A stretch of 64,000 nt of DNA from a virus, in IMG/VR virus record IMGVR_UViG_3300025137_000018, positions 1 to 64,000 of that record; one strand, 5' to 3'. Shown here in pieces: positions 1-64,000 of the stretch (the first letter of the stretch is position 1; each line of letters begins with the position of its first letter). The position numbers and the translations under genes were made by a program. A model generated the notes under the pieces. That model ran no database searches. It was not told the DNA's origin and saw only the letters and a program-made list of their open reading frames with translations.

Positions 1-2
1 AT

Positions 3-3000
3 GTAAGTACAACAAGTGTTTACCCACAGACAGATAACGCAGTAGATTTAGGCTTTAACTCCTCTGCTCATCGCTTCAAAAACCTCTACCTTTCAGGAAC
101 CATATCTAGTGGTGCTATTACAAGTACAGGGGCTGTAAAAGCATATGGTAACTCTGACACTGTTGCGGCTTTAGAAATATATTCAAATTCTACTCATGGT
201 ATGCGAATATTGCATAGAGGTACCGATGGTGATTTTAGTTTTGAAAGAAGGGTTGCCGGCACGAACACAGAGTTTTTAAGAATTGGCAGAGGCAATGGAA
301 ACGCTACCTTTGCAGGAACTATCTCTAGTGGTGCTATTACAAGTAGTGGAAATATTGCTATTACAGCAGGTTCAGGTCAACGTTATATAGAAATGGGGTC
401 AGGTACTTCAGGCGCAAAAACATATAGAATCTATAATGGTATTGCATGGAATCCCGATGCTTTATTAATTTATAATCATACTGATGATTCTACTGTTCTT
501 ACTATTGAACCAGGTAAACTTGGAATCAATAAAGGTGCAAGTAGTTTAAGCCATACCTTAGATGTTGGTGGTAATGTTGCTATATCAGGTACAGAAATTA
601 TTTCAAGTGCTAGAAACCTAACTAACATCGGCACAATCTCTAGTGGTTCTATAACGAGCTCAGGAGATGGATTCTTTAATGGAACAAAACTAGTAGGCGA
701 TAGCAAACACATGATTAGTTTTGCTGATACCTGGCTAAGATTAAATCCTGATAATCATTTTACTAGTGGTATATATGCCGGTACTGGACTATTAAGAACA
801 GATGGGCATTTCCAGGTTGGAGCTAGCGGAGCTAAATTTAGTGTAAATGGTATAACAGGCAACGTTACTGTTGCAGGAACTATTAGTTCTACAGGTCAAC
901 ATTATGTTGGATCAAATGTTGTTTGGAATGCCGGAAATGACGGTAGTGGATCAGGTTTAGATGCTGATGTGCTTGATGGACAGGAAGGTTCCTACTACCT
1001 TAATTATAATAATTTAAGTAATAAGCCTACAATTACAACACTTAGTAATGGAGCAAACAATAGAATTGTAACTGCTACAGGTACTTCTAGTCTTGATGCT
1101 GAAGCAAATCTTCAATATGATGGAAGTGCATTAGATATTTACACAGGAAGTATTGCAGTAACAGACAATCATGCTGGCCTTACATTCAGACAGACAGGTG
1201 TATATGCTGATGGAAGATACGAACACAGATTTAGAAAAAGAGACGAAGGCGGCGGAATACCACTTTATATAGACAAAACAGATTCTACAGCTAACGCGCA
1301 TACAGCAATTGCAAGATTTGGTAGTTATACAGGTAATACCGACGAATTTGAAGTTTATGGTAAAGCGAAAGTAGCTGATTTACATATTCACAGTGGTACA
1401 GGCGGTACAAATACACAAGGCCTACTCTTTACGCTTACGGATAATGCAGATGCTCAAGCATATATTAAGAAAAGTGCTTATTATATGCACTACAACTCAA
1501 ACCAAAACGAAGGCCATCATTTTACATATTCAGGAACTCAGTCGCTACTTAGGTTACATGGCGGAAATAATGTAACAAGACCTCATTCAGTAGATATTAC
1601 TGCTGATAACGGTCTTTACATGAATAACACACAGGTCATGACTCAAGCTAGAGCATTGACAAATGTCACAACTGCTACTGCGGCAGGTGGTACTAATACT
1701 ACAGCACTTGCTAATACAGCCTTCGTACAACAAGAAATTACATCATTAGTTGGAGGAGCTCCGACTGCATTAGATACTCTTAATGAACTTGCAGCAGCTA
1801 TTAACGATGACTCAAACTATAACACAACTCTTACAACAGCATTAGGAACAAAACTACCAAAGGCTGGTGGAACAATAACCGGAAATTTGACAGTAAATAA
1901 TAACCTGTATATAGGTGATGGTAATGATGGTTATTTTTATAATGACGTTAACGGTAGAACTGCTTTTCGAAGCGGTGACTTCTATATTCAAGATACTGTA
2001 AGTAATTTTTATAACTATGCAACTAACCAATATTATGGAGATAGTAGTGGAGATAACATACACTTTAGAGGGAATGTTCTTGATGGTACAGGCTGGCAAA
2101 TAAATGGAGCAGGAATGCTCACCACAAGAGATCATTTACTAAATGCAGGATATCACTTACAAAGAGCAGATCACCATTCAGGTCATTTAGAAGGTTCATA
2201 TAACAACGTAGGTGCAAACGAATCTAAGTCAAATCCAATTTATACTATTGGTTCGAGCTACAATCCGAACTCTACTACGTTGGGTAATATGTACGGTGTT
2301 GGATTTTCTTATTCAAATGCCTCATTCATTAACTTTTCAGGTGGAGCGGGTTGGGGAATGTATGTCGCGGCAGATGGCGACGCGCGAGTATGGCTAAATG
2401 GTAGTGCTGGAACTATTGCCAGTACAGGGCAACATTATGTTGGTTCAAATGTTGTTTGGAACGCAGGCAATGATGGCTCAGGTTCAGGTCTCGATGCCGA
2501 CTTGTTAGATGGTGTTCAAGGAGCAAATTATGCAAGACTTGACCAATCAAATGTATTTGGTGCTGGTACACATTCAAATTACTTTAGAAGAAACAACACA
2601 TCAAATTATACAGATGCACCTTTACTTGTAGAATCCTATGGAGGTTCAAGTACAACCACTGGTGTTGGTTTTCATATCTCAGGTTCTGTAGGTAGATACC
2701 TATTTATGAATAATTCTGGCAATTTATTTTGGAACAGTACAGCATCACAAATTTGGCACACAAGCAACGACGGTTCAGGATCAGGACTTGATGCAGATTT
2801 ACTTGATGGCGTTGATAGCACTAAATACTTTAAATCTCCTGGTAATGTATCTGCTTGGGAGAGAAATAACGCTAACTTCAGTGTCCAAGGAGGAGACGCT
2901 AGTAATGTTGGACTCCACATGGAGCAGTCAAATGGCGTTTTCGGATTTCAACTTTATAGTGCGAGTGGCACATACGGCTTCCTTGATGGAGAGTGGGCAA

Positions 3001-6000
3001 ACTGGGATATCCAGAAAGTGGCAAGTGGTACGTTCAAAGTTGACGAAGGTAGTGGGTTACAAAGAGTGTGGAACGCAGGCAACGATGGTTCAGGTTCTGG
3101 TTTAGATGCTGATCTACTTGATGGACAAGATAGTTCTTACTATAGAAATGCAGGTAATATAAATGCTGGTATTCTTCCTATAGCAAGAATACCAACTTCT
3201 CTTATGAGAGCTACAGGAACAGAATATACTAGTGCTACAAATTGGAGTAGCGGAATATTCCCATTAACTTCAGATAATGTTCTTAATTGGAGTACTGTAC
3301 ATAATTCTACTTCATCTTGGGGAGATTCTCCACAAGCAACTTTTTCCAGTGCATATACTTATGGTGGAGTGGAAAATGTAAAACTTGGATCTATGCAAAT
3401 TCAAACATATTATCCTCATAGCGGATCAGCTGGAAATGGAGTATATTATAGAACTGGATGGGAAAGTTCAGGTTCTTCACCGTACTTTTATTCATGGGCA
3501 AAATTTTATGATACAAATAATGACGGTTCAGGCTCAGGATTAGATGCTGATTTACTTGATGGTGTACAAGGTTCTTCATTCCTAAGAAGCGATGCTACTG
3601 ATACAGCAACAGGCAGTATCAGTCTAAGAGGGGGAGGAAATCATTTAGGGAATCATGAATTTGCAGCTTCAAGCACAGGAACAGCTTATTCAAGTGCGGC
3701 TATCGAACTCAGAGAAAGTAACTATACTGGAACCGGTTCTGCAACTCCTCCGCAAATAGGATTTCACTGGGGTGGTGTGGTTGCCTCTAATATATCTATG
3801 GATTCTGCTGGTGCTATTCTAATTAGGAATAATCCAGGTACTGCATACGAAAACTTTAGAGCTAATAATATATATGCAAATGGAACAAATTTAGTCTGGC
3901 ATGTAGGTAATGACGGAGCAGGTTCTGGTCTAGATGCTGACTTACTTGATGGTGTACAACTATCTGGTATTGCAAGATTAAATTATGATAATACAAATGA
4001 AATAAGAGCTACAAACTTTAAGGCAAATGCTGGCGGAGTGTATTATGCATATACTGCTGCTGGAAATCTTAGAGGGTATATGTATGCCACAGATACTAAT
4101 GATGAACATTTAGTTTTACGAACTTCTGGTGGCGAAGACATAGCATTTAAAGATGACACTACTAACAATATGATTGTTCGTGGTGATGGTAATGTATGGA
4201 TAAGAGGTGCAATAGTAAATGGTACTATTCCTTATTCACAGGTAACAGGAACACCAACAATACCAACTAACAACAATCAGTTAACAAATGGTGCAGGTTA
4301 TATTACCACATCTGGTAATGCTGCTACATCTCATGCTGTTACAGGTTCTGCCTTTGCCACAACTGGTTCACCTAGTAGTGTTTTAGAATACCAACAAGCA
4401 TCGGGTCAAACTGATACAAGATTGGCTCCTTCAGGCGACTGGCATAATACTATTCGTATGGGTCATGGTAATCCATATAATTATTATTCTAATACTATTG
4501 CAGCAAGAATGACAGGAACAGGGCCTGGTGATTTATATACTCAATCGATTTATAATAACGCGGCAGGAGGTTGGAGAAAACTTTGGAGCACAGGTAATGA
4601 CGGTTCAGGGTCAGGCTTAGATGCTGATCTACTTGATGGAATACACGCTGCTTCATTCTTAAGAAGTGATGCTGCTGATACAGCTGGCAGTAAAATTACA
4701 TTCTCTACTGGACTTGCAAGGAGTGACCATCATGTAGGACATCTCGAAGGCTCTTATAATAACGTTGGAGGTAACGGCAGTAAGTCAAATCCAATATACA
4801 CAATTGGTAGTGCTTATAATCCTACTGCAACTGCCCTAAGCGATATGTATGGTATTGGGTATTCTCACCCAAATTTCTGGGGTAGTGGCAAAACTTCTGA
4901 TTGGGGACTGTATGTTGCAAATAATGGTGCCGTAGACGCAACAATTGGTAATGGAACAACAACAGCATGGTTTAAAACTAATGTTATAGTTGGAGGTACT
5001 ATTACTTCTCAAGGTAATCTAGTATGGAATGCTGGTAATGATGGCTCAGGTTCAGGTCTAGATGCAGATTTACTTGATGGTGTTGATAGCACTTCATTTC
5101 TAAGAAGCGATGTATACGATACTGGCGTAGGACTAGCTTTAAACGGCGGAACTTCAAACCATCCCCATGATTCAACGTTATATGTAACAGCAAGTAATAG
5201 TGCTGACTGGGGTATTACAATTGCTGCTAATTCAGGTAAAACTGAATACGGTATGCAAATTCAGATGCCCTCCTCATTCAATTACGCACTTAGAATTTTA
5301 AAGAACGGATCAGAGCACTTTAATGTTAATTCTACTGGCGCAACAATTAGTGGAAACTATATTTGGCACGCTGGTAACGACGGTTCTGGATCTGGCTTAG
5401 ACGCTGATTTGTTGGATGGACAACACGGTTCTTACTATGCCCTTGCTGGTGGAAACGATGAATTAAGAGCTATACCAAACAGATGGTATGCGAATGCAAA
5501 TGCTGTTCAAACCCTAGATTATTACCAACACAATTATGCTAAAGCCCACATGGGTAACACCTACAAGTACACAACTTCTCGTCCAGCAATTACTTCTGAT
5601 TCGAATTATTGGGTTGGCTCGATGGGTTGGGGACAAGTTGATCTTAATACTATACTGTCTTATGGATCAGGTTTCTGGGACTCTTGGGGAACCCCTGCAA
5701 ATCGGCCGTCTACTTATACCACCCATTGGACTGGTTTAAATTCGATGCATTACTCAGCGTCTTCTACTTATCATCATGGTATGCAGATGGCGATGGGCGC
5801 AGGAGATCCTTCTCATACATATCTTAGAGGTTGGTGGGCAAACGGTGGCTCTGGAAATGCTTGGCAGAAAATCTGGACATCAGGAAATGACGGTTCAGGT
5901 TCTACGCTAGACGCAGATTTACTTGATGGACAACAAGGTTCTTACTATGCACAAGCGTCATTATCTAATAATAAGACATATACTAATTCAGCTAACACTG

Positions 6001-7679
6001 CTGGCTCATATTTAGGTGGTCATTATTCTTCTGGAGGAACTGAAAAACCAAATTCATCAACCTTTGGGTCTGGTAAACTTAAAACCGCTATGCTTGGCTC
6101 AGGAAATCTTGGGTTTGGAGGATCATGGAATGATGTTCTTTGGATGTCAAGTTACAATGGAGGTGATGTTAAAAAATCAACCGCCATAGTATCGAGTAAA
6201 TATAATGATGCTGATATGTGGGTTGTAAAACAGAATTATGATTCTTCTTCTTGGGGAACTGGCTATAAAATTTGGAACGCAGGTAGTGATGGATCTGGCT
6301 CAGGACTTGATGCAGACGTACTTGATGGTGTTCAAGCTGCATCATTTGTAAGAAGTGATAATAATGATACCCTTTCAGAACAGTACACATTTACTAAAGT
6401 CAATGACCACGCAATAAGAGTGGGAACGATTCGCGGAACTGTTGTTGGCAGTAATAGCGGTGAATACATACAAATGTATGAGCGAGTTCATATTGGCTCT
6501 CCTGCTGGTTGGGGTTCAAGAGGTGCGCCTAGTTACGGATTATCCACTTATGGTGGAGCAAATTTAGCTACAGATACAGGTAGCGTAACAATATCAGGTA
6601 GTACTGCTTGGCATGCAGGAAATGACGGTTCAGGTTCTGGTTTAGATGCTGATTTACTTGATGGAGGACAGAGCACCGACTATGCTAGAAAGGGTAATGT
6701 TGGGTATCAACAAGCTAGTGATCTTTTTACATTCCCTTCATTTAACGATGGCAACTCTTCCTCAGGAGATCAATCATCAGTACAAATTTATAACGGCAAT
6801 GCTCAAGAAGATGCTTTTATAGCTTTTCATATAAGTGGAGATTACGCAGGTTACTTTGGACTAGATGGAACTACAAATGACTTATTCTGGGGTGGCTGGT
6901 CTGTAGGAAATAATAAACATAAAATTTGGCATGCAGGCAACGACGGTTCAGGTTCAGGTCTTGATGCTGACTTACTCGATGGTATGACTTCTGGCGCTAG
7001 TGGTAGTAGTATTATAATGAGAACTGAATCCAATGGATATTCACAATTAAATAACTGGCAACAAGTTGGTGACGCTGGTTTATATTCAGCAACTACAAAC
7101 GGCGCACATTGGTATCCTAACACTGCTGTTGCTTACGGCGTTTGGCGAAGTAATGGTTCTAGAGGTGGTTATTCCGGAATATACCATAATAATGGCGGCG
7201 TTGTTAGCGGTATGTATGATTCAGGAGGTAATGGTGGTGACTGGAATGGTACAAATGGTTGGCAATGGTACTGGCATAGAAGTAATTCTTGCTTAGCTGT
7301 TGCAGGGTCTACTACTTCCTCTAGTTATGCACTTTACGCAGGAGGAGCAATATACGCGACTGGAAATATAACTGCATATTCTGATAGAAGAATTAAAGAA
7401 AATATCGTTCAAATAGATAATGCTTTAGAAAAAGTAAATAAGCTAGAAGGCGTGTATTATAACAGAATTGACGATGAAAGTAAAACAAAAGAAATTGGTT
7501 TTATCGCTCAAGACGTAAATAAAGTTGCACCTGAGTTGGTAACTTATGCAGAAGACGTTGATCAATACGGAGTCAAGTATGGAAATACTACTGCATTACT
7601 AGTAGAGGCAGTAAAAGAATTAACACAACAAGTAAAAGACTTGAAACAAGAAATAGAGGAAATAAAAAATGTCAAGTAA
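3..7679 (+). CDS. Giant tail-fibre protein with C-terminal S74 chaperone, 5' end outside window
   Basis: A host-recognition fibre, 2558 residues visible. The frame is open from base 3 and the first visible residues already read as fibre repeat (NAVDLG, NLYLSGTISSGAITS), so the in-frame ATG at 201 is internal and the true start lies upstream of the window. Thirteen copies of a module with core NDGSGSGLDADLLDG are spaced through the protein, separated by diverse Gly/Ser/Tyr-rich blocks. The last ~100 residues are a peptidase S74 intramolecular chaperone: YSDRRIKENI carries the Ser and Lys expected for the self-cleaving dyad, followed by IGFIAQDV and a C-terminal coiled coil. In this family the chaperone trimerises the fibre and then releases itself. 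The last codons overlap the next small gene. Fibre identity is secure; receptor unknown. Confidence 0.93.
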   Translation, partial: VSTTSVYPQTDNAVDLGFNSSAHRFKNLYLSGTISSGAITSTGAVKAYGNSDTVAALEIYSNSTHGMRILHRGTDGDFSFERRVAGTNTEFLRIGRGNGNATFAGTISSGAITSSGNIAITAGSGQRYIEMGSGTSGAKTYRIYNGIAWNPDALLIYNHTDDSTVLTIEPGKLGINKGASSLSHTLDVGGNVAISGTEIISSARNLTNIGTISSGSITSSGDGFFNGTKLVGDSKHMISFADTWLRLNPDNHFTSGIYAGTGLLRTDGHFQVGASGAKFSVNGITGNVTVAGTISSTGQHYVGSNVVWNAGNDGSGSGLDADVLDGQEGSYYLNYNNLSNKPTITTLSNGANNRIVTATGTSSLDAEANLQYDGSALDIYTGSIAVTDNHAGLTFRQTGVYADGRYEHRFRKRDEGGGIPLYIDKTDSTANAHTAIARFGSYTGNTDEFEVYGKAKVADLHIHSGTGGTNTQGLLFTLTDNADAQAYIKKSAYYMHYNSNQNEGHHFTYSGTQSLLRLHGGNNVTRPHSVDITADNGLYMNNTQVMTQARALTNVTTATAAGGTNTTALANTAFVQQEITSLVGGAPTALDTLNELAAAINDDSNYNTTLTTALGTKLPKAGGTITGNLTVNNNLYIGDGNDGYFYNDVNGRTAFRSGDFYIQDTVSNFYNYATNQYYGDSSGDNIHFRGNVLDGTGWQINGAGMLTTRDHLLNAGYHLQRADHHSGHLEGSYNNVGANESKSNPIYTIGSSYNPNSTTLGNMYGVGFSYSNASFINFSGGAGWGMYVAADGDARVWLNGSAGTIASTGQHYVGSNVVWNAGNDGSGSGLDADLLDGVQGANYARLDQSNVFGAGTHSNYFRRNNTSNYTDAPLLVESYGGSSTTTGVGFHISGSVGRYLFMNNSGNLFWNSTASQIWHTSNDGSGSGLDADLLDGVDSTKYFKSPGNVSAWERNNANFSVQGGDASNVGLHMEQSNGVFGFQLYSASGTYGFLDGEWANWDIQKVASGTFKVDEGSGLQRVWNAGNDGSGSGLDADLLDGQDSSYYRNAGNINAGILPIARIPTSLMRATGTEYTSATNWSSGIFPLTSDNVLNWSTVHNSTSSWGDSPQATFSSAYTYGGVENVKLGSMQIQTYYPHSGSAGNGVYYRTGWESSGSSPYFYSWAKFYDTNNDGSGSGLDADLLDGVQGSSFLRSDATDTATGSISLRGGGNHLGNHEFAASSTGTAYSSAAIELRESNYTGTGSATPPQIGFHWGGVVASNISMDSAGAILIRNNPGTAYENFRANNIYANGTNLVWHVGNDGAGSGLDADLLDGVQLSGIARLNYDNTNEIRATNFKANAGGVYYAYTAAGNLRGYMYATDTNDEHLVLRTSGGEDIAFKDDTTNNMIVRGDGNVWIRGAIVNGTIPYSQVTGTPTIPTNNNQLTNGAGYITTSGNAATSHAVTGSAFATTGSPSSVLEYQQASGQTDTRLAPSGDWHNTIRMGHGNPYNYYSNTIAARMTGTGPGDLYTQSIYNNAAGGWRKLWSTGNDGSGSGLDADLLDGIHAASFLRSDAADTAGSKITFSTGLARSDHHVGHLEGSYNNVGGNGSKSNPIYTIGSAYNPTATALSDMYGIGYSHPNFWGSGKTSDWGLYVANNGAVDATIGNGTTTAWFKTNVIVGGTITSQGNLVWNAGNDGSGSGLDADLLDGVDSTSFLRSDVYDTGVGLALNGGTSNHPHDSTLYVTASNSADWGITIAANSGKTEYGMQIQMPSSFNYALRILKNGSEHFNVNSTGATISGNYIWHAGNDGSGSGLDADLLDGQHGSYYALAGGNDELRAIPNRWYANANAVQTLDYYQHNYAKAHMGNTYKYTTSRPAITSDSNYWVGSMGWGQVDLNTILSYGSGFWDSWGTPANRPSTYTTHWTGLNSMHYSASSTYHHGMQMAMGAGDPSHTYLRGWWANGGSGNAWQKIWTSGNDGSGSTLDADLLDGQQGSYYAQASLSNNKTYTNSANTAGSYLGGHYSSGGTEKPNSSTFGSGKLKTAMLGSGNLGFGGSWNDVLWMSSYNGGDVKKSTAIVSSKYNDADMWVVKQNYDSSSWGTGYKIWNAGSDGSGSGLDADVLDGVQAASFVRSDNNDTLSEQYTFTKVNDHAIRVGTIRGTVVGSNSGEYIQMYERVHIGSPAGWGSRGAPSYGLSTYGGANLATDTGSVTISGSTAWHAGNDGSGSGLDADLLDGGQSTDYARKGNVGYQQASDLFTFPSFNDGNSSSGDQSSVQIYNGNAQEDAFIAFHISGDYAGYFGLDGTTNDLFWGGWSVGNNKHKIWHAGNDGSGSGLDADLLDGMTSGASGSSIIMRTESNGYSQLNNWQQVGDAGLYSATTNGAHWYPNTAVAYGVWRSNGSRGGYSGIYHNNGGVVSGMYDSGGNGGDWNGTNGWQWYWHRSNSCLAVAGSTTSSSYALYAGGAIYATGNITAYSDRRIKENIVQIDNALEKVNKLEGVYYNRIDDESKTKEIGFIAQDVNKVAPELVTYAEDVDQYGVKYGNTTALLVEAVKELTQQVKDLKQEIEEIKNVK

Positions 7680-7851
7680 AACAGTAACACATATAGCATG
7701 GCACCCTGATAGAACAGTGCCAACTGAAACACCTGCTGCCATGCAAATAGATTATAGTGATGCTTCACAGGACATCTTAGTCGCAGGAGCAGATGTTAGT
7801 GATAAGTTACAACTAGTACAAGATGCATATGCTGTATTATTTACAAGTTAA
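7669..7851 (+). CDS. Small hypothetical protein after tail fibre
   Basis: 60 residues, starting inside the last codons of the fibre gene (11-base overlap), which suggests translational coupling. It begins MSSKTVTHIAWHPD and is mildly acidic, with no membrane segment or motif I recognise. The position right after a fibre gene would fit a fibre accessory or attachment protein, but nothing in the sequence shows this. Confidence 0.6.
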   Translation: MSSKTVTHIAWHPDRTVPTETPAAMQIDYSDASQDILVAGADVSDKLQLVQDAYAVLFTS

Positions 7852-7863
7852 GTAAAAAACTAT

Positions 7864-7871
7864 TATAAATA
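7864..7871 (+). promoter_or_regulatory. Late-type promoter TATAAATA
   Basis: An exact TATAAATA, the octamer used by T4 gp55-RNA polymerase, in the 65-base gap before the gene at 7917. A short GAGG/CCTC hairpin (7878-7891) with an A/U-rich loop follows. Confidence 0.5.
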
Positions 7872-7916
7872 GATATAGAGGAATAACCCTCAAGTCACAA
7901 TTATTAGGAGAAAATA

Positions 7917-8198
7917 ATGGCTATAACATATGAAATCGTAGACGCGTTTACAGGTAAAAGAACGCAATCTACTCCAGATCCCGACAACGAGGGACAAACT
8001 ATTGACACTGAAATTGATGTAACTGATGTTGAAGTAAAATTTACTGATGATCAATATACACCTGACAAAGTTCACACACGTATGGTAAATGTTTGTTTTG
8101 ATTCAGACGGTGCTTACGACAACACAGCTACATTAGCTAGAGTTGAAGAAGTTATGGCTGGAGTAGAACACAAAATGGCAGTTGGCGTAATAGCTTAA
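7917..8198 (+). CDS. Hypothetical protein upstream of neck genes
   Basis: 93 residues, acidic, starting MAITYEIVDAFTGKRT, with an AGGAG ribosome site 8 bases before the ATG and its own late-type promoter upstream. No domain recognised. The position between fibre and neck genes and the late promoter suggest a virion or assembly role, which is inference only. Confidence 0.7.
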   Translation: MAITYEIVDAFTGKRTQSTPDPDNEGQTIDTEIDVTDVEVKFTDDQYTPDKVHTRMVNVCFDSDGAYDNTATLARVEEVMAGVEHKMAVGVIA

Positions 8199-8212
8199 TA
8201 GAGGATTAAAAA

Positions 8213-9178
8213 ATGGCAAAACCTAACTCAAGAACAACATTAATTGATTATTGTTTAAGATCATTAGGTGCGCCTGTTATTGAAATTAATGTAGATGAAG
8301 ATCAAATCGAAGATAGAATCGATGAAGCTTTTCAATTTTACAATACATTTCATGCAGATGCCATTGAAAAAGTTTTCTTAAAGCACCAAGTAACTGGAAG
8401 CACGTTAACCTTATCGGCAGCTGTTGCTGAAAATTTTACAGTAGGCGAAACCATTACTGGTGGAACATCTGGAGCTACAGCTCTAGTTCATAACACTACT
8501 GCAGGTTCAAACATAGTATATGATTCACTAGGTAATCCTAACGCACCATTCCAGGCTAACGAAGTAGTAACTGGAAGTACTTCTAGTACAACCGGAACTA
8601 TATCTTCTATTACTTTAGGAGATATTGAAAATGGCTATCTTCCTACTCCAGACTTAGTTAAACAAGTAACAAGAGTATTTCCATTTAATGAGAATCACAC
8701 TACTGACATGTTTAGTATTGATTACCAATTACATTTAAATGATATATATTCATTAGGATTTATGGGGAACTTATCAGAGTACTATATGACACAATCTTGG
8801 TTATCTCTATTAGATTTAATAGTTGATACAGACGATAAACATATAGATTTTAATGTCCATAGAAACAATCTAAGAATAGATATGAATTGGAAAACTGAAG
8901 TTGTTATTGGTTCATACATTATAGTAGAATGCCAGAGAGTTTTAGATCCAGATACATATACTGATGTATATAACGATTACTTTCTCAAACGATACGCTAC
9001 AGCATTAATTAAAATGCAATGGGGTATCAACCTATCAAAGTTTGAAGGAATGGTAATGCCAGGCGGTGTTACATTTAACGGACGACAAATCTTAGAAGAC
9101 GCTAAGGAAGAAATAAAAGAATTAACAGAAGAAGCTCGCTTGGTCTGGGAAGATCCAATCGACTTTATGACAGGATAA
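8213..9178 (+). CDS. 13: Neck protein gp13
   Basis: 321 residues, about the length of T4 gp13 (309). The start MAKPNSRTTLIDYCLRSLGAP and the later SEYYMTQSWLSLLDLI and NMNWKTE-like blocks match gp13 of T4-like phages. gp13 sits at the head-tail junction with gp14 and completes the head after packaging. Residues ~61-134 look like an inserted beta-rich module (FTVGETITGGTSG, then VVTGSTSSTTG) that recurs in gp14 and gp15 of this window. Order 13-14-15-16-17 is as in T4. Confidence 0.88.
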   Translation: MAKPNSRTTLIDYCLRSLGAPVIEINVDEDQIEDRIDEAFQFYNTFHADAIEKVFLKHQVTGSTLTLSAAVAENFTVGETITGGTSGATALVHNTTAGSNIVYDSLGNPNAPFQANEVVTGSTSSTTGTISSITLGDIENGYLPTPDLVKQVTRVFPFNENHTTDMFSIDYQLHLNDIYSLGFMGNLSEYYMTQSWLSLLDLIVDTDDKHIDFNVHRNNLRIDMNWKTEVVIGSYIIVECQRVLDPDTYTDVYNDYFLKRYATALIKMQWGINLSKFEGMVMPGGVTFNGRQILEDAKEEIKELTEEARLVWEDPIDFMTG

Positions 9179-9182
9179 ATAA

Positions 9183-10124
9183 ATGCCAAGAAGCGTTTAC
9201 TTTTCTCAGGCTGTAAAAACTGAGCAGAATTTGTACGAAGACTTGATCATAGAGTCTCTTAAAATATATGGTCAGGATGTGTATTATTTGCCTAGAACAA
9301 TGCTTAATAGAGATGATATATTAGGCGAAGATAGTGCATCTAAATTTGATGATGCGTATATGATTGAAGCTTATATTGAAAACGCAGAAGGCTTTGAAGG
9401 TTCAGGGGATTTATATTCTAAATTTGGATTAGAAATTAGAGACGAAGCTAATTTTATTATCTCTAAAAGACAGTGGGAAAAACTTATCGGTTTTTATCAA
9501 ACAAACGATGTTAATCCTACACCAGAATCTGGTGATCTTTTATTCCTACCAATGACAAACAAGTTTTTTGAAATTATGTTTGTTGAGCATGAGCAACCTT
9601 TCTATCAATTATCAAATTTACCGGTTTATAAATTACAATGTAGCCTATATGAATATAGCGATGATGATTTTGAAACAGATATTGCTGCTATTGACACAGT
9701 TCAAGCTAGGAACTCATATGTACAAACGATGTCCGTATCTTTAACTGGTGGTAATCACTTTAAAGTTGGAGAGACAGTATCACAAATAATATCAACTGGT
9801 CCTACAGTAACAGTAACTGGTGAAATACAAACTATTATTAAAACTTCAGATATTGCTGCTGATATTAGTGTAAGTAATATTGGAGTAACTGGTTCAGAGG
9901 GTCAAGGAAAGAACTTCCTGGTATCTCCTACATTAGGTCTGGTTGGCGGAACTAGTAGTAACACCTGCTATATAACTGACATTGTTACTATAGGGGATAA
10001 AGATGATGCTAATACATTTGCATCGGATAATCAAGCAGAGAACGTACAATTTGAAATTGAAGGTGATAACTTTATAGACTTTACCGAATCTAATCCATTC
10101 GGCGATCCATCGGAGACTTATTAA
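9183..10124 (+). CDS. 14: Neck protein gp14
   Basis: 313 residues (T4 gp14 256). The N-terminus MPRSVYFSQAVKTEQNLYED and the segment DEANFIISKRQWEKL are typical of gp14, which acts with gp13 in head completion and collar formation. The extra length is largely a module at residues ~181-270 containing FKVGETVS and LVGGTSSNT, related to modules in gp13 and gp15. Its stop codon overlaps the start of gp15 by one base. Confidence 0.87.
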   Translation: MPRSVYFSQAVKTEQNLYEDLIIESLKIYGQDVYYLPRTMLNRDDILGEDSASKFDDAYMIEAYIENAEGFEGSGDLYSKFGLEIRDEANFIISKRQWEKLIGFYQTNDVNPTPESGDLLFLPMTNKFFEIMFVEHEQPFYQLSNLPVYKLQCSLYEYSDDDFETDIAAIDTVQARNSYVQTMSVSLTGGNHFKVGETVSQIISTGPTVTVTGEIQTIIKTSDIAADISVSNIGVTGSEGQGKNFLVSPTLGLVGGTSSNTCYITDIVTIGDKDDANTFASDNQAENVQFEIEGDNFIDFTESNPFGDPSETY

Positions 10125-11095
10125 TGTTTGGAGATCATTTCTATCATGCTACATTGCGAAAATCAGTAGCAGTATTCGGAACTATATTTAATAATATAGG
10201 TATTGTTAGAAAGAAAAGTGATGGTACTGTTATTAACCAAGTTAAAGTTCCATTAGCGTACGGACCTAAGCAAAAGTTTTTGGCTAGATTAGACGCTGAT
10301 ACCATGAACGATGCATCCTTTGCAATTAAACTCCCTAGAATGTCCTTTGAAATAAGCAGCCTTGAACAAGATTTAACTTCAAAGTTAAATAAAAGGGCAC
10401 AGATTACTGAAAACCATGCTAGTGATTCTAATAAAAAGAAAACTGTCAAACAACAAACTACATATTCTATTGGAATGCAGTTAAATATTATGGCTAAAAA
10501 CCAAGATGATGGTTTACAAATTATAGAACAAATACTTCCGTATTTTCAACCAGAGTACACCGTTACAATCAAACCTATTGATGGTTGGACTACATATAAA
10601 GAAGATGTACCTATTACGTTAACTAGTGTTGCTATAAATGACGAATACGAGGGCGATTTTGCTAGTCGTAGGGTATTAACATATACCTTAGACTTTACAA
10701 TGAAAATGAGATTCTTTGGACCAACACAAAATCAGTCAGTTATTAAAGAAATTGATATTGACTTCTTTGATAAAGATAATACTGGGCAATTCTTAGAAGG
10801 AATAAATCTAGCAGTAAATCCTAAAACTGCAAATGAGTCCGATAACTATACTGTAACTACAACATATGATTATTTAAATGTTCCAGATAGTTTTGTATTA
10901 TCGTTAAATAATATATCAGACACGTTCCTATTAGGAGAAACTATTACAGGAACATCATCAGCATCTACAGCTGAAATAACCGCTATAAGTGGTTCTACTA
11001 TTACAGTTGATACAACAACTGGATACTTTTTTGAGGATGAAACTATTACTGGATCTGCAAATAGCGTAACTGCTACTATTTCTAGTTATACATAA
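10124..11095 (+). CDS. 15: Tail terminator / sheath stabiliser gp15
   Basis: 323 residues. Starts MFGDHFYHATLRKSVAVFG, the characteristic start of gp15, which caps the sheath and tube and joins the tail to the neck. The first ~245 residues correspond to T4 gp15 (272 aa). The last ~75 are a Thr/Ser-rich beta module with two repeats, FLLGETITGTSSAS and FFEDETITGSANS, absent from T4 gp15. Confidence 0.87.
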   Translation: MFGDHFYHATLRKSVAVFGTIFNNIGIVRKKSDGTVINQVKVPLAYGPKQKFLARLDADTMNDASFAIKLPRMSFEISSLEQDLTSKLNKRAQITENHASDSNKKKTVKQQTTYSIGMQLNIMAKNQDDGLQIIEQILPYFQPEYTVTIKPIDGWTTYKEDVPITLTSVAINDEYEGDFASRRVLTYTLDFTMKMRFFGPTQNQSVIKEIDIDFFDKDNTGQFLEGINLAVNPKTANESDNYTVTTTYDYLNVPDSFVLSLNNISDTFLLGETITGTSSASTAEITAISGSTITVDTTTGYFFEDETITGSANSVTATISSYT

Positions 11096-11103
11096 ATACT
11101 ATT

Positions 11104-11526
11104 ATGAAGAAAGATAAAATGATGGATAGTTTGGCAAAAAATTTACCTCAGACATCTGAGAATAAATTGCCAACAAAAGATCAAATTGATACTAAAGATA
11201 TTAAAGATGATTATGAATTTTCCAGAAAAACTTATAAAGATTTAATTAATACGGGGATGCTATCTCTGGATTCGCTTGCGCAATTAGCTCAAGAATCTGA
11301 ACATCCCAGAGCATTTGAAGTATTATCTAAGGCTATTAAAGATATTGGTGACACTACTGATAAACTAATGGTATTACAGAAAAGTAAAAAGGATTTGGTT
11401 GATAAAAAAGGACCATCCCGCGAAGTGACAAACAATAACTTATTTGTTGGAAGCAGTTCTGATTTACAAAGGTTATTATTAAAACAAGATGAAAGTAAAA
11501 TTATAAATGAGCCAAATAAAGAATAA
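11104..11526 (+). CDS. 16: Terminase small subunit gp16
   Basis: 140 residues (T4 gp16 164). The DDYEFSRKTYKDLI and SEHPRAFEVLSKAIKD helices are typical of gp16, the ring-forming regulator of the packaging motor. It directly precedes gp17 and overlaps it by 20 bases. Confidence 0.88.
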   Translation: MKKDKMMDSLAKNLPQTSENKLPTKDQIDTKDIKDDYEFSRKTYKDLINTGMLSLDSLAQLAQESEHPRAFEVLSKAIKDIGDTTDKLMVLQKSKKDLVDKKGPSREVTNNNLFVGSSSDLQRLLLKQDESKIINEPNKE

Positions 11527-13111
11527 CGAATTCGGCTATTTAGGTAATCCTAATGTAAAGCGAGACGGAGTTGAGTCAGAGTTTAGTATTGACGAAATCC
11601 GTGAGTATAAAAAATGCATGCAGAATCCAGCATACTTTGCAATAACCTATGCTAAGGTTATATCACTTGATAAAGGTTTAGTACCATTCAATTTATGGCC
11701 ATATCAAGAAGATATGTTTGACCACTTTCATAAAAACCGATTTTCTATTGTTTTAGCATGTCGACAAAGTGGTAAATCTATATCATCAGTTATTTTTTTA
11801 CTTTGGTTTGCATGTTTTCACCCAGAAAAAACCATTGCTATATTAGCTAACAAGGGTGCAGTTGCTAGAGAGATGTTAGCACGTATTACTTTAGCTTTAG
11901 AAAATTTACCTTTCTTTTTACAACCTGGCTGTAAGGCTTTAAATAAAGGATCAATTGAATTTAGCAATAACTCTAAAATTATTGCTGCAGCAACCTCTGG
12001 TTCTTCTATTCGTGGTCTTTCTATTAACTTATTGTTTTTAGATGAGTTCGCTTTTGTAGAAAACGATGCACAGTTTTATACATCCACATATCCAGTAATA
12101 TCTTCAGGTAAGGATACTAAAATTATTATAACATCTACCGCAAACGGTGTAGGCAATGTGTATCATAAGCTATGGGAAGGTGCTGCAACTAATACAAATG
12201 AGTTTAAACCTTTTAGAGTCGACTGGTGGGATGTACCAGGAAGAAACGAAGAGTGGAAAGAACAGACTATTGCCAATACTTCATCGCTTCAGTTTGATCA
12301 AGAGTTCGGTAATTCATTTCATGGACGAGGAAACACTCTTATTCCAGCTAATGAGTTATTAGCACAAAAGGCTTTAGATCCAATATCATTTACTGAAAAT
12401 ATATTCGTATATGAAAATCCAGTAGAAAATCATCAGTATATAATGACAGTCGATGTTGCTAAGGGCAGAGGATTAGACTATTCTACGTTTACAATTATAG
12501 ATGTATCAGTGGATCCATTTAAACAAGTGTGTGTATTTAGAGATAATAACATATCCCCAATACTATTTCCAGACCTTATATATAAATGGGCCAATCATTA
12601 TAATGAAGCATATACTATTATTGAAAGTAATGACCAAGGTGCAGTAGTTTGTAATGGTTTATATTATGATTTGGAATACGAAAATATGTTTGTTGAGTCA
12701 ATGGTAAAGCGTAATGCACTTGGTGCTACAATGACTAAAAGATTAAAACGAATAGGTTGCTCAGCAGTAAAAGATCTAATTATGGAGAAAAAACTTCATA
12801 TCATCGATGCTAATACTATTATTGAAATGAGTACATTTGTAAATAGAGGATCATCATGGGAAGCTTCAGGCAATAACCATGATGATTTAATGATGAATTT
12901 AGTATTATTTTCTTGGTTTACTACTACTGATATATTTCATGGTATAACCGATATAGATATGAAAACACTTTTATATAAAGAACAACTACAGGCTATACAA
13001 GATGATATGCTACCATTTGGTGTATTTAGTAGTGATGAAAATAACAATAAGGAAGTTGATAAAGAAGGTAATGTTTGGATGGAAGTAGACAAACACCAAG
13101 GGCTTTATTAG
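11507..13111 (+). CDS. 17: Terminase large subunit gp17 (packaging ATPase and nuclease)
   Basis: 534 residues (T4 610). Walker A ACRQSGKS (residues 84-91) and Walker B LLFLDE (175-180) define the packaging ATPase. The C-terminal RNase H-like nuclease begins with VDVAKGRGLDYS (first catalytic Asp near 316), with a late Asp pair in NNHDDLMMN. It pumps DNA into the prohead through the gp20 portal and cuts at headful. Confidence 0.95.
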   Translation: MSQIKNNEFGYLGNPNVKRDGVESEFSIDEIREYKKCMQNPAYFAITYAKVISLDKGLVPFNLWPYQEDMFDHFHKNRFSIVLACRQSGKSISSVIFLLWFACFHPEKTIAILANKGAVAREMLARITLALENLPFFLQPGCKALNKGSIEFSNNSKIIAAATSGSSIRGLSINLLFLDEFAFVENDAQFYTSTYPVISSGKDTKIIITSTANGVGNVYHKLWEGAATNTNEFKPFRVDWWDVPGRNEEWKEQTIANTSSLQFDQEFGNSFHGRGNTLIPANELLAQKALDPISFTENIFVYENPVENHQYIMTVDVAKGRGLDYSTFTIIDVSVDPFKQVCVFRDNNISPILFPDLIYKWANHYNEAYTIIESNDQGAVVCNGLYYDLEYENMFVESMVKRNALGATMTKRLKRIGCSAVKDLIMEKKLHIIDANTIIEMSTFVNRGSSWEASGNNHDDLMMNLVLFSWFTTTDIFHGITDIDMKTLLYKEQLQAIQDDMLPFGVFSSDENNNKEVDKEGNVWMEVDKHQGLY

Positions 13112-13123
13112 AATGTTAAAACA

Positions 13124-13131
13124 TATAAATA
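13124..13131 (+). promoter_or_regulatory. Late-type promoter TATAAATA before gp18
   Basis: Exact TATAAATA in the 85-base gap between gp17 and the sheath gene, leaving a leader of about 60 bases. Expected to be read by gp55-modified host RNA polymerase. Confidence 0.6.
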
Positions 13132-13196
13132 ACTATGATTGAATATAACCGTATTATGAGAACATATTAACTAACTCAAATTAAGAGGATAAAGCG

Positions 13197-14909
13197 ATGG
13201 CATTTCAAGTATCACCAGGCGTCCAGGTCAAAGAAATTGACGCAACGGGCGTTGTTCCTGCCGTATCAACCAGTATTGGTGGATTCGCAGGGTCATTTAA
13301 TTGGGGTCCAGTTGACGAAGTAATCACGGTAGGTTCAGAAAAGAATCTAGCTGAAATATTTGGTCAACCTACAGACGTCAATACCGCTAACTACTTTTTA
13401 ACTGCTGCTGGATTTTTAAAATACGGCAGATCATTAAAGGTTGTTAGAGCAACCAGCGGTCACTTAAACGCGACTTCTGGTACATCAGGAGTACTAATTA
13501 AAAATAGTACTGATTATGAAACTAACCATGACGATGGTGCACCTGCTGCAGGTAACACTAACGCTATGGGAGGCTGGGCTGCAAAATACCCTGGCACACT
13601 AGGTAACAGCCTTAAGGTTGAACTTTGTGGACCAACAGGATTTGCAGGCTGGGCATATAAAGGTAGCTTCGATTCAGCACCTGGAACATCAAATTACGCG
13701 GCAGACGTGCTAGGTAAAACTAGTGCATTGGACGAAGTCCATGTTGCTGTAATTGATACAACAGGCTTATGGAGCGGAACTCCAAACACAGTTTTAGAAA
13801 CTTTCCCATTCGTAAGTGTGGGATCAGACGCTAAAGCAGACGACGGCACAACTAACTATTACGTAGATGTTATTAATAACAGATCAAGCTACGTTTGGTG
13901 GTTAGCGCATCCAACTATTTCTAGCTCAAACATTGGAGCACCTATTGCTTCAACAGCAGCATACGTAGTTGGTTCAACAGTACAAACTAGATCATTAGCA
14001 GGTGGAGCTGACGATAACGCACCAACAACTGGTGAAATATCAACAGCATACGATCTTTTAGCAGACGGAGAAACAGTAGATGTTAATTTACTATTTGCTT
14101 ATCCAGATGCTAGTGGAGCAACAATTGCTAATAAATTAGTTGCTATGGCTGCAGCAAGAAAAGACTGTATGGCTTTTGTTTCACCTCCTGTTGTTTCAAC
14201 AGCAGGTATTGCACCAAGTACTGCATTAACTAATGTAACTACATGGGTCGGAACAGTAACTAAGAGTTCATACGGATCAGCAGATTCAGGTGCTTTATAT
14301 GTGTACGATAAGTACAATGATAAGTATCGTTGGATCGGTGGCGCAGGTCACATTGCTGGACTATGTGCTGGTACTGATTTAGCAGCAGATGCTTGGTTCT
14401 CACCAGCTGGTTCGACTAGAGGTCAACTACTAGGTGTTACCAAATTAGCATTTAACCCTAATCTAGCACAAAGAGATGAGTTGTATAAGGCTAAGGTCAA
14501 TCCACTCGTATCTTTCCCTGGAGAAGGAACAATATTATTCGGAGATAAAACTTTATCACCTAAACCTTCAGCATTCGACAGAATCAACGTTAGACGTTTA
14601 TTCATCGTATTAGAGAAAGCAATTTCTACAGCTGCTAAGGGACAACTCTTTGAGTTCAATGATGAATTCACTAGAGCACAATTTAGGAATTTAGTAGAAC
14701 CATTCTTAAGGGATGTTAAAGGCCGAAGAGGAGTTACAGACTTTAAAGTAATCTGTGACGAAACCAATAATACAGGACAAGTAATTGATTCTAATAGTTT
14801 TGTAGCTGATATCTTTATCAAGCCATCAAGATCTATTAACTTCATTACCTTGAACTTTATAGCAACTAGAACAGGCGTCGATTTTTCAGAAATCGCCGGC
14901 TCTAATTAA
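13197..14909 (+). CDS. 18: Tail sheath protein gp18
   Basis: 570 residues (T4 659). Starts MAFQVSPGVQVKEIDATGVV, and the C-terminal block (FVVLEK-type region, EPFLRDVKGRRGVTDFKVICDETNN) is the conserved contractile-sheath domain. The sheath polymerises around the gp19 tube and contracts on infection. AGAGGA precedes the ATG. gp19 follows after 11 bases. Confidence 0.95.
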   Translation: MAFQVSPGVQVKEIDATGVVPAVSTSIGGFAGSFNWGPVDEVITVGSEKNLAEIFGQPTDVNTANYFLTAAGFLKYGRSLKVVRATSGHLNATSGTSGVLIKNSTDYETNHDDGAPAAGNTNAMGGWAAKYPGTLGNSLKVELCGPTGFAGWAYKGSFDSAPGTSNYAADVLGKTSALDEVHVAVIDTTGLWSGTPNTVLETFPFVSVGSDAKADDGTTNYYVDVINNRSSYVWWLAHPTISSSNIGAPIASTAAYVVGSTVQTRSLAGGADDNAPTTGEISTAYDLLADGETVDVNLLFAYPDASGATIANKLVAMAAARKDCMAFVSPPVVSTAGIAPSTALTNVTTWVGTVTKSSYGSADSGALYVYDKYNDKYRWIGGAGHIAGLCAGTDLAADAWFSPAGSTRGQLLGVTKLAFNPNLAQRDELYKAKVNPLVSFPGEGTILFGDKTLSPKPSAFDRINVRRLFIVLEKAISTAAKGQLFEFNDEFTRAQFRNLVEPFLRDVKGRRGVTDFKVICDETNNTGQVIDSNSFVADIFIKPSRSINFITLNFIATRTGVDFSEIAGSN

Positions 14910-14920
14910 GGAGAAGTATA

Positions 14921-15448
14921 ATGGCAATTTTAGGTATAGATGATTTTAAATCTAAGCTGACAGGCGGTGGTGCAAGACCTAACTTGTTTAAGGCTACAGT
15001 AAACTTCCCAAGCTATGCTCAGGGAAATGTGGAATTAACTTCATTCTTGTGTAAAGCAGTAGCTATCCCATCTTCTGTAATCGCTCCCATTGAAGTAAAT
15101 TTCAGAGGAAGAAAGATGTCAGTAGCAGGTGATAGAACCTTTGAACCAGTTTCATTAACTGTTATCAATGATGCTGCATTTGAAGTTAGAAATAGCTTTG
15201 AAAGATGGATGAATGGAATTAATCAGCACAACGCAAATACTGGATTATCAAACCCAACTGAATATCAGTCGGACGTAGTAATCGAGCAATTGAATAAGGC
15301 TGGAGAAACTGTAAAAACTTATAACGTAAGAGGATGTTATCCTACTAATTTATCTGCAATTGATTTAAACTATGATTCTGAGAACGCAATCGAAGAATTC
15401 ACAGTTGAGATGCAGGTAACTTATTGGGAATCTGACACTACTTCTTAG
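14921..15448 (+). CDS. 19: Tail tube protein gp19
   Basis: 175 residues (T4 163). The segments FLCKAVAIPSSVIAPIEVNFRG and FEVRNSFERWMNGIN are typical of the T4 gp19 tail-tube family. It polymerises into the rigid inner tube. AAGGAG ribosome site just before the start. A second, diverged family member lies at 20492. Confidence 0.93.
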   Translation: MAILGIDDFKSKLTGGGARPNLFKATVNFPSYAQGNVELTSFLCKAVAIPSSVIAPIEVNFRGRKMSVAGDRTFEPVSLTVINDAAFEVRNSFERWMNGINQHNANTGLSNPTEYQSDVVIEQLNKAGETVKTYNVRGCYPTNLSAIDLNYDSENAIEEFTVEMQVTYWESDTTS

Positions 15449-15451
15449 TCG

Positions 15452-15459
15452 TATAAATA
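15452..15459 (+). promoter_or_regulatory. Late-type promoter TATAAATA before portal gene
   Basis: Exact TATAAATA 4 bases after the gp19 stop and 53 bases before the gp20 start. The leader would contain a strong hairpin at 15468-15489. Confidence 0.6.
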
Positions 15460-15467
15460 ATAATATG

Positions 15468-15489
15468 GCAGGGACAATTGCGTCCCTGC
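15468..15489 (+). promoter_or_regulatory. Strong hairpin in gp20 leader
   Basis: A perfect 8-bp stem, GCAGGGAC pairing with GTCCCTGC, loop AATTGC, between a late-type promoter and the gp20 ribosome site. No T-run follows, so it is not a typical intrinsic terminator. It may protect the 5' end or tune portal translation. Confidence 0.6.
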
Positions 15490-15511
15490 TACTATTGTAA
15501 AGGTATAAACT

Positions 15512-16996
15512 ATGGCAGAATTGTTCGGATTTGAGATTAATAGAAAGGTTAAAGAACCTATTAGACCTTCTTTTGTTCCTGACACAGAAGCAGAAGGAAC
15601 TGGTGTAATTAGTACAGGTGGTCACTTTGGCCAATACCTTGATATTGATGGAGATAAAGTAAAAAACGAAAATGAGCTTATATTTAAGTATAGAGACATT
15701 TCCGTTCAGCCTGAATGCGATGCTGCTATTGATGATATTGTAAACGAAGCTATTACTGGAGACTTTAATGCAGCTCCTGTAGCAATTGTATTAGATAGAT
15801 TAAAAATATCTGATAACATTAAGAAAAATATCAGAAAAGAATTTGATAATGTTTTAGAGCTATTAAATTTTAATAGTACTGGGCATGATATATTTAGAAA
15901 ATGGTATGTAGATGGTAGATTACCATATCATATGATTATAGACGATAAAAACCCTAAGGCTGGTTTAAAAGAACTAAGATATATTGATCCTACTAAAATT
16001 AGAAAGATTAAAGAGATTGAAGAAGAAACTGATCCTAAGACGGGTGCAAAGTTAATTACAAAATCTCATGAATATTTCATGTTTCAAGATGTACATATGG
16101 ATAGAGCGAATCAAGGACTTAAAATTCATCCTGATTCTATAGCATACTGCACATCAGGTATGTTAGATCCAAGCCGTAAAAGAATTTTATCGCATTTACA
16201 GAAAGCTATTAAGCCTGTAAATCAGTTAAGGATGATGGAAGACTCATTAGTTATTTACAGAATATCTAGAGCTCCTGAACGAAGAATTTTTTATATTGAT
16301 GTAGGTAATTTACCTAAGGGTAAGGCTGAAGAGTACTTACAGAACATCATGAATAAGTATCGTAATAAATTAGTATACGATGCTAAAACAGGTGATGTAA
16401 AAGACGACAGAAAACATATGTCAATGTTAGAGGATTTCTTTTTACCAAGAAGAGAAGGTGGTAGAGGTACTGAAATATCTACACTTCCAGGTGGAGAAAA
16501 CCTAGGGCAAATAGATGATATAATCTATTTCCAAAAGAAATTATATAAAGCTTTAAATGTTCCTATGAACAGATTAGAGCAAGAAGCACAATTTAGCTTA
16601 GGTAGAGCTACTGAAATAAGTAGAGATGAAGTTAAATTTAAGAAGTTTATTGATAGAATAAGAAAAAGATTTTCTGATATCTTCATGCAGGTATTAAAAA
16701 CACAACTTTTATTAAAAGGTGTTATTACTAAAGAAGATTGGAGAAGCTGGAAAGAATATATAGCATTTAATTACATTGAGGATAATTACTTCAGTGAATT
16801 AAAAGAATCTGAAATCATTCGTGAAAGATTTGAAATGTTAGCTACATTAGATGAATATGTAGGTAAATATGTATCACACGAATGGGTACGAAAAAATATT
16901 CTTAGACAAGATGATGACGAAATCGAGGCACTTAAAACGCAAATGGATGCAGAAAAAGATGCTGGCGATGACGATGACCTTGATCTTGACTTATAA
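15512..16996 (+). CDS. 20: Portal vertex protein gp20
   Basis: 494 residues (T4 524). The core IFKYRDISVQPECDAAIDDI, the RISRAPERRIFYIDVGNLPK block and NVPMNRLEQEAQFSLGRATE are hallmark portal sequences. The dodecameric portal nucleates the prohead, holds the packaging motor and joins the tail. The C-terminus is a run of Asp and Leu. Confidence 0.95.
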   Translation: MAELFGFEINRKVKEPIRPSFVPDTEAEGTGVISTGGHFGQYLDIDGDKVKNENELIFKYRDISVQPECDAAIDDIVNEAITGDFNAAPVAIVLDRLKISDNIKKNIRKEFDNVLELLNFNSTGHDIFRKWYVDGRLPYHMIIDDKNPKAGLKELRYIDPTKIRKIKEIEEETDPKTGAKLITKSHEYFMFQDVHMDRANQGLKIHPDSIAYCTSGMLDPSRKRILSHLQKAIKPVNQLRMMEDSLVIYRISRAPERRIFYIDVGNLPKGKAEEYLQNIMNKYRNKLVYDAKTGDVKDDRKHMSMLEDFFLPRREGGRGTEISTLPGGENLGQIDDIIYFQKKLYKALNVPMNRLEQEAQFSLGRATEISRDEVKFKKFIDRIRKRFSDIFMQVLKTQLLLKGVITKEDWRSWKEYIAFNYIEDNYFSELKESEIIRERFEMLATLDEYVGKYVSHEWVRKNILRQDDDEIEALKTQMDAEKDAGDDDDLDLDL

Positions 16997-17001
16997 AAAC
17001 T

Positions 17002-17009
17002 TATAAATA
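17002..17009 (+). promoter_or_regulatory. Late-type promoter TATAAATA before head-core genes
   Basis: Exact TATAAATA in the gap between gp20 and the small head-core gene at 17030; would drive the core peptide, gp21, gp22 and gp23. Confidence 0.5.
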
Positions 17010-17029
17010 TATAAACAAGAGGAACTGAA

Positions 17030-17200
17030 ATGAGTAGTATAGAATCATTAATTGATAATTTAAAAGGTAACGATACTGTTAAAGCTAGTGAAAACTTTAA
17101 TAGCATTATAGCCGATAAATTAAAAGATGCACTCGATGCAAAAAAAATCGACTTAGCATCAACAATGACCGATCGAGCTTCTAAAGCTGAAGAGTCATAA
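17030..17200 (+). CDS. Small prohead core protein, gp67/68-like position
   Basis: 56 residues, starting MSSIESLIDNLKGND, with an AGAGGAA ribosome site. A helix FNSIIADKLKDALDAKKIDL resembles a short segment found in prohead core and scaffold peptides of T4-like phages. It lies exactly where T4 carries genes 67 and 68, between the portal and protease genes. The role in the prohead core is inferred from position and helix. Confidence 0.7.
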   Translation: MSSIESLIDNLKGNDTVKASENFNSIIADKLKDALDAKKIDLASTMTDRASKAEES

Positions 17201-17210
17201 AGGAACAACT

Positions 17211-17858
17211 ATGAAGTTAATATCTGAATATACCGATAGTAATATCGAATGTTATACAGAAGCTACCAAAAATGGTGGCAAACAGCACGTTATCGAAGGC
17301 GTGTTTATGCAGGCCGATCAAAAGAACAGAAATGGTCGCATATATGAAAAACAAATCTTAGAGGCTGCGGTAGAAAAATACGTAGTCGAACAGGTGAAAA
17401 GTGGACGAGCAGTAGGGGAATTAAATCATCCTGAAGGTCCAACAATTAACCTAGATAAAGTTTCACATAAGATTACGGATCTCAGATTTGAGGGAAGTAA
17501 TGTTATTGGAAAAGCATCAATTCTTAAAACCCCTATGGGACAAATCGTTGAAGGTTTGCTCGAAGGTGGTGTTAAGCTTGGTGTATCAAGTCGTGGTATG
17601 GGTAGTCTTGTACAGAAGAATGGTACTAGTTACGTGGGCAAGGATTTTATGCTTGCAACTGTAGATATAGTCCAGGACCCTTCCGCTCCAGAGGCATTTG
17701 TCAATGGAATTATGGAAGGTGTCGATTGGATATGGAATAACGGTATCTTAACTGCACAAGAAATTGAATCAATTGAGACTGAAATAAAGCGTACTCCTAA
17801 AAAGCATTTAGCTGAAGCAGAGATCAAAGCGTTTAAAAATTTCCTCTCTAAACTTTAA
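17211..17858 (+). CDS. 21: Prohead maturation protease gp21
   Basis: 215 residues (T4 212). GELNHPEGPTINLDKVSHK supplies the candidate catalytic His and VKLGVSSRGMGS the catalytic Ser of this serine protease family. It digests scaffold and trims head proteins after hydrophobic-x-Glu sites, including gp23 and packaged internal proteins. This makes it central to the targeting-leader gene block at 51.4-62 kb. Confidence 0.92.
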   Translation: MKLISEYTDSNIECYTEATKNGGKQHVIEGVFMQADQKNRNGRIYEKQILEAAVEKYVVEQVKSGRAVGELNHPEGPTINLDKVSHKITDLRFEGSNVIGKASILKTPMGQIVEGLLEGGVKLGVSSRGMGSLVQKNGTSYVGKDFMLATVDIVQDPSAPEAFVNGIMEGVDWIWNNGILTAQEIESIETEIKRTPKKHLAEAEIKAFKNFLSKL

Positions 17859-17879
17859 TTCTTAATAGGAGAATATAAA

Positions 17880-19019
17880 ATGTCATTAGAAGACGCAATT
17901 AAATCCACTGCTGTTGCAGAGGAAGAGGCTGTGTTAGACATCTCTGAAGATGCTGAGCTAAATTCTGAAGAAGAGCTCGTTGAAAACGAAGTTGGAAACG
18001 AGGAAGAAGCTTTAGAAGAAACAGTAACAGAAGCAAAGGTTAAGGAAGACGAAGATGAAGACGAAAAAGACGAAGAAAAAGTCGAAGAGTCTGCACCTGT
18101 AGTCCCTAAAACTAAAGCTGGTGTTATTAACGCTGCATTGGAGATGTTTAAAAAGGCCAAAAAAGAAGACGCGCAAAAGCTATATGCTAAATTGACAAAA
18201 GTAGAAGAATCAGAAGACGATGGATCAGTTGATAAAACAATTGATGCTGTTGCTAAAGATAAGAAAGCACCTAAAGCTAAGCTAGAGGCTGCTGACTATT
18301 CTGAAGATTTGGATATCTTAGTAGCTGAAGAAGCTACATTGTCAGATGGATTCCGTGTTAAAGCTGGTGCAATTTTTGAAGCTGCTTACGCAAGTAAAGT
18401 AGGTGCTGAGATTGATAGGCTAGAAGGCGAATACGCGCAAAATCTTGAAGAAGAAGTCGCTGATATTCAGAGCTCACTCGTAGAAAAGGTAGATTCATAC
18501 CTTAACTATGTTGTTGAAAACTGGATGAAAGAAAATGAAGTAGCAGTAGAGACTGGACTAAGGTCTGAAATCGCTGAAGACTTCATGAATGCACTTCAGG
18601 TAGTATTCAAGGAACATTACATTGAAGTTCCAGAAGGTAAAGTTGATCTAGTAGATGAGTTATCATCACAGGTTGCTGAGCTAGAGGAATCACTCAATAA
18701 AACCACAGAAGAAAATATTCGTTTATACGAGTCAACTCAATCTTTAGAAAGAGCTGAAATCGTAAGAAGACATTCTTCAGGCTTGGCTGAAACTGAAGCT
18801 GAGAAGTTATCATCATTGGTAGAAGACATTGAATTCGATAACGCTGAATCTTTCGAAATGAAAGTATCAGTTGTTAAAGAGTCATACTTTAAACAAGATG
18901 TTAATGAATCAGTTGACGAAGTAAATGCTGCAATTGGAAACGAAGAAGCTGACGAAGTTCAGTCTATCTCTAGTTCAATGGCTGCTTACACTCAAGCTAT
19001 AACTAAATCTATTAAATAA
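17880..19019 (+). CDS. 22: Prohead scaffold gp22
   Basis: 379 residues (T4 269). Extremely Glu/Asp-rich N-terminal third, then a long helical region (EELSSQVAELEESLN coiled coil) and the conserved end EVQSISSSMAAYTQAITK. It is the major core protein on which gp23 assembles, later degraded by gp21. AGGAG precedes the ATG. A Ser-rich minus-strand frame here is the shadow of its Glu/Asp codons. Confidence 0.9.
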   Translation: MSLEDAIKSTAVAEEEAVLDISEDAELNSEEELVENEVGNEEEALEETVTEAKVKEDEDEDEKDEEKVEESAPVVPKTKAGVINAALEMFKKAKKEDAQKLYAKLTKVEESEDDGSVDKTIDAVAKDKKAPKAKLEAADYSEDLDILVAEEATLSDGFRVKAGAIFEAAYASKVGAEIDRLEGEYAQNLEEEVADIQSSLVEKVDSYLNYVVENWMKENEVAVETGLRSEIAEDFMNALQVVFKEHYIEVPEGKVDLVDELSSQVAELEESLNKTTEENIRLYESTQSLERAEIVRRHSSGLAETEAEKLSSLVEDIEFDNAESFEMKVSVVKESYFKQDVNESVDEVNAAIGNEEADEVQSISSSMAAYTQAITKSIK

Positions 19020-19045
19020 AACATAAACCTAAGGGGAAATAAAAA

Positions 19046-20383
19046 ATGTTTAACGCAGATAAAAATCTAGTAGAGAAATGGACTCCTGTCCTTGATCACG
19101 AAGATGCTCCAAGCATCGGTGACAAGCACAAGAGAGCTGTTACTGCTAGACTCTTGGAAAACCAAGAACTCGCACTACAAGAAAACAGAGCACATTCTGA
19201 TTTTCAAATTAATGAAACCGCAGCTAACGCTACTGGTTCTAACATTAGTAACTTTGATCCAGTATTGATCTCTCTTGTAAGACGTGCAATGCCTAACCTT
19301 ATCGCATACGATATCGCAGGCGTACAACCAATGAACGGACCTACTGGTCTAATCTTCGCAATGAAGTCAAGATACACATCGCAAACTGGTGCTGAAGCAT
19401 TCTTCGACGAAGCTGATACTGATTTCTCAGGAACTGGTACACATCAAGCTGATCCTACTGGATTGGTCGGTGTAGCTGATTCTGGAGACGCAGGTACTTC
19501 TATCGCTGATGAAGCTGATACTGTATCTACTTTCGGTTCTGCTATCACTACAGCTAATGCAGAAGCTAAAGGTACACACGTACCCGGTTCTGCTATCTCA
19601 AGTGCTAACCAATTCGGTGAAATGGCTTTCTCAATCGAAAAAGCTCAAGTACTAGCTAACTCAAGAGCTCTTAAAGCTGAATACACTATGGAACTTGCTC
19701 AAGATCTTAAAGCAATCCACGGTCTAGATGCTGAAGGCGAATTAGCTAATATTCTTTCTTCTGAAATCCTTGCGGAAATCAACAGAGAGATGGTTAGAAC
19801 TATTCTTACTAAAGCTAAAATCGGTGCACTTCAAGCAAGTGTTGCACTTAAAGGTGTATTTAACGTTAATACTGATTCTGACGGAAGATGGATGGTTGAG
19901 AGATTTAAAGGTCTCATCATGCAACTCGAAAGAGAAGCTAACGTAATCGCTAAAGAAACAAGAAGAGGAAAAGGTAATTTTGTACTTTGTTCTTCTGATG
20001 TTGCTTCAGCACTAGCAGCAGCTGGTCTTTTAGACTACACTCCTGCTCTTTCAACTGACCTAAATGTTGACGATACTGGTAATACTTTTGCTGGTGTTCT
20101 TAACGGTAGAATGAAAGTATATATCGATCCTTATGCTACTAGCGATTTCGCTTGTGTAGGTTACAGAGGTTCAAATCCATACGACGCAGGTATCTTCTAT
20201 TGCCCATACGTTCCTTTAACTATGGTTAAAGCGATTGGGGAAAATGATTTCCAGCCAAGAATTGGATTCAAAACTAGATATGGAATGCAGCAGAACCCAT
20301 TCGTGGGAACAGCTACAGGTGCGGGTACTAACCGTGTCAACCCATATTTCAGAATCTTTAGAGTAGACGGAATTATGGTGTAA
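19046..20383 (+). CDS. 23: Major capsid protein gp23
   Basis: 445 residues (T4 521), HK97 fold. ISLVRRAMPNLIAYDIAGVQPM and the C-terminal NPYFRIFRVDGIMV are strongly conserved. A gp21 cleavage site is visible at FQINE, residue 57, just before the first conserved domain block, matching the T4 processing position. A strong terminator follows, as expected for a highly expressed gene at an operon end. Confidence 0.96.
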   Translation: MFNADKNLVEKWTPVLDHEDAPSIGDKHKRAVTARLLENQELALQENRAHSDFQINETAANATGSNISNFDPVLISLVRRAMPNLIAYDIAGVQPMNGPTGLIFAMKSRYTSQTGAEAFFDEADTDFSGTGTHQADPTGLVGVADSGDAGTSIADEADTVSTFGSAITTANAEAKGTHVPGSAISSANQFGEMAFSIEKAQVLANSRALKAEYTMELAQDLKAIHGLDAEGELANILSSEILAEINREMVRTILTKAKIGALQASVALKGVFNVNTDSDGRWMVERFKGLIMQLEREANVIAKETRRGKGNFVLCSSDVASALAAAGLLDYTPALSTDLNVDDTGNTFAGVLNGRMKVYIDPYATSDFACVGYRGSNPYDAGIFYCPYVPLTMVKAIGENDFQPRIGFKTRYGMQQNPFVGTATGAGTNRVNPYFRIFRVDGIMV

Positions 20384-20413
20384 ACCGTAATTAGTTAATT
20401 CTAATTCTGATGA

Positions 20414-20441
20414 AGAGGGGTCTTAGGATCCCTCTTTTTTT
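20414..20441 (+). terminator. Intrinsic terminator after gp23
   Basis: Stem GAGGGGTC/GATCCCTC (8 bp with one G-U pair, extended by A-T), loop TTAG, followed by seven T. Ends the head gene operon. Confidence 0.9.
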
Positions 20442-20465
20442 GTCTGAGTTCTATGCTAAAAGACT

Positions 20466-20473
20466 TATAAATA
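20466..20473 (+). promoter_or_regulatory. Late-type promoter TATAAATA after gp23 terminator
   Basis: Exact TATAAATA between the gp23 terminator and the gp19-like gene at 20492. The leader would be short, with TTAGGAG as ribosome site. Confidence 0.6.
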
Positions 20474-20491
20474 GTATTAGGAGATTATTAT

Positions 20492-20956
20492 ATGGCCACA
20501 CTAACTTCAAATAAAAACTATTTAAGTCCTGTTGGATTTAAATTTACTATTGACAATCAATTGTACCCTAATTTAGAATACTTTTGTACTGCAGTATCTT
20601 TACCATCAATTAGTATTGCTGAAGCACCAATGCCTTTCAGAGGAGCTAATGTAGGGTTTACTGGAGACAGAATTACATTTGATGATTTAACTGTTAAGTT
20701 TAATATTACTGAAGATATGGATAACTATAAAGAAACCTTTGATTGGATTCATAATATAGTTAATGTTGGAGAGAAATTTAAATCTGATGCCATTTTAAGT
20801 ATATTAACCTCACACAATAACGTAAGTAAAACTATTAGGTTCTCAGATGTTTTTCCTATTAGTTTAAGTGGTGTTGAATTTACAACAGGTGCTACTGAAA
20901 TTGAATACTTACAAGCAGACGTAACTTTTAAATATACCTCGTTTGAATTTATATAA
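20492..20956 (+). CDS. Second gp19-family (tail-tube-like) protein
   Basis: 154 residues. NLEYFCTAVSLPSISIAEAP, a GDRITFDDLTVKFNITED strand and a C-terminal LQADVTFKYTSFEF match the general plan of T4 gp19-fold proteins and parallel the gp19 gene at 14921. Such paralogues can form tube-initiating or terminating rings (T4 gp54 and gp48 are structural relatives). Which role it has cannot be read here. It has its own late-type promoter. Confidence 0.7.
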   Translation: MATLTSNKNYLSPVGFKFTIDNQLYPNLEYFCTAVSLPSISIAEAPMPFRGANVGFTGDRITFDDLTVKFNITEDMDNYKETFDWIHNIVNVGEKFKSDAILSILTSHNNVSKTIRFSDVFPISLSGVEFTTGATEIEYLQADVTFKYTSFEFI

Positions 20957-20993
20957 TAACTACTATCATATATAGTAGTATAGGAAATTAATT

Positions 20994-21440
20994 ATGTTAG
21001 ATATTGAAAAAATATTAGAAATGTGGAAGAAAGACTCAAACATTGATGGAATGCAACTTGACGAATCTTCTAAAGACTCAGCAAAACTTCACGCAAAATA
21101 CCTCGAATTTGTAACACACAATCGTTTAGATCTTAAGAAAAGAGAAATGGAATTTAAAGTCTTACTTAAAGATAAGTGGTTACACTACAACGGAAAAATG
21201 TCTAGAGAAGATATTGACGATAGAGGTTGGGATTACGATCCATTAAATGGATTAAAAGTATTAAAAGGGGATATGGATTATTACTACGATTCAGATCCAG
21301 ATATTCAAAAGGCTCAAGCACGAATTGAATATCTTAAAACTACTGCAGACACATTAAAAGAAATATTAGATAATGTTAAGTGGAGACATCAGACTATTAA
21401 AAATATGATTGAGTGGAGAAAGTTTACTAGTGGTATTTAA
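20994..21440 (+). CDS. uvsY: Recombination mediator UvsY
   Basis: 148 residues (T4 137). LHAKYLEFVTHNRLDLKKRE and the C-terminal VKWRHQTIKNMIEWRKFTSG are typical UvsY sequences. UvsY loads UvsX onto gp32-covered single-stranded DNA. It abuts uvsW, as in T4-like phages. Confidence 0.9.
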   Translation: MLDIEKILEMWKKDSNIDGMQLDESSKDSAKLHAKYLEFVTHNRLDLKKREMEFKVLLKDKWLHYNGKMSREDIDDRGWDYDPLNGLKVLKGDMDYYYDSDPDIQKAQARIEYLKTTADTLKEILDNVKWRHQTIKNMIEWRKFTSGI

Positions 21441-22952
21441 ATGGATATAGTGACAGTTAAGAAACTTAACGAAACCTTTATACAGATACTAACTGATCCT
21501 GGTATCGAGCAAGAGTTAACAGAACACTTCTGTTTTTACGTTCCAGGGTATAAATTCATGCCAGCGTATAAAAATAGGATGTGGGATGGTAAAATACGCT
21601 TGTACGATCTTAGGCGTAAGACGTTGTATGGTGGATTGTTCCAATACCTTAATGAATTCTGTGAAGTTAGGGACTACACCCTGAAGATAGAGGAAGATGA
21701 GTACTATTCAAGGCCTGATATTGAACAAATTATTGATATTGAAGGGTTTATGAGTGAATTACGGCCTAGCGTGAACGGTAAGGGTATTATCCCCCATGAC
21801 TATCAACTTACGGCACTCTCGCTCTTGCTTTCGAAAACTAAAAGCCTTCTACTATCACCAACGGCTTCTGGAAAGAGTTTAATCATATATTTAGCTGTTA
21901 GATATTACCTAGAGACATATGATAACAAAGTCCTTTTAGTAGTACCAACAACGTCACTTGTTGAACAGATGTATTCTGATTTTAACGACTATTCTCAACT
22001 TGAGGATTGGAACGTAGAAGATAACTGCCATAGAATATATTCAGGTAAAGAAAAATATAATATAAAACCTAGGGTTATTATTACTACATGGCAATCAATT
22101 TATAAAATGAACCATGAATGGTTTGAACAATACGGCATGGTTATAGGCGATGAAGCACATTCATTTAAAGCTAAATCATTGACGTCAATATTAGAAAAAT
22201 GTACTGAAGCTAAATATAGAGTAGGTACTACAGGAACACTTGATGGAACATTAACTCATCAGTTAGTTTTAGAAGGTCTGTTTGGACCTGTACATAAAGT
22301 TACAACAACCAAAGAGTTGATGGATAAGAACACATTAGCTCAATTAGAGATACAGGTATTGCTTTTAAAATACGCTGACGAGTATTGTAAACTTGTAAAG
22401 AAAATGAAATATCACGATGAGCTAGATTTTATCGTAAAGTACGAACCACGAAATAATTTTATTAGTAATCTAGCTTTAGATCAAGATGGAAACACACTTA
22501 TATTATTTCAATTTGTAGAAAAGCATGGTAAACCATTACACTCGCTTTTACAAGATAAGATAAGTAAACTACCTCGTTCCGAGGAAAGGAAACTATTTTA
22601 TGTCTCAGGAGAAACCGATGTCGATACTAGGGAGAAGATTAGATCAATCACAGAGCAACAAGATGATGCAATTATTGTTGCTTCCATGGGTACTTTTTCT
22701 ACAGGGATCAATATTAAGCGTTTACATAATATCGTATTTGCTTCACCAAGTAAGTCTCAAATTAGGGTTCTCCAAAGTATCGGAAGAGGATTAAGAAAGA
22801 GTGCTGATGGTATAAATACTAAAGTGTACGATATTGCAGACGATCTACATTGGAAGAACAAAAAAAATTATACATTAGAACATGCAGGCGTACGAATTAG
22901 CATATATAGTAAAGAGAAATTTAATTATAAAATATTTGAGATAAAAATTTAA
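21441..22952 (+). CDS. uvsW: Superfamily 2 helicase UvsW
   Basis: 503 residues, about the size of T4 UvsW. Walker A LLSPTASGKS (~137-146), DEAH box at 237-240, TGT motif in YRVGTTGTLDG, and arginine-finger motif QSIGRGLRKS. In T4 it unwinds R-loops and branched DNA, ending origin replication and supporting recombination-dependent replication. It overlaps the next start by one base. Confidence 0.94.
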   Translation: MDIVTVKKLNETFIQILTDPGIEQELTEHFCFYVPGYKFMPAYKNRMWDGKIRLYDLRRKTLYGGLFQYLNEFCEVRDYTLKIEEDEYYSRPDIEQIIDIEGFMSELRPSVNGKGIIPHDYQLTALSLLLSKTKSLLLSPTASGKSLIIYLAVRYYLETYDNKVLLVVPTTSLVEQMYSDFNDYSQLEDWNVEDNCHRIYSGKEKYNIKPRVIITTWQSIYKMNHEWFEQYGMVIGDEAHSFKAKSLTSILEKCTEAKYRVGTTGTLDGTLTHQLVLEGLFGPVHKVTTTKELMDKNTLAQLEIQVLLLKYADEYCKLVKKMKYHDELDFIVKYEPRNNFISNLALDQDGNTLILFQFVEKHGKPLHSLLQDKISKLPRSEERKLFYVSGETDVDTREKIRSITEQQDDAIIVASMGTFSTGINIKRLHNIVFASPSKSQIRVLQSIGRGLRKSADGINTKVYDIADDLHWKNKKNYTLEHAGVRISIYSKEKFNYKIFEIKI

Positions 22953-23347
22953 TGGACATATCAGTAAGACAATTTAAATTATATAGTGGCGAAGACATTA
23001 TTGCTTTGGTTAGCAAAGTCGATGGTGAAAATTATATTGTCGAAAGACCATTTAGACTTATTCAAAACTTGATAGGTCAATACCAATTAACCCCATGGTT
23101 TCAATTTTCAGACCAAACACTATTTAAAATATTACGATCAAGAATTATTCATTCAGCTGAAATAAGTAAAGAAATAAGAGAAGCCTATATTAGTATAGCT
23201 TCACAGAAAAGAACTTTAGAGACGCCTGTCGGCGATTCGGACACTGAAGGTTTAGAAGAATATGTTAAGATGTTAAAAGACATCGATCCTAATAACGATA
23301 TAGAAGATTCCCTTGATGATGAACCAAAAGAACGAACAATACATTAG
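22952..23347 (+). CDS. Hypothetical protein with Sm-like N-terminus
   Basis: 131 residues. The first ~40 (FKLYSGEDIIALVSKV, then YIVERPFRLI) have the pattern of a small SH3/Sm-like beta barrel and parallel the protein at 37987 (VRLSSGEEVVGKV). The C-terminal half is helical and ends acidic. It is coupled to uvsW by a one-base overlap. Function unknown; an RNA-binding role is speculative. Confidence 0.75.
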   Translation: MDISVRQFKLYSGEDIIALVSKVDGENYIVERPFRLIQNLIGQYQLTPWFQFSDQTLFKILRSRIIHSAEISKEIREAYISIASQKRTLETPVGDSDTEGLEEYVKMLKDIDPNNDIEDSLDDEPKERTIH

Positions 23348-23380
23348 CTTTATATTACCCTCCCTCGGAACCACTCTATT

Positions 23381-23409
23381 ATTATACCACGTTTTCTGTA
23401 ATTTGTACA
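23381..23409 (-). promoter_or_regulatory. Minus-strand promoter TGTACA-N17-TATAAT (antisense)
   Basis: Read on the minus strand: TGTACA at 23409-23404, exactly 17 bases, then TATAAT at 23386-23381 preceded by TGG (extended -10). This is the same architecture as ten plus-strand promoters in this window. It points leftward into the antisense of the genes at 22952 and uvsW, with no convincing minus-strand gene ahead, so it would make an antisense RNA. Confidence 0.7.
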
Positions 23410-23437
23410 GGACTTTCTGCAATAAAAGGCAATTAAA

Positions 23438-23641
23438 ATGATATATAAACCTGATCAAAATGAGATGATGTTTTGCGATTATAGAATACATCGAAAGAAT
23501 AATGCATTAGTAATCGATAAAGATCTTAACATTCAAAAGTTTTTTAACTTTAATGATGGGGACACCCTACGCGTTAGCGTTAATGAAACAGACGATGGAT
23601 TAATGCAAACAACATTCACAAAACTATGTACAAATGAATGA
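23438..23641 (+). CDS. Small hypothetical protein before gp55
   Basis: 67 residues, start MIYKPDQNEMMFCDYRIH. No recognised domain; reads as a small mixed alpha/beta protein. The promoter for gp55 (23627-23655) begins within its last codons. It lies just right of the antisense promoter. Confidence 0.6.
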   Translation: MIYKPDQNEMMFCDYRIHRKNNALVIDKDLNIQKFFNFNDGDTLRVSVNETDDGLMQTTFTKLCTNE

Positions 23642-23655
23642 TTTTATGGTATAAT
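23627..23655 (+). promoter_or_regulatory. Promoter TGTACA-N17-TATAAT for gp55 operon
   Basis: TGTACA 23627-23632, 17-base spacer, TATAAT 23650-23655 with upstream TGG. Drives gp55, gp47 and gp46. Its -35 lies inside the end of the preceding gene. Confidence 0.8.
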
Positions 23656-23690
23656 AGTACCTATACAACATTAATAATGGAGATTTAACT

Positions 23691-24257
23691 ATGGCAGATC
23701 CAAAGCAAAAGCCACACTATATTAATAACAAAGAATTTTCACTCGCTGTAGTTGATTATGTTACTAATAAAAATAAGTTGGAAGAAGAAGGTAAAGAAAC
23801 CCCTAAGGTTACTAACTATATTGCCTCTTGCTTCTTAAAAATATCAGAAGGTTTATCCCACAGACCAAACTTTGTAAGATACACATACAGAGAAGAAATG
23901 GTTATGGATGCAGTAGAAAATTGTTTAAAGGCTATTTCTAATTACAATATTGAAACAGCAACAAGAACTGGAAAGCCAAACGCATTTTCATATTTTACTC
24001 AAATTTGCTACTTTGCGTTTATTCGTAGAATTACAAAAGAGAAAAAGCAACAAGATATTAAATTTAGGTTTATTGAAAGAATGGGTATTGAAGATTTTGC
24101 TCAAATGGGAATGGATGATGCAGGTGCACAACAAACCATGGAGTATATCGATACATTAAGACAAAGAATTGCTAAGGTTAAAACTTCTGACGAAAAGATT
24201 AAGAAGTTTGCTAAGGCAGAAAAAGATTTAGAAAAACTAGAATTATTTATGGTATAA
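23691..24257 (+). CDS. 55: Late-transcription sigma factor gp55
   Basis: 188 residues (T4 185). NFVRYTYREEMVMDAVENCL and AFSYFTQICYFAFIRRITKEK are the conserved sigma region-2 blocks that bind RNA polymerase core and the TATAAATA -10. With gp45 as sliding activator it directs late genes. Its last codons contain ATGGTATAA, resembling the phage -10 element but with no TGTACA upstream. Confidence 0.93.
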   Translation: MADPKQKPHYINNKEFSLAVVDYVTNKNKLEEEGKETPKVTNYIASCFLKISEGLSHRPNFVRYTYREEMVMDAVENCLKAISNYNIETATRTGKPNAFSYFTQICYFAFIRRITKEKKQQDIKFRFIERMGIEDFAQMGMDDAGAQQTMEYIDTLRQRIAKVKTSDEKIKKFAKAEKDLEKLELFMV

Positions 24258-24258
24258 T

Positions 24259-25320
24259 ATGAAAGTAGCTATTTTAAACGATACACATTGTGGTGTAAGA
24301 AATTCATCAGATATATTTTTAAACTATCAAAGAAGATTTTATGAGGAAATATTCTTTCCTTATTTAAAAGAACATAATATTAAACAAATACTTCACTTAG
24401 GTGATTACTACGAACATCGTAAATTTGTTAATTTTAAAGCTCTTAACCAAAACCGTAGAGACTTCTTAGAACCAATGAGAGACGCTGGTATTACTATGGA
24501 TATTATACCTGGTAATCATGATGTGTACTTTAAGAATACTAATGAGCTTTGTTCTCTAAAAGAATTACTAGGCTATTTTACATCTAATGTTAATATCATT
24601 ATGAAGCCTAAAGTATTAGATTATGCTGGTTGCGGTATTGCAGTAATACCATGGATTAATAATTCTAACTATGCTGAATACACAAAGTTTCTTAAAAACT
24701 GTAAGGCTTCTATAGTAGGAGCTCATCTTGAGTTAAAAGGTTTTGATATGATGGCAGGTATATCTAATCCTCACGGTATGGACTCTGATATATTCCAAAG
24801 ATTTGAATTAGTACTCTCAGGACATTTTCATACTAAATCATCTAGAGGACCAATTCATTATCTTGGTGCACAATTTGAATTTACATGGGCAGACGTCGAT
24901 GATCCAAAATATTTTCATGTAATAGATACAGAAACGAGAGAGATTACACCAGTGCGTAATCCTATTACAATGTTTAAAAAGTTTGTATATGACGACGAAA
25001 ATCATGATTATTCTAACATTGATATGGAACAATTTAAAGAAAAGTTTGTTAAGATTATAGTATTAAATAAAAATGATCTATACATGTTCGATAAATTTAT
25101 CGACAAGTTGCAATCTATTGAAACATACGAATTAAAAATAGCGGAAAACTTTGAAGAATTCTTAGGAGATAGCGTTGAGGACGATAAAGTTTCCCTTGAA
25201 GATACTACTGTTTTACTAGATTCATATGTTGAAGCTGTCGATACTGATTTAGATAAAGATCATTTAAAAGTTGAATTGAGAAAGCTTTACACTGAAGCTC
25301 AGAACCTAGAGGTAGTATGA
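24259..25320 (+). CDS. 47: Recombination nuclease subunit gp47 (Mre11-like)
   Basis: 353 residues (T4 339). Metallophosphoesterase motifs LNDTHCG (Asp8, His10), LHLGDYYEH, IPGNHDVYF and LSGHFHTK are all present. Partner of gp46 in processing double-strand ends for recombination-dependent replication and host DNA breakdown. Overlaps gp46 by 4 bases. Confidence 0.95.
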   Translation: MKVAILNDTHCGVRNSSDIFLNYQRRFYEEIFFPYLKEHNIKQILHLGDYYEHRKFVNFKALNQNRRDFLEPMRDAGITMDIIPGNHDVYFKNTNELCSLKELLGYFTSNVNIIMKPKVLDYAGCGIAVIPWINNSNYAEYTKFLKNCKASIVGAHLELKGFDMMAGISNPHGMDSDIFQRFELVLSGHFHTKSSRGPIHYLGAQFEFTWADVDDPKYFHVIDTETREITPVRNPITMFKKFVYDDENHDYSNIDMEQFKEKFVKIIVLNKNDLYMFDKFIDKLQSIETYELKIAENFEEFLGDSVEDDKVSLEDTTVLLDSYVEAVDTDLDKDHLKVELRKLYTEAQNLEVV

Positions 25321-27032
25321 TAAATTTTAAATACGTAAAGTGGAAGAACTTTTTGTCCACTGGAAACGAATTTACAAAGATACAATTAGATAAAACACCA
25401 TCAACACTTATAGTAGGATCAAACGGCGCAGGTAAATCTACATTACTAGATGCATTATCATATTCCTTATTTGGTAAAGCTCATAGAGATATTAAGAAAG
25501 ACCAATTGGTTAATTCTATTAATAAAAAAGGCACCGAAGTAGAAGTTGAATTTGAAATTGGCGGAATAGATTTTAAAGTTAGAAGAACTATTAAACCTAC
25601 TAAGTTTGAAATATACCAAAACGGAAAAATAATTAACCAAGCAGCAAATGCTAGAGATTATCAAAAGTTCTTAGAACAAAATATACTTAAACTTAACCAT
25701 AAATCATTTCACCAGGTAGTAGTACTTGGTAGCAGTTCCTTTATTCCTTTTATGCAATTACCACCATGGTCGCGCAGAAAGGTTATTGAAGATTTACTAG
25801 ATATTAACATTTTTAGTAAAATGAATGGTTTATTAAAGGAAAGAAATTCTAAAATAAAAGATGAACTAGTAGATCTAGATCATAACCTAGAACTAGTAAA
25901 ATCTAAAATCCAAAGCCAAACTAAATATATTAAAGATCTTCAAGGTATTAACCAAGATATGATCGATGCTAAGTATTCTATGATGAAAGAACATAAAACA
26001 GAAATACAAGGATATATTAGTAAGTCTTCAGAGCTTGGAGAAAATTTATCTACAAATCTAAAAGAAATTAATAGATCATATGCAGTTACTGATTCTGATA
26101 TTAGACAGCTTCAAAGAAAAGAACATGAATTAACTGATAAAATAAAAGGCATGGTAAAAGAAGCTAGATTCTATGAAGACAACGATCACTGTCCTACATG
26201 TGATCATGCCTTAGAAGATAGTTTTAAAGAATCTAAACTTACTCAGATTAAAGAAGAAGCTAATAAAATTCAAAATGAAATGTCCAAGGTTGTAAAACAA
26301 GTTGGTTTCTTAGAAAAAGAAGCAACTGTCGCAAAAAAGACAATCGAGAATTTACTTAAAAGACAAAATCAAATAACTACAAATAACGAAGCTGTAAGTT
26401 TACTACAAAAAGAAATTGATAAAATCCAAAAAGATATTAGAAGTCTTAATGGCCAATCAGGTGATATAACAATAGCAAAGACTGATCTATCCGACCAAAG
26501 AGAAAAGAAAGATACTATGACAGAAAAGAAATTGTCATATGTAGAAGAAAGAACATATAATGAAGTCATAGGAGAAATGCTTAAAGATACTGGAATTAAA
26601 ACTAAAGTAATTAAACAGTATTTACCTGTAATGAATAGATTTATAAATCAGTATTTGCAAACACTAGATTTCTTTGTAGCTTTTCATTTAGACGAAGCTT
26701 TTAATGAAACTATTAGGAGTCGTCATAGGGATGCATTTAACTATTCATCATTCTCAGAAGGTGAAAAACAAAGAATCGATTTAGCCTTATTGTTCACATG
26801 GCGAATGATAGCTAAAATGAAAAATTCAGCTGCTACTAACTTATTGGTTTTAGATGAAACATTTGATTCATCATTGGATCTTGATGGTATTGATAACCTT
26901 ACTAAAATCCTAAATACACTAGAGGAAGGAACCAATGTGTTTATTATATCACATAAGGGCGATGTTCTAGAGAATAAATTTAGGTCTAAAATAGAGTTCT
27001 ATAAAGACAGAAACTTTTCTAAAATAAAGTAA
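25317..27032 (+). CDS. 46: Recombination nuclease subunit gp46 (Rad50/SbcC-like)
   Basis: 571 residues (T4 560). Walker A VGSNGAGKST (~33-42), a central coiled coil interrupted by a zinc hook CPTC (~293-296), ABC signature FSEGEKQRIDLAL and Walker B LLVLDETFDSSLD. SMC-type ATPase of the gp46/gp47 complex. Confidence 0.95.
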   Translation: MINFKYVKWKNFLSTGNEFTKIQLDKTPSTLIVGSNGAGKSTLLDALSYSLFGKAHRDIKKDQLVNSINKKGTEVEVEFEIGGIDFKVRRTIKPTKFEIYQNGKIINQAANARDYQKFLEQNILKLNHKSFHQVVVLGSSSFIPFMQLPPWSRRKVIEDLLDINIFSKMNGLLKERNSKIKDELVDLDHNLELVKSKIQSQTKYIKDLQGINQDMIDAKYSMMKEHKTEIQGYISKSSELGENLSTNLKEINRSYAVTDSDIRQLQRKEHELTDKIKGMVKEARFYEDNDHCPTCDHALEDSFKESKLTQIKEEANKIQNEMSKVVKQVGFLEKEATVAKKTIENLLKRQNQITTNNEAVSLLQKEIDKIQKDIRSLNGQSGDITIAKTDLSDQREKKDTMTEKKLSYVEERTYNEVIGEMLKDTGIKTKVIKQYLPVMNRFINQYLQTLDFFVAFHLDEAFNETIRSRHRDAFNYSSFSEGEKQRIDLALLFTWRMIAKMKNSAATNLLVLDETFDSSLDLDGIDNLTKILNTLEEGTNVFIISHKGDVLENKFRSKIEFYKDRNFSKIK

Positions 27033-27042
27033 TTTATATAAA

Positions 27043-27093
27043 AGTGTAACATAGGCTAATTATTTTGCAAATAAATGCAAATAACCCTGTACA
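27043..27093 (+). repeat. 51-bp promoter-upstream repeat, copy 1
   Basis: Ends exactly at the -35 hexamer of the next promoter and contains TAGGCTAATTATTTTGCAAA followed by a second, tandem TGCAAATAA unit 10 bases on. About 3 mismatches to copy 2 (29536-29586). Likely a regulator or UP-type element because it stops at the -35. Confidence 0.8.
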
Positions 27094-27116
27094 ATCCACC
27101 ATGATCCTGGTATAAT
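27088..27116 (+). promoter_or_regulatory. Promoter TGTACA-N17-TATAAT for VWA operon
   Basis: TGTACA 27088-27093, 17-base spacer, TATAAT 27111-27116 with upstream TGG. Preceded by the 51-bp repeat; drives the genes at 27145 and 27369. Confidence 0.8.
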
Positions 27117-27144
27117 GGTTATATAGATTAAGGAGATAAGGATT

Positions 27145-27369
27145 ATGAAACAAGGTTTAATTTTACACCACATCGCTACAGGGATCATTCAAGAGGTTCC
27201 TTTAAACGGCAAAGAGATGCAATTGGCTATGGATAAAGGCCCTACTATAAATGATAGCTGGGACTTAATGGTAGCTTCAGTGGCCTCTAGGTCAGACATT
27301 ACAATCAACGACGGCAACTGGGATTTAGAACAAATCGTAGTTAATGGCGTTTCAAAGGTAGCACATTAA
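27145..27369 (+). CDS. Small hypothetical protein, first gene of VWA operon
   Basis: 74 residues, start MKQGLILHHIATGIIQEVP, with AAGGAGATAAGG before the ATG. No domain recognised. Overlaps the next gene by one base (TAATG), so the two are probably co-translated. Its role may relate to the VWA/AAA+ pair downstream. Confidence 0.7.
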   Translation: MKQGLILHHIATGIIQEVPLNGKEMQLAMDKGPTINDSWDLMVASVASRSDITINDGNWDLEQIVVNGVSKVAH

Positions 27370-29537
27370 TGAATAATAGTTTAGCAAAACTTCTAGCAAC
27401 AGAAAATATCACGGTACAAGTTGGTAATTATAATACTGCTTGGTTTGATATTAAATCCAGAGTACTAGGTCTTCCTGATTGGAAGGACATGTCAAAAGAC
27501 GTTGAAGATCTTTTTATAGGTCACGAAGTAGGTCATGCATTATTTACTCCATACGAAGGCTGGCACGATAGCCCAGAAAAATTAAAGGGATGTCCTAGGT
27601 CATACATTAATGTAGTTGAAGACGCTAGGATCGAAAAAAACATTAAATCAAAATATCCTGGATTGGTTGGACCAATGGCAAGAGGATATACTTCATTAGT
27701 AGCTAAGGAATTCTTTGGTGATCTTACTGATATTGATTGGGATAATGTAAAACTCATTGATAAAATTAATCTTAAAGCTAAGATTGGTACACTATTAGAT
27801 GTTCCAATGAATTCAGAAGAATCAACATTATATAATGCTACAATGGTTACTGAATCATTCGAAGACGTTTTAAATGTTGTTAGAGATATCTTAGCTTATA
27901 CTAAAGAAAACCAAGAAGATCTAATTCAAAAACCAGAGTCGCTTCCAGACTTTGATGAAAGCGATACTGAAGAAGAAAATAACGATCCTACTAGTCAAGG
28001 TCATGATGATTTTGAAGAAGATGAAGAAGATAGCTCGAGCTCAAACGATGGTGATAATCCAAGCGAACAAGACGAGAATACTCCTTCATCTACTTCATCT
28101 AACGACGAAGCAGTAGCTTCTCCTTTACCAGTGCATAATGATGAAGATGTATCTATTACAGATGAAATCTTTAGAGCAAAGGAAAAGGATTTAATACCTG
28201 AGTCAGCAAATACATTTTATGCTAATGATATCAAGGACGTTACACCCTTTATTATTCCATTTAAAGATTTAATGGTTGAAAGAAAAAAGGTATTAGAAAG
28301 TTTTAATTATGAATTCGACGATGGAACTGTTAATAAAAAACAACTTCTTACAATGAAAATGGAAGTAGAGTTTAAAAAGTACTTAACTAAAGTTAAGAAA
28401 GCAGTTCAACCAGCAGTAAAGGAATTCGAGCAAAAGAAAGCTGCGCATCAATGGCAGTATGCTACTACAGCAAAAACTGGTAGACTTGATGTTAACAAAT
28501 TACACTCATACAAAATATCAGAAGACATTTTTTCACAAACGACTAACCTAGCCAATTCTAAAAATCATGGAATGTTTATGTTAATTGATTATTCTGGATC
28601 AATGTCAGGTGTTTTAAGTAATGTACTAGAGCAATTAATTCATAGCATTATATTCTGTAAATCAGTTAATATACCATTTGATGTATATGCATTTACAACT
28701 GGTGGAAATCACAGCTATGAATCTTATAGAGATGGTGATTTTAATATGGATAATCTATCAATGCCTCAGCTTATTCATTCAGATCTTAAAAAGAATGATT
28801 TTGAATTAGCTTTAAAATATCTTTATGCTAGAATGGAATGTGCTAGAGGATCTCATGATTATTCAATATATGCTAGATGCGAAGAATGGGGATCAACTCC
28901 TTTAAACCATGCTCTAGTTTGTTCACACAAATTAATTAGAAAATTTAAAGCAATAAAAAATCTAGAAAAAGTTAACCTTATGTTAATCACAGATGGCGAT
29001 ACAAACAGATTGAGTATTATTGAAGATAGATCTCTTAGTGACAAGAAGCTTCCTTCTTCTAACTCATACTATGGTTATGATGCTGCAATTAAAACTACTA
29101 TTGACGGCAAAAGAGTAACACTAGCTGGAAGAGGTGTTACTGGTACTAAAAGTCTTTTACAAAATCTTAAGAAAAGATACGGAGTTAACGTTATAGGATT
29201 TTATATTGCTGATTCTAGAGGCGATTTAAATAGTGCTATATTCTCAAGTTATAGAGATCAAAATAAAGATGCTAATGATTGGGATACTAGTTTTGATAAG
29301 CATAAGAAAATCAAGTTAAAGGAAAGAAACAAAAATAAATGTATCGAGTACAAAAACAGTAAAGGCTACGATAATCTTTATATTGTGTTAGACAAAGAGT
29401 TTAGTACAAACGAAGACGAATTTGAAGCCACTTCTGATCAAACTAAAAGCCAAATAACAAGAGCATTTAAAAAGTATAGCTCAAGTAAAAAGGTTAATAA
29501 GAGTTTGATGAGTAAATTTGGCCAAGCAGTAGCATAG
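27369..29537 (+). CDS. VWA-domain protein with N-terminal HExxH motif (CobT-like)
   Basis: 722 residues. Near the N-terminus GHEVGHALFTP (His52, Glu53, His56) followed by VEDARIE (~83-89) has the form of a zincin metallopeptidase site. A long Asp/Glu/Ser linker (~195-260) follows, then a VWA domain with MIDAS loop DYSGSMSG near residue 405. The layout recalls CobT-like subunits that work with MoxR/CobS AAA+ ATPases, and such an ATPase is the next gene. Such pairs occur in marine T4-like phages with unknown substrate. Cobalt chelation is not shown; a protein-remodelling or protease role is equally possible. Confidence 0.85.
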   Translation: MNNSLAKLLATENITVQVGNYNTAWFDIKSRVLGLPDWKDMSKDVEDLFIGHEVGHALFTPYEGWHDSPEKLKGCPRSYINVVEDARIEKNIKSKYPGLVGPMARGYTSLVAKEFFGDLTDIDWDNVKLIDKINLKAKIGTLLDVPMNSEESTLYNATMVTESFEDVLNVVRDILAYTKENQEDLIQKPESLPDFDESDTEEENNDPTSQGHDDFEEDEEDSSSSNDGDNPSEQDENTPSSTSSNDEAVASPLPVHNDEDVSITDEIFRAKEKDLIPESANTFYANDIKDVTPFIIPFKDLMVERKKVLESFNYEFDDGTVNKKQLLTMKMEVEFKKYLTKVKKAVQPAVKEFEQKKAAHQWQYATTAKTGRLDVNKLHSYKISEDIFSQTTNLANSKNHGMFMLIDYSGSMSGVLSNVLEQLIHSIIFCKSVNIPFDVYAFTTGGNHSYESYRDGDFNMDNLSMPQLIHSDLKKNDFELALKYLYARMECARGSHDYSIYARCEEWGSTPLNHALVCSHKLIRKFKAIKNLEKVNLMLITDGDTNRLSIIEDRSLSDKKLPSSNSYYGYDAAIKTTIDGKRVTLAGRGVTGTKSLLQNLKKRYGVNVIGFYIADSRGDLNSAIFSSYRDQNKDANDWDTSFDKHKKIKLKERNKNKCIEYKNSKGYDNLYIVLDKEFSTNEDEFEATSDQTKSQITRAFKKYSSSKKVNKSLMSKFGQAVA

Positions 29538-29586
29538 TGATACTTAGGCTAATTATTTTGCAAATAAATGCAAATAACCCTGTACA
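29536..29586 (+). repeat. 51-bp promoter-upstream repeat, copy 2
   Basis: Begins AGTGATACTTAGGCTAATT at the stop codon of the VWA gene and ends at the -35 TGTACA. Differs from copy 3 (49867-49917) at only two positions. Contains the tandem TGCAAATAA units. Confidence 0.85.
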
Positions 29587-29609
29587 CTGTGCACTAGCTA
29601 TGGTATAAT
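29581..29609 (+). promoter_or_regulatory. Promoter TGTACA-N17-TATAAT for AAA+ ATPase gene
   Basis: TGTACA 29581-29586, 17-base spacer, TATAAT 29604-29609 with upstream ATGG. Same upstream repeat as the VWA promoter, so the two partner genes are probably co-regulated from separate promoters. Confidence 0.85.
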
Positions 29610-29638
29610 AGTTATATAAATTGATAAGGAACTATATT

Positions 29639-30772
29639 ATGAACGTAAATACAAACACAATACTAAAAAGCTTAATGGAAACATATCCAGATAGCACTGT
29701 CTTTAAAAAGGCAGAAATCGTATCCATAGCAAATTCGCTAGGATTTAAAAAGAGTGATTATTCACCTCTAACTTTAACTGATAACAGGACCGATGTCAGA
29801 GGTCAATACGATCTTTCAGCTGTTATCATTCCAATGAGGGAATCTAATACAATGGCTAAAACATCACCAACAGTAGTTGGAATGCAATCAATAGTAAATG
29901 AAGAGAAAACATTCGCTTCAGTTGATCCTACATTCGTACCATGGGGTGCATATTCAGACGTCGTTAAAGTCGTTAAATCTGAAATGTTCTATCCTATCTA
30001 TGTGTCAGGTTTAAGCGGTAATGGTAAAACCTTTATGGTCGAACAAGCCTGTGCTAAAGAAGGTAGAGAGTTTATTAGAGTGCAAATTAATCCAGAGACC
30101 GATGAAGACGATTTAATTGGTGGATTCAGATTGATCAATGGCGAAACGGTTTTCTCCAAAGGCCCAGTTCTAAAAGCTATGGAGAACGGAGCAATTCTTC
30201 TCCTAGATGAAATTGATAGAGCTACTAATAAGATCATGTGTCTTCAGGGAATCCTAGAAGGTAAGCCAGTCCTAGTTAAGAAAACTGGAGAGGTAGTTAA
30301 ACCTACTAATGGATTCAATGTAATAGCAACTGCTAACACAAAAGGTAAAGGGTCAGACGATGGAAGATTCACAGCAGCTTCTATCATTGATGATGCTTTC
30401 CTAGAAAGATTCACAATATCAATCGATCAAGCATTTCCATCAATATCAGTTGAAAAGAAAATTGTTAATAACCACATGAAAAAATTTGGAGAAGTCGACA
30501 GTGATTTCGCTGATAACCTAGTGGGATGGGCCGACATCATAAGAAAAACTTTCTATGATGATGGGGTCGATGAGGTTATTTCAACAAGAAGGTTATGTCA
30601 TATCGCACAAACATTCTCGATCTTTAAAGATAAAATGAAATCAATCGATTTATGTATATCAAGGTTTGACGATGACACAAAAGCAGCATTCCTAGATCTT
30701 TACAGTAAGGTCGATGCAGGTATAGAAACAATTACTGACGAGGATTATAATGGCGAAACAGATCAACTATAA
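29639..30772 (+). CDS. cobS: MoxR/CobS-like AAA+ ATPase
   Basis: 377 residues from the ATG at 29639, chosen because AAGGA lies 9 bases upstream; an in-frame ATG at 29621 lacks a ribosome site. Walker A GLSGNGKT (124-131), Walker B ILLLDEID (186-193), sensor NVIATANTKGKG. The N-terminal ~75 residues form a small helical domain common in phage CobS-like proteins. Partner of the VWA protein upstream: such ATPases remodel a target selected by the VWA subunit. Confidence 0.88.
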   Translation: MNVNTNTILKSLMETYPDSTVFKKAEIVSIANSLGFKKSDYSPLTLTDNRTDVRGQYDLSAVIIPMRESNTMAKTSPTVVGMQSIVNEEKTFASVDPTFVPWGAYSDVVKVVKSEMFYPIYVSGLSGNGKTFMVEQACAKEGREFIRVQINPETDEDDLIGGFRLINGETVFSKGPVLKAMENGAILLLDEIDRATNKIMCLQGILEGKPVLVKKTGEVVKPTNGFNVIATANTKGKGSDDGRFTAASIIDDAFLERFTISIDQAFPSISVEKKIVNNHMKKFGEVDSDFADNLVGWADIIRKTFYDDGVDEVISTRRLCHIAQTFSIFKDKMKSIDLCISRFDDDTKAAFLDLYSKVDAGIETITDEDYNGETDQL

Positions 30773-31037
30773 ATTTAACGAAGGAGCTCTAATTAAAGAG
30801 CTTCAAGCGTATATCGATTCTACGTACGATGCACATTATGGGCAAGGGGGATTACAATCCTCTGAGGTTATAGTGGATCGTGGACATGGTCTAGGATTCT
30901 TCCTAGGTAATGTCGATAAATACAATGCAAGGTACGGGAAAAAAGGTGATGTGAAAGACCACCGAAAGGATCTTATGAAAGTATTGCATTACGCATTACT
31001 TGCTCTCTATGAGCATGATAGGATTAATTCAAACTAA
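30750..31037 (+). CDS. DUF3310-like small protein
   Basis: 95 residues, overlapping the ATPase gene by 23 bases. The C-terminal half (FLGNVDKYNARYGKK, then DLMKVLHYALLALYEHD) resembles the short DUF3310-type phage domain with its KY-RYGKK core and following helix. Molecular function of that family is not established. Confidence 0.65.
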   Translation: MAKQINYKFNEGALIKELQAYIDSTYDAHYGQGGLQSSEVIVDRGHGLGFFLGNVDKYNARYGKKGDVKDHRKDLMKVLHYALLALYEHDRINSN

Positions 31038-31040
31038 CTA

Positions 31041-31069
31041 TGTACATTATGCTAAAAGTATGGTATAAT
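31041..31069 (+). promoter_or_regulatory. Promoter TGTACA-N17-TATAAT for gp45
   Basis: TGTACA 31041-31046, 17-base spacer, TATAAT 31064-31069 with upstream ATGG, 27 bases before the gp45 start. No 51-bp repeat upstream. Confidence 0.85.
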
Positions 31070-31095
31070 ATACTATTAATTAAAAAGGTAATATT

Positions 31096-31767
31096 ATGAA
31101 TATAACAAACGATACTCTCAAGGTATTGAAAAACTTTGCTACCATTAATCCTAACATTGTGATTAAACCTGGTGGTCAACTAAAAACAATTTCTGAAGCT
31201 AAAAACATTATGGCTATCGCTGATGGCACTGATGATTTTCCTACAGAGTTTGGAATCTATGATCTTAATGAATTCTTATCTGTTTCAAATTTGGTACAAG
31301 ATCCAAACTTTGATTTTCAAGATAAAAACGTTAAGATTACTTCAGGTGGTAACACTGTAACATATTTCTTTTCAGAACCAGAGATCTTAACATCTCCTTC
31401 TAAAGAAATTACAATGCCAGACACTGAAGTTGGAATTTCCATTACACAGGAAGTTTTATCACAGGTTCGTAAAGCAGCTGCTGTACTTGGACATACTGAA
31501 ATGTCTATTAAAGGTAGCGGCGGTAAAGTAACACTATCAGTAGTTGATAGTTCAGATGCTACTGCTAACTCATTTGATATTGAGCTCAACGACAATAACG
31601 ATTGTACTGAAGAGTTTAATTTCATCGTAAATATTAATAATCTAAAATTGATCGAAGGTGATTACTTTGTGAATATCAGTTCTAAACTAATTTCACAATG
31701 GACATGTTCATCAATGGCAGTTAAATATTTTATCGCTTTAGAGAAAGCGTCAACATTTGGCGTATAA
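31096..31767 (+). CDS. 45: Sliding clamp gp45
   Basis: 223 residues (T4 228). LKVLKNFATINPNIVIKPGG and the C-terminal ISSKLISQWTCSSMAVKYFIALE match T4-like clamps. The trimeric clamp is loaded by gp44/gp62, tethers gp43 and also activates late promoters with gp55. Here it has its own promoter and is separated from gp44 by two small genes. Confidence 0.92.
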   Translation: MNITNDTLKVLKNFATINPNIVIKPGGQLKTISEAKNIMAIADGTDDFPTEFGIYDLNEFLSVSNLVQDPNFDFQDKNVKITSGGNTVTYFFSEPEILTSPSKEITMPDTEVGISITQEVLSQVRKAAAVLGHTEMSIKGSGGKVTLSVVDSSDATANSFDIELNDNNDCTEEFNFIVNINNLKLIEGDYFVNISSKLISQWTCSSMAVKYFIALEKASTFGV

Positions 31768-31770
31768 ATA
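31763..31770 (+). promoter_or_regulatory. Late-type promoter TATAAATA after gp45
   Basis: Exact TATAAATA overlapping the gp45 stop codon, about 120 bases before the gene at 31887. The leader carries two inverted repeats. Confidence 0.5.
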
Positions 31771-31800
31771 TAATGGTATATTATATACGCAATAGGAATT

Positions 31801-31817
31801 CTCATAAATTTTATGAG
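31801..31817 (+). repeat. Perfect palindrome in leader
   Basis: CTCATAAATTTTATGAG reads as an 8-base inverted repeat around one base. It could be an operator half-site pair or an A/U-rich RNA hairpin preceding the structured hairpin at 31826. Confidence 0.6.
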
Positions 31818-31825
31818 GATATAGT

Positions 31826-31850
31826 GTAAGATGCGGATAACCGGTCTTAC
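31826..31850 (+). promoter_or_regulatory. Leader hairpin with UG/G internal loop, copy A
   Basis: Outer stem GTAAGA/TCTTAC, then TG unpaired on the left and G on the right, inner stem CGG/CCG, loop ATAA. Ends 36 bases before the ATG at 31887. The same architecture occurs before the heat-shock gene (34623-34645). Confidence 0.7.
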
Positions 31851-31886
31851 TAATTATAGTCTAACTTTGATCAAAGGAGAAACAAA

Positions 31887-32156
31887 ATGACTAATCAAGT
31901 AGAAACTCAAGCTGGTGAGCAACAAGAACCAGTACAACTAAGTCTTCAGGACATCTCAACTTTTGTGCAGATAATTGATATCTGTTCTAAAAGAGGTGGC
32001 TTTGAAGGTCAAGAAATGGAAGCTATTGGCGGTCTTAGAAATAGAACTGTCGCATTCCTAAATCAAGCATCTGAAGCCCAAGGCAAAGAAGCTCCGGAAG
32101 GAATGGTTCCAGAAGCAGATCCAGAAATGGTAACTGCTGAAGAAGTAGCAGAATAG
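31887..32156 (+). CDS. Conserved small acidic phage protein
   Basis: 89 residues. The centre, LSLQDISTFVQIIDICSKRG and FEGQEMEAIGGLRNRTVAFL, is a helical pair I recognise as recurrent in marine T4-like phages. The tails are Glu/Gln-rich and disordered. AAGGAG ribosome site; a terminator follows, so it forms a one-gene unit behind a structured leader. The isolated unit suggests high expression; function unknown. Confidence 0.75.
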   Translation: MTNQVETQAGEQQEPVQLSLQDISTFVQIIDICSKRGGFEGQEMEAIGGLRNRTVAFLNQASEAQGKEAPEGMVPEADPEMVTAEEVAE

Positions 32157-32175
32157 TTGAAAGATTAGCCTATTG

Positions 32176-32201
32176 CGGAGGTGGCTCCTCCGTATTTTAT
32201 T
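32176..32201 (+). terminator. Intrinsic terminator
   Basis: Stem CGGAGG/CCTCCG (6 bp), loop TGGCT, followed by TATTTTATT. Ends the unit at 31887. Confidence 0.8.
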
Positions 32202-32224
32202 AATTTTATTATGAAGGATTTATT

Positions 32225-32482
32225 ATGGATCGCAATGAAAAAGCACGCTTAATCGAAGCACTAAAACGAGGTTCTGTTACAGTAACCTTTCAAAAAATTG
32301 ACTCAGACGAAATTAGAGTCATGCCATGTACTCTCAACCCCACAGTTCTAAAAGCTAATGGAATTCAATCTGTTATCGAAAACATCGATCCTAACACAGA
32401 TCACATCGCTGCTTGGTCTCTCGACAAAGACGCATGGAGATCGTTTAGATTGGATACTGTCCTTGGTTGGGAGGTACTATGA
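32225..32482 (+). CDS. WYL_2/DUF2693-like small beta-barrel protein
   Basis: 85 residues. GSVTVTFQKIDSDEIRVMPC followed by TLNP and the end AWSLDKDAWRSFRLDTVLGW match the phage family once called DUF2693 (WYL_2, Sm-like SH3 fold). It is often encoded near replication genes; here it overlaps gp44. Nucleic-acid binding is suggested by the fold, not shown. Confidence 0.75.
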   Translation: MDRNEKARLIEALKRGSVTVTFQKIDSDEIRVMPCTLNPTVLKANGIQSVIENIDPNTDHIAAWSLDKDAWRSFRLDTVLGWEVL

Positions 32483-33417
32483 TGCAAGAATTTCTTTGGG
32501 TAGAGAAATATCGTCCACAAACAATTAGTGATACAATTTTACCAAATTCAATTAAGAAAACTTTTGAAGATATTGTTAAAGGGGGTGACTTACACAATAT
32601 GCTTCTTACCGGCTCAGCCGGCCTTGGTAAAACTACAGTCGCTAAAGCATTGTGTAACGAGTTGTCATTAGATTTTATTATAATTAATGGCTCCGAAGAG
32701 GGTAACATTGATACTCTCAGAGGTAAAATCAAGCAGTTTGCTTCATCGGTATCATTACAGGGTGGCTATAAAGTAGTTATCCTTGATGAAGCAGACTACT
32801 TGAACCCACAATCAACACAACCAGCTTTGCGTGGATTCATAGAAGAATTCTCAGGAAACTGTAGGTTTATATTAACATGCAATTTCAAAAACAGGATTAT
32901 TGATCCACTTCATTCTCGATGTACAACCATTGAGTTTAATGTACCTAAAAAATCAATGCCAAAACTCTGTGATCAATTTCTTAATCGCTGTGAATATATT
33001 CTAAAACAAGAAAATATTACTTACGATCGTAACGTTGTTGCAGAACTTATTATTAAACATATGCCCGACTGGCGTAAAGTTTTAAATGAGTTACAGCGAT
33101 ATAGTACCAGTGGAACAATTGATACTGGAATACTTGTAACGCTTTCTGATGTATCTATTAGTGATTTAATGGAACATCTAAAACTTAAAAACTTTAAACT
33201 TATGCGACAATGGGTTGCAGACAATATTGACACAGAACCAGCTTCACTCTTTCGTAAAGTTTACGATAACATGAATGAATATGTTGATCCTCAAAGTATA
33301 CCGCAACTGGTACTTATTTTGGCCGATTACCAATACAAGAATTCATTTGTTGCTGATCACGAGTTAAATATGGTTGCATGTTTAACTGAAATAATGGCTG
33401 GAGTAAAATTCAAATGA
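32482..33417 (+). CDS. 44: Clamp loader large subunit gp44
   Basis: 311 residues (T4 319). Walker A GSAGLGKTTVAKAL, Walker B VVILDEADYL and the SRC motif LHSRCTTIEF are those of AAA+ clamp-loader subunits. Start set at the second of two tandem ATGs (32479, 32482), 7 bases after GGAGG; an upstream in-frame TTG (32467) is less likely. Opens gp45 with gp62. Confidence 0.93.
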   Translation: MQEFLWVEKYRPQTISDTILPNSIKKTFEDIVKGGDLHNMLLTGSAGLGKTTVAKALCNELSLDFIIINGSEEGNIDTLRGKIKQFASSVSLQGGYKVVILDEADYLNPQSTQPALRGFIEEFSGNCRFILTCNFKNRIIDPLHSRCTTIEFNVPKKSMPKLCDQFLNRCEYILKQENITYDRNVVAELIIKHMPDWRKVLNELQRYSTSGTIDTGILVTLSDVSISDLMEHLKLKNFKLMRQWVADNIDTEPASLFRKVYDNMNEYVDPQSIPQLVLILADYQYKNSFVADHELNMVACLTEIMAGVKFK

Positions 33418-33809
33418 TTAAACCAAATTTATTTAGAAGATCTACAATGTGGATCGTAGATAGCTGGAGAAACGTAATGGATGTTAGATATAATCCCTTA
33501 AAGTATGTTCCAGACCCAAGCTTACAAGCATATTTTATGTTAGTACTATTTGTAATGTGGAGTGCATTCTTTGGCTTAATAGCTATATACTATATAGGAT
33601 TTATTAACTATAGCATTGTTGCAAGTATTTTAGTTCATGCCGCAATATTAATACCAATCGTAATAACTAATGCAATCTTTGTAGATGCCGAAAGAGATGG
33701 ACATGCATGGTTAGCTGAATGGCGAGAAGAACAATCAGTTTACAAAATATTTCTAAGTAGAACTTCTAAGGGAGTTAGAATACTTTGGGATATTGACAAG
33801 GAAGCATAA
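33414..33809 (+). CDS. Membrane protein between clamp-loader genes
   Basis: 131 residues with two strong hydrophobic segments (YFMLVLFVMWSAFFGLIAIY, and IVASILVHAAILIPIVIT) flanked by charged ends. Overlaps gp44 by 4 bases and gp62 by one, so it is translated with the clamp loader. A membrane protein inside this operon is not part of the T4 plan. It might anchor replication at the membrane or modify the envelope; no motif decides. Confidence 0.7.
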   Translation: MIKPNLFRRSTMWIVDSWRNVMDVRYNPLKYVPDPSLQAYFMLVLFVMWSAFFGLIAIYYIGFINYSIVASILVHAAILIPIVITNAIFVDAERDGHAWLAEWREEQSVYKIFLSRTSKGVRILWDIDKEA

Positions 33810-34192
33810 TGAGTAATCCCTTTGATTATCTAAAAGCAATTAATAATTCTAAAAAGAATATTATCGTAGACGACTTATCTGAAAACGAGTATAATGCCTT
33901 TATGGTAAATAGAGGTTTATCATTTTTTCCTGATACTGTTCTTATGGCTAATGAAATGAATATATCACATCATTTAGATAGCAAGCTTCAATTCGATTTT
34001 CTTATAAATATTATTAAGAAAAAGAGTAGATTTACTAAATGGTCTAAGAAGACTGACATAGCAAATCTTGAAGTAATTAAACAATATTATGGATATAGCA
34101 ATGAAAAAGCTAGATCTGTTTTATCATTATTCAGCAATGACGAAATTGCTGATTTGAATCAAAGGATTAGTAAAGGTGGAAGAACTAAATAA
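33809..34192 (+). CDS. 62: Clamp loader small subunit gp62
   Basis: 127 residues, shorter than T4 gp62 (187). NPFDYLKAINNSKKNIIVDD, NRGLSFFPDTVLMANEMN and FLINIIKKKSRFTKW are typical. Forms the 4:1 loader with gp44. Order 45-44-62-regA-43 is as in T4, with insertions. Confidence 0.9.
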   Translation: MSNPFDYLKAINNSKKNIIVDDLSENEYNAFMVNRGLSFFPDTVLMANEMNISHHLDSKLQFDFLINIIKKKSRFTKWSKKTDIANLEVIKQYYGYSNEKARSVLSLFSNDEIADLNQRISKGGRTK

Positions 34193-34598
34193 CAGCCCAA
34201 TACAAGATTGGACACCTGGTTCGATGCTAGAAGTATCACTCAATGAACCAGACGATTTTCTAAAAGTAAGAGAAACATTAACCAGAATTGGAGTGGCTTC
34301 TCGCAAAGAAAGTAAACTATATCAATCGTGTCATATTCTGCATAAGCAGGGTAGATACTTTATTGTACATTTTAAAGAATTATTTCTATTAGATGGAAAA
34401 CCATCCAATCTATTAGAAAACGATGTTCAGCGACGCAACACAATTGCAACGCTGTTATCAGATTGGGGGTTGGTCTCTATGATTGAACCTAATCTGTTTA
34501 AGGACGTAGCACCTTTGAGACAAATCAAAGTGATACCACACAAAGATAAAGCTCTTTGGGAATTATGTCCAAAATATAACATAGGAAACACAAACTAA
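34176..34598 (+). CDS. regA: Translational repressor RegA
   Basis: 140 residues (T4 122). FLKVRETLTRIGVASRK, LYQSCHILHKQGRYFIVHFK and LLSDWGLVSMIEP align closely with T4 RegA, which binds ribosome sites of early mRNAs and blocks translation. A GTG at 34176, inside the end of gp62, gives 16 extra residues; the ATG at 34224 (MLEVSLNEPDDFLKV) matches the T4 N-terminus better but has a weak ribosome site. Start uncertain, identity firm. Confidence 0.9.
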   Translation: MEELNNSPIQDWTPGSMLEVSLNEPDDFLKVRETLTRIGVASRKESKLYQSCHILHKQGRYFIVHFKELFLLDGKPSNLLENDVQRRNTIATLLSDWGLVSMIEPNLFKDVAPLRQIKVIPHKDKALWELCPKYNIGNTN

Positions 34599-34610
34599 CT
34601 TCCTAAGTTG

Positions 34611-34618
34611 TATAAATA
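34611..34618 (+). promoter_or_regulatory. Late-type promoter TATAAATA before Hsp20 gene
   Basis: Exact TATAAATA in the gap after regA, with a structured hairpin beginning 5 bases later and the Hsp20 start 62 bases downstream. Confidence 0.6.
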
Positions 34619-34622
34619 AACG

Positions 34623-34645
34623 TGGATGCCGAATAATCGGGTCCA
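34623..34645 (+). promoter_or_regulatory. Leader hairpin with UG/G internal loop, copy B
   Basis: Outer stem TGGA/TCCA, TG unpaired on the left and G on the right, inner stem CCGA/TCGG, loop ATAA. Ends 34 bases before the Hsp20 ATG; the sequence around the start (AGGAGAAACTAAAATG) also mirrors that of copy A (31826-31850). Confidence 0.7.
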
Positions 34646-34679
34646 TATATTAATCTTGCTTTAAATAGGAGAAACTAAA

Positions 34680-35135
34680 ATGGTAAGAAATGCAATGAAC
34701 GTGCCGCGTTCCCTCTTTATTGGATTTGATCCAATATTAAACGAACTTGAAAGAATCCACCAAGCTGGAAGATCTCAAGATAATTACCCTCCACACAACG
34801 TTGTGAAAATCGATGACGATAATTTCAATATCGAACTTGCAGTTGCTGGATTTTCTAATGATGATATTTCATTAGAAGTAAAGGACGGTATTCTTTTAAT
34901 AAAAGGTCAACATAATGAAGACGATGAACGTGAATATGCACATAAAGGTATATCATCCCGCAAATTTGAGAAGTCCTTCCGACTCTCAGAATTTGTCGTA
35001 ATAGACGGGGCTAATCTAGTGAACGGAATACTTGTGGTTAACGCCAGAGTTGAGGTTCCAGAAGAGAGGCGTCCTAGGAAGATCGAAATCGGGTCTGCTG
35101 GGGCATCAAAGAAGAAGGAATTTATTCAAGAATAG
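34680..35135 (+). CDS. hsp20: Small heat-shock protein (Hsp20/IbpA-like)
   Basis: 151 residues with an alpha-crystallin domain: YPPHNVVKIDDDNFNIELAV, GILLIKGQHNED, and the end ASKKKEFIQE. An ATP-independent holdase; Hsp20 is a hallmark of marine T4-like phages, where it probably protects newly made virion proteins. Behind a late-type promoter and the copy B hairpin. Confidence 0.93.
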   Translation: MVRNAMNVPRSLFIGFDPILNELERIHQAGRSQDNYPPHNVVKIDDDNFNIELAVAGFSNDDISLEVKDGILLIKGQHNEDDEREYAHKGISSRKFEKSFRLSEFVVIDGANLVNGILVVNARVEVPEERRPRKIEIGSAGASKKKEFIQE

Positions 35136-35192
35136 ATTCCGGTGAGCAGCGAAAACTCAGTGGATTGTTTAACAATTTACTGGAGTCAAATC

Positions 35193-35312
35193 ATGGGTTA
35201 CATACGTAAACACAAGGATGGCATTAGGACTGGATTCGAATTAGTGTTAATCATGGCTGGGATATTTGCAGTATCACCAATCATAATTTATCTGCAATTG
35301 AATTCATATTAA
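35193..35312 (+). CDS. 39-residue membrane peptide
   Basis: Starts MGYIRKHKDGIRTG, then one hydrophobic segment FELVLIMAGIFAVSPIIIYL. ACTGGAG lies 9 bases before the ATG and a terminator follows directly. A positive-inside single-pass membrane peptide; function unknown. Confidence 0.55.
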   Translation: MGYIRKHKDGIRTGFELVLIMAGIFAVSPIIIYLQLNSY

Positions 35313-35327
35313 TGACTAAGCTTAGTC

Positions 35328-35354
35328 GGGGGAGTCATCTCCCCCTACTTTTTT
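35328..35354 (+). terminator. Intrinsic terminator before gp43
   Basis: Perfect stem GGGGGAG/CTCCCCC, loop TCAT, then a T-rich tail with six T in a row. Separates the Hsp20 unit from the polymerase promoter. Confidence 0.88.
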
Positions 35355-35365
35355 CATTTTACATG

Positions 35366-35394
35366 TGTACATATGCAGTAAAGTATGGTATAAT
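35366..35394 (+). promoter_or_regulatory. Promoter TGTACA-N17-TATAAT for DNA polymerase
   Basis: TGTACA 35366-35371, 17-base spacer, TATAAT 35389-35394 with upstream ATGG, 26 bases before the gp43 start. Confidence 0.85.
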
Positions 35395-35419
35395 AGACTA
35401 TATTATCAAAGGTGAATGA

Positions 35420-37933
35420 ATGAATTTTTATACTAATGTCGGCCGATATGGCAATATGCTACTCTATCGTGGTATCGAAAACGGTAATCGAGTAAGCAGA
35501 AAAGTAAAATACAAACCAACCTTGTACGTCGCTACAAGTAAACCTACAGATTGGACAGCATTGGATGGAACACCAGTTGCACCAGTCACACAATTCGAAT
35601 CTATGCGTGATGCTAAAGATTGGATTGGTTTAAACAAAGAAGTTTCAGGCAGAAAAATATACGGAAACAACCGTTATATTTCTACGTTTATAAACGAAAA
35701 GTTTCCAGGAGATATTAAATTTGATCGTAACGCAATTAACGTTACTACAATCGATATCGAAGTCGCATCAGATGACGGGTTTCCTGAACCAGATGTAGCC
35801 TCAAAAGAAGTTACTGCTATCTGTATTAAAAACAATATTGACAATACTTATTACGTGTGGGCATTAAGAGATTACGATGTAAATCAATCTATTATGCAAA
35901 CAAATCGTGTCGTGTATAAAAAATGCGATACTGAAGGTCAACTACTTCTAGACTTTATAACACATTGGTCATCACCAACACATTGCCCAGATGTTGTTAC
36001 TGGTTGGAACTCAAGATTCTTTGATATTCCATACCTTGTAAACAGAATTAATAATTTACTAGGTTCTGACTGGGTTAAAAAGTTATCACCTTGGGGATTA
36101 ATTGATTCACGTGATGTTACTATTATGGCTCGTAAGCAAACTGCATACGAAATTGCTGGTATATCTCAACTTGATTATATGGAACTATTTAAGAAGTTCG
36201 GTTACTCATACGGTGCACAAGAATCCTATTCACTTAATCATATATCACATGTTGTTCTAGGCGAGAAGAAACTTTCTTACGAAGAACACTCAAGTTTATT
36301 TAGTTTATACTTAAACGATCATCAAAAGTTTATTGATTACAATATTAAAGATGTTGAATTAGTCGATAGGATCGAAGATAAACTTGGTCTTATTACACTA
36401 GCTCTAACTATGGCTTATCGCGGTGGTGTTAACTATGGTGATACATTTGGAACTACAGCGATATGGGATTCTATTATTTACAGGGATCTTTCAACTCAGA
36501 AAATTGCAGTTCCATTTCAAGAAGATAAAGTAAAAACACCGTATCCTGGAGGATATGTTAAAGATCCACAAGTTGGAATACATGATTGGGTAGTATCATT
36601 TGATTTAAATTCACTATATCCATCGTTAATTATGCAATACAATATGTCACCAGAAACAATAGCCTCTGGTGAATTATCTGATTATGATGTTGACAGTATT
36701 CTTAAAAGCAATACAATTGTAGATAACAGAGGAAAGGCTGTAAGTGCAAATGGCCAATATTTTAATATCGATAAAAAGGGCATCTTGCCTAAAATCATTG
36801 AACAGATGTATGGAGAACGTGTTCAAATTAAAAAGGCTATGATTAAAGCACAAAAAGAATTACAGAAGGTAGATAAAAATGATAAACAAGAAGTATACAG
36901 AATTGAAAGGGATATTGCAATCAACGAAAACAGGCAAATGTCTATTAAAATTCTCCTTAATTCTCTTTATGGTGCTCTTGGCAACAAGTACTTCAGATTT
37001 TTCGATCAACGAATTGCCGAAGGAATTACACTCTCCGGACAACTTACAATACGATGGGCTGAAGAAGCTATCAATACATATCTCAATAAAGTGCTCAAAA
37101 CGAAAAAAGATTACGTCTTGGCCATCGACACCGATTCGGTGTATGTATGCTTAAACGACCTAGTTAAAGCGGTTAACCCTAGTAATCCTATTGATTTTCT
37201 AGACACAGTCTGTAGAGAAAAGCTAGAACCTGTTCTTGAAGAAGCATATAAAAAGTTATATAGTATCATGGGTGGTATCGAAAACAAAATGGTCATGGGA
37301 CGAGAAGTAATTGCTGATCGTGGTCTTTGGACAGCAAAGAAAAGATATATTCTTAATGTGCATGATAATGAAGGTGTACGATATGCAGAGCCTAAACTTA
37401 AAATTATGGGCATTGAAGCTATTAAATCTTCTACACCAGCACCATGTCGAGAAGCACTAAAAGAAATATTTAAAGTTATTATGCATTCATCTGAATCTGA
37501 TGTACAAAAATCTATTGAGCATTTCAGACAATACTTCAGAACACTAGAACCAAACAATATTGCGTTCCCTAGGGGAATAACCAATCTTACATCGTTTCAA
37601 GACAGAAACACAATTTACAAAAAAGGCACTCCAATACATGCTCGTGGCGGAATACTTTACAACAAATTAATCGATGATCTATCGCTAGGTAAGCGATATA
37701 ACAAAATCAATAATGGCGAAAAGATTAAATTCATTTATCTTAGAACGCCTAATCCTATAAAGGAAAATGTTATATCATTCCTAGATTATCTTCCAACGGA
37801 GTTTGGATTGAATAAATATATTGATCACGAAACCCAATTTCAAAAAACTTTCCTAGATCCTATCGAACCAATACTCGATGCGATTGGTTGGTCTTCAAAA
37901 GAGGTATCTACGCTAGATGAGTTTTTTGGATAA
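35420..37933 (+). CDS. 43: DNA polymerase gp43 (family B)
   Basis: 837 residues (T4 898). Exonuclease motifs TTIDIEVASDDGFPEP and GWNSRFFDIPYLVNR; polymerase motif A DLNSLYPSLIMQYNMSP, motif B KILLNSLYGALGNK, motif C AIDTDSVYV. The C-terminal SSKEVSTLDEFFG is a clamp-binding tail like that of T4. Intact, no intein or split. Confidence 0.97.
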   Translation: MNFYTNVGRYGNMLLYRGIENGNRVSRKVKYKPTLYVATSKPTDWTALDGTPVAPVTQFESMRDAKDWIGLNKEVSGRKIYGNNRYISTFINEKFPGDIKFDRNAINVTTIDIEVASDDGFPEPDVASKEVTAICIKNNIDNTYYVWALRDYDVNQSIMQTNRVVYKKCDTEGQLLLDFITHWSSPTHCPDVVTGWNSRFFDIPYLVNRINNLLGSDWVKKLSPWGLIDSRDVTIMARKQTAYEIAGISQLDYMELFKKFGYSYGAQESYSLNHISHVVLGEKKLSYEEHSSLFSLYLNDHQKFIDYNIKDVELVDRIEDKLGLITLALTMAYRGGVNYGDTFGTTAIWDSIIYRDLSTQKIAVPFQEDKVKTPYPGGYVKDPQVGIHDWVVSFDLNSLYPSLIMQYNMSPETIASGELSDYDVDSILKSNTIVDNRGKAVSANGQYFNIDKKGILPKIIEQMYGERVQIKKAMIKAQKELQKVDKNDKQEVYRIERDIAINENRQMSIKILLNSLYGALGNKYFRFFDQRIAEGITLSGQLTIRWAEEAINTYLNKVLKTKKDYVLAIDTDSVYVCLNDLVKAVNPSNPIDFLDTVCREKLEPVLEEAYKKLYSIMGGIENKMVMGREVIADRGLWTAKKRYILNVHDNEGVRYAEPKLKIMGIEAIKSSTPAPCREALKEIFKVIMHSSESDVQKSIEHFRQYFRTLEPNNIAFPRGITNLTSFQDRNTIYKKGTPIHARGGILYNKLIDDLSLGKRYNKINNGEKIKFIYLRTPNPIKENVISFLDYLPTEFGLNKYIDHETQFQKTFLDPIEPILDAIGWSSKEVSTLDEFFG

Positions 37934-37937
37934 ACAC

Positions 37938-37966
37938 TGTACATTTAATATAAAATATGGTATAAT
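37938..37966 (+). promoter_or_regulatory. Promoter TGTACA-N17-TATAAT after gp43
   Basis: TGTACA 37938-37943, 17-base spacer, TATAAT 37961-37966 with upstream ATGG, beginning 5 bases after the gp43 stop. Drives 37987, 38276, 38655 and possibly 39582. Confidence 0.85.
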
Positions 37967-37986
37967 AGTACCAAAGGAAAATACTT

Positions 37987-38283
37987 ATGAAAGATGAATA
38001 TAAATTAGTACGACTATCTTCTGGTGAAGAAGTGGTCGGTAAAGTTACACAAAATGAAGAATCAATTACCATTACAGATGGTTATTCTTTGATTCCAGCA
38101 GGTGAAGGTAAAATTGGCTTCATGCCATTTATGGCTTATACAAAAGCAGCAGAAGGTATTACTATTCCAAATAGTTTTATTCTATTTACTGTTGATCCAA
38201 TAGATGAACTAGTAGATCAAGTTAAAGCTATGAGCAGTCCAATTCAAGTGCCAGAAAAGCAAGGAATTATTACAAATGTCTAA
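37987..38283 (+). CDS. Sm-like small protein, relative of 22952 product
   Basis: 98 residues. YKLVRLSSGEEVVGKVTQNE and the following ITITDGYSLI share a clear pattern with the N-terminus of the protein at 22952. A predicted small beta barrel followed by a proline-poor, acidic tail. Overlaps the MazG-like gene by 8 bases. Function unknown. Confidence 0.75.
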   Translation: MKDEYKLVRLSSGEEVVGKVTQNEESITITDGYSLIPAGEGKIGFMPFMAYTKAAEGITIPNSFILFTVDPIDELVDQVKAMSSPIQVPEKQGIITNV

Positions 38284-38677
38284 GAATTGGGTAGAAGATA
38301 TTCATTTAATGCAAAGCAAATATCTTACTAGACAATGGGTTGAAAATAATCCTGAGAAACTAAAAAAGTTTCTTGAGTTTAGAGTTGAGTTTTTAAAAGA
38401 AGAACTAATGGAAACAAAAGCTGCGGTTACTAATAATGATCCAGAAGAAATAGTAGATGGTTTAATTGATCTATGTGTTGTTGCTATTGGTACACTTGAT
38501 GCATTTGGTGTTAATCCCTATAAAGCTTGGGATGCTGTACTAGAAGCTAATATGAACAAAGAAGTAGGACAAAAGCCAACTAGGCCAAATCCACTAGGAG
38601 TTCCAGACCTAATTAAACCTGAAGGTTGGACCGCTCCATCACACGCAGAGAATCATGGTAAGTTTAACGATATTTAA
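38276..38677 (+). CDS. mazG: MazG-like nucleotide pyrophosphohydrolase
   Basis: 133 residues of the all-alpha NTP-pyrophosphatase superfamily: EFLKEELMET, EEIVDGLIDLCVVAIGTLDA and AWDAVLEANMNKE hold the metal-binding Glu/Asp helices. Phage MazG-like enzymes hydrolyse non-canonical or alarmone-type nucleotides. Clustered with gp43, so nucleotide-pool cleaning is plausible. Confidence 0.85.
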   Translation: MSKNWVEDIHLMQSKYLTRQWVENNPEKLKKFLEFRVEFLKEELMETKAAVTNNDPEEIVDGLIDLCVVAIGTLDAFGVNPYKAWDAVLEANMNKEVGQKPTRPNPLGVPDLIKPEGWTAPSHAENHGKFNDI

Positions 38678-39572
38678 CAGTATATACGATAACAAAACTG
38701 ATAAAAGCATTACATATAAATCATTTGATGATTTTGAAAAAATATTGTATCAGTTATCGGAAAGTACTAAATATCCAACTAAAAAATCAGCACCATTAAT
38801 ATCTCCAGCAACTTATGTACCGGAGACAACTCGTGCAAACGATAATGTTCTTAGTTGGGGTGGTTTTGGAATCGTAGATGTAGATGATTATATTGGAAGT
38901 ATCGATGATATTTCTGAGGTGTATAGCGAATACAAATACGTATGTTATTCCACTGCTAGCTCGACTGAAGAACACCCTAAGTTTCGTTTAGTATTTCCAC
39001 TAACAAGAGCTATAAATAAAGATGAAATCAAACATTTTTGGTACGCATTAAATAAAGAGATAGGAGATATCGCAGATGCCCAAACAAAAGACCTCAGCAG
39101 AATGTATTACGTCCCAGCCAAATATAAAGGATCTTACAATTTCATATTCTCACACGATGGATCTACCATGGACCCCGCAAAACTTATGGAAAAACACAGA
39201 TACGTCGTACCAAATGAATCGTTTTTCGATAAGTTACCAGAAGCTATTAAAAAAGGTCTTATACAACATCGACAAGCAAAACTCGATAACACTAACTTTT
39301 CATGGACAGGATATCAAGACTGCCCTTTTATAAACAAAAAACAAATTGAAGAATACAAAACTTTATCAGGTGCTGGCTGGTATTACAAACTATATCAGAT
39401 AATGGTTTCAATAGCAGGTAATGCAATGTCTAAGGGTTATCCAATAACATCTAAAGAAATTGAATATATCATTAGAGATCTCGATGCAAACACTGGAAAT
39501 TGGTACGCAAAAAGACCAATTAATAAAGAAGCTGAAAGAGCTATTGAATTTATTTTTAAAAACAATATATAG
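38655..39572 (+). CDS. Prim-Pol (archaeo-eukaryotic primase)-like protein
   Basis: 305 residues. GFGIVDVDDYIG (Asp75, Asp77), then CYSTASSTEEHPKFRLVFPL (~97-116) and LSRMYYVPAKYKGS (~147-160) follow the order of AEP/RepB-type primase motifs: acidic metal ligands, small-residue/His strand, Arg-containing strand, and R-x-YY-x-P. The canonical T4 primase gp61 is a DnaG type, so this would be an extra or alternative primase-like enzyme. The C-terminal ~100 residues are helical. Assigned from motif order only. Confidence 0.6.
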   Translation: MVSLTIFNSIYDNKTDKSITYKSFDDFEKILYQLSESTKYPTKKSAPLISPATYVPETTRANDNVLSWGGFGIVDVDDYIGSIDDISEVYSEYKYVCYSTASSTEEHPKFRLVFPLTRAINKDEIKHFWYALNKEIGDIADAQTKDLSRMYYVPAKYKGSYNFIFSHDGSTMDPAKLMEKHRYVVPNESFFDKLPEAIKKGLIQHRQAKLDNTNFSWTGYQDCPFINKKQIEEYKTLSGAGWYYKLYQIMVSIAGNAMSKGYPITSKEIEYIIRDLDANTGNWYAKRPINKEAERAIEFIFKNNI

Positions 39573-39581
39573 GAGTATATT

Positions 39582-40142
39582 ATGGAACAACTTTTTCACA
39601 AACACATTATTAAAATAACAGGTATTATTTGTTTACCTTTATTACTAGCTTTCTTTTTTTCAAAAGTTCAAGCCGAAGATCATAACTATACATGGCATGG
39701 TCATACTATGGAATTAAACCCAGAATTACAAGATTCACAATACTGTTTGGCCAAGAACATTTATTTTGAAGCTGGTAATCAACCAGTTGCTGGTAAAATT
39801 GCAGTCGCACAAGTAGTTCAGAATAGAGTTATAAACAAAAATTATCCAAATAATATTTGTGATGTTGTATATCAAGCAAAATTAAAAGAAAATTGGAAAG
39901 GTAATCTTATTCCAGTTAGGCATATGTGCCAGTTCAGTTGGTTCTGTGACGGTAAATCAGATGATCCAGTTGATAGTGCAACTTGGATGTTTTCTTTATT
40001 AGTTGCTGATTCCGTTATGAATGGAGAGTATGGCGATATTACCGAAGGGGCAACTCACTACCATGCAGACTCAGTATATCCTTATTGGGCTGAGTCTTTA
40101 AATCAAACAGTTATAATCAACAATCACACGTTTTATAAATAG
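39582..40142 (+). CDS. Secreted SleB-type cell-wall hydrolase (endolysin candidate)
   Basis: 186 residues. Positively charged start, hydrophobic stretch IICLPLLLAFFF and KVQAE form a signal peptide with cleavage probably after VQA. The mature part, LAKNIYFEAGNQPVAGKIAV and AQVVQNRVINKNYP, is the SleB/hydrolase_2 lytic-transglycosylase fold with the catalytic Glu in YFEAG. Probably cleaves peptidoglycan at lysis, exported by the host Sec system. It lies far from the spanin/lipase genes at 62 kb. Confidence 0.88.
   Translation: MEQLFHKHIIKITGIICLPLLLAFFFSKVQAEDHNYTWHGHTMELNPELQDSQYCLAKNIYFEAGNQPVAGKIAVAQVVQNRVINKNYPNNICDVVYQAKLKENWKGNLIPVRHMCQFSWFCDGKSDDPVDSATWMFSLLVADSVMNGEYGDITEGATHYHADSVYPYWAESLNQTVIINNHTFYK
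40134..40141 (+). promoter_or_regulatory. Late-type promoter TATAAATA before GroES-like gene
   Basis: Exact TATAAATA formed by the last codons and stop of the hydrolase gene, 19 bases before the co-chaperonin start. Confidence 0.45.
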
Positions 40143-40159
40143 ATAATAGGAGAATAATT

Positions 40160-40411
40160 ATGAAAATGATTGGAACAAACGTCTTAGTAACAGAGACAGC
40201 AAAGGAAGATACTACTGCAGGTGGTATCATTTTAACAGCAGATACGACCAAAGGGTCTAAACCCGCACTAGTACTTTTAGTAGGACCAGATGTAGTTGAT
40301 GTAGCCAAAGGAGATAGAGTATATCTTGATTGGCCAAATGCTATGCCAGTAGATATAGAAGGAAAGGCCGGTGCAATAATCGATATGGAACATATCAAGG
40401 CAGTAGTATAA
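40160..40411 (+). CDS. GroES-like co-chaperonin (gp31 counterpart)
   Basis: 83 residues. MIGTNVLVTETAKEDTTAGG corresponds to the GroES N-terminal strand and mobile loop (AGGIIL), and GDRVYLDWPNAMPVDIEG to the second half. T4 gp31 replaces GroES to fold gp23; this protein is closer to bacterial GroES in sequence. Overlaps the nuclease start by one base. Confidence 0.88.
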   Translation: MKMIGTNVLVTETAKEDTTAGGIILTADTTKGSKPALVLLVGPDVVDVAKGDRVYLDWPNAMPVDIEGKAGAIIDMEHIKAVV

Positions 40412-40833
40412 TGTATACTTATAACGTAACAGTAACAAGAATAGTAGATGGAGATACAGTCGACGTAGATGTCGATTTAGGCTTCGGAATGGTTTATAAA
40501 AAGCAAAGAGTAAGAATGCTAGGTATTGATACACCTGAATCTAGAACTAGAAATCTAGAAGAAAAGTATTACGGTAAACAATCAAAGTATTTCTTAGAAA
40601 GTTTATTAAAGGATGCTGATGTAAGATTAGTATCACATGATAAAGGAAAATTTGGTAGAATTCTAGGTGAACTATTTATTTATGGAAACATGGATAAATC
40701 TGTAAATCAGATAATGATTGATAACTATCATGCAGTACCATACTTTGGTCAATCCAAAGATGATACTGAACAAGGACACTTGTGGAATAAGCAAGCTCTA
40801 AATGAACAAGGTATTATATATCAACCAAAATAA
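40411..40833 (+). CDS. Thermonuclease-like protein (SNase family)
   Basis: 140 residues from the ATG overlapping the co-chaperonin stop; the frame is open further upstream but that part is shadow. TRIVDGDTVDVDVDLGF and VRMLGIDTPESR are the Ca2+ and active-site blocks, and DKGKFGRILGELF the arginine block. No signal peptide, so intracellular. Might digest host nucleic acid. Confidence 0.85.
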   Translation: MYTYNVTVTRIVDGDTVDVDVDLGFGMVYKKQRVRMLGIDTPESRTRNLEEKYYGKQSKYFLESLLKDADVRLVSHDKGKFGRILGELFIYGNMDKSVNQIMIDNYHAVPYFGQSKDDTEQGHLWNKQALNEQGIIYQPK

Positions 40834-40845
40834 TCAAAAAAAGTG

Positions 40846-40874
40846 TGTACAATTGAATAAAACTATGGTATAAT
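40846..40874 (+). promoter_or_regulatory. Promoter TGTACA-N17-TATAAT for the base-modification-like operon
   Basis: TGTACA 40846-40851, 17-base spacer, TATAAT 40869-40874 with upstream ATGG. Next same-type promoter is at 46506, so nine genes appear to depend on this one. Confidence 0.85.
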
Positions 40875-40900
40875 AGTACTATAAACAGAAAGGTTATATT

Positions 40901-41239
40901 ATGAAAGAATCACTAAAAGTATTACAAGAATGTGCCGAACTTCAGGCCAAGAAAAGTAATGACTATCAAAATCCAAACTCCAGGATTAAACAAGCAGATT
41001 ATTACCCTCGCGGTGTAGCTTCAATCCTGGATATTATCCATGCTAAAACACTCAGAATGTTCTCAGTACTAGAAGCTATGGAATCAGATCCCAATTACAA
41101 CCCTAACTTTGAATCACTAGAAGACTCTGGTAAAGATTTAATTAACTATGCTTCGTTTATGGTTGCATATATGAGAGGTGGAATCGACGGCCAATCAGAA
41201 AACAATGACTTTTTAAATAGGAACAAAAATGAATCTTGA
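40901..41239 (+). CDS. DUF1599 / nucleotide-modification-associated domain protein
   Basis: 112 residues. LQECAELQAKKSNDYQNP, ILDIIHAKTLRMFSVLEA and LEDSGKDLINYASFMVAYM match the DUF1599/Nmad1 pattern, seen next to base-modification genes in phages. First gene of the operon and overlaps the thymidylate-synthase-fold gene by 11 bases. Catalytic role of the family is unproven. Confidence 0.75.
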   Translation: MKESLKVLQECAELQAKKSNDYQNPNSRIKQADYYPRGVASILDIIHAKTLRMFSVLEAMESDPNYNPNFESLEDSGKDLINYASFMVAYMRGGIDGQSENNDFLNRNKNES

Positions 41240-41894
41240 AATAGATCAATTAAGAACTTACTTTAGTAACGAACTTCGTAATGAAAGATTTACGGTGGAC
41301 AGAAATGGTAGTAAAACAATTGAACTAATTGGTGCTTCGTTTTATGCTGATGAACCAGCTATATATGGTGTTCCAAACAAAGCTTATATTGATGCAGAAC
41401 TAAATTGGTACAACAGCCAATCTACAAACATTAATGATATCTATTTAGATAGCGATAAAGAACCACCAGCAGCATGGAAGATGACTGCTAACGAACACGG
41501 TGAGATTAATTCAAATTATGGTCATTTAATTTATTCTGATAAGTATGGTGCACAGTTTGATATGGCACTAACTGAATTGTTACAAAATCCAGATTCACGT
41601 AGAGCATCAATGATCTATACACGACCAAGTATATGGTGTGAATATAATGAAAATGGTAAAAACGACTTTATATGTACAAACTCTGTTACATACTATATCC
41701 GTGAAGGTAAACTAAATTGTGTAGTACAAATGCGATCTAATGATGTTATCTTTGGTTATCGTAATGATTATGCATGGCAAAAAGCAGTACTTGATGATAT
41801 GGCAGGAATGCTAACAATATCTCCAGGCGAAATCGTTTGGCAAGTACAAAACTTACATGTATACGAAAGACATTTTGATTTGGTAAATGCATGA
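41229..41894 (+). CDS. Thymidylate-synthase-fold enzyme (possible dCMP hydroxymethylase)
   Basis: 221 residues. FICTNSVTYYIREGKLNCVV holds the nucleophilic Cys149, MRSNDVIFG is the phosphate-binding RS motif, and NLHVYERHF matches the ThyA HIY region. ThyA has G-x-x-F-N at its pyrimidine-reading site; here the matching place reads GYRND with Asp180 where the Asn would sit. In T4 dCMP hydroxymethylase an Asp replaces this Asn and selects cytosine. The alignment is by eye and could shift by one residue. Either dTMP synthesis or C5-hydroxymethylation of dCMP. Confidence 0.75.
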   Translation: MNLEIDQLRTYFSNELRNERFTVDRNGSKTIELIGASFYADEPAIYGVPNKAYIDAELNWYNSQSTNINDIYLDSDKEPPAAWKMTANEHGEINSNYGHLIYSDKYGAQFDMALTELLQNPDSRRASMIYTRPSIWCEYNENGKNDFICTNSVTYYIREGKLNCVVQMRSNDVIFGYRNDYAWQKAVLDDMAGMLTISPGEIVWQVQNLHVYERHFDLVNA

Positions 41895-42334
41895 ACAATA
41901 AATGGGACAATAGATACTTAAACCTAGCAAGGGAAGTTTCAACTTGGTCAAAAGATCCAAGTACTCAAGTAGGTGCAGTAGCAATTGGAGAAATGGGGCA
42001 AGTATTAGCACAAGGTTACAATGGATTCCCTAGGGGTGTTAATGATTCTCTTGAAAGATATAACGATAAAGAAGTTAAATACCGATACGTAGTTCATGCA
42101 GAAATGAATTGTATCTATAATGCTACATTTACTGGAGCATCTCTAAACAATGCTACAATGTATGTTTGGGGTTTACCAGTTTGCAATGAATGTGCAAAGG
42201 GTTTAGCTCAAGTTGGAGTTAAGAGAGTAGTATCACCTAAGACGATTGCAGATGTACCAGACAAATGGAAGATATCAGCAATTAACACAGTTGATTTATT
42301 AAAGGAGGTTGGTATAACATATGACTTCATTTAA
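41891..42334 (+). CDS. dCMP deaminase
   Basis: 147 residues. Zinc site HAEMN (69-73) and PVCNECAKG (Cys98, Cys101); the N-terminal WSKDPSTQVGAV is typical. Converts dCMP to dUMP, feeding thymidylate synthesis and lowering dCMP. Coupled by 4-base overlap to the preceding gene, so it acts in the same nucleotide pathway. Confidence 0.92.
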   Translation: MNNKWDNRYLNLAREVSTWSKDPSTQVGAVAIGEMGQVLAQGYNGFPRGVNDSLERYNDKEVKYRYVVHAEMNCIYNATFTGASLNNATMYVWGLPVCNECAKGLAQVGVKRVVSPKTIADVPDKWKISAINTVDLLKEVGITYDFI

Positions 42335-42575
42335 TGAACAATTACTGTATAAGAAAAATAGAAATAACTCTAAGTTTAAAGATTATACTAAGGAAGATTT
42401 AGAAAATCGTATCGAAAATTTTCAAAAAGATTTAGCTAGATTACACGTACTTAATGCTCCAGAATCAATAAAACAAAATACACAAAATATGCTTGGAGAG
42501 ATTGTAAAAGAATATAAGCTGAGATATGATAAAGGTGAATTTCAATACACAGGAGAAATCTCAAAAAATGGTTGA
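42321..42575 (+). CDS. Small hypothetical protein in modification operon
   Basis: 84 residues, charged and helical, start MTSFNEQLLYKKNRNN with AAGGAGG upstream. Overlaps both neighbours. No domain recognised. Confidence 0.65.
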   Translation: MTSFNEQLLYKKNRNNSKFKDYTKEDLENRIENFQKDLARLHVLNAPESIKQNTQNMLGEIVKEYKLRYDKGEFQYTGEISKNG

Positions 42576-42867
42576 TTACACACAAGAAGAATTAGCTAAT
42601 TCTAAAAGAATTTTTAAATCGGCAACACCTAAGTATACTTTAGATTGGTATATTAAATGGGTAGCATCAATTGTGGTTTTAGCTGCAATGTCAATACGAG
42701 GTGTCGAAGGATTTCAAATATGGGACTTAGGTCTTAGTGTCATAGGAATATTTCTATGGTTAATAGTATCGGTTTTATGGAAAGATAGAGCACTCATTTT
42801 ATTAAATGGTGCTGGATTATTTTTATTAATAAAAAACTTAGTAACGCATTTAGTAAACGGAGGATAA
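42568..42867 (+). CDS. Small multi-pass membrane protein
   Basis: 99 residues from the ATG at 42568 (AGGAG upstream, overlap with the previous gene); an in-frame ATG at 42526 has no ribosome site. Three hydrophobic stretches: WVASIVVLAAMSI, LGLSVIGIFLWLIVSVLW and ALILLNGAGLFLLI. A membrane protein amid soluble enzymes; role unknown. Confidence 0.7.
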   Translation: MVDYTQEELANSKRIFKSATPKYTLDWYIKWVASIVVLAAMSIRGVEGFQIWDLGLSVIGIFLWLIVSVLWKDRALILLNGAGLFLLIKNLVTHLVNGG

Positions 42868-43701
42868 ATGGAACACTTAATTATACCTACATTAGGTAGG
42901 ATGGATAAACAAAGAACTTACGATAACTTACCAGAAAAGTATCAAAAACTGGTAAAATTTATAGTTCAAGATCATGAGTACGCTCCTATGAGAGAGCGAT
43001 ACGGAGATGCTGTAGTAAAACTACCTAAAGAAATTTCTAGGTTATCGCCAACACGACAATGGATATGGGACGAGTTTTATAGCACAAAGCACATGGTCTT
43101 AGACGATGACTTTGAGTACTTTAAATATAAAGGCCCAGCACCTGAAGGTATGGACACTAAATGGGAAACCAAGGATATGACAGAAGAAGAGTTTGATGAT
43201 GCTTTTGCCACATTCGACAAATGGATAAAAGAAGAAAAAATTTATCATGGCGGATTCTCAACATCTTGGGTTGTACCAGATCTAAAGTATTGGCCACATC
43301 AAAATAACGTAAGGATTATGACCAACTGTTATTTTGATTCTAAAAATTTACCAAGAAATCTTATATGGGATAGGTTAGAAACTTCTCAAGATTTTGATGC
43401 TAATCTTCAATTGCTTACTCAAGGGTTTGCAAATAGGATTACCACGAGGTATCGTGTTAGCGTAACAGCAACTAACACAGCAGGTGGTTGTTCAAATTAT
43501 AGAACAATTGAATTAAGTAATAAAGTGCATCAGCAATTAGCTGAAATTTATCCAGATTATGTTGCTCTAAAAAGCAAGGTATTGGCTAACGGACCATGGA
43601 AAGGACAAGACAGAATTACTTGTCATATTAGCTGGTCAAAAGCTTATAAAGATGCAATTAAAAAACAACAAGAATCAAGTTTGGAGACATTTTTCGGATG
43701 A
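42868..43701 (+). CDS. GT-A glycosyltransferase-like protein (TAGT type)
   Basis: 277 residues. IIPTLGRMDKQRTYDNLP, VQDHEY, RQWIWDEF and the metal-binding HMVLDDDFEYF (DDD at 79-81) follow the pattern of phage glycosyltransferases associated with modified bases (TET-associated GT family). The rest is consistent with a GT-A fold. Neighbours (DNA methyltransferase-like, sugar-nucleotide enzymes, TS-fold enzyme) suggest the acceptor is a modified base in phage DNA. A surface-polysaccharide acceptor is the alternative. Confidence 0.7.
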   Translation: MEHLIIPTLGRMDKQRTYDNLPEKYQKLVKFIVQDHEYAPMRERYGDAVVKLPKEISRLSPTRQWIWDEFYSTKHMVLDDDFEYFKYKGPAPEGMDTKWETKDMTEEEFDDAFATFDKWIKEEKIYHGGFSTSWVVPDLKYWPHQNNVRIMTNCYFDSKNLPRNLIWDRLETSQDFDANLQLLTQGFANRITTRYRVSVTATNTAGGCSNYRTIELSNKVHQQLAEIYPDYVALKSKVLANGPWKGQDRITCHISWSKAYKDAIKKQQESSLETFFG

Positions 43702-44906
43702 AACACGCAGGTATAGTACCACTAATTGGTGGTGAAATTTTGGCATCAGCAGATGCTTATGGAACAGACCCAGAATATTTAATGACATATTCTGGATTTA
43801 TGGCTAATGAAACACACCTTTTAAATTATTATAAGGAACAAGGAAAGGATATTCCGTATCATGTTTTAGATGAAACGTCCGAAAAAATGAAGAATGTGGA
43901 CATTGTTTCCTCAGTTTGTCCATGTGCTGGATTAAGTACTTATCATAACTCACACGGTGAACAGAACGAAAACAATCAGTGGATGGAAAAATCATCTGAA
44001 TATGTTTTAAAGGAAGTTAAACCAAAGGTATTATGGGGAGAGAACGCACCAGGATTATCTGGAAAGATTGGTAAATTTATGAGAGAAAAGCTCTATAAGA
44101 TCGGCCAAGATAATGGATATAACTTTTCAATTTATTTAACTAAAAGTTTACAGCATGGTAATCCACAGTACCGTAAAAGAACATTCTTTTTCTTTTGGAA
44201 AAAAGATGAATTTAACGATAGGATTCCATTATTTAATTATTATAATAAAGAAAGACCTATGATTCAAGATCTAATTAAAGGCGTTGATACTAACTTTCAA
44301 ACACAGGTATTAAATACTAAAACACCTTCGCAGGATGATCCATATTATAAGTACACCTTAGAAGTTGAATCTAAATGTACTCATGCTGAATTTGTTGAAA
44401 GACATTCACACGAGGAAAAATCTATTAATGTAGAATCTAGGTTAATGAAACTTGGTCATGATCATCTTAAACTTGCTGAATGGATGGATCAATATCCTCA
44501 ATTTGAAAGAGAAGCTGCAAAGGCTAGACGTAAAGCTGGAAAGATTGCATCAGGCGGTGGAATCATGCTTAGAGGTACAATTATTCCAATTAATTACATT
44601 GGTGCATTCGTTGTACATTTACCTAAAGTTATTGCACACCCAACAGAAGATAGATACTTAAATGTTGCTGAAGGGAAAGCTATTATGGGATTACCTTTGG
44701 ATATGGAAGTGCTAGATGTTGAAAAGAATTATAATCATATTTGCCAAAACGTTCCATTTGCTACAGCAAGGGATATGGCAGTAGAGGTTAAATCAGTATT
44801 AGAAGGTAAAAGAGATAGTGTTGAAACTACCTACTTATTCCAAAATAATTTAAACAGAAGTTATGATTATAAAAGAGAAGAAAATAGTTTAGAGGCGTTC
44901 TTATGA
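43698..44906 (+). CDS. C5-cytosine methyltransferase-like protein
   Basis: 402 residues. VPLIGGEILASADAYG stands for motif I, VSSVCPCAGLSTYH for motif IV with catalytic Cys76, LWGENAPGL for motif VI (EN), and GNPQYRKRTFFFFW for motif VIII. Motif IV reads CPCAGLS rather than the usual GPPCQGFS. A target-recognition region and a motif X-like end (MGLPLDMEVLD) follow. Might methylate cytosine or, in this operon, help make a modified cytosine. Overlaps both neighbours by 4 bases. Confidence 0.78.
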   Translation: MKHAGIVPLIGGEILASADAYGTDPEYLMTYSGFMANETHLLNYYKEQGKDIPYHVLDETSEKMKNVDIVSSVCPCAGLSTYHNSHGEQNENNQWMEKSSEYVLKEVKPKVLWGENAPGLSGKIGKFMREKLYKIGQDNGYNFSIYLTKSLQHGNPQYRKRTFFFFWKKDEFNDRIPLFNYYNKERPMIQDLIKGVDTNFQTQVLNTKTPSQDDPYYKYTLEVESKCTHAEFVERHSHEEKSINVESRLMKLGHDHLKLAEWMDQYPQFEREAAKARRKAGKIASGGGIMLRGTIIPINYIGAFVVHLPKVIAHPTEDRYLNVAEGKAIMGLPLDMEVLDVEKNYNHICQNVPFATARDMAVEVKSVLEGKRDSVETTYLFQNNLNRSYDYKREENSLEAFL

Positions 44907-45679
44907 AAATCTTATTAACAGGAAGCAAAAGCGGGCCAAGAAAAGGTTTTATTGCAAGTAGATTTGCTAAGAAATTTAAAGATGAATATGATATTGTAGA
45001 GTACACTGCAGACATTAGAAATGCAGAAGGTATCATTGTAAGTGATTTTGATTTAGTAATACATCTTGCAGCACTAGCTGGTGTTAGAAGATCTCACGAA
45101 ATTCCTCAAGAATATTGGAAAACAAATGTAACTGCATCTAAATATATTTTTGAAGCTTGTGAAAAAGCTAATGTTCCAATCATATATGCTTCATCATCTA
45201 GTGTTTACGAATGGTGGTTATCTCCTTATGCTTCTACTAAGTATGCTATGGAGGCTATAGCACCTAAGAACTCTATTGGATTAAGATTCCATACGGTATA
45301 CGGTCCTAACAGCAGGCCAGATATGTTATACGATGCACTTTTAAGAAAAGATCCTAAGTTAACTTATTTAACTAATCACACAAGAGATTGGACTCATGTA
45401 GATGATGTATGTAATGCTATAGATATTTGCATAACATATTTTGATCGTATAGTTCATCATAAAGCAATTGATGTTGGTAATGGTAAACCTGTTACAGTAA
45501 AAGAAATGGCTGATAAAGTTTGGCCAGAGAATAATTTACCACTAAAAGAAGTTACTGGTGAACGACAAGATACATGTGCTGATCCATCAATTTTAACTAA
45601 ATACGGTTGGGTTGCTAATCACCATGTATTAGAAGAAACAACAAAACAATTAGAATTAAACTCGGAAGGTATTATATAA
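44903..45679 (+). CDS. NAD-dependent sugar epimerase (UDP-glucuronate 4-epimerase-like)
   Basis: 258 residues, extended SDR fold. Hallmarks are IHLAALAGVRRSHEIPQEYW, the Ser of ASSSSVYE and catalytic YASTK, and LRFHTVYGPNSRPDM. The last resembles the TVYGPWGRPDM block of UDP-GlcA 4-epimerases. The usual GxxGxxG NAD loop is altered to GSKSGPRKG. With the next gene it could make UDP-GalA from UDP-Glc. Confidence 0.82.
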   Translation: MKILLTGSKSGPRKGFIASRFAKKFKDEYDIVEYTADIRNAEGIIVSDFDLVIHLAALAGVRRSHEIPQEYWKTNVTASKYIFEACEKANVPIIYASSSSVYEWWLSPYASTKYAMEAIAPKNSIGLRFHTVYGPNSRPDMLYDALLRKDPKLTYLTNHTRDWTHVDDVCNAIDICITYFDRIVHHKAIDVGNGKPVTVKEMADKVWPENNLPLKEVTGERQDTCADPSILTKYGWVANHHVLEETTKQLELNSEGII

Positions 45680-46533
45680 TGAAATTAGCAATTATAGGAC
45701 ATGGCTTTGTAGGTAAAGCAGTTGATTATGGATTTAGTAATCAGTTAGTAAAAAAGAAAATTATAGATCCAAACTATGGCCATAATAATAACGATCAACG
45801 CAAATTAAAAGATTGGAAACCTGATGTAATTTTTGTGTGTGTTCCTACACCTATGGGCAACGATGGTAATATCAATAGTAGTATTTTAAAATCTGTAATG
45901 GATAATCTTGATGAATGTGTAAAAGAAACATTAATTGTAATTAAATCAACTGTTACACCAGATGTAATAAGTAACTATAAATATTGGAATAACGTAGTAT
46001 ATAATCCAGAGTTTTTAACAGAAAAATCAGCATGTGAACAATTTGTAAATCCTGAGTTTCATATCTTTGGTGGTGAGTCATATAATACTGAAAAGTTAGA
46101 AGAATATTATGAAAAATATAGTTTATGTACTCCATGCCCATCTTATCATATGAACCATGAAGAAGCTTCTTTGGTTAAATACTCAATCAATTCATTCCTA
46201 GCAACTAAGATTACGTTTTTTAATCAACTCTACGATCTGTGCAGAATTAACGGCAATGTTAATTTCAATACTATTATTAAAGCAGTTGGTGCTGATAATA
46301 GAATTGCACCATCGCATACTAAAGTTCCAGGATTTGATGGAAAGCAAGGATACGGCGGTGCATGTTTTCCTAAAGATACTTTGGCTTTTGCAAAATTCAG
46401 CAATGAACTTTCTCTCTTAGCTAAAGCAATTGAGATAAACAATGATTATAGATCTCAATACGAAAGAGACGAAAGAGAAAAAGAACAAAATATTCAATTT
46501 AACCATGTACATTCAACCAAAAGTATGGTATAA
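45679..46533 (+). CDS. UDP-glucose dehydrogenase-like protein, short form
   Basis: 284 residues. NAD loop [35 protein letters not shown], central-domain helix [19 protein letters not shown] and catalytic Cys in [11 protein letters not shown]. The C-terminal UDP-binding domain of full-length enzymes (~390-450 aa) is missing, the protein ending shortly after the active-site Cys domain. Oxidises UDP-glucose to UDP-glucuronate if active alone. Its last codons contain the bS21 promoter. Confidence 0.82.
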
Positions 46534-46534
46534 T
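46506..46534 (+). promoter_or_regulatory. Promoter TGTACA-N17-TATAAT for bS21/UvsX operon
   Basis: TGTACA 46506-46511, 17-base spacer, TATAAT 46529-46534 with upstream ATGG. Embedded in the last codons of the dehydrogenase gene; bS21 starts 25 bases later. Confidence 0.85.
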
Positions 46535-46559
46535 AACTATATTATTAATAAGGAGAAAT

Positions 46560-46817
46560 ATGCCAAGCGTAGATTTAAGACCTCGTAAGAGGCACCCAAA
46601 AGACAAAAGACCATCAACCGAAATGCCATTCGATGTTGCTCTTAGAAAATTTAGAAAAGCAGTTGAAAGAGCTGGAACTCTTCAGGATATAAGACGAAAA
46701 GAGTTTTATGAAAAGCCAACTGCTAAAAAGAAAAGGAAAAAAGCAGAAGCCTTAGCCAGATGGCGTAAAAAAGAACGCTCCATGCAATTAAGACCAGAAC
46801 GTGGTCGAGGAAAATAA
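46560..46817 (+). CDS. rpsU: Ribosomal protein bS21 homologue
   Basis: 85 residues. [37 protein letters not shown] and ARWRKKER follow bacterial bS21 closely, with extra basic N- and C-terminal tails. bS21 is a small-subunit protein near the anti-Shine-Dalgarno region; phage copies may replace the host protein and favour phage mRNA. First gene after a promoter, AAGGAG ribosome site, so made early and strongly. Confidence 0.92.
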
Positions 46818-46819
46818 TA

Positions 46820-47887
46820 ATGGGAATAATGGATAAACTTAAAAAGAACTCTAGAATTAAAGGTACTGATATTCTAGAAAAGTCAATATACTTTGGTGAA
46901 AAGGATATAGTTACAACAAGTGTACCAATGATAAACGTCGCACTTTCAGGAGATGTCGATGGTGGTTTATCATCTGGTCTAACAGTTTTAGCAGGTCCAA
47001 GTAAACATTTTAAAACCTCGTTTGCATTACTAATGGCTGGAGCATATATGAAAGAACATGACGATGCTGTTATGTTGTTTTATGATTCAGAATTTGGTTC
47101 ACCACAATCTTACTTTGAGTCCTTTGGAATTGATATTTCAAGGGTATTACACACACCAATCACAGACGTAGAACAACTAAAGTTTGATTTAGTTAATCAA
47201 TTAGATACGATTGAAAGAGACGATAAGGTTATTGTCGTAATCGATTCTATTGGTAACTTAGCTTCTAAGAAAGAATTAGAAGATGCATTAAACGAAAAAT
47301 CAGTTGCTGACATGTCAAGAGCTAAAGCACTAAAGGGATTGTTTAGAATGGTCACTCCTTATCTGACTATGAAGAACATCCCTTTACTTGCTGTTAATCA
47401 TACATACCAAGAAATTGGATTGTTTCCTAAAGCAGTTGTATCAGGTGGTACTGGAATTTACTATTCAGCTGATAACATTTGGATTATTGGTAGAAGGCAG
47501 AACAAGAAAGGATCCGAAGTTAAAGGATATGATTTTGTTGTTAATGTTGAGAAATCAAGGTTTGTAAAAGAAAAATCTAAGATTCCAATTAGTGTAACAT
47601 GGGAAGGTGGTATTTCAGAATACAGTGGCCTACTTGATGTAGCACTAGCTGGAAATTATGTTGCTAAACCAAGTAATGGTTGGTACTGTAGAGTTGATCA
47701 AGAAACCGGTGAACTGCTAGAACCAAAGGTAAGAGAAAAAGATACTCTTGATCAAAAATTTTGGAATCCAATTTTTGAAGGAACCGATTTTAAGAAATTT
47801 ATTAAAGGTCATTACCAAATTGGCCAGAAGCCATTAATTGCAATGGACGAAGATTTCACTGTACTTTCAGAGGAAGATGATGTATAA
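46820..47887 (+). CDS. uvsX: Recombinase UvsX (RecA-like)
   Basis: 355 residues (T4 391). SGLTVLAGPSKHFKTSFALL is the Walker A of UvsX, VIVVIDSIGNL Walker B, and LLAVNHTYQEIGLFPK the L2 region. Strand-exchange recombinase acting with UvsY and gp32. Confidence 0.94.
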   Translation: MGIMDKLKKNSRIKGTDILEKSIYFGEKDIVTTSVPMINVALSGDVDGGLSSGLTVLAGPSKHFKTSFALLMAGAYMKEHDDAVMLFYDSEFGSPQSYFESFGIDISRVLHTPITDVEQLKFDLVNQLDTIERDDKVIVVIDSIGNLASKKELEDALNEKSVADMSRAKALKGLFRMVTPYLTMKNIPLLAVNHTYQEIGLFPKAVVSGGTGIYYSADNIWIIGRRQNKKGSEVKGYDFVVNVEKSRFVKEKSKIPISVTWEGGISEYSGLLDVALAGNYVAKPSNGWYCRVDQETGELLEPKVREKDTLDQKFWNPIFEGTDFKKFIKGHYQIGQKPLIAMDEDFTVLSEEDDV

Positions 47888-48221
47888 TATATCAGATAGC
47901 GATTTTACACTAGTAGAAAATCCTGAATCAGATTTCTACGGTGTAAAGCTTTTAACCGGAAAGTACAAAGACGTTACAGTTGTTTACGGAAAGGTTTCAA
48001 TAAAAGAAAATGAAGAACTTGATATTGGAACCTTAGAGTTTACTTGGACATGCATTGATCCAGCTGAATTTAATAATAAAGAACTTAATAAGAATGAAGA
48101 GTTTAACAATCATTTAGGCGACGTACTTCAATATATTATATCTGATTCATTGGAAAAAAAGAAGGGACAAATTGGACATATCAACACAAATACCAACACA
48201 CGTACTAAATCATCTACTTAA
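47880..48221 (+). CDS. Hypothetical protein between uvsX and gp41
   Basis: 113 residues from the second of two overlapping ATGs at the uvsX end. MYNISDSDFTLVENPESDFY, then a beta-rich middle and an acidic LNKNEEFNNHLGDVLQYIIS helix. A small gene at this place is common in T4-like phages. No function can be read. Its 3' end overlaps the TTG start of gp41 by 50 bases. Confidence 0.7.
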   Translation: MYNISDSDFTLVENPESDFYGVKLLTGKYKDVTVVYGKVSIKENEELDIGTLEFTWTCIDPAEFNNKELNKNEEFNNHLGDVLQYIISDSLEKKKGQIGHINTNTNTRTKSST

Positions 48222-49560
48222 TGATGAGTTATTCTGCCGTAGGGTAATACCATTTTTAAAGAAGGAATATTTTGAAGGCGAACACCGAGTAGTATTTGAT
48301 CTTATAGTAGATTTTGTAAGTAATCATAATAAATTACCTACAAGTAAAATATTAGAAATTGAATTAACTGGTGTACAAGCACCAGATGATTTACTCAATA
48401 GATCATCACACTTAATCACAGAAATTAAAGAAAGATCTGACATTGAAACAGAATGGCTAATTAAAGAATCAGAAAAGTGGTGTCAAGAAAAAGCAATCTA
48501 TGGTGCAATCATGGATTCCATTCAAATCATCGATGGTAAAAAACCAGAGTTACAAGCAGGTGCAATACCTGATATTTTATCTCAAGCATTAGGCGTATCA
48601 TTCGATCAAGATATCGGTCACGATTATATTGATAATTCAGAAGACCGTTATGAGTTTTACAATAAAGTCGAAGAGCGTATACCATTTGATCTAGGTTACT
48701 TTAACAAAATTACCAAAGGTGGTTTACCAAAGAAAAGTTTAAACATATGCCTTGCTGGTACTGGTGTAGGTAAATCACTCTTTATGTGTCATTGCTCAGC
48801 AGCTAATATTTCTGAAGGAAAGAACGTATTGTACATTACAATGGAAATGGCTGAAGAAAGAATTGCTGAAAGGGTCGATGCTAATTTAATGAATTTTCCA
48901 ATAGAACAATTGGATACTTTACCACAGAATGTATTTAATCAAAAGATTGAAAAGATTGCAAAGGGACACATTGGTAAATTAATCGTAAAAGAATATCCTA
49001 CAGGTGCAGCACATGTTGGCCATTTTAGAGCATTGTTAAACGAATTAAAGCTTAAAAAGAACTTCCGTCCCGATATAATCTATATTGATTATTTGAATAT
49101 TTGTGCCTCTTCTCGTATGAAAGGCCTTGGTGGAAACATAAATACTTATTCATACATTAAAGCAATCGCTGAAGAGCTGAGAGGTTTAGCAGTAGAGTTT
49201 AATGTACCAATCGTGAGTGCGACTCAAACCACGAGATCTGGCTTCAGTAATACTGATGTTGGATTAGAAGATACTTCGGAATCATTCGGTCTACCAGCAA
49301 CGGCTGATTTAATGTTTGCGTTAATATCAACAGAGGAGCTTGAAGAGTTAGGACAAATACTCGTTAAGCAATTGAAAAATCGTTATAATGATCCAACAAA
49401 GTATAAACGCTTTGTTATTGGGGTCGATAGATCTCGTATGAAACTTTATGACGTAGAGGAGGAAGCACAAACTGATATTATGTCAGATATGGTTCCTGAT
49501 AAACCAATAAACAAATTCGGGGAATCTGAAGGCAAAGATTTTTCAGAGTTTAAAATATAG
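48172..49560 (+). CDS. 41: Replicative helicase gp41 (DnaB family)
   Basis: 462 residues (T4 475). Walker A LAGTGVGKSLFMCH, Walker B IIYIDYLNICASSR, and the SATQTTRSGFS arginine-finger region. The start is a TTG; the N-terminal HVLNHLLNDELFCRRVIPFL matches the T4 gp41 start (SHLIFDQAYFSKV-type), and no ATG fits. Confidence 0.94.
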   Translation: MDISTQIPTHVLNHLLNDELFCRRVIPFLKKEYFEGEHRVVFDLIVDFVSNHNKLPTSKILEIELTGVQAPDDLLNRSSHLITEIKERSDIETEWLIKESEKWCQEKAIYGAIMDSIQIIDGKKPELQAGAIPDILSQALGVSFDQDIGHDYIDNSEDRYEFYNKVEERIPFDLGYFNKITKGGLPKKSLNICLAGTGVGKSLFMCHCSAANISEGKNVLYITMEMAEERIAERVDANLMNFPIEQLDTLPQNVFNQKIEKIAKGHIGKLIVKEYPTGAAHVGHFRALLNELKLKKNFRPDIIYIDYLNICASSRMKGLGGNINTYSYIKAIAEELRGLAVEFNVPIVSATQTTRSGFSNTDVGLEDTSESFGLPATADLMFALISTEELEELGQILVKQLKNRYNDPTKYKRFVIGVDRSRMKLYDVEEEAQTDIMSDMVPDKPINKFGESEGKDFSEFKI

Positions 49561-49571
49561 AGGAAAAATAT

Positions 49572-49748
49572 ATGTTAAATACAATTAAAACTTACGTAAG
49601 TGCAAGACTTGGGGAAAGAACTACTTGGGACGGAACTACACTATGTGTTGTTTGTGGATCAGTAATCCTATTCGGCGGAGTTGCTAAATTACTAGCATGG
49701 GCTGGATTTGCATGGGGTGTATATACTTTAGTTAAGAAAGAATCTTAA
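49572..49748 (+). CDS. 58-residue membrane protein
   Basis: MLNTIKTYVSARLGER, then a hydrophobic stretch TLCVVCGSVILFGGVAKLLA and AWAGFAWGVYTLV. AGAGGAAA before the ATG. Membrane topology is clear; function is not. Confidence 0.6.
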   Translation: MLNTIKTYVSARLGERTTWDGTTLCVVCGSVILFGGVAKLLAWAGFAWGVYTLVKKES

Positions 49749-49758
49749 AGAAATAAAC

Positions 49759-49878
49759 ATGAACGTGAGTCTTATATCATATTCGCAACCCTCAGAGGAC
49801 CTCGCCCCGACAAAGGGCGGGGATCTTCTTCAATTAAAACCATTCTCTTATACCGAAACTCTTCGGAGTGATACTTAG
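49759..49878 (+). pseudogene. 39-codon ORF, possible thyX remnant
   Basis: MNVSLISYSQPSEDLAP resembles the first residues of phage ThyX thymidylate synthases, but the frame then drifts and stops inside the 51-bp repeat. The hairpin at 49803 lies inside it. Could be a decayed gene cut by the repeat-promoter unit, or chance. Confidence 0.25.
49803..49819 (+). terminator. GC hairpin, possible terminator after gp41 unit
   Basis: Stem CGCCC/GGGCG with a 7-base loop (an alternative CCCCG/CGGGG pairing overlaps), followed by a pyrimidine-rich but T-poor tail. A second small hairpin, ACTC-TTCG-GAGT, lies at 49858-49869. Confidence 0.45.
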
Positions 49879-49917
49879 GCTAATTATTTTGCAAATAAAT
49901 GCAGAAAACCCTGTACA
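49867..49917 (+). repeat. 51-bp promoter-upstream repeat, copy 3
   Basis: AGTGATACTTAGGCTAATT through TGTACA; two mismatches to copy 2, both in the second TGCAAATAA unit (TGCAGAAAA). Confidence 0.85.
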
Positions 49918-49940
49918 ATTGAGTCTGGACATGGTATAAT
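49912..49940 (+). promoter_or_regulatory. Promoter TGTACA-N17-TATAAT for small-gene operon
   Basis: TGTACA 49912-49917, 17-base spacer, TATAAT 49935-49940 with upstream ATGG. Drives the run of small genes from 49972 to 51378. Confidence 0.85.
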
Positions 49941-49971
49941 ATACCTATATTAAATGATAAGGAATCAAATT

Positions 49972-50316
49972 ATGAAGAACAAATTTCACGAACAGAACGT
50001 CAGCGAACTAAGCGGATACCTCAGCAGAATCAAAGCTGATTACCACAGATGGCAAGATAGAAGCCTTAACGGGTGTACCAAAATCAAAGACCAAATGTTT
50101 GACGATTTTTGTGAAAACTTATCTTACACTGTAGGAAGAAACTATATTAAAGTTATGGCTGGCAATTCATGCCATTCATTCATCGTAGCTAAACCTACTA
50201 AAGGATTTAAAGAAGGTGATATATTAATGGCTAAATCATGGAAAGCACCGGCCACTAACTTTGCAAGAGGAAACCTCTTCGAAGATTATACAATCAGATG
50301 GACAGGAGCTCTATAA
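49972..50316 (+). CDS. Hypothetical early protein
   Basis: 114 residues from the ATG with AAGGA 8 bases upstream (an earlier in-frame ATG at 49954 lacks one). NYIKVMAGNSCHSFIVAKPT and GDILMAKSWKAPATNFARGN look like one small beta-rich domain that recurs in marine T4-like phages. First gene behind a repeat-linked promoter. Function unknown. Confidence 0.75.
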   Translation: MKNKFHEQNVSELSGYLSRIKADYHRWQDRSLNGCTKIKDQMFDDFCENLSYTVGRNYIKVMAGNSCHSFIVAKPTKGFKEGDILMAKSWKAPATNFARGNLFEDYTIRWTGAL

Positions 50317-50507
50317 TGAATTTAGAACAAACAATTAAACTACTAGCTGAAACAGCAGTAGTAGACGGAAAGCAAGTACTTACAGAAGATCAGATAAGAT
50401 CTATGGTAGGTGCACCAACGCTGGAAGAATCTATAACTTGCATATGCGGTAAAAAATTATCAGAAAATAATGATGACTGCTATGACCACATGACAAACGG
50501 AGTATAA
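50316..50507 (+). CDS. Small hypothetical protein with Cys/His cluster
   Basis: 63 residues from the ATG overlapping the previous stop. The C-terminus ITCICGKKLSENNDDCYDHM has C-x-C-x10-C-x2-H, a possible zinc site. The N-terminal half is one helix. Function unknown. Confidence 0.65.
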   Translation: MNLEQTIKLLAETAVVDGKQVLTEDQIRSMVGAPTLEESITCICGKKLSENNDDCYDHMTNGV

Positions 50508-50508
50508 T

Positions 50509-50841
50509 ATGAGTAGAACTAATTCTTATGTAATGACAGCACATGTTAAATCAGCTGGAGACATGCTTGAACTTCAAACAGTAAGAAATGCTGTTAAGAC
50601 TATTAATAAGATGGCTAGACAAACTGATAAAATAAATCAATATCGATATGAGTCAGGTTGGAATGATGTTTCAAAACCTTTAACTCCAAAGTATCGTGTT
50701 AATGTTATGCCAAGAGGACCAAGAACAGCTGCAGCAATTGCTGACGGTAGGCATCCAAGAGCTTATGATTCTACTCTTCCAATACGTCATGCTGAAAGAC
50801 TTGATGTATATATTCATAGACGTGAAGAGAGTTATTGCTAA
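50509..50841 (+). CDS. Hypothetical protein
   Basis: 110 residues, basic. Contains GDMLELQTVRNAVKTINKMA helix and PRGPRTAAAIADGRHPRAYD. The latter has the look of an RNA- or protein-binding loop, but no family is recognised. Overlaps the next start by one base. Confidence 0.65.
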   Translation: MSRTNSYVMTAHVKSAGDMLELQTVRNAVKTINKMARQTDKINQYRYESGWNDVSKPLTPKYRVNVMPRGPRTAAAIADGRHPRAYDSTLPIRHAERLDVYIHRREESYC

Positions 50842-51059
50842 TGTTAAGAGCCTTTAAAGAAATAACTAATTGGGATGACGTAGGATATAAAGTTCCTAAT
50901 CATACTTACATTTTAAATGAACAAGGCCAATGTGTTGGGTTTAGAGCTACTGGAACTAAAAAATATACTCAATTTAAATCACCTATGAAGCAATTTTCAA
51001 AATCTCGTAGAAAGTTTATTGAGCTCAAACCAGCAGAAAAATATATGAGGACTGGATAA
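50841..51059 (+). CDS. Small basic hypothetical protein
   Basis: 72 residues from the ATG in TAATG overlap with the previous stop; an in-frame TTG six bases earlier is less likely. MLRAFKEITNWDDVGYKVPN, then a Lys/Arg-rich end. No function recognised. Confidence 0.6.
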   Translation: MLRAFKEITNWDDVGYKVPNHTYILNEQGQCVGFRATGTKKYTQFKSPMKQFSKSRRKFIELKPAEKYMRTG

Positions 51060-51214
51060 TGGAACGTTGGAAGAGCTGGAAAGTTATTGCAGTAGATGAA
51101 CATAATAATTTAGTAGCAGAATATGTATTTGCTATTGAAGAAGAAGCTTTAGCCTTCTATACTGATATGCTAAATAAAGATTACGAAACAGTATGCTTTA
51201 AGGTTGAAATATAA
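51059..51214 (+). CDS. 51-residue hypothetical protein
   Basis: MERWKSWKVIAVDEHNNLVA, then AIEEEALAFYTDMLNKDYET. Joined to both neighbours by TAATG stop/start overlaps, which supports a real gene. Small alpha/beta protein of unknown role. Confidence 0.55.
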   Translation: MERWKSWKVIAVDEHNNLVAEYVFAIEEEALAFYTDMLNKDYETVCFKVEI

Positions 51215-51378
51215 TGGAATACGTATTCTTTATTTTAATCATTGGTGTAGGTTGGTCTTCTTATAAGATTGGAATACGTGAAGGTTCTGAAAAAATGATT
51301 GATAAACTTCACGAAATTGGTGTTATTACATACGACGAAAAGGGAAGAATTAAACCAAATCCATTTTTTGGCGACTAA
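51214..51378 (+). CDS. 54-residue membrane-anchored protein
   Basis: MEYVFFILIIGVGWSSYKIG is an N-terminal membrane segment, followed by a short soluble part EKMIDKLHEIGVITYDEKGR. Last gene of the small-gene operon. Confidence 0.55.
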   Translation: MEYVFFILIIGVGWSSYKIGIREGSEKMIDKLHEIGVITYDEKGRIKPNPFFGD

Positions 51379-51383
51379 TAACT

Positions 51384-51391
51384 TATAAATA
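51384..51391 (+). promoter_or_regulatory. Late-type promoter TATAAATA heading the internal-protein block
   Basis: Exact TATAAATA in the gap before the gene at 51418, with AGGAG 8 bases before that start. No other strong promoter is visible until ~60.7 kb, so the whole block may be a late operon, as expected for virion proteins. Confidence 0.6.
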
Positions 51392-51417
51392 GAATTGTAT
51401 TTTATACAGGAGATTTT

Positions 51418-52806
51418 ATGAAGAAGTTCATACATAGTTTTAAAGATGGATTTACCGAAGTTAGAGAAGGCGTTGCCTTAAGTCAATCTGAGTTACAAAA
51501 AAATAATAGTAATAGCGGTGAAGCTAGAATAGATATTCTTAAAAAACTCATTAAAAATCGTGATCCAATTCAATTATTAAAAGGCGGTACAGCAATTGTA
51601 ACCGACATTGAAGACGCTCTCCAAAAATTAAATGCATTCGAAAAAGCACCATCTAACATTTCATTTGTTTTTGGCGGTAAAATGATTCCACTATCTCAAC
51701 TTAAAAAGTCAGAGGTATTTGGTGGAGGAGCATCTGGGGCAGGTTCTGGTACTAAAGATACTGCTAGAAACGAATGTCATCAAGCTGTAATGTGCCAAGC
51801 AATGCTTGACCATGGGTTACAAGCTGAAGAATTTTTTACTCAAGATATTCTTAAAGAAGCATACAGAAAGGTAAAAGTAGACGTTGATTTAAAGACTATA
51901 CTTTCATCACCAGATGCTTGGGTATCGTCATCATATAATATTGCAAAAATGATGATTAAGGAAGGTTATATTAATAAAAGTATGACATTCCATAGAGGCG
52001 ATGCTAAGATGATTAAGATATATGCACTTAAAAATCAAGCATATAAAAACAATGGATTTAAACCTTTAAAGGACGATAAATGGAACCCAGGCGATATGTG
52101 GGCGTTATCAACAGATTTTAATATTGATAAAGAACTACCAACATCATCAGTTGGAGCTCTAAATAAAGCAATATTAAAACACTTTAATGACAGAAGATTA
52201 GTTGGTATATCACTTAAAGGGCCAATGACAAAGTTTCCTACTCCATTAAAAGAATATAATAATGAGTATCCACCTGACACAGATAACCATAAACTAAAAA
52301 AGGTCGCCTTAGAATCAGGCAGAGGAAGCTTTTGGTCATCAAAGAGTGCAACTATTGAGTACGATACAGGTGCATTAAACCTTAAGGATAACGCTAATGG
52401 TGAAGCAGTAAAGGCTGAAATCAAAGGAAGTAAAGCAAGAGGCGGTGGATTATCGTGGGGTGTTATTCAAGAGTTTATAAAACGTGAAACTGGTAAAATA
52501 ATACCTGGTCATGCTAAAGGCGTTAAGAAAATAGCACAAAAGATTAAAAAGGGAGATAAAAGATCTATTAAAATATTCTATACAATGTTTAAATACTTTT
52601 ATCCAAATGTTACTGATAAAGAATTTTTCGCAGAATTAGATCAAAAAGATTGGTTCTGGGTATCTGCTAAACTTGGTTCATTATATGTATGTTACTATAT
52701 TGATACTAATACTGGAAAAAAGGCTAATGCAGTTGTAACTCAATTTGTGAATTACGCTGGATCCTCAACACTAGATTCAAGTACATACGTTAAATTAGGA
52801 AAATAG
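51418..52806 (+). CDS. Putative packaged protein of unknown fold, 462 residues
   Basis: Starts MKKFIHSFKDGFTEVREG, a targeting-leader-like segment with FTE as possible gp21 cut site. The body is soluble and mixed: FGGGASGAGSGTKDTARNEC is a Gly-rich loop followed by a HQAV-bearing helix. Later GEAVKAEIKGSKARGGGLSWG has the ExK pattern of PD-(D/E)xK nucleases, with Asp in IEYDTGAL ahead of it, but this is weak. The gene after it is ligase-like, so a DNA or RNA processing pair is conceivable. Real function unknown. Confidence 0.75.
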   Translation: MKKFIHSFKDGFTEVREGVALSQSELQKNNSNSGEARIDILKKLIKNRDPIQLLKGGTAIVTDIEDALQKLNAFEKAPSNISFVFGGKMIPLSQLKKSEVFGGGASGAGSGTKDTARNECHQAVMCQAMLDHGLQAEEFFTQDILKEAYRKVKVDVDLKTILSSPDAWVSSSYNIAKMMIKEGYINKSMTFHRGDAKMIKIYALKNQAYKNNGFKPLKDDKWNPGDMWALSTDFNIDKELPTSSVGALNKAILKHFNDRRLVGISLKGPMTKFPTPLKEYNNEYPPDTDNHKLKKVALESGRGSFWSSKSATIEYDTGALNLKDNANGEAVKAEIKGSKARGGGLSWGVIQEFIKRETGKIIPGHAKGVKKIAQKIKKGDKRSIKIFYTMFKYFYPNVTDKEFFAELDQKDWFWVSAKLGSLYVCYYIDTNTGKKANAVVTQFVNYAGSSTLDSSTYVKLGK

Positions 52807-52807
52807 A

Positions 52808-54049
52808 ATGAAGACACTTAAACAAACCTTATCGGAAGCCGCAGGTAAGAACACTCATATGACACATATTGAAGATCTTATTTTGGACGGTGGAGTTAAG
52901 GGAGCACGCCAAGCAATCCTTGCCCTAAGATCACTAAGGGATATGTTAAGCGGTAACGCCAAATCAGCTGTAGACGTTACTGTTAAATGGGACGGTGCTC
53001 CCGCCGTATTTGCTGGTATTGATCCAGGCGATGGAGAATTTTTTGTTGCTAAAAAAGGTATCTTTAATGCAAACCCTAAGGTATATAAATCACATGCTGA
53101 TATTGATGCTGATACTTCAGGCGATTTATCTACAAAATTAAAATTAGCATATGACACTTTTAAAGATCTTGGAATAACTAATGTTATACAAGGTGATTTT
53201 ATGTTTGATAAAAGCGATTTAAAAACAGAAAACATTGGTGGTATAAAACACATAACGTTCCATCCAAATACAATTGTATATGCAGTACCAGTTGGTAGTC
53301 AACTTGCTAAAGATATTACATCTGCAAAGGTTGGAGTAGTATGGCACACAGTTTATACAGGTGCTACATTTGAAACAATGTCAGCTGAGTTCGGAAAAGA
53401 AATAGTACCTAAATTAAAGCCATCTAAAAATGTTTGGATGGTCGATGCAACACTTCCTGATATGTCAGGTACAGCAACATTTACGGCGAAGGAAACTGAA
53501 CAAGTAACTTCACATTTATCTCAAGCAGGTAAAACATTTAAACAAATATCAGGTTCTACATTAAAAGAAATAGAATCTAATAAAGAATTAAACCTTGTGA
53601 TTAATACATTTAATAACACAAAGGTAAGAGCTAACGAAAGAATTAAAGATACTAAAAGACATGTATCAGAATTAATAGTATGGGTTAATAATAGATACCA
53701 AAAGGAAATTGATAAAAGATCATCTCAGAAGGGTAAAGATACTCAAATCGCTAAAAGAAATGAATTATTAAAGTTTTTTAGTAAATCTAATCAAAAAAAC
53801 TTAGAAAAAGTGTTTAATTTACAGAATAATGTGGTGGATGCAAAATTAATTATTATAAATAAACTAAATGGTCTTAACAATATAGGAACGTTCCTTAAGA
53901 CTAAAACCGGATTTAAAGCAACCAACCCAGAAGGTTTTGTTGCAATAGATCGTATGGAAGGTGGCGCGGTCAAGTTAGTTGACAGATTAGAATTCTCAAC
54001 TAATAACTTCGACCCAAATATTATAAAAGGCTGGCAGAATCCAGGCTAA
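52808..54049 (+). CDS. Ligase/nucleotidyltransferase-fold protein (DUF6267-like), putative packaged
   Basis: 413 residues, leader MKTLKQTLSEAAG with LSE as gp21-type site. VDVTVKWDGAPAVFAG has KxDG (Lys60-Gly63), motif I of ATP-dependent DNA/RNA ligases and capping enzymes. NVIQGDFMFDK resembles motif III. Near the C-terminus NPEGFVAIDR then GAVKLVDRLEF gives motif IV (EGxV, 375-378) and motif V (Lys389) in the correct order. A long Lys-rich helical insert sits between. Strongly suggests a covalent nucleotidyl-lysine enzyme; substrate unknown. Confidence 0.75.
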   Translation: MKTLKQTLSEAAGKNTHMTHIEDLILDGGVKGARQAILALRSLRDMLSGNAKSAVDVTVKWDGAPAVFAGIDPGDGEFFVAKKGIFNANPKVYKSHADIDADTSGDLSTKLKLAYDTFKDLGITNVIQGDFMFDKSDLKTENIGGIKHITFHPNTIVYAVPVGSQLAKDITSAKVGVVWHTVYTGATFETMSAEFGKEIVPKLKPSKNVWMVDATLPDMSGTATFTAKETEQVTSHLSQAGKTFKQISGSTLKEIESNKELNLVINTFNNTKVRANERIKDTKRHVSELIVWVNNRYQKEIDKRSSQKGKDTQIAKRNELLKFFSKSNQKNLEKVFNLQNNVVDAKLIIINKLNGLNNIGTFLKTKTGFKATNPEGFVAIDRMEGGAVKLVDRLEFSTNNFDPNIIKGWQNPG

Positions 54050-54070
54050 TGGGATACTTACCGAGGAAAC

Positions 54071-54457
54071 ATGGAAACTTTTAAAGAGTTCACATCAAAG
54101 AATGAAGCTATGTCTATTGCTACTCGTAATAAGATGAAAGCTTCAGCTCGAAAAAACAAAGCTAAAATTATGCTTGGTAAAAAGAAAGCAGCCAAGAAAT
54201 TAGCATCCCCTGAACAGCTTAAGAAAAGAGCTGAAAAACAAGCCAAAAACCTAATAATTAAAAAGATTCTAAAGAACAAAACTAAAGCTGATTTAGGATT
54301 TGCTCAAAGGGCTTCACTTGAAAAACAAGTAGCCAAAAAGCAAGGTGCAATAAAAAAGATTGCTAAAAAACTATTTCCTGCTGTTAAACAAGCAGATAGA
54401 GATAAGTTAAAAAAACAAAAAGCTGAACAATCAGTATTAGATAAAATGGGGAAGTGA
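54071..54457 (+). CDS. Lys-rich putative internal head protein
   Basis: 128 residues, over a quarter Lys. Starts METFKEFTSKNEA, one of the clearest targeting leaders (possible cut after NE). The rest is a chain of basic helices (KASARKNKAKIMLGKKKAAK). Composition resembles T4 internal proteins that bind packaged DNA. GAGGAAAC ribosome site. Confidence 0.75.
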   Translation: METFKEFTSKNEAMSIATRNKMKASARKNKAKIMLGKKKAAKKLASPEQLKKRAEKQAKNLIIKKILKNKTKADLGFAQRASLEKQVAKKQGAIKKIAKKLFPAVKQADRDKLKKQKAEQSVLDKMGK

Positions 54458-55410
54458 TGGAAATTAAGTCGTTTAAAAGTTATTTAGTAGAAGATACAAA
54501 GGATATTACCTTTGTGTTTGGTAGGTTTAATCCACCAACTACAGGGCATGAATTATTATTTGATAAATTAAAGAAAGTATCAAAGGGTTCATATAGAATT
54601 TATGCATCACAATCACAAGACGCAAATAAAAATCCGTTCGATTTTAAAACAAAAGTTAAGATATTAAGAAAGATGTTTCCTAAACATGCACGAAGTGTTA
54701 TGGCAGATAAAGGAATAAGAACAGCTATGGACGTAGCAGTATCATTATATGATCAAGGTTACACTAAAGTTTCTATGGTTGCAGGAGATGATCGAGTTAA
54801 AGAATTTGAAATACTATTAAATAAATATAACGGCGTTGATGCAAGACATGGATTCTATCAATTTGAAGGTGGCCTAAAAGTTATTTCTGCAGGCCAAAGA
54901 GATCCAGATTCAGATGATGTATCTGGAATGTCAGCTTCTAAAATGAGAAAAGCAGCTAAGGACAACGATCTTAGTTCATTCTCTAAAGGTGTTCCATCAA
55001 GTTATAAGGATGTACAAGGCCTATTTAATATGTTACGAAAGGCTATGGGATTAAAAGAATCTAATAATTTTAGACAACATATTCAATTAGATCCAGTATC
55101 AGAAACCAGAGAAGAGTATATTGACGGAACTTTATTTGAAGTAGGAGATACAGTAATAGTAAAAGAAACAAATGAACAGGGCGTTATCAAAATGCTTGGT
55201 TCTAACTATGTTACAGTTCAACTTGAATCTGGAACTAAAAGAGTATGGCTTGACGATATTGCATTAGTTGAAAATTGTGGTGGAGTTGGAGAAGACAAAG
55301 TTACTCAAAAATACCAAAAGATAACTCCAAACGAAAAAGTTTCAAAGAAAAAGAAAAAGAAAAACGGAATGACACAATTAACATTTAGGGATTTTAAAGA
55401 TGAACTTTAA
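54457..55410 (+). CDS. Cytidylyltransferase-like nucleotidyltransferase, putative packaged
   Basis: 317 residues from the ATG overlapping the previous stop. Leader MEIKSFKSYLVEDTKD with LVE cut site. FVFGRFNPPTTGHELLFDKL carries the TTGH form of the HxGH nucleotide-binding motif, and GMSASKMRKAA the (S/T)-x-S-x-x-R motif, as in NMN adenylyltransferase and FAD synthase. The C-terminal ~100 residues are a separate small beta domain (VGDTVIVKETNEQGVI) and a Lys run. May alter host cofactor or nucleotide metabolites. Confidence 0.82.
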   Translation: MEIKSFKSYLVEDTKDITFVFGRFNPPTTGHELLFDKLKKVSKGSYRIYASQSQDANKNPFDFKTKVKILRKMFPKHARSVMADKGIRTAMDVAVSLYDQGYTKVSMVAGDDRVKEFEILLNKYNGVDARHGFYQFEGGLKVISAGQRDPDSDDVSGMSASKMRKAAKDNDLSSFSKGVPSSYKDVQGLFNMLRKAMGLKESNNFRQHIQLDPVSETREEYIDGTLFEVGDTVIVKETNEQGVIKMLGSNYVTVQLESGTKRVWLDDIALVENCGGVGEDKVTQKYQKITPNEKVSKKKKKKNGMTQLTFRDFKDEL

Positions 55411-55696
55411 ACAATTAAGATCTAGGTTATTGGAAGGAACAATGGAATTTGGTATATTTTCTGATAATCCAGATGAGGCCGAAAAAATAGCACAACAGCT
55501 TGTAATGTTCATGCGAAAAAGCAAAGATATAGTAGTAGGAGACGATAAATCACAAGCCTATTTAGATACTATTGCAGGGTTCATTTACGATGATGAATTA
55601 CTAGATGATTTACATCCAGAAACTGGAAAAGTCGGTAAGGATGCAAATGATATTGTCGTAGCAAGACTAAAAAAACTAGGGGTTAACATACACTAA
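55400..55696 (+). CDS. Small putative packaged protein
   Basis: 98 residues. Leader MNFKQLRSRLLEGTMEFG with LLE site; then acidic alpha/beta body FSDNPDEAEKIAQQLVMFMR. Overlaps both neighbours. No family recognised. Confidence 0.7.
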   Translation: MNFKQLRSRLLEGTMEFGIFSDNPDEAEKIAQQLVMFMRKSKDIVVGDDKSQAYLDTIAGFIYDDELLDDLHPETGKVGKDANDIVVARLKKLGVNIH

Positions 55697-56163
55697 TGAA
55701 AGATTTTAAAGCGTTTTTTAACGAAGCTGAAGATAAAGATATTGGAGACCGTAAAGGAAGCCAACCTAAAGCATACTATGCTAAAGATGCTAAAGGCGAT
55801 GAAATGGCTAAGTCTACCAAGCAAAAGAGGGCAGCTCATTTTAAGAAAAAATCTAGTAAGCCAGCTCCAGGTGATAAATCTGCAGAAACAAAACCTTCAC
55901 AACATACTAAGAAATTTAAAGATATGTTCGGTGAAGCTTCAGCACCTGACAAAGCTCTTAAAAATAAAGCTGATAAGTCAGGTATGCCATTAGGTATATT
56001 AAAGCAAGTATTTAATAGAGGAGTTGCAGCTTGGAAAACGGGACATAGGCCTGGAACAACTGCAGTTCAATGGGGATTAGCAAGAGTTAATTCATTCGTA
56101 ACAAAGTCAAGTGGAACTTGGGGTAAAGCTGATAAAGATTTGGCTGCCAAGGTTAGAGGGTAA
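55696..56163 (+). CDS. DUF5824-like protein, putative packaged
   Basis: 155 residues. Leader MKDFKAFFNEAEDKD (site FNE). The N-terminal half is disordered and Lys-rich. The C-terminal half MPLGILKQVFNRGVAAWKTG and HRPGTTAVQWGLARVNSFV matches the DUF5824 phage domain as I remember it. Function unknown; conserved in T4-like and other phages. Confidence 0.75.
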   Translation: MKDFKAFFNEAEDKDIGDRKGSQPKAYYAKDAKGDEMAKSTKQKRAAHFKKKSSKPAPGDKSAETKPSQHTKKFKDMFGEASAPDKALKNKADKSGMPLGILKQVFNRGVAAWKTGHRPGTTAVQWGLARVNSFVTKSSGTWGKADKDLAAKVRG

Positions 56164-56164
56164 T

Positions 56165-56401
56165 ATGAAAACTTTTAAAGAAAAATCTAATCTTGACGAA
56201 GCGCCATTAGTGATGTCTGATATGGATATGATTGATACACTGTTTAACAAAATAAAAAGTGATATGATGAAAGCCAAAAGAAAAAACCAAGGTGAAAAAA
56301 ACTGGCCAGCGTTACAACAACTAGCAAAAATGGCTGGATATGGTATTACTAAATCAGGCCAAGCTAAAGATAAATCATTTAGGTACGATCTTAAAAAATG
56401 A
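56165..56401 (+). CDS. Small putative packaged protein
   Basis: 78 residues from the ATG just after the previous stop (an upstream in-frame ATG at 56111 is shadow). Leader MKTFKEKSNLDEAPLV with LDE site. The rest is a Lys-rich helix pair. 4-base overlap with the next gene. Confidence 0.7.
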   Translation: MKTFKEKSNLDEAPLVMSDMDMIDTLFNKIKSDMMKAKRKNQGEKNWPALQQLAKMAGYGITKSGQAKDKSFRYDLKK

Positions 56402-56628
56402 AAACATTTAAAGAACTCAGAGAAAAGAAAAGCGAATCTTGGGAAGCAGGATATAAAAGAAGAGTTGTAAAAACAACTAAGCCTGAGCACAAAGAAAAAG
56501 GTTATGAATGGAGAATTAAAGGTAAAGAAAAAGATCATTTATCTATTAAGTTATATAAGACTAAACCATCACAATCAGAATTTAATAAGCAAATGAAAAG
56601 AGTTGCAGGCCATGAGTTCGGTGGATAG
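56398..56628 (+). CDS. Small basic putative packaged protein
   Basis: 76 residues, very basic. Leader MKTFKELREKKSES with LRE site. No domain recognised. Confidence 0.7.
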   Translation: MKTFKELREKKSESWEAGYKRRVVKTTKPEHKEKGYEWRIKGKEKDHLSIKLYKTKPSQSEFNKQMKRVAGHEFGG

Positions 56629-57289
56629 TTTTAAAGAACATTATAATATTATGGAAGGTATTAATGATCCTTCTATTTTTAAAGCAGTATTCCTAGCAGG
56701 TGGTCCAGGTTCTGGAAAATCATTTGTTGTAGGTAAAACATCATTAGCGTCATTAGGGTTTAAACTTATAAACACAGATACTAATTATGAAAATGCTCTT
56801 AAAAAGGCTGGACTTACAATGGAGCCAGAATCTATATTTTCTGCTCAAGGCCAAGCATTAAGAGATAAAGCTAAAGCTCTTACTGGTAAACAGTTAACTT
56901 TAGCATTAAAGGGAAGATTAGGAGTAGTTATAGATGGAACTGGTAAAGATTACGCTAAAATAAAAGCTAATGTTGATCAGTTTAGATCTATAGGATACGC
57001 TGTACATATGATATTTGTTAATACTGATTTAGAAACTGCATTAATAAGAAATAATAGCAGAGAAAGAGTATTACCAGATGATCAAGTAGAAAAAATGTGG
57101 AAATCAGTACAGAAAAATATTGGTAAATTCCAAGGGCTTTTTCGTAATAGAATGACAGTAATAGATAACTCAACGGATGCAGATATTAACACATCCACCT
57201 TAGAGGCTTATAAGAATATACAACAGTGGGCTAAGAAACCACCAGAAAATTCATTAGCAGTTAAGTGGATAAATGGACAAAAAAAATGA
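56612..57289 (+). CDS. P-loop kinase (zeta-toxin-like), putative packaged
   Basis: 225 residues. Leader SFKEHYNIMEGIND with IME site. FLAGGPGSGKSFVVGKT is Walker A (~28-44), NTDTNYENAL follows as in zeta/AAA_33 kinases, VVIDGTGKD is Walker B, and the LIRNNSRERVLPDD lid holds arginines. Such enzymes phosphorylate small metabolites, nucleotides or nucleic acid ends. Start set at 56612; GTG 56621 is possible. Confidence 0.82.
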   Translation: MSSVDSFKEHYNIMEGINDPSIFKAVFLAGGPGSGKSFVVGKTSLASLGFKLINTDTNYENALKKAGLTMEPESIFSAQGQALRDKAKALTGKQLTLALKGRLGVVIDGTGKDYAKIKANVDQFRSIGYAVHMIFVNTDLETALIRNNSRERVLPDDQVEKMWKSVQKNIGKFQGLFRNRMTVIDNSTDADINTSTLEAYKNIQQWAKKPPENSLAVKWINGQKK

Positions 57290-57729
57290 CAAATAAAGAA
57301 AGAAACAAAATCGTATCATCATTTAATTCTAAATGGAAATACAGAAAAGATAAAGAACAGTACGGCATGGCTGATGCATGGAAAATTATATATTCACCCG
57401 ATGGCGAAGGAAAATTTGTAGGAGACTGCGAAGATTATTCTCTATCCATTCTTTACAGATTATGTGGTGAAAGTCATATTAAAATGTGGTGGATGTTATT
57501 AACTCACCAAGCTGGTATATGCTGTGTTGGACCAAGCAAATGGAAAGTATCACACGCAGTTTTAAGATATAAAGGTGAATGGGTGGATAATTGGACTAAG
57601 AAATTTGGTCCTAAATCAGAAATAGAAAAGAATCATACATTCCATATTTTTTACGGATATGGTTGGGCATACTTTACTGCTATTAAAATGATTATAAGTA
57701 AAATAATAAGAACTATTAAGGGAAAATAA
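57286..57729 (+). CDS. Transglutaminase-like cysteine proteinase (BTLCP-type)
   Basis: 147 residues from the ATG at 57286 in ATGA overlap. GDCEDYSLSILYRL (Cys48), WKVSHAVLRYKG (His90) and EWVDNW (Asp101) give the Cys-His-Asp order of bacterial transglutaminase-like proteinases. No targeting leader, unlike its neighbours. A C-terminal hydrophobic/aromatic stretch follows. May process host or virion proteins. Confidence 0.7.
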   Translation: MTNKERNKIVSSFNSKWKYRKDKEQYGMADAWKIIYSPDGEGKFVGDCEDYSLSILYRLCGESHIKMWWMLLTHQAGICCVGPSKWKVSHAVLRYKGEWVDNWTKKFGPKSEIEKNHTFHIFYGYGWAYFTAIKMIISKIIRTIKGK

Positions 57730-57731
57730 AA

Positions 57732-57983
57732 ATGAAAAATTTTAAAGAATTAAGGGAAAGCCAAACAATCTTAGAAAGAATATTCAAAGCTACATTGGAT
57801 TTTGATATGGGTGATCCAAGAGACCACGAAGTAGACTGGGAAGATGACGGAGTTTACATCGACTCTTGGGATAAGCGAGAAATGGAATTAGTTGTCATGA
57901 GTAAAGATAAAAGAGGTTTAGAAAAATGGTTAGTAGATGTATATGGTCTATCTAAGAGAGACGTAAAGGGGATGGTAAAATGA
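57732..57983 (+). CDS. Small acidic putative packaged protein
   Basis: 83 residues. Leader MKNFKELRESQTILER with LRE or ILE site. Acidic centre (GDPRDHEVDWEDDG) and a C-terminal helix. No family recognised. Confidence 0.7.
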   Translation: MKNFKELRESQTILERIFKATLDFDMGDPRDHEVDWEDDGVYIDSWDKREMELVVMSKDKRGLEKWLVDVYGLSKRDVKGMVK

Positions 57984-58444
57984 AGCAATTTATAGAATTA
58001 AGAGAAAAGACGCGTCTAGCTATGCGTGGTATGAACTTAAAGCAAATAAAACAGAAATTTAAAAAAGAGATTGACGCTTATCAGAAAGGTAAAGAGCTAG
58101 ACTGGAAAGCTGAAGCTGCTTTACTGGGATGGGCAATTGGAGCTGGCGAAATTAAAACTGATGATCCAGACGAATTGGATAATTGGTTAATGAAAAACGT
58201 TGAAGATAAAAAGGATTTTGATAATCTTAAAGAGTCTGTAGAGACAGTTGACGAAGCTAAGCCCCCAAGAATGAAAGGACTATCAATATACGGTTCTGAA
58301 ATTAGTGGATTAAAATATAAAAATGGTACCTATAGTGCTCAAGCAGTAGTATATGGTAGTAATAAATTAGGATATAGAGTCAGAAATGAGTTTGGAGATT
58401 TTGAAACTCTTGACCTTAAAACATTCGCAAAAAGATTTGGCTAA
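57980..58444 (+). CDS. Putative packaged protein, 154 residues
   Basis: Leader MKQFIELREKTRLA (LRE site). Helical N-terminal domain with AALLGWAIGAGEI, an acidic hinge with further possible cut site (LKESVETVDE), then a small beta domain NGTYSAQAVVYGSNKLGYRV. No function recognised. Confidence 0.7.
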   Translation: MKQFIELREKTRLAMRGMNLKQIKQKFKKEIDAYQKGKELDWKAEAALLGWAIGAGEIKTDDPDELDNWLMKNVEDKKDFDNLKESVETVDEAKPPRMKGLSIYGSEISGLKYKNGTYSAQAVVYGSNKLGYRVRNEFGDFETLDLKTFAKRFG

Positions 58445-58812
58445 TGCATAAATTTTTAGAGCACATCGATGAAAGATTTGGACTATACGAAGGTAGGAAT
58501 GTTCCATTAGAGCAACCTATGATTGAAGCTCCTGAACCAACGCTTAATAAGCCAAGCAGAAGCTCAGGCCCAAAGAAATATGTTGTATATGTTAAGAATC
58601 CAAAAACCGGCAATGTAAAGAAAATTAATTTTGGTGACGAAAAGGGAGGTTTAACCTCTAAAATAAACGATAGAGATGCTGCAAGAAACTTTGCATCTCG
58701 TCATAACTGCGATACTAAAACGGATAAACTATCACCAGGATACTGGTCATGTAGACTACCAAAGTACGCAAAAGACTTAGGACTTAAAGGTGGCGGAAAC
58801 TATTTTTGGTAA
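58444..58812 (+). CDS. Putative packaged protein with conserved C/W motif
   Basis: 122 residues. Leader MHKFLEHIDERFGLYEG with LYE site. The body KKYVVYVKNPKTGNVKKINF and ARNFASRHNCDTKT then PGYWSCRL is a small module I recognise from many phages (two Cys, a RHNCD and a YWSC), of unknown function. Possibly Zn-binding. Confidence 0.75.
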   Translation: MHKFLEHIDERFGLYEGRNVPLEQPMIEAPEPTLNKPSRSSGPKKYVVYVKNPKTGNVKKINFGDEKGGLTSKINDRDAARNFASRHNCDTKTDKLSPGYWSCRLPKYAKDLGLKGGGNYFW

Positions 58813-59080
58813 TCCATATATCGATAGTGTATTAAACAGTACTACTATTGAAAGATCATTCTCCTTAGATAGAGAGGACGCAGAATATGTTTGGCACACC
58901 GATAAAGAATTAAGAGAAGTAGAAATATTAAATGGTGAAGGATGGCAATTCCAATACGAAAATTGCTTACCATGGTTAATAGAAAAGGGAATGGTGTTTT
59001 ATATACCATTAGGAGAAAGTCATAGACTAATAAAAGGTAAAACTACCTTACATTGTAGGATTATAAAACATGCCAAATAG
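58790..59080 (+). CDS. Cupin-like small protein
   Basis: 96 residues from a GTG inside the previous gene. EYVWHTDKELREVEILNGEG, then MVFYIPLGESHRLIKGKTTL gives HxD and PxxxxHR with Gly turns, as in single-domain cupins. Likely a metal-binding beta barrel; substrate unknown. No targeting leader. Confidence 0.65.
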   Translation: MAETIFGNPYIDSVLNSTTIERSFSLDREDAEYVWHTDKELREVEILNGEGWQFQYENCLPWLIEKGMVFYIPLGESHRLIKGKTTLHCRIIKHAK

Positions 59081-59378
59081 CAATACCGCATCGCAACAAA
59101 GAGCTGAAGCTGCTTTAAGACTCGACAGAATAGAAGAAAAAATCGATAGAATGTCTGAAGCAATTATAGCACTTGCTCGAGCTGAAGAAAAAATTCAAAC
59201 CCTCACATCATTTTCTAAACAACAATCAGAGCAGATTGTTTTACTTATAAATAGAATAGACAAAGTGGAAAACATTGTAATAAACAATGCAAATACAATT
59301 AATATAATTAATAAAATATTTTGGATAGTAATGGCTGCAGCTGCAACCACTATTACTGGAATGTTAATAATGCAATAA
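59070..59378 (+). CDS. Coiled-coil protein with C-terminal membrane segment (XhlA-like)
   Basis: 102 residues: a long amphipathic helix (LRLDRIEEKIDRMSEAIIAL) and a C-terminal membrane segment IFWIVMAAAATTITGMLIMQ. This plan is that of XhlA/haemolysin-type proteins that accompany holins. Possible holin partner in lysis, or a virion protein. Overlaps the cupin gene by 11 bases. Confidence 0.65.
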   Translation: MPNSNTASQQRAEAALRLDRIEEKIDRMSEAIIALARAEEKIQTLTSFSKQQSEQIVLLINRIDKVENIVINNANTINIINKIFWIVMAAAATTITGMLIMQ

Positions 59379-59391
59379 AATAGGAGAAAAT

Positions 59392-60741
59392 ATGAAATTG
59401 CAAGATAAAGAAACTCTAAGCGTTGCAGCAGCAGTCCAGAACGTATTAGAAGGTAAAAAGCCTGCAGTTAAGGAAGAACTAAAGTATCCACATGCGATGT
59501 ATCATCCTGAAACTGGCAAAGAAGAAACTGCAAAAAACGAAGAAGAGCATAAAGCTTTATCTGATAAGGGTTATACACATGAGAAGAACGAATCTCCTGA
59601 AGAACCTAAAGCTAAAGGCGAAAAAGATTTTAAAGCTAAGCATGTAGTTAAGAAATCTGGTGCAAAATCTGATGGTTCAGTAGTAAAAGAAGATGTTGAC
59701 GCACTTCATGAAGAAGCTATTGAAATGGATAAAGAACTTTCTGAAGGCTTTTCTCCATCTCAAGTTAAAGCTGCTATAAAAATTGCTACTAAAATGGGTG
59801 GTAATATGACAGGTGCTATTAGAAAAATCGAAGCTATGAAAAAAGGTTTATCTGATGAAAAAGCAGTTAATGATGCATTACGTGCAGCTAACGAAGGTAC
59901 AATGTCAGAAGAAGAAAAATCTGCAAAGCAGAAAAAGTACCAAGATTTCTTTAATAAAGCACTTAAAAAGTTTGGTGTTAAATCACCTGCTGAACTCGAC
60001 GGCGATAAGAAAAAAGAATTCTTTGATTATATCGATAAGAATTATGAAGCTGACGATGAAGAAGATGAAATCGTATCAGAAGGTAAGGTTACAGTTGATG
60101 TTGACTGGATTGGCGATAGCAAAGTAACTAAAGATGCTGAAAAGAAATTTAAAGTAAAAATTAAAGTAGACGCTAGAAAAGGTACTGCTGATGTAACTGG
60201 TGATAGTAAGCAAGTTGTTAAAATGTTAATGGATAAAGACGTATACGGATTAGATAAAGGTGACATTGAAGACATGTTCCCAGGCCTTATGAAAGGTAAA
60301 TTAGAATCTGTTGATGAAAGCATGAGTTTACCTAAAGCTCCTTTAAAGGGAATGCATTTAACTGGATTTTCTGGAAAGTTTAAATTAAACCAAACGTCTG
60401 GCCATGAAGATAATTACTCTCCTGAAGTTCTTAAAGATGTAAAAACTGGTTTAAAAATAGTAGAGAAACATCTTAAGAAACAAGGAATGAGATTCAAAGA
60501 AGAAGAAGTTCTAGTTGGGCCTAAAAACCATGCGAAAGAACATGGCTTTAAGGTTGGAGATTTTGATTCCGAGTTTGCAATAAATATCTTTCCAGGATTT
60601 CCAGGCAAGAACCCAGATCTACCAAAGGGTAAATCTGAAGATGATATTAACTTAGATGATATGGTCAAAGACCTAGGTAAATTAAAATCATTCGGTAACT
60701 TTAAAAATGATTTCTCAGATAACTGGGGTGGTCGTAAATAA
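59392..60741 (+). CDS. Large Lys/Glu-rich putative virion protein
   Basis: 449 residues. The start MKLQDKETLSVAAAVQNVLE ends in a VLE site and further gp21-type sites (VSE, LSE) occur between domains. Modules: a PHAMYHPETGKEE segment, a helical block FSPSQVKAAIKIATKMGG, an FFNKALKKFGVKSPAELDG block, and a C-terminal alpha/beta domain (~320-449). Possibly a polyprotein-like internal protein. AGGAG ribosome site. Confidence 0.7.
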   Translation: MKLQDKETLSVAAAVQNVLEGKKPAVKEELKYPHAMYHPETGKEETAKNEEEHKALSDKGYTHEKNESPEEPKAKGEKDFKAKHVVKKSGAKSDGSVVKEDVDALHEEAIEMDKELSEGFSPSQVKAAIKIATKMGGNMTGAIRKIEAMKKGLSDEKAVNDALRAANEGTMSEEEKSAKQKKYQDFFNKALKKFGVKSPAELDGDKKKEFFDYIDKNYEADDEEDEIVSEGKVTVDVDWIGDSKVTKDAEKKFKVKIKVDARKGTADVTGDSKQVVKMLMDKDVYGLDKGDIEDMFPGLMKGKLESVDESMSLPKAPLKGMHLTGFSGKFKLNQTSGHEDNYSPEVLKDVKTGLKIVEKHLKKQGMRFKEEEVLVGPKNHAKEHGFKVGDFDSEFAINIFPGFPGKNPDLPKGKSEDDINLDDMVKDLGKLKSFGNFKNDFSDNWGGRK

Positions 60742-60756
60742 GACCAAATAAGCTCT

Positions 60757-60764
60757 TATAAATA
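60757..60764 (+). promoter_or_regulatory. Late-type TATAAATA very close to a start codon
   Basis: Exact TATAAATA only 5 bases before the ATG at 60770. Transcription from it would be leaderless for that gene, so it may serve downstream genes or be chance. Confidence 0.35.
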
Positions 60765-60769
60765 ACTAT

Positions 60770-61141
60770 ATGATGAAATTATTTGATAAACTGACTAGTA
60801 GGAACTTTAAGCTATTTGCTGCTAACCATTATAATAACCCTGAATGTATTTCAGTGGAAGAATTTATAGAGGATGTAAGTAGATTTAAATACTTAAAACG
60901 ATTGTTGAAAAGGTATGAGCAATCAGGTGATTTACAGGAAAGATTAATCCTAAATCATCTGATTGTAATATACAATGTGTTTGGCATTGAAGCTGCTGAT
61001 AGAATGGTTTGGTTCAAAGTGAACGAAGCACACTATCCAGCATTGAAAACCTTTTTAGTATTTTTACATTTTATAAAAGAAAACGATAAGGTAGAAATAC
61101 CTGTGGACACTAACATAGTGGAAAGGTTAAGAAATATATGA
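60770..61141 (+). CDS. Conserved T4-like hypothetical protein
   Basis: 123 residues (or 122 from the second ATG). FKYLKRLLKRYEQSGDLQER, LILNHLIVIYNVFGIEAADR and FLVFLHFIKEND form an all-helical domain seen in many T4-like phages. Function unknown; location suggests a virion role. Confidence 0.75.
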   Translation: MMKLFDKLTSRNFKLFAANHYNNPECISVEEFIEDVSRFKYLKRLLKRYEQSGDLQERLILNHLIVIYNVFGIEAADRMVWFKVNEAHYPALKTFLVFLHFIKENDKVEIPVDTNIVERLRNI

Positions 61142-61752
61142 GAACTGTATTAAATAAACGAAACGAAATAAACGAAGGTTTATTGTCTCGTGGTGCAGAT
61201 ATGGTTTATGCTATTAGATTTCTTAAACTTTTAGTAACACCATTTAAAAAGACAGAGGCTTTTAAACAAGGCCTTGTTGATGAAAATGGTTATAGAACAG
61301 AAATACCAATTGAAACTAATGACCAAAGATCGGCATTTACAATATTTCATAGATTGGTATTTAATGTTAAAAAATTAATGGCTAAGGTTCCATTTGGTAA
61401 AACCAGACTAGCATCTTATGCTGCAGCTTTATTTCTTGTTAAAGAACACACTGGAATATCAAGTGAAAGATTAAAAAGTATATTAATAGAATCTGGAGAA
61501 ACTGATTTAGATATTATTAATGAAAGTGCTTGGTTTGAAAACAATAATAAACTAAATAAAGGTACTTATACATTAGTTAATGATATTGCTTCACCAGATA
61601 CTGCTGAATTTATAGCTAGAAAAAACACAAAGGTAATAGTAACAGAAGTAACAGAACCAGCTGATACATTATTTGATATAAATATATACAAGGTTAAACA
61701 CTTAAATACCAAACAATTTGTATATATAACAAATATGGATATAAAAAGATGA
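61138..61752 (+). CDS. Putative virion protein, 204 residues
   Basis: Start MRTVLNKRNEINEGLLSRGA contains INE, a good gp21 site. A helical N-terminal domain, FGKTRLASYAAALFLVKEHT helix, then an acidic stretch and a beta-rich end. No family recognised. 4-base overlaps on both sides. Confidence 0.7.
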   Translation: MRTVLNKRNEINEGLLSRGADMVYAIRFLKLLVTPFKKTEAFKQGLVDENGYRTEIPIETNDQRSAFTIFHRLVFNVKKLMAKVPFGKTRLASYAAALFLVKEHTGISSERLKSILIESGETDLDIINESAWFENNNKLNKGTYTLVNDIASPDTAEFIARKNTKVIVTEVTEPADTLFDINIYKVKHLNTKQFVYITNMDIKR

Positions 61753-61970
61753 AATATAAAAGTTTTAAACAATGGGAAGATGCTGCTGCTAATTCTGTAG
61801 CAAGTGGTGGAGTCGATATGGCTCCAAACGCTATGGGTAAAAAAGCACTTCTTAAAAGAAGAAAAAAATCTGAAGGTAAATACGACGGCCGTACCAAAGA
61901 AGGTAGAAAATTCGTAGAAAGAATGTTAGCAAAGAGGTTGGCCAGAGAAGCTAAAAAAATAGAGAAATAA
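61749..61970 (+). CDS. Small basic putative packaged protein
   Basis: 73 residues, Lys/Arg-rich. Starts MKYKSFKQWEDAAANS, targeting-leader-like. The rest is basic and helical (GKKALLKRRKKSEGK, ERMLAKRLAREAKK). Probably nucleic-acid binding. Confidence 0.7.
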   Translation: MKYKSFKQWEDAAANSVASGGVDMAPNAMGKKALLKRRKKSEGKYDGRTKEGRKFVERMLAKRLAREAKKIEK

Positions 61971-61974
61971 TATT

Positions 61975-62367
61975 ATGTCGAAAATTTTGATGGGAATTAT
62001 AGGAGCTATGGGACTTATAGGGTTTATGTATTATAATTTCTCTGTAGTACCTATGAAGACTAAACTAGAAGAACAATCCAAAGTAATTATAGCACAAGAC
62101 CTAAGAGACCAAGAACAAAAGGCCACAATCGAGGCCATTCAAAATAATCTTCAAAAAACTTCACAAGAGTTAACAGGATTACAAGTTAGAAATCAAGCAT
62201 ACGAAACAGAAATGAATGAGTATATGGATATATTCAGACGTCATAATCTGTCTAAATTGGCTAGTGCCAAACCTGGTATGATTGAGAAAAGAGCAAACAC
62301 TAGAACAAAGGAGGCATTCGATGCGATTGAAGCAGATAGTCAGCGTATTAGCACTCTTAACGATTAG
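61975..62367 (+). CDS. i-spanin-like (Rz-type) inner-membrane protein
   Basis: 130 residues. One N-terminal membrane segment (ILMGIIGAMGLIGFMYYNFS), then a periplasmic coiled coil with the segment FRRHNLSKLASAKPGMIEKR. The plan and the overlapping lipoprotein gene fit an i-spanin, which joins inner and outer membranes for the last step of lysis. Confidence 0.82.
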   Translation: MSKILMGIIGAMGLIGFMYYNFSVVPMKTKLEEQSKVIIAQDLRDQEQKATIEAIQNNLQKTSQELTGLQVRNQAYETEMNEYMDIFRRHNLSKLASAKPGMIEKRANTRTKEAFDAIEADSQRISTLND

Positions 62368-62821
62368 TGGTTGTTCACTACTTCAACAAGCTCCAAGAGA
62401 AGTTGAAATAATAACAAAACCAGTTCAGATAGATATTGTTCAGCCAGTAATGCCTAGAGCAATAGATTTAAAAGAACCTAAATGGTATGTAGTTTCAGAT
62501 ACCAAGATAATAGAAAATTGTCTAAAAGATCCTGAAACTAAAAAATCAAACTGTAAATTAGGTAGAGAAGATTTATACCCAGAAGGATATACATACCTTG
62601 ATAAATTTATAGATGATATAAAGAAAAACCATGGCGGTGATATTGTATTTGTTGCTATGACTGTTGATGATTATGAGTTAATGTCTTATAATACTCAAGA
62701 AATTAAAAGATATATTAATCAGCTCGGCGAGGTGATAGTTTACTATAGGAATGTAACAATAAATGATGAAAATGCTGCAGCAGTTGAAATTAAACTGGAG
62801 AAAAAAAATGGCAACGACTAG
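62321..62821 (+). CDS. o-spanin-like outer-membrane lipoprotein
   Basis: 166 residues from the ATG at 62321, chosen for AAAGGAGG 7 bases upstream. Signal peptide MRLKQIVSVLALLTISGC with a lipobox ending at Cys18. Overlaps the i-spanin gene by 47 bases in another frame, the classical Rz/Rz1 arrangement. Longer than typical o-spanins, with a folded C-terminal part (DIVFVAMTVDDYELMSY). Ends overlapping the lipase start by 14 bases. Confidence 0.8.
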   Translation: MRLKQIVSVLALLTISGCSLLQQAPREVEIITKPVQIDIVQPVMPRAIDLKEPKWYVVSDTKIIENCLKDPETKKSNCKLGREDLYPEGYTYLDKFIDDIKKNHGGDIVFVAMTVDDYELMSYNTQEIKRYINQLGEVIVYYRNVTINDENAAAVEIKLEKKNGND

Positions 62822-63569
62822 AATGAAAGAAACAATGACAGTATGGGAAAGAGCAGAGGTAGCAGCTAAGCTATCCGCAATCGCATATATGAATCCTAAA
62901 CCTGCAGAAACTGCAGCAAAAAAGCTAGGGTTTAACTCAGCAAATCTAATTAGTAGAGACGGAGCAGAAGTATTGGTATGTAAAGACCGTAATGATATGT
63001 GGTTTGCTTTTAGAGGAACAGAACCTTCAAAACTAAATGATGTATTAGCTGACCTTAAAGTAATTAAGAATACTGCTAAAGCTGGTGGTAAAGTTCACGG
63101 TGGATTCCAAGAAGAAGTAGATGACTTATGGATGGATATAGTAAAAGAACTTGATCATAATGACCAGTTAAAAGTAAGAAAAGATGTTTACTTTACTGGA
63201 CATAGCTTAGGTGCAGCCATGGCTACTATCAGTTCAACTAGGTATCAACCAGAAGAACTATTTACATTTGGTTCTCCAAGAGTTGGCGGAAAGCATTTTA
63301 TAAAGAATATCAAAGCTGATCATTATAGATTCATGAATAATAATGATATTGTATGTAGAATCCCACCAGCATGGCTAGGATTTAGACATCATGGTGAAAT
63401 GATTTATTTTGATAGATTCGGTAATAAAGCACTTAAGCCAACATGGGCTGATACGTTGTATGGTATATGGAATTCATGGAAAAGATTTAAATTCTTTGAT
63501 GGAGTTGTAGATCACGGAATGCCTAATTATGTACAAGCAATTAAAAAGCTTGCAAAAATTAAGGAATAA
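62808..63569 (+). CDS. Class 3 lipase
   Basis: 253 residues from the ATG at 62808 (GGAG 7 bases upstream); the frame is open 45 bases earlier. AFRGTEPSK, KVHGGFQEEV, the nucleophile elbow TGHSLGAAMA, FTFGSPRVGG, Asp in NNNDIVCRIPP and His in RHHGEMIYF make a full alpha/beta hydrolase triad. No signal peptide. Next to spanins, so membrane phospholipid hydrolysis at lysis is plausible. Confidence 0.9.
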   Translation: MATTRMKETMTVWERAEVAAKLSAIAYMNPKPAETAAKKLGFNSANLISRDGAEVLVCKDRNDMWFAFRGTEPSKLNDVLADLKVIKNTAKAGGKVHGGFQEEVDDLWMDIVKELDHNDQLKVRKDVYFTGHSLGAAMATISSTRYQPEELFTFGSPRVGGKHFIKNIKADHYRFMNNNDIVCRIPPAWLGFRHHGEMIYFDRFGNKALKPTWADTLYGIWNSWKRFKFFDGVVDHGMPNYVQAIKKLAKIKE

Positions 63570-63571
63570 TC

Positions 63572-63898
63572 ATGAACTGGCTTATCATACTCACACTTAA
63601 ATCAATTTTATCTTCAATCATTGGTAGTTCATTTTACAAATGGTTTGAAGGTACTACTGTAGGTATCTGGTTTCAAAAGAAAGTAGATACGTTTATGCAA
63701 TATCTTGCTGTAAAGTATGATATAGAATTAGCTAAGAAAGATGCTAAATTTAGAAAACAATATCCACTTGTAGCCGAAAGACTTGATTATGTAGAAAGTA
63801 TCGCACATTGTAAATGCGGTATTGAAGAGTTCGACGGCTATAAACCTCTTATATCTCGAATTGAAGAAATTGAAAGAAGACTCAAAATAAAAAAATAA
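63572..63898 (+). CDS. Membrane-associated hypothetical protein
   Basis: 108 residues. N-terminal hydrophobic stretch (WLIILTLKSILSSIIG), then helical and Cys-containing HCKCGIEEFD, and a basic end. Follows the lipase by 2 bases, so it may belong to the lysis module (holin-like role possible but not shown). Confidence 0.65.
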   Translation: MNWLIILTLKSILSSIIGSSFYKWFEGTTVGIWFQKKVDTFMQYLAVKYDIELAKKDAKFRKQYPLVAERLDYVESIAHCKCGIEEFDGYKPLISRIEEIERRLKIKK

Positions 63899-63908
63899 CA
63901 CAAACTGG

Positions 63909-63937
63909 TGTACATTTGTTGAGTTCTATGGTATAAT
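63909..63937 (+). promoter_or_regulatory. Promoter TGTACA-N17-TATAAT at window end
   Basis: TGTACA 63909-63914, 17-base spacer, TATAAT 63932-63937 with upstream ATGG. Drives the gene starting at 63980. Confidence 0.85.
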
Positions 63938-63979
63938 AGATATATTAAATGAAACACAATATGAACAGGGATAAACATT

Positions 63980-64000
63980 ATGGGCATAAATGTCACTAAG
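63980..64000 (+). CDS. Start of next gene, truncated by window
   Basis: ATG at 63980 with AGGGA 9 bases upstream, 43 bases after a promoter; first residues MGINVTK. The competing ATG at 63961 stops after 12 codons. Identity unknown. Confidence 0.45.

Follow-up and report, generated by a model that had tools for sequence, protein, structure and literature searches.

A conserved promoter facing leftward lies at the boundary between late and early genes of the T4-like marine phage analyzed here, between an Sm-like gene and gp55, and is directed antisense to the Sm-like gene and the helicase gene uvsW. Judging from its sequence, this promoter is very likely real and active. Three diverged groups of related phages, with different -35 and -10 variants, all keep a leftward promoter at this place, paired with the rightward promoter of gp55 and followed by an inverted repeat whose pairing is conserved. 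The reading preferred here is that it suppresses uvsW, along with the end of the late module, early in infection, to which, as a whole mechanism, we assign a probability of about 0.5. As hundreds of related ocean phages keep the signal at the same place, it very probably has an important role in the timing of infection.

The Leftward Promoter and Its Genomic Setting

The window, that is, the whole 64-kb stretch of DNA that was analyzed, belongs to a record of 126,379 bases. The features around the promoter are the following:

20994-21440, plus strand: uvsY, named by synteny
21441..22952, plus strand: uvsW helicase gene (Pfam UvsW_N and DEAD/Helicase_C), second predicted antisense target
22952..23347, plus strand: Sm-like gene of the T4-GC139 family (PHROG 527/471), first predicted antisense target
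23348..23437, no strand: intergenic region of 90 bp, containing the promoter and the initially transcribed sequence
23360..23370, minus strand: dyad site of the window phage, TTCC-GAG-GGAG, weak, with 4 pairs including one G-T
23374..23376, minus strand: predicted transcription start, at purines 5-7 nt past the -10, placed by the usual sigma70 spacing
23381..23409, minus strand: leftward promoter, -35 TGTACA at 23409-23404 and -10 TATAAT at 23386-23381
23438..23641, plus strand: ORF of 67 aa between the two promoters
23627..23655, plus strand: rightward early promoter of gp55, exact TGTACA-N14-TGGTATAAT
23691..24257, plus strand: gp55, late sigma factor (PHROG 234, E = 1.4e-50)

On the minus strand, positions 23409..23381 read TGTACAAATTACAGAAAACGTGGTATAAT, or, with the spacer spelled out, TGTACA-AATTACAGAAAACGTGG-TATAAT, and all 15 fixed bases match the early-promoter motif exactly. 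A first-pass annotation of this DNA had recognized the motif correctly and misstated its spacing as TGTACA-N17-TGG-TATAAT; the spacer of 17 nt includes the extended -10 TGG, so that the element is TGTACA-N14-TGG-TATAAT. This pattern occurs exactly 11 times in the 64-kb window, ten times on the plus strand and once on the minus strand, where an order-1 Markov model predicts 0.0005 matches per 64 kb on both strands. With up to three mismatches allowed, the window holds 18 matches vs 4.6 +/- 2.2 in shuffled sequences. The ten plus-strand copies all lie at 23.6 kb and rightward, and no exact early promoter was found in the window left of 23.38 kb. The hexamers, a spacing within 16-18 nt and a motif common to the ten sense promoters identify the leftward element as an early promoter of the host sigma70 type. 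The whole record contains 14 forward and 2 reverse exact matches, while the reversed control pattern has none in the same 126,379 bases. The annotation's further statement that no other copy faces left is thus true of the window and fails for the genome, which carries a second reverse copy at 104431. Matches to the late promoter TATAAATA in the window were not above chance.

The position of the promoter at the late/early boundary, aimed at the Sm-like gene and uvsW, was confirmed by the flanking genes. To its left, the long gene-like ORFs of the window are on the plus strand throughout; to the right of the boundary, gp55 is the first early gene and is followed by gp47 and gp46, both named by synteny. 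Between the predicted leftward start and the stop codon of the Sm-like gene lie about 27 nt. A minus-strand gene as the target of the promoter was considered and rejected, in agreement with the earlier view that none is convincing there: the ORFs opposite the 3' end of the Sm-like gene range from 1 to 80 codons across relatives, with no shared length. The His codon that precedes the Sm-like stop nearly always yields an ATG or GTG on the opposite strand. No intrinsic terminator is conserved within 700 nt downstream of the leftward promoter, and the window has no match to Rfam families. Since neither a minus-strand ORF nor a terminator is conserved downstream, the leftward transcript is predicted to be antisense RNA of the Sm-like gene and of uvsW; across 240 loci, the strand opposite the predicted transcript holds uvsW in 231 and the Sm-like gene in 232. 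The match of the Sm-like gene to 3BY7 is borderline (E = 0.29), and members of its T4-GC139 family are frequently annotated as 'methylamine utilization'.

Conservation in Related Phages

Conservation in related phages, which the first-pass annotation had proposed as a check, was observed at both short and long distances. Among eight near relatives (L081-L088), 0-1 of 87 compared sites of the 90-bp intergenic region were changed (the segment comparison being offset by 3 bases, which affects the ends only), while in seven of them the Sm-like gene was changed by about 10% and uvsW by about 5%. The eighth, L081, is identical throughout, flanking genes included. The 67-aa ORF on the other side of the promoter, which is present in the lineage of the window (window and L081-L088) and has no Pfam or PHROG match, has also diverged in L083 and L088 (16-17 of 201), so that the frozen intergenic region is not explained merely by recent exchange.

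For more distant relatives, gp55 loci were gathered with three queries, giving groups A (window-like), B (S-PM2-like) and C (Mosig-like), and promoters were scored with three -35 hexamers allowed. A leftward sigma70-type promoter between the upstream gene and gp55 was present in 99% of 78 loci of group A, 100% of 80 of group B and 84% of 77 of group C, compared with 16%, 2% and 7% of shuffled intergenic regions that reached the same threshold; at the next threshold the figures were 99/65/36% vs 1.4/0.3/0.6% for A, B and C, and as the loci are related, these percentages do not represent independent trials. In most of the group C misses listed, the intergenic region measures 23-60 bases, which is less than the promoter scan requires. 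Named phages with the leftward promoter are Syn9, S-PM2, Mosig, P-SSM4 and C48C1, and a weak form is present in Melnitz. The promoter is the sole reverse match of TTGACA-N17-TANAAT in S-PM2 and the sole reverse match of a slightly looser pattern in Syn9; in Mosig it is the sole TTGACA-N16-TATAAT of the genome.

Divergent Pairing with the gp55 Promoter

The leftward promoter is half of a conserved divergent pair, whose partner is the rightward promoter of gp55. The gap between the two -35 boxes is 217 bp in the window, where the 67-aa ORF lies between them. Relatives mostly have 2-57 bp there, and the boxes of group B come close to overlapping and have sequence in common. These distances are not spread evenly and cluster near 4, 14, 24, 34.5, 45 and 55 bp. 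After thinning of similar sequences, the concentration at a 10.5-bp phase was 0.71 in 41 loci of group A (p about 1e-9) and 0.68 in 22 loci of group C (p about 4e-5), both groups sharing nearly the same phase, and the nine thinned loci of group B were not significant alone. Control distances, from the stop codon to the -10 and from the -10 to gp55, showed weaker phase concentration. Steps of about 10.5 bp in the spacing suggest that insertions and deletions have mostly been of whole helical turns, as if the two promoters needed a fixed face of the DNA relative to each other, and slippage between phased A-tracts could mimic such steps. The promoter of the window, still kept at 217 bp from its partner, does not depend on close coupling there.

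As the -35 boxes do not overlap in most loci, the two predicted starts are about 75 bp or more apart. The pair resembles the bidirectional promoters of bacteria in having divergent starts, one of them antisense. However, in those promoters a single -10 serves both starts, which are 7-25 bp apart (PMC10268837), and here there are two separate promoters with a preferred helical phase; a shared -10 was therefore rejected. That the leftward starts are the meaningless by-product of a symmetric bidirectional promoter is a disfavoured and highly improbable explanation, as divergent transcription is indeed common in bacteria and often antisense and non-coding (PMC10268837), and the near overlap of the group B boxes would suit it, but the separation of the starts, the near-consensus -35 and -10 that each promoter has of its own and the fact that the leftward promoter is more often the better of the pair in group A all speak against it.

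An Inverted Repeat at the Leftward Start

In groups B and C the -10 of the leftward promoter is followed directly by an inverted repeat, which in group A lies about 9 nt further on; its loop is mostly of 3-6 nt in the three groups. The arms are diverse, as in AACGG-TGT-CCGTT, GACT-ATGT-AGTC, GGTCT-ATGT-AGACC, CCGG-TATGT-CCGG and CTGG-TATGT-CCAG, or AACTCT-GTCA-AGGGTT, AACCTT-GTA-GAGGTT, TTGGC-AGGG-GCCAG and TATCC-TGG-GGATA. The repeat was first spotted by eye and then tested with shuffles and with the rightward promoter as a control. Repeats with 4 or more Watson-Crick pairs out of 5, of which 2 or more are G-C, were found in 67%, 98% and 71% of the unique leftward sequences of groups A, B and C (12, 10 and 12% in shuffles); the rightward promoters of these loci gave 0%, 11% and 0%. 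In a MAFFT alignment of 32 sequences, the covariation score was 0.305 vs 0.138 +/- 0.029, a value reached by 0 of 500 shuffles; this alignment mixes hairpins of differing loop length, so that its pair counts understate the pairing. What is conserved is the pairing of the arms and not their sequence.

Conserved pairing with free arms argues against the operator of a single protein and for a hairpin of nucleic acid. An operator for one dimeric repressor was rejected on these grounds, given the many unrelated complementary arms around a loop of 3-6 nt, with no fixed half-site or spacing. A 3'-UTR hairpin of the late mRNA is likewise disfavoured, as two ectopic copies in sense orientation (described below) carry the dyad together with the promoter. 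Groups B and C have an invariant TG 7-8 nt past the -10, where the start is expected and at a similar distance from the -10 as the start predicted in the window; the left arm would then be untranscribed, which would leave the non-template DNA strand as the place for the hairpin. In group A, the position of the repeat means that it could form in RNA. Folding is more often stronger on the minus strand than on the plus strand (42:10, 57:4 and 40:15 in A, B and C), which is not decisive for the strand of the dyad, as unbiased counts of G-T vs A-C wobbles (7/9, 3/0 and 9/3) leave this unsettled. In the window phage, the leader alone folds no better than shuffles and the arms are weak, so that homology is what supports a dyad in this genome. 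Further downstream of the dyad on the minus strand, group A (e.g., L031) shows a conserved stretch similar to TAGAGGTATACTA that includes a GTATAC palindrome.

Other Copies of the Element

The second leftward exact early promoter is located outside the window at 104431..104403 of the record (G000:C1:104403-104431; L099:403-431), between gp5-like and gp25-like genes and facing the gp5-like gene, and its start region is similar to that at 23409. It is kept in all ten near relatives with enough sequence and is absent from more distant gp25 loci. The phage of the window thus has, as predicted from its sequence, two promoters directed against late genes, and uvsW cannot be the sole target, since the second copy faces the gp5-like gene.

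Among 80 examined stretches with a B-type -10 and a dyad, 78 are antisense at gp55/Sm/uvsW. S-PM2 has a second block of promoter plus dyad in sense orientation before T4-GC49 (L293:4738-4782, i.e., S-PM2 162737-162781), and another contig, L472, has one in sense orientation before a different gene. These two copies indicate that the block is not antisense by nature, and it behaves as if it were movable as a cassette. A T4-GC49 regulon, suggested by the S-PM2 copy, was discarded because no block precedes that gene in the other loci examined.

Proposed Role and Alternative Explanations

In the sequence of events that we infer, host RNA polymerase with sigma70 would use both promoters early in infection, the rightward one serving gp55 and the early genes. 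Leftward firing would most likely produce non-coding RNA that runs antisense first through the Sm-like gene and then through uvsW. This RNA, together with polymerase meeting late-direction transcription head-on, would suppress uvsW along with the end of the late module, and the opposing polymerases would reduce rightward read-through from that module into gp55 as well. The hold would last until gp55 has accumulated and the early promoters have been shut off. The dyad at the start site would probably tune the start, the escape or the stability of the leftward transcript. Silencing of uvsW, which the first-pass annotation had suggested, is plausible: in T4, the R-loops from which early replication is primed are unwound by UvsW, a late product (PMC3016281), so that silencing uvsW early would make sense. 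However, since late promoters need gp55, little sense RNA of uvsW is expected early in any case, which may make silencing redundant. An R-loop origin or an RNA acting in trans would leave the same traces as silencing.

The main rival is a replication origin of the T4 oriF/oriG/oriE type, which we regard as rather unlikely. The leftward RNA would then stay as an R-loop and prime leading-strand synthesis leftward, the dyad of the displaced strand would help to load replication proteins, and late UvsW, from the adjoining gene, would shut the origin off. In T4, oriF and oriG consist of a promoter and an unwinding element, oriE apparently has an early-mode promoter, and UvsW unwinds origin R-loops (PMC3016281). 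The promoter element found here occurs once or twice per genome, beside uvsY-uvsW, the start of the group A RNA is purine-rich with clustered G, and Syn9 is predicted to have a single origin, its location not being stated (PMC2984593), all of which would suit an origin. On the other hand, no A+T-rich unwinding element stood out downstream of the start, the GC skew has no change at the site in G000, S-PM2 and Mosig, although T4-type origins need not leave one, and the sense copies in S-PM2 and L472 resemble ordinary gene promoters. A wider formulation would take the divergent pair in helical register and the pairing-conserved hairpin at the leftward start as one family-wide device of T4-like marine phages, either an early-to-late switch or a replication origin. 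Group A would form the hairpin in its leader RNA, and groups B and C in the non-template strand of the open complex or of the R-loop. We regard this formulation as possible but rather unlikely.

It is improbable that the element is only an insulator, in which leftward polymerase flow would block late transcription into gp55 and the early genes while the RNA itself is inert. Its location at the late/early boundary (uvsW-Sm vs gp55) in nearly all loci examined and its divergent pairing with the gp55 promoter fit this role, but early promoters are expected to be weak late in infection, just when insulation is needed, and the conservation of the dyad is left unexplained. Similarly improbable is a short non-coding RNA that would act elsewhere, for example with the Sm-like protein, its antisense position being incidental. 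The adjoining Sm-like gene, possibly encoding an RNA-binding protein, and the AGAGG-AUA-type stretch that follows the dyad in many members of all three groups are consistent with such an RNA. Against it stand the lack of a conserved terminator and of Rfam matches noted above, and the left dyad arm of groups B and C, which is upstream of the predicted start, so that the RNA alone could not form the hairpin.

Comparison with Known Systems

Early antisense transcription is known from phage T4, in which 'anti-late' early RNA is complementary to late messages. The RNA predicted here would pair with late messages in the same way, also early and in a T4-type phage; unlike in T4, its source would be a single promoter, fixed in position and near consensus, that has a dyad and a divergent partner and is conserved throughout the family. 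The T4 origin oriF is the uvsY origin. Similarities with the T4 origins oriF, oriG and oriE include a promoter near recombination genes, the link to UvsW and, for oriE, an apparently early-mode promoter (PMC3016281), while the present element differs from T4 R-loop origins in having a dyad. In T4-like cyanophages, an antisense non-coding RNA has been described in S-PM2, namely CfrI, of about 225 nt, which is expressed at psbA and a homing endonuclease gene (PMC2984593, PMC5931967). The predicted RNA shares the antisense, non-coding character of CfrI and differs from it in its location at Sm/uvsW/gp55 rather than psbA and in being predicted, where expression of CfrI was shown.

Within the open literature searched, to which many subscription papers and among them a start-site study of Syn9 do not belong, no account was found of an antisense promoter lying between the Sm-like gene and gp55. 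Antisense promoters of phages are known as such; what is new is a family-wide one with a helically phased partner and a start-site dyad conserved in its pairing. Phages of the Kyanoviridae type lack motA, asi and the T4 genes for the modification of RNA polymerase (PMC2984593). They are abundant in the ocean, and the timing of their early, late and replication programmes is poorly known. A near-consensus antisense promoter kept at one site by phages that infect Synechococcus, Prochlorococcus and Pelagibacter is a concrete candidate control point, for which Syn9, S-PM2, Mosig and other cultured phages would be suitable test cases; if the R-loop explanation were true, the element would locate an origin in these phages.

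Sequences Upstream of the Early Promoters

Three plus-strand early promoters of the window, at 27043-27093, 29536-29586 and 49867-49917, share about 45 near-identical upstream bases (..TAGGCTAATTATTTTGCAAATAAATGCARAWAACCC-TGTACA), a block that resembles an UP element or an activator site. A shortened form of this block stands upstream of the leftward promoter; it is similar to the stretch that separates the two promoters in relatives such as L005 and L019.
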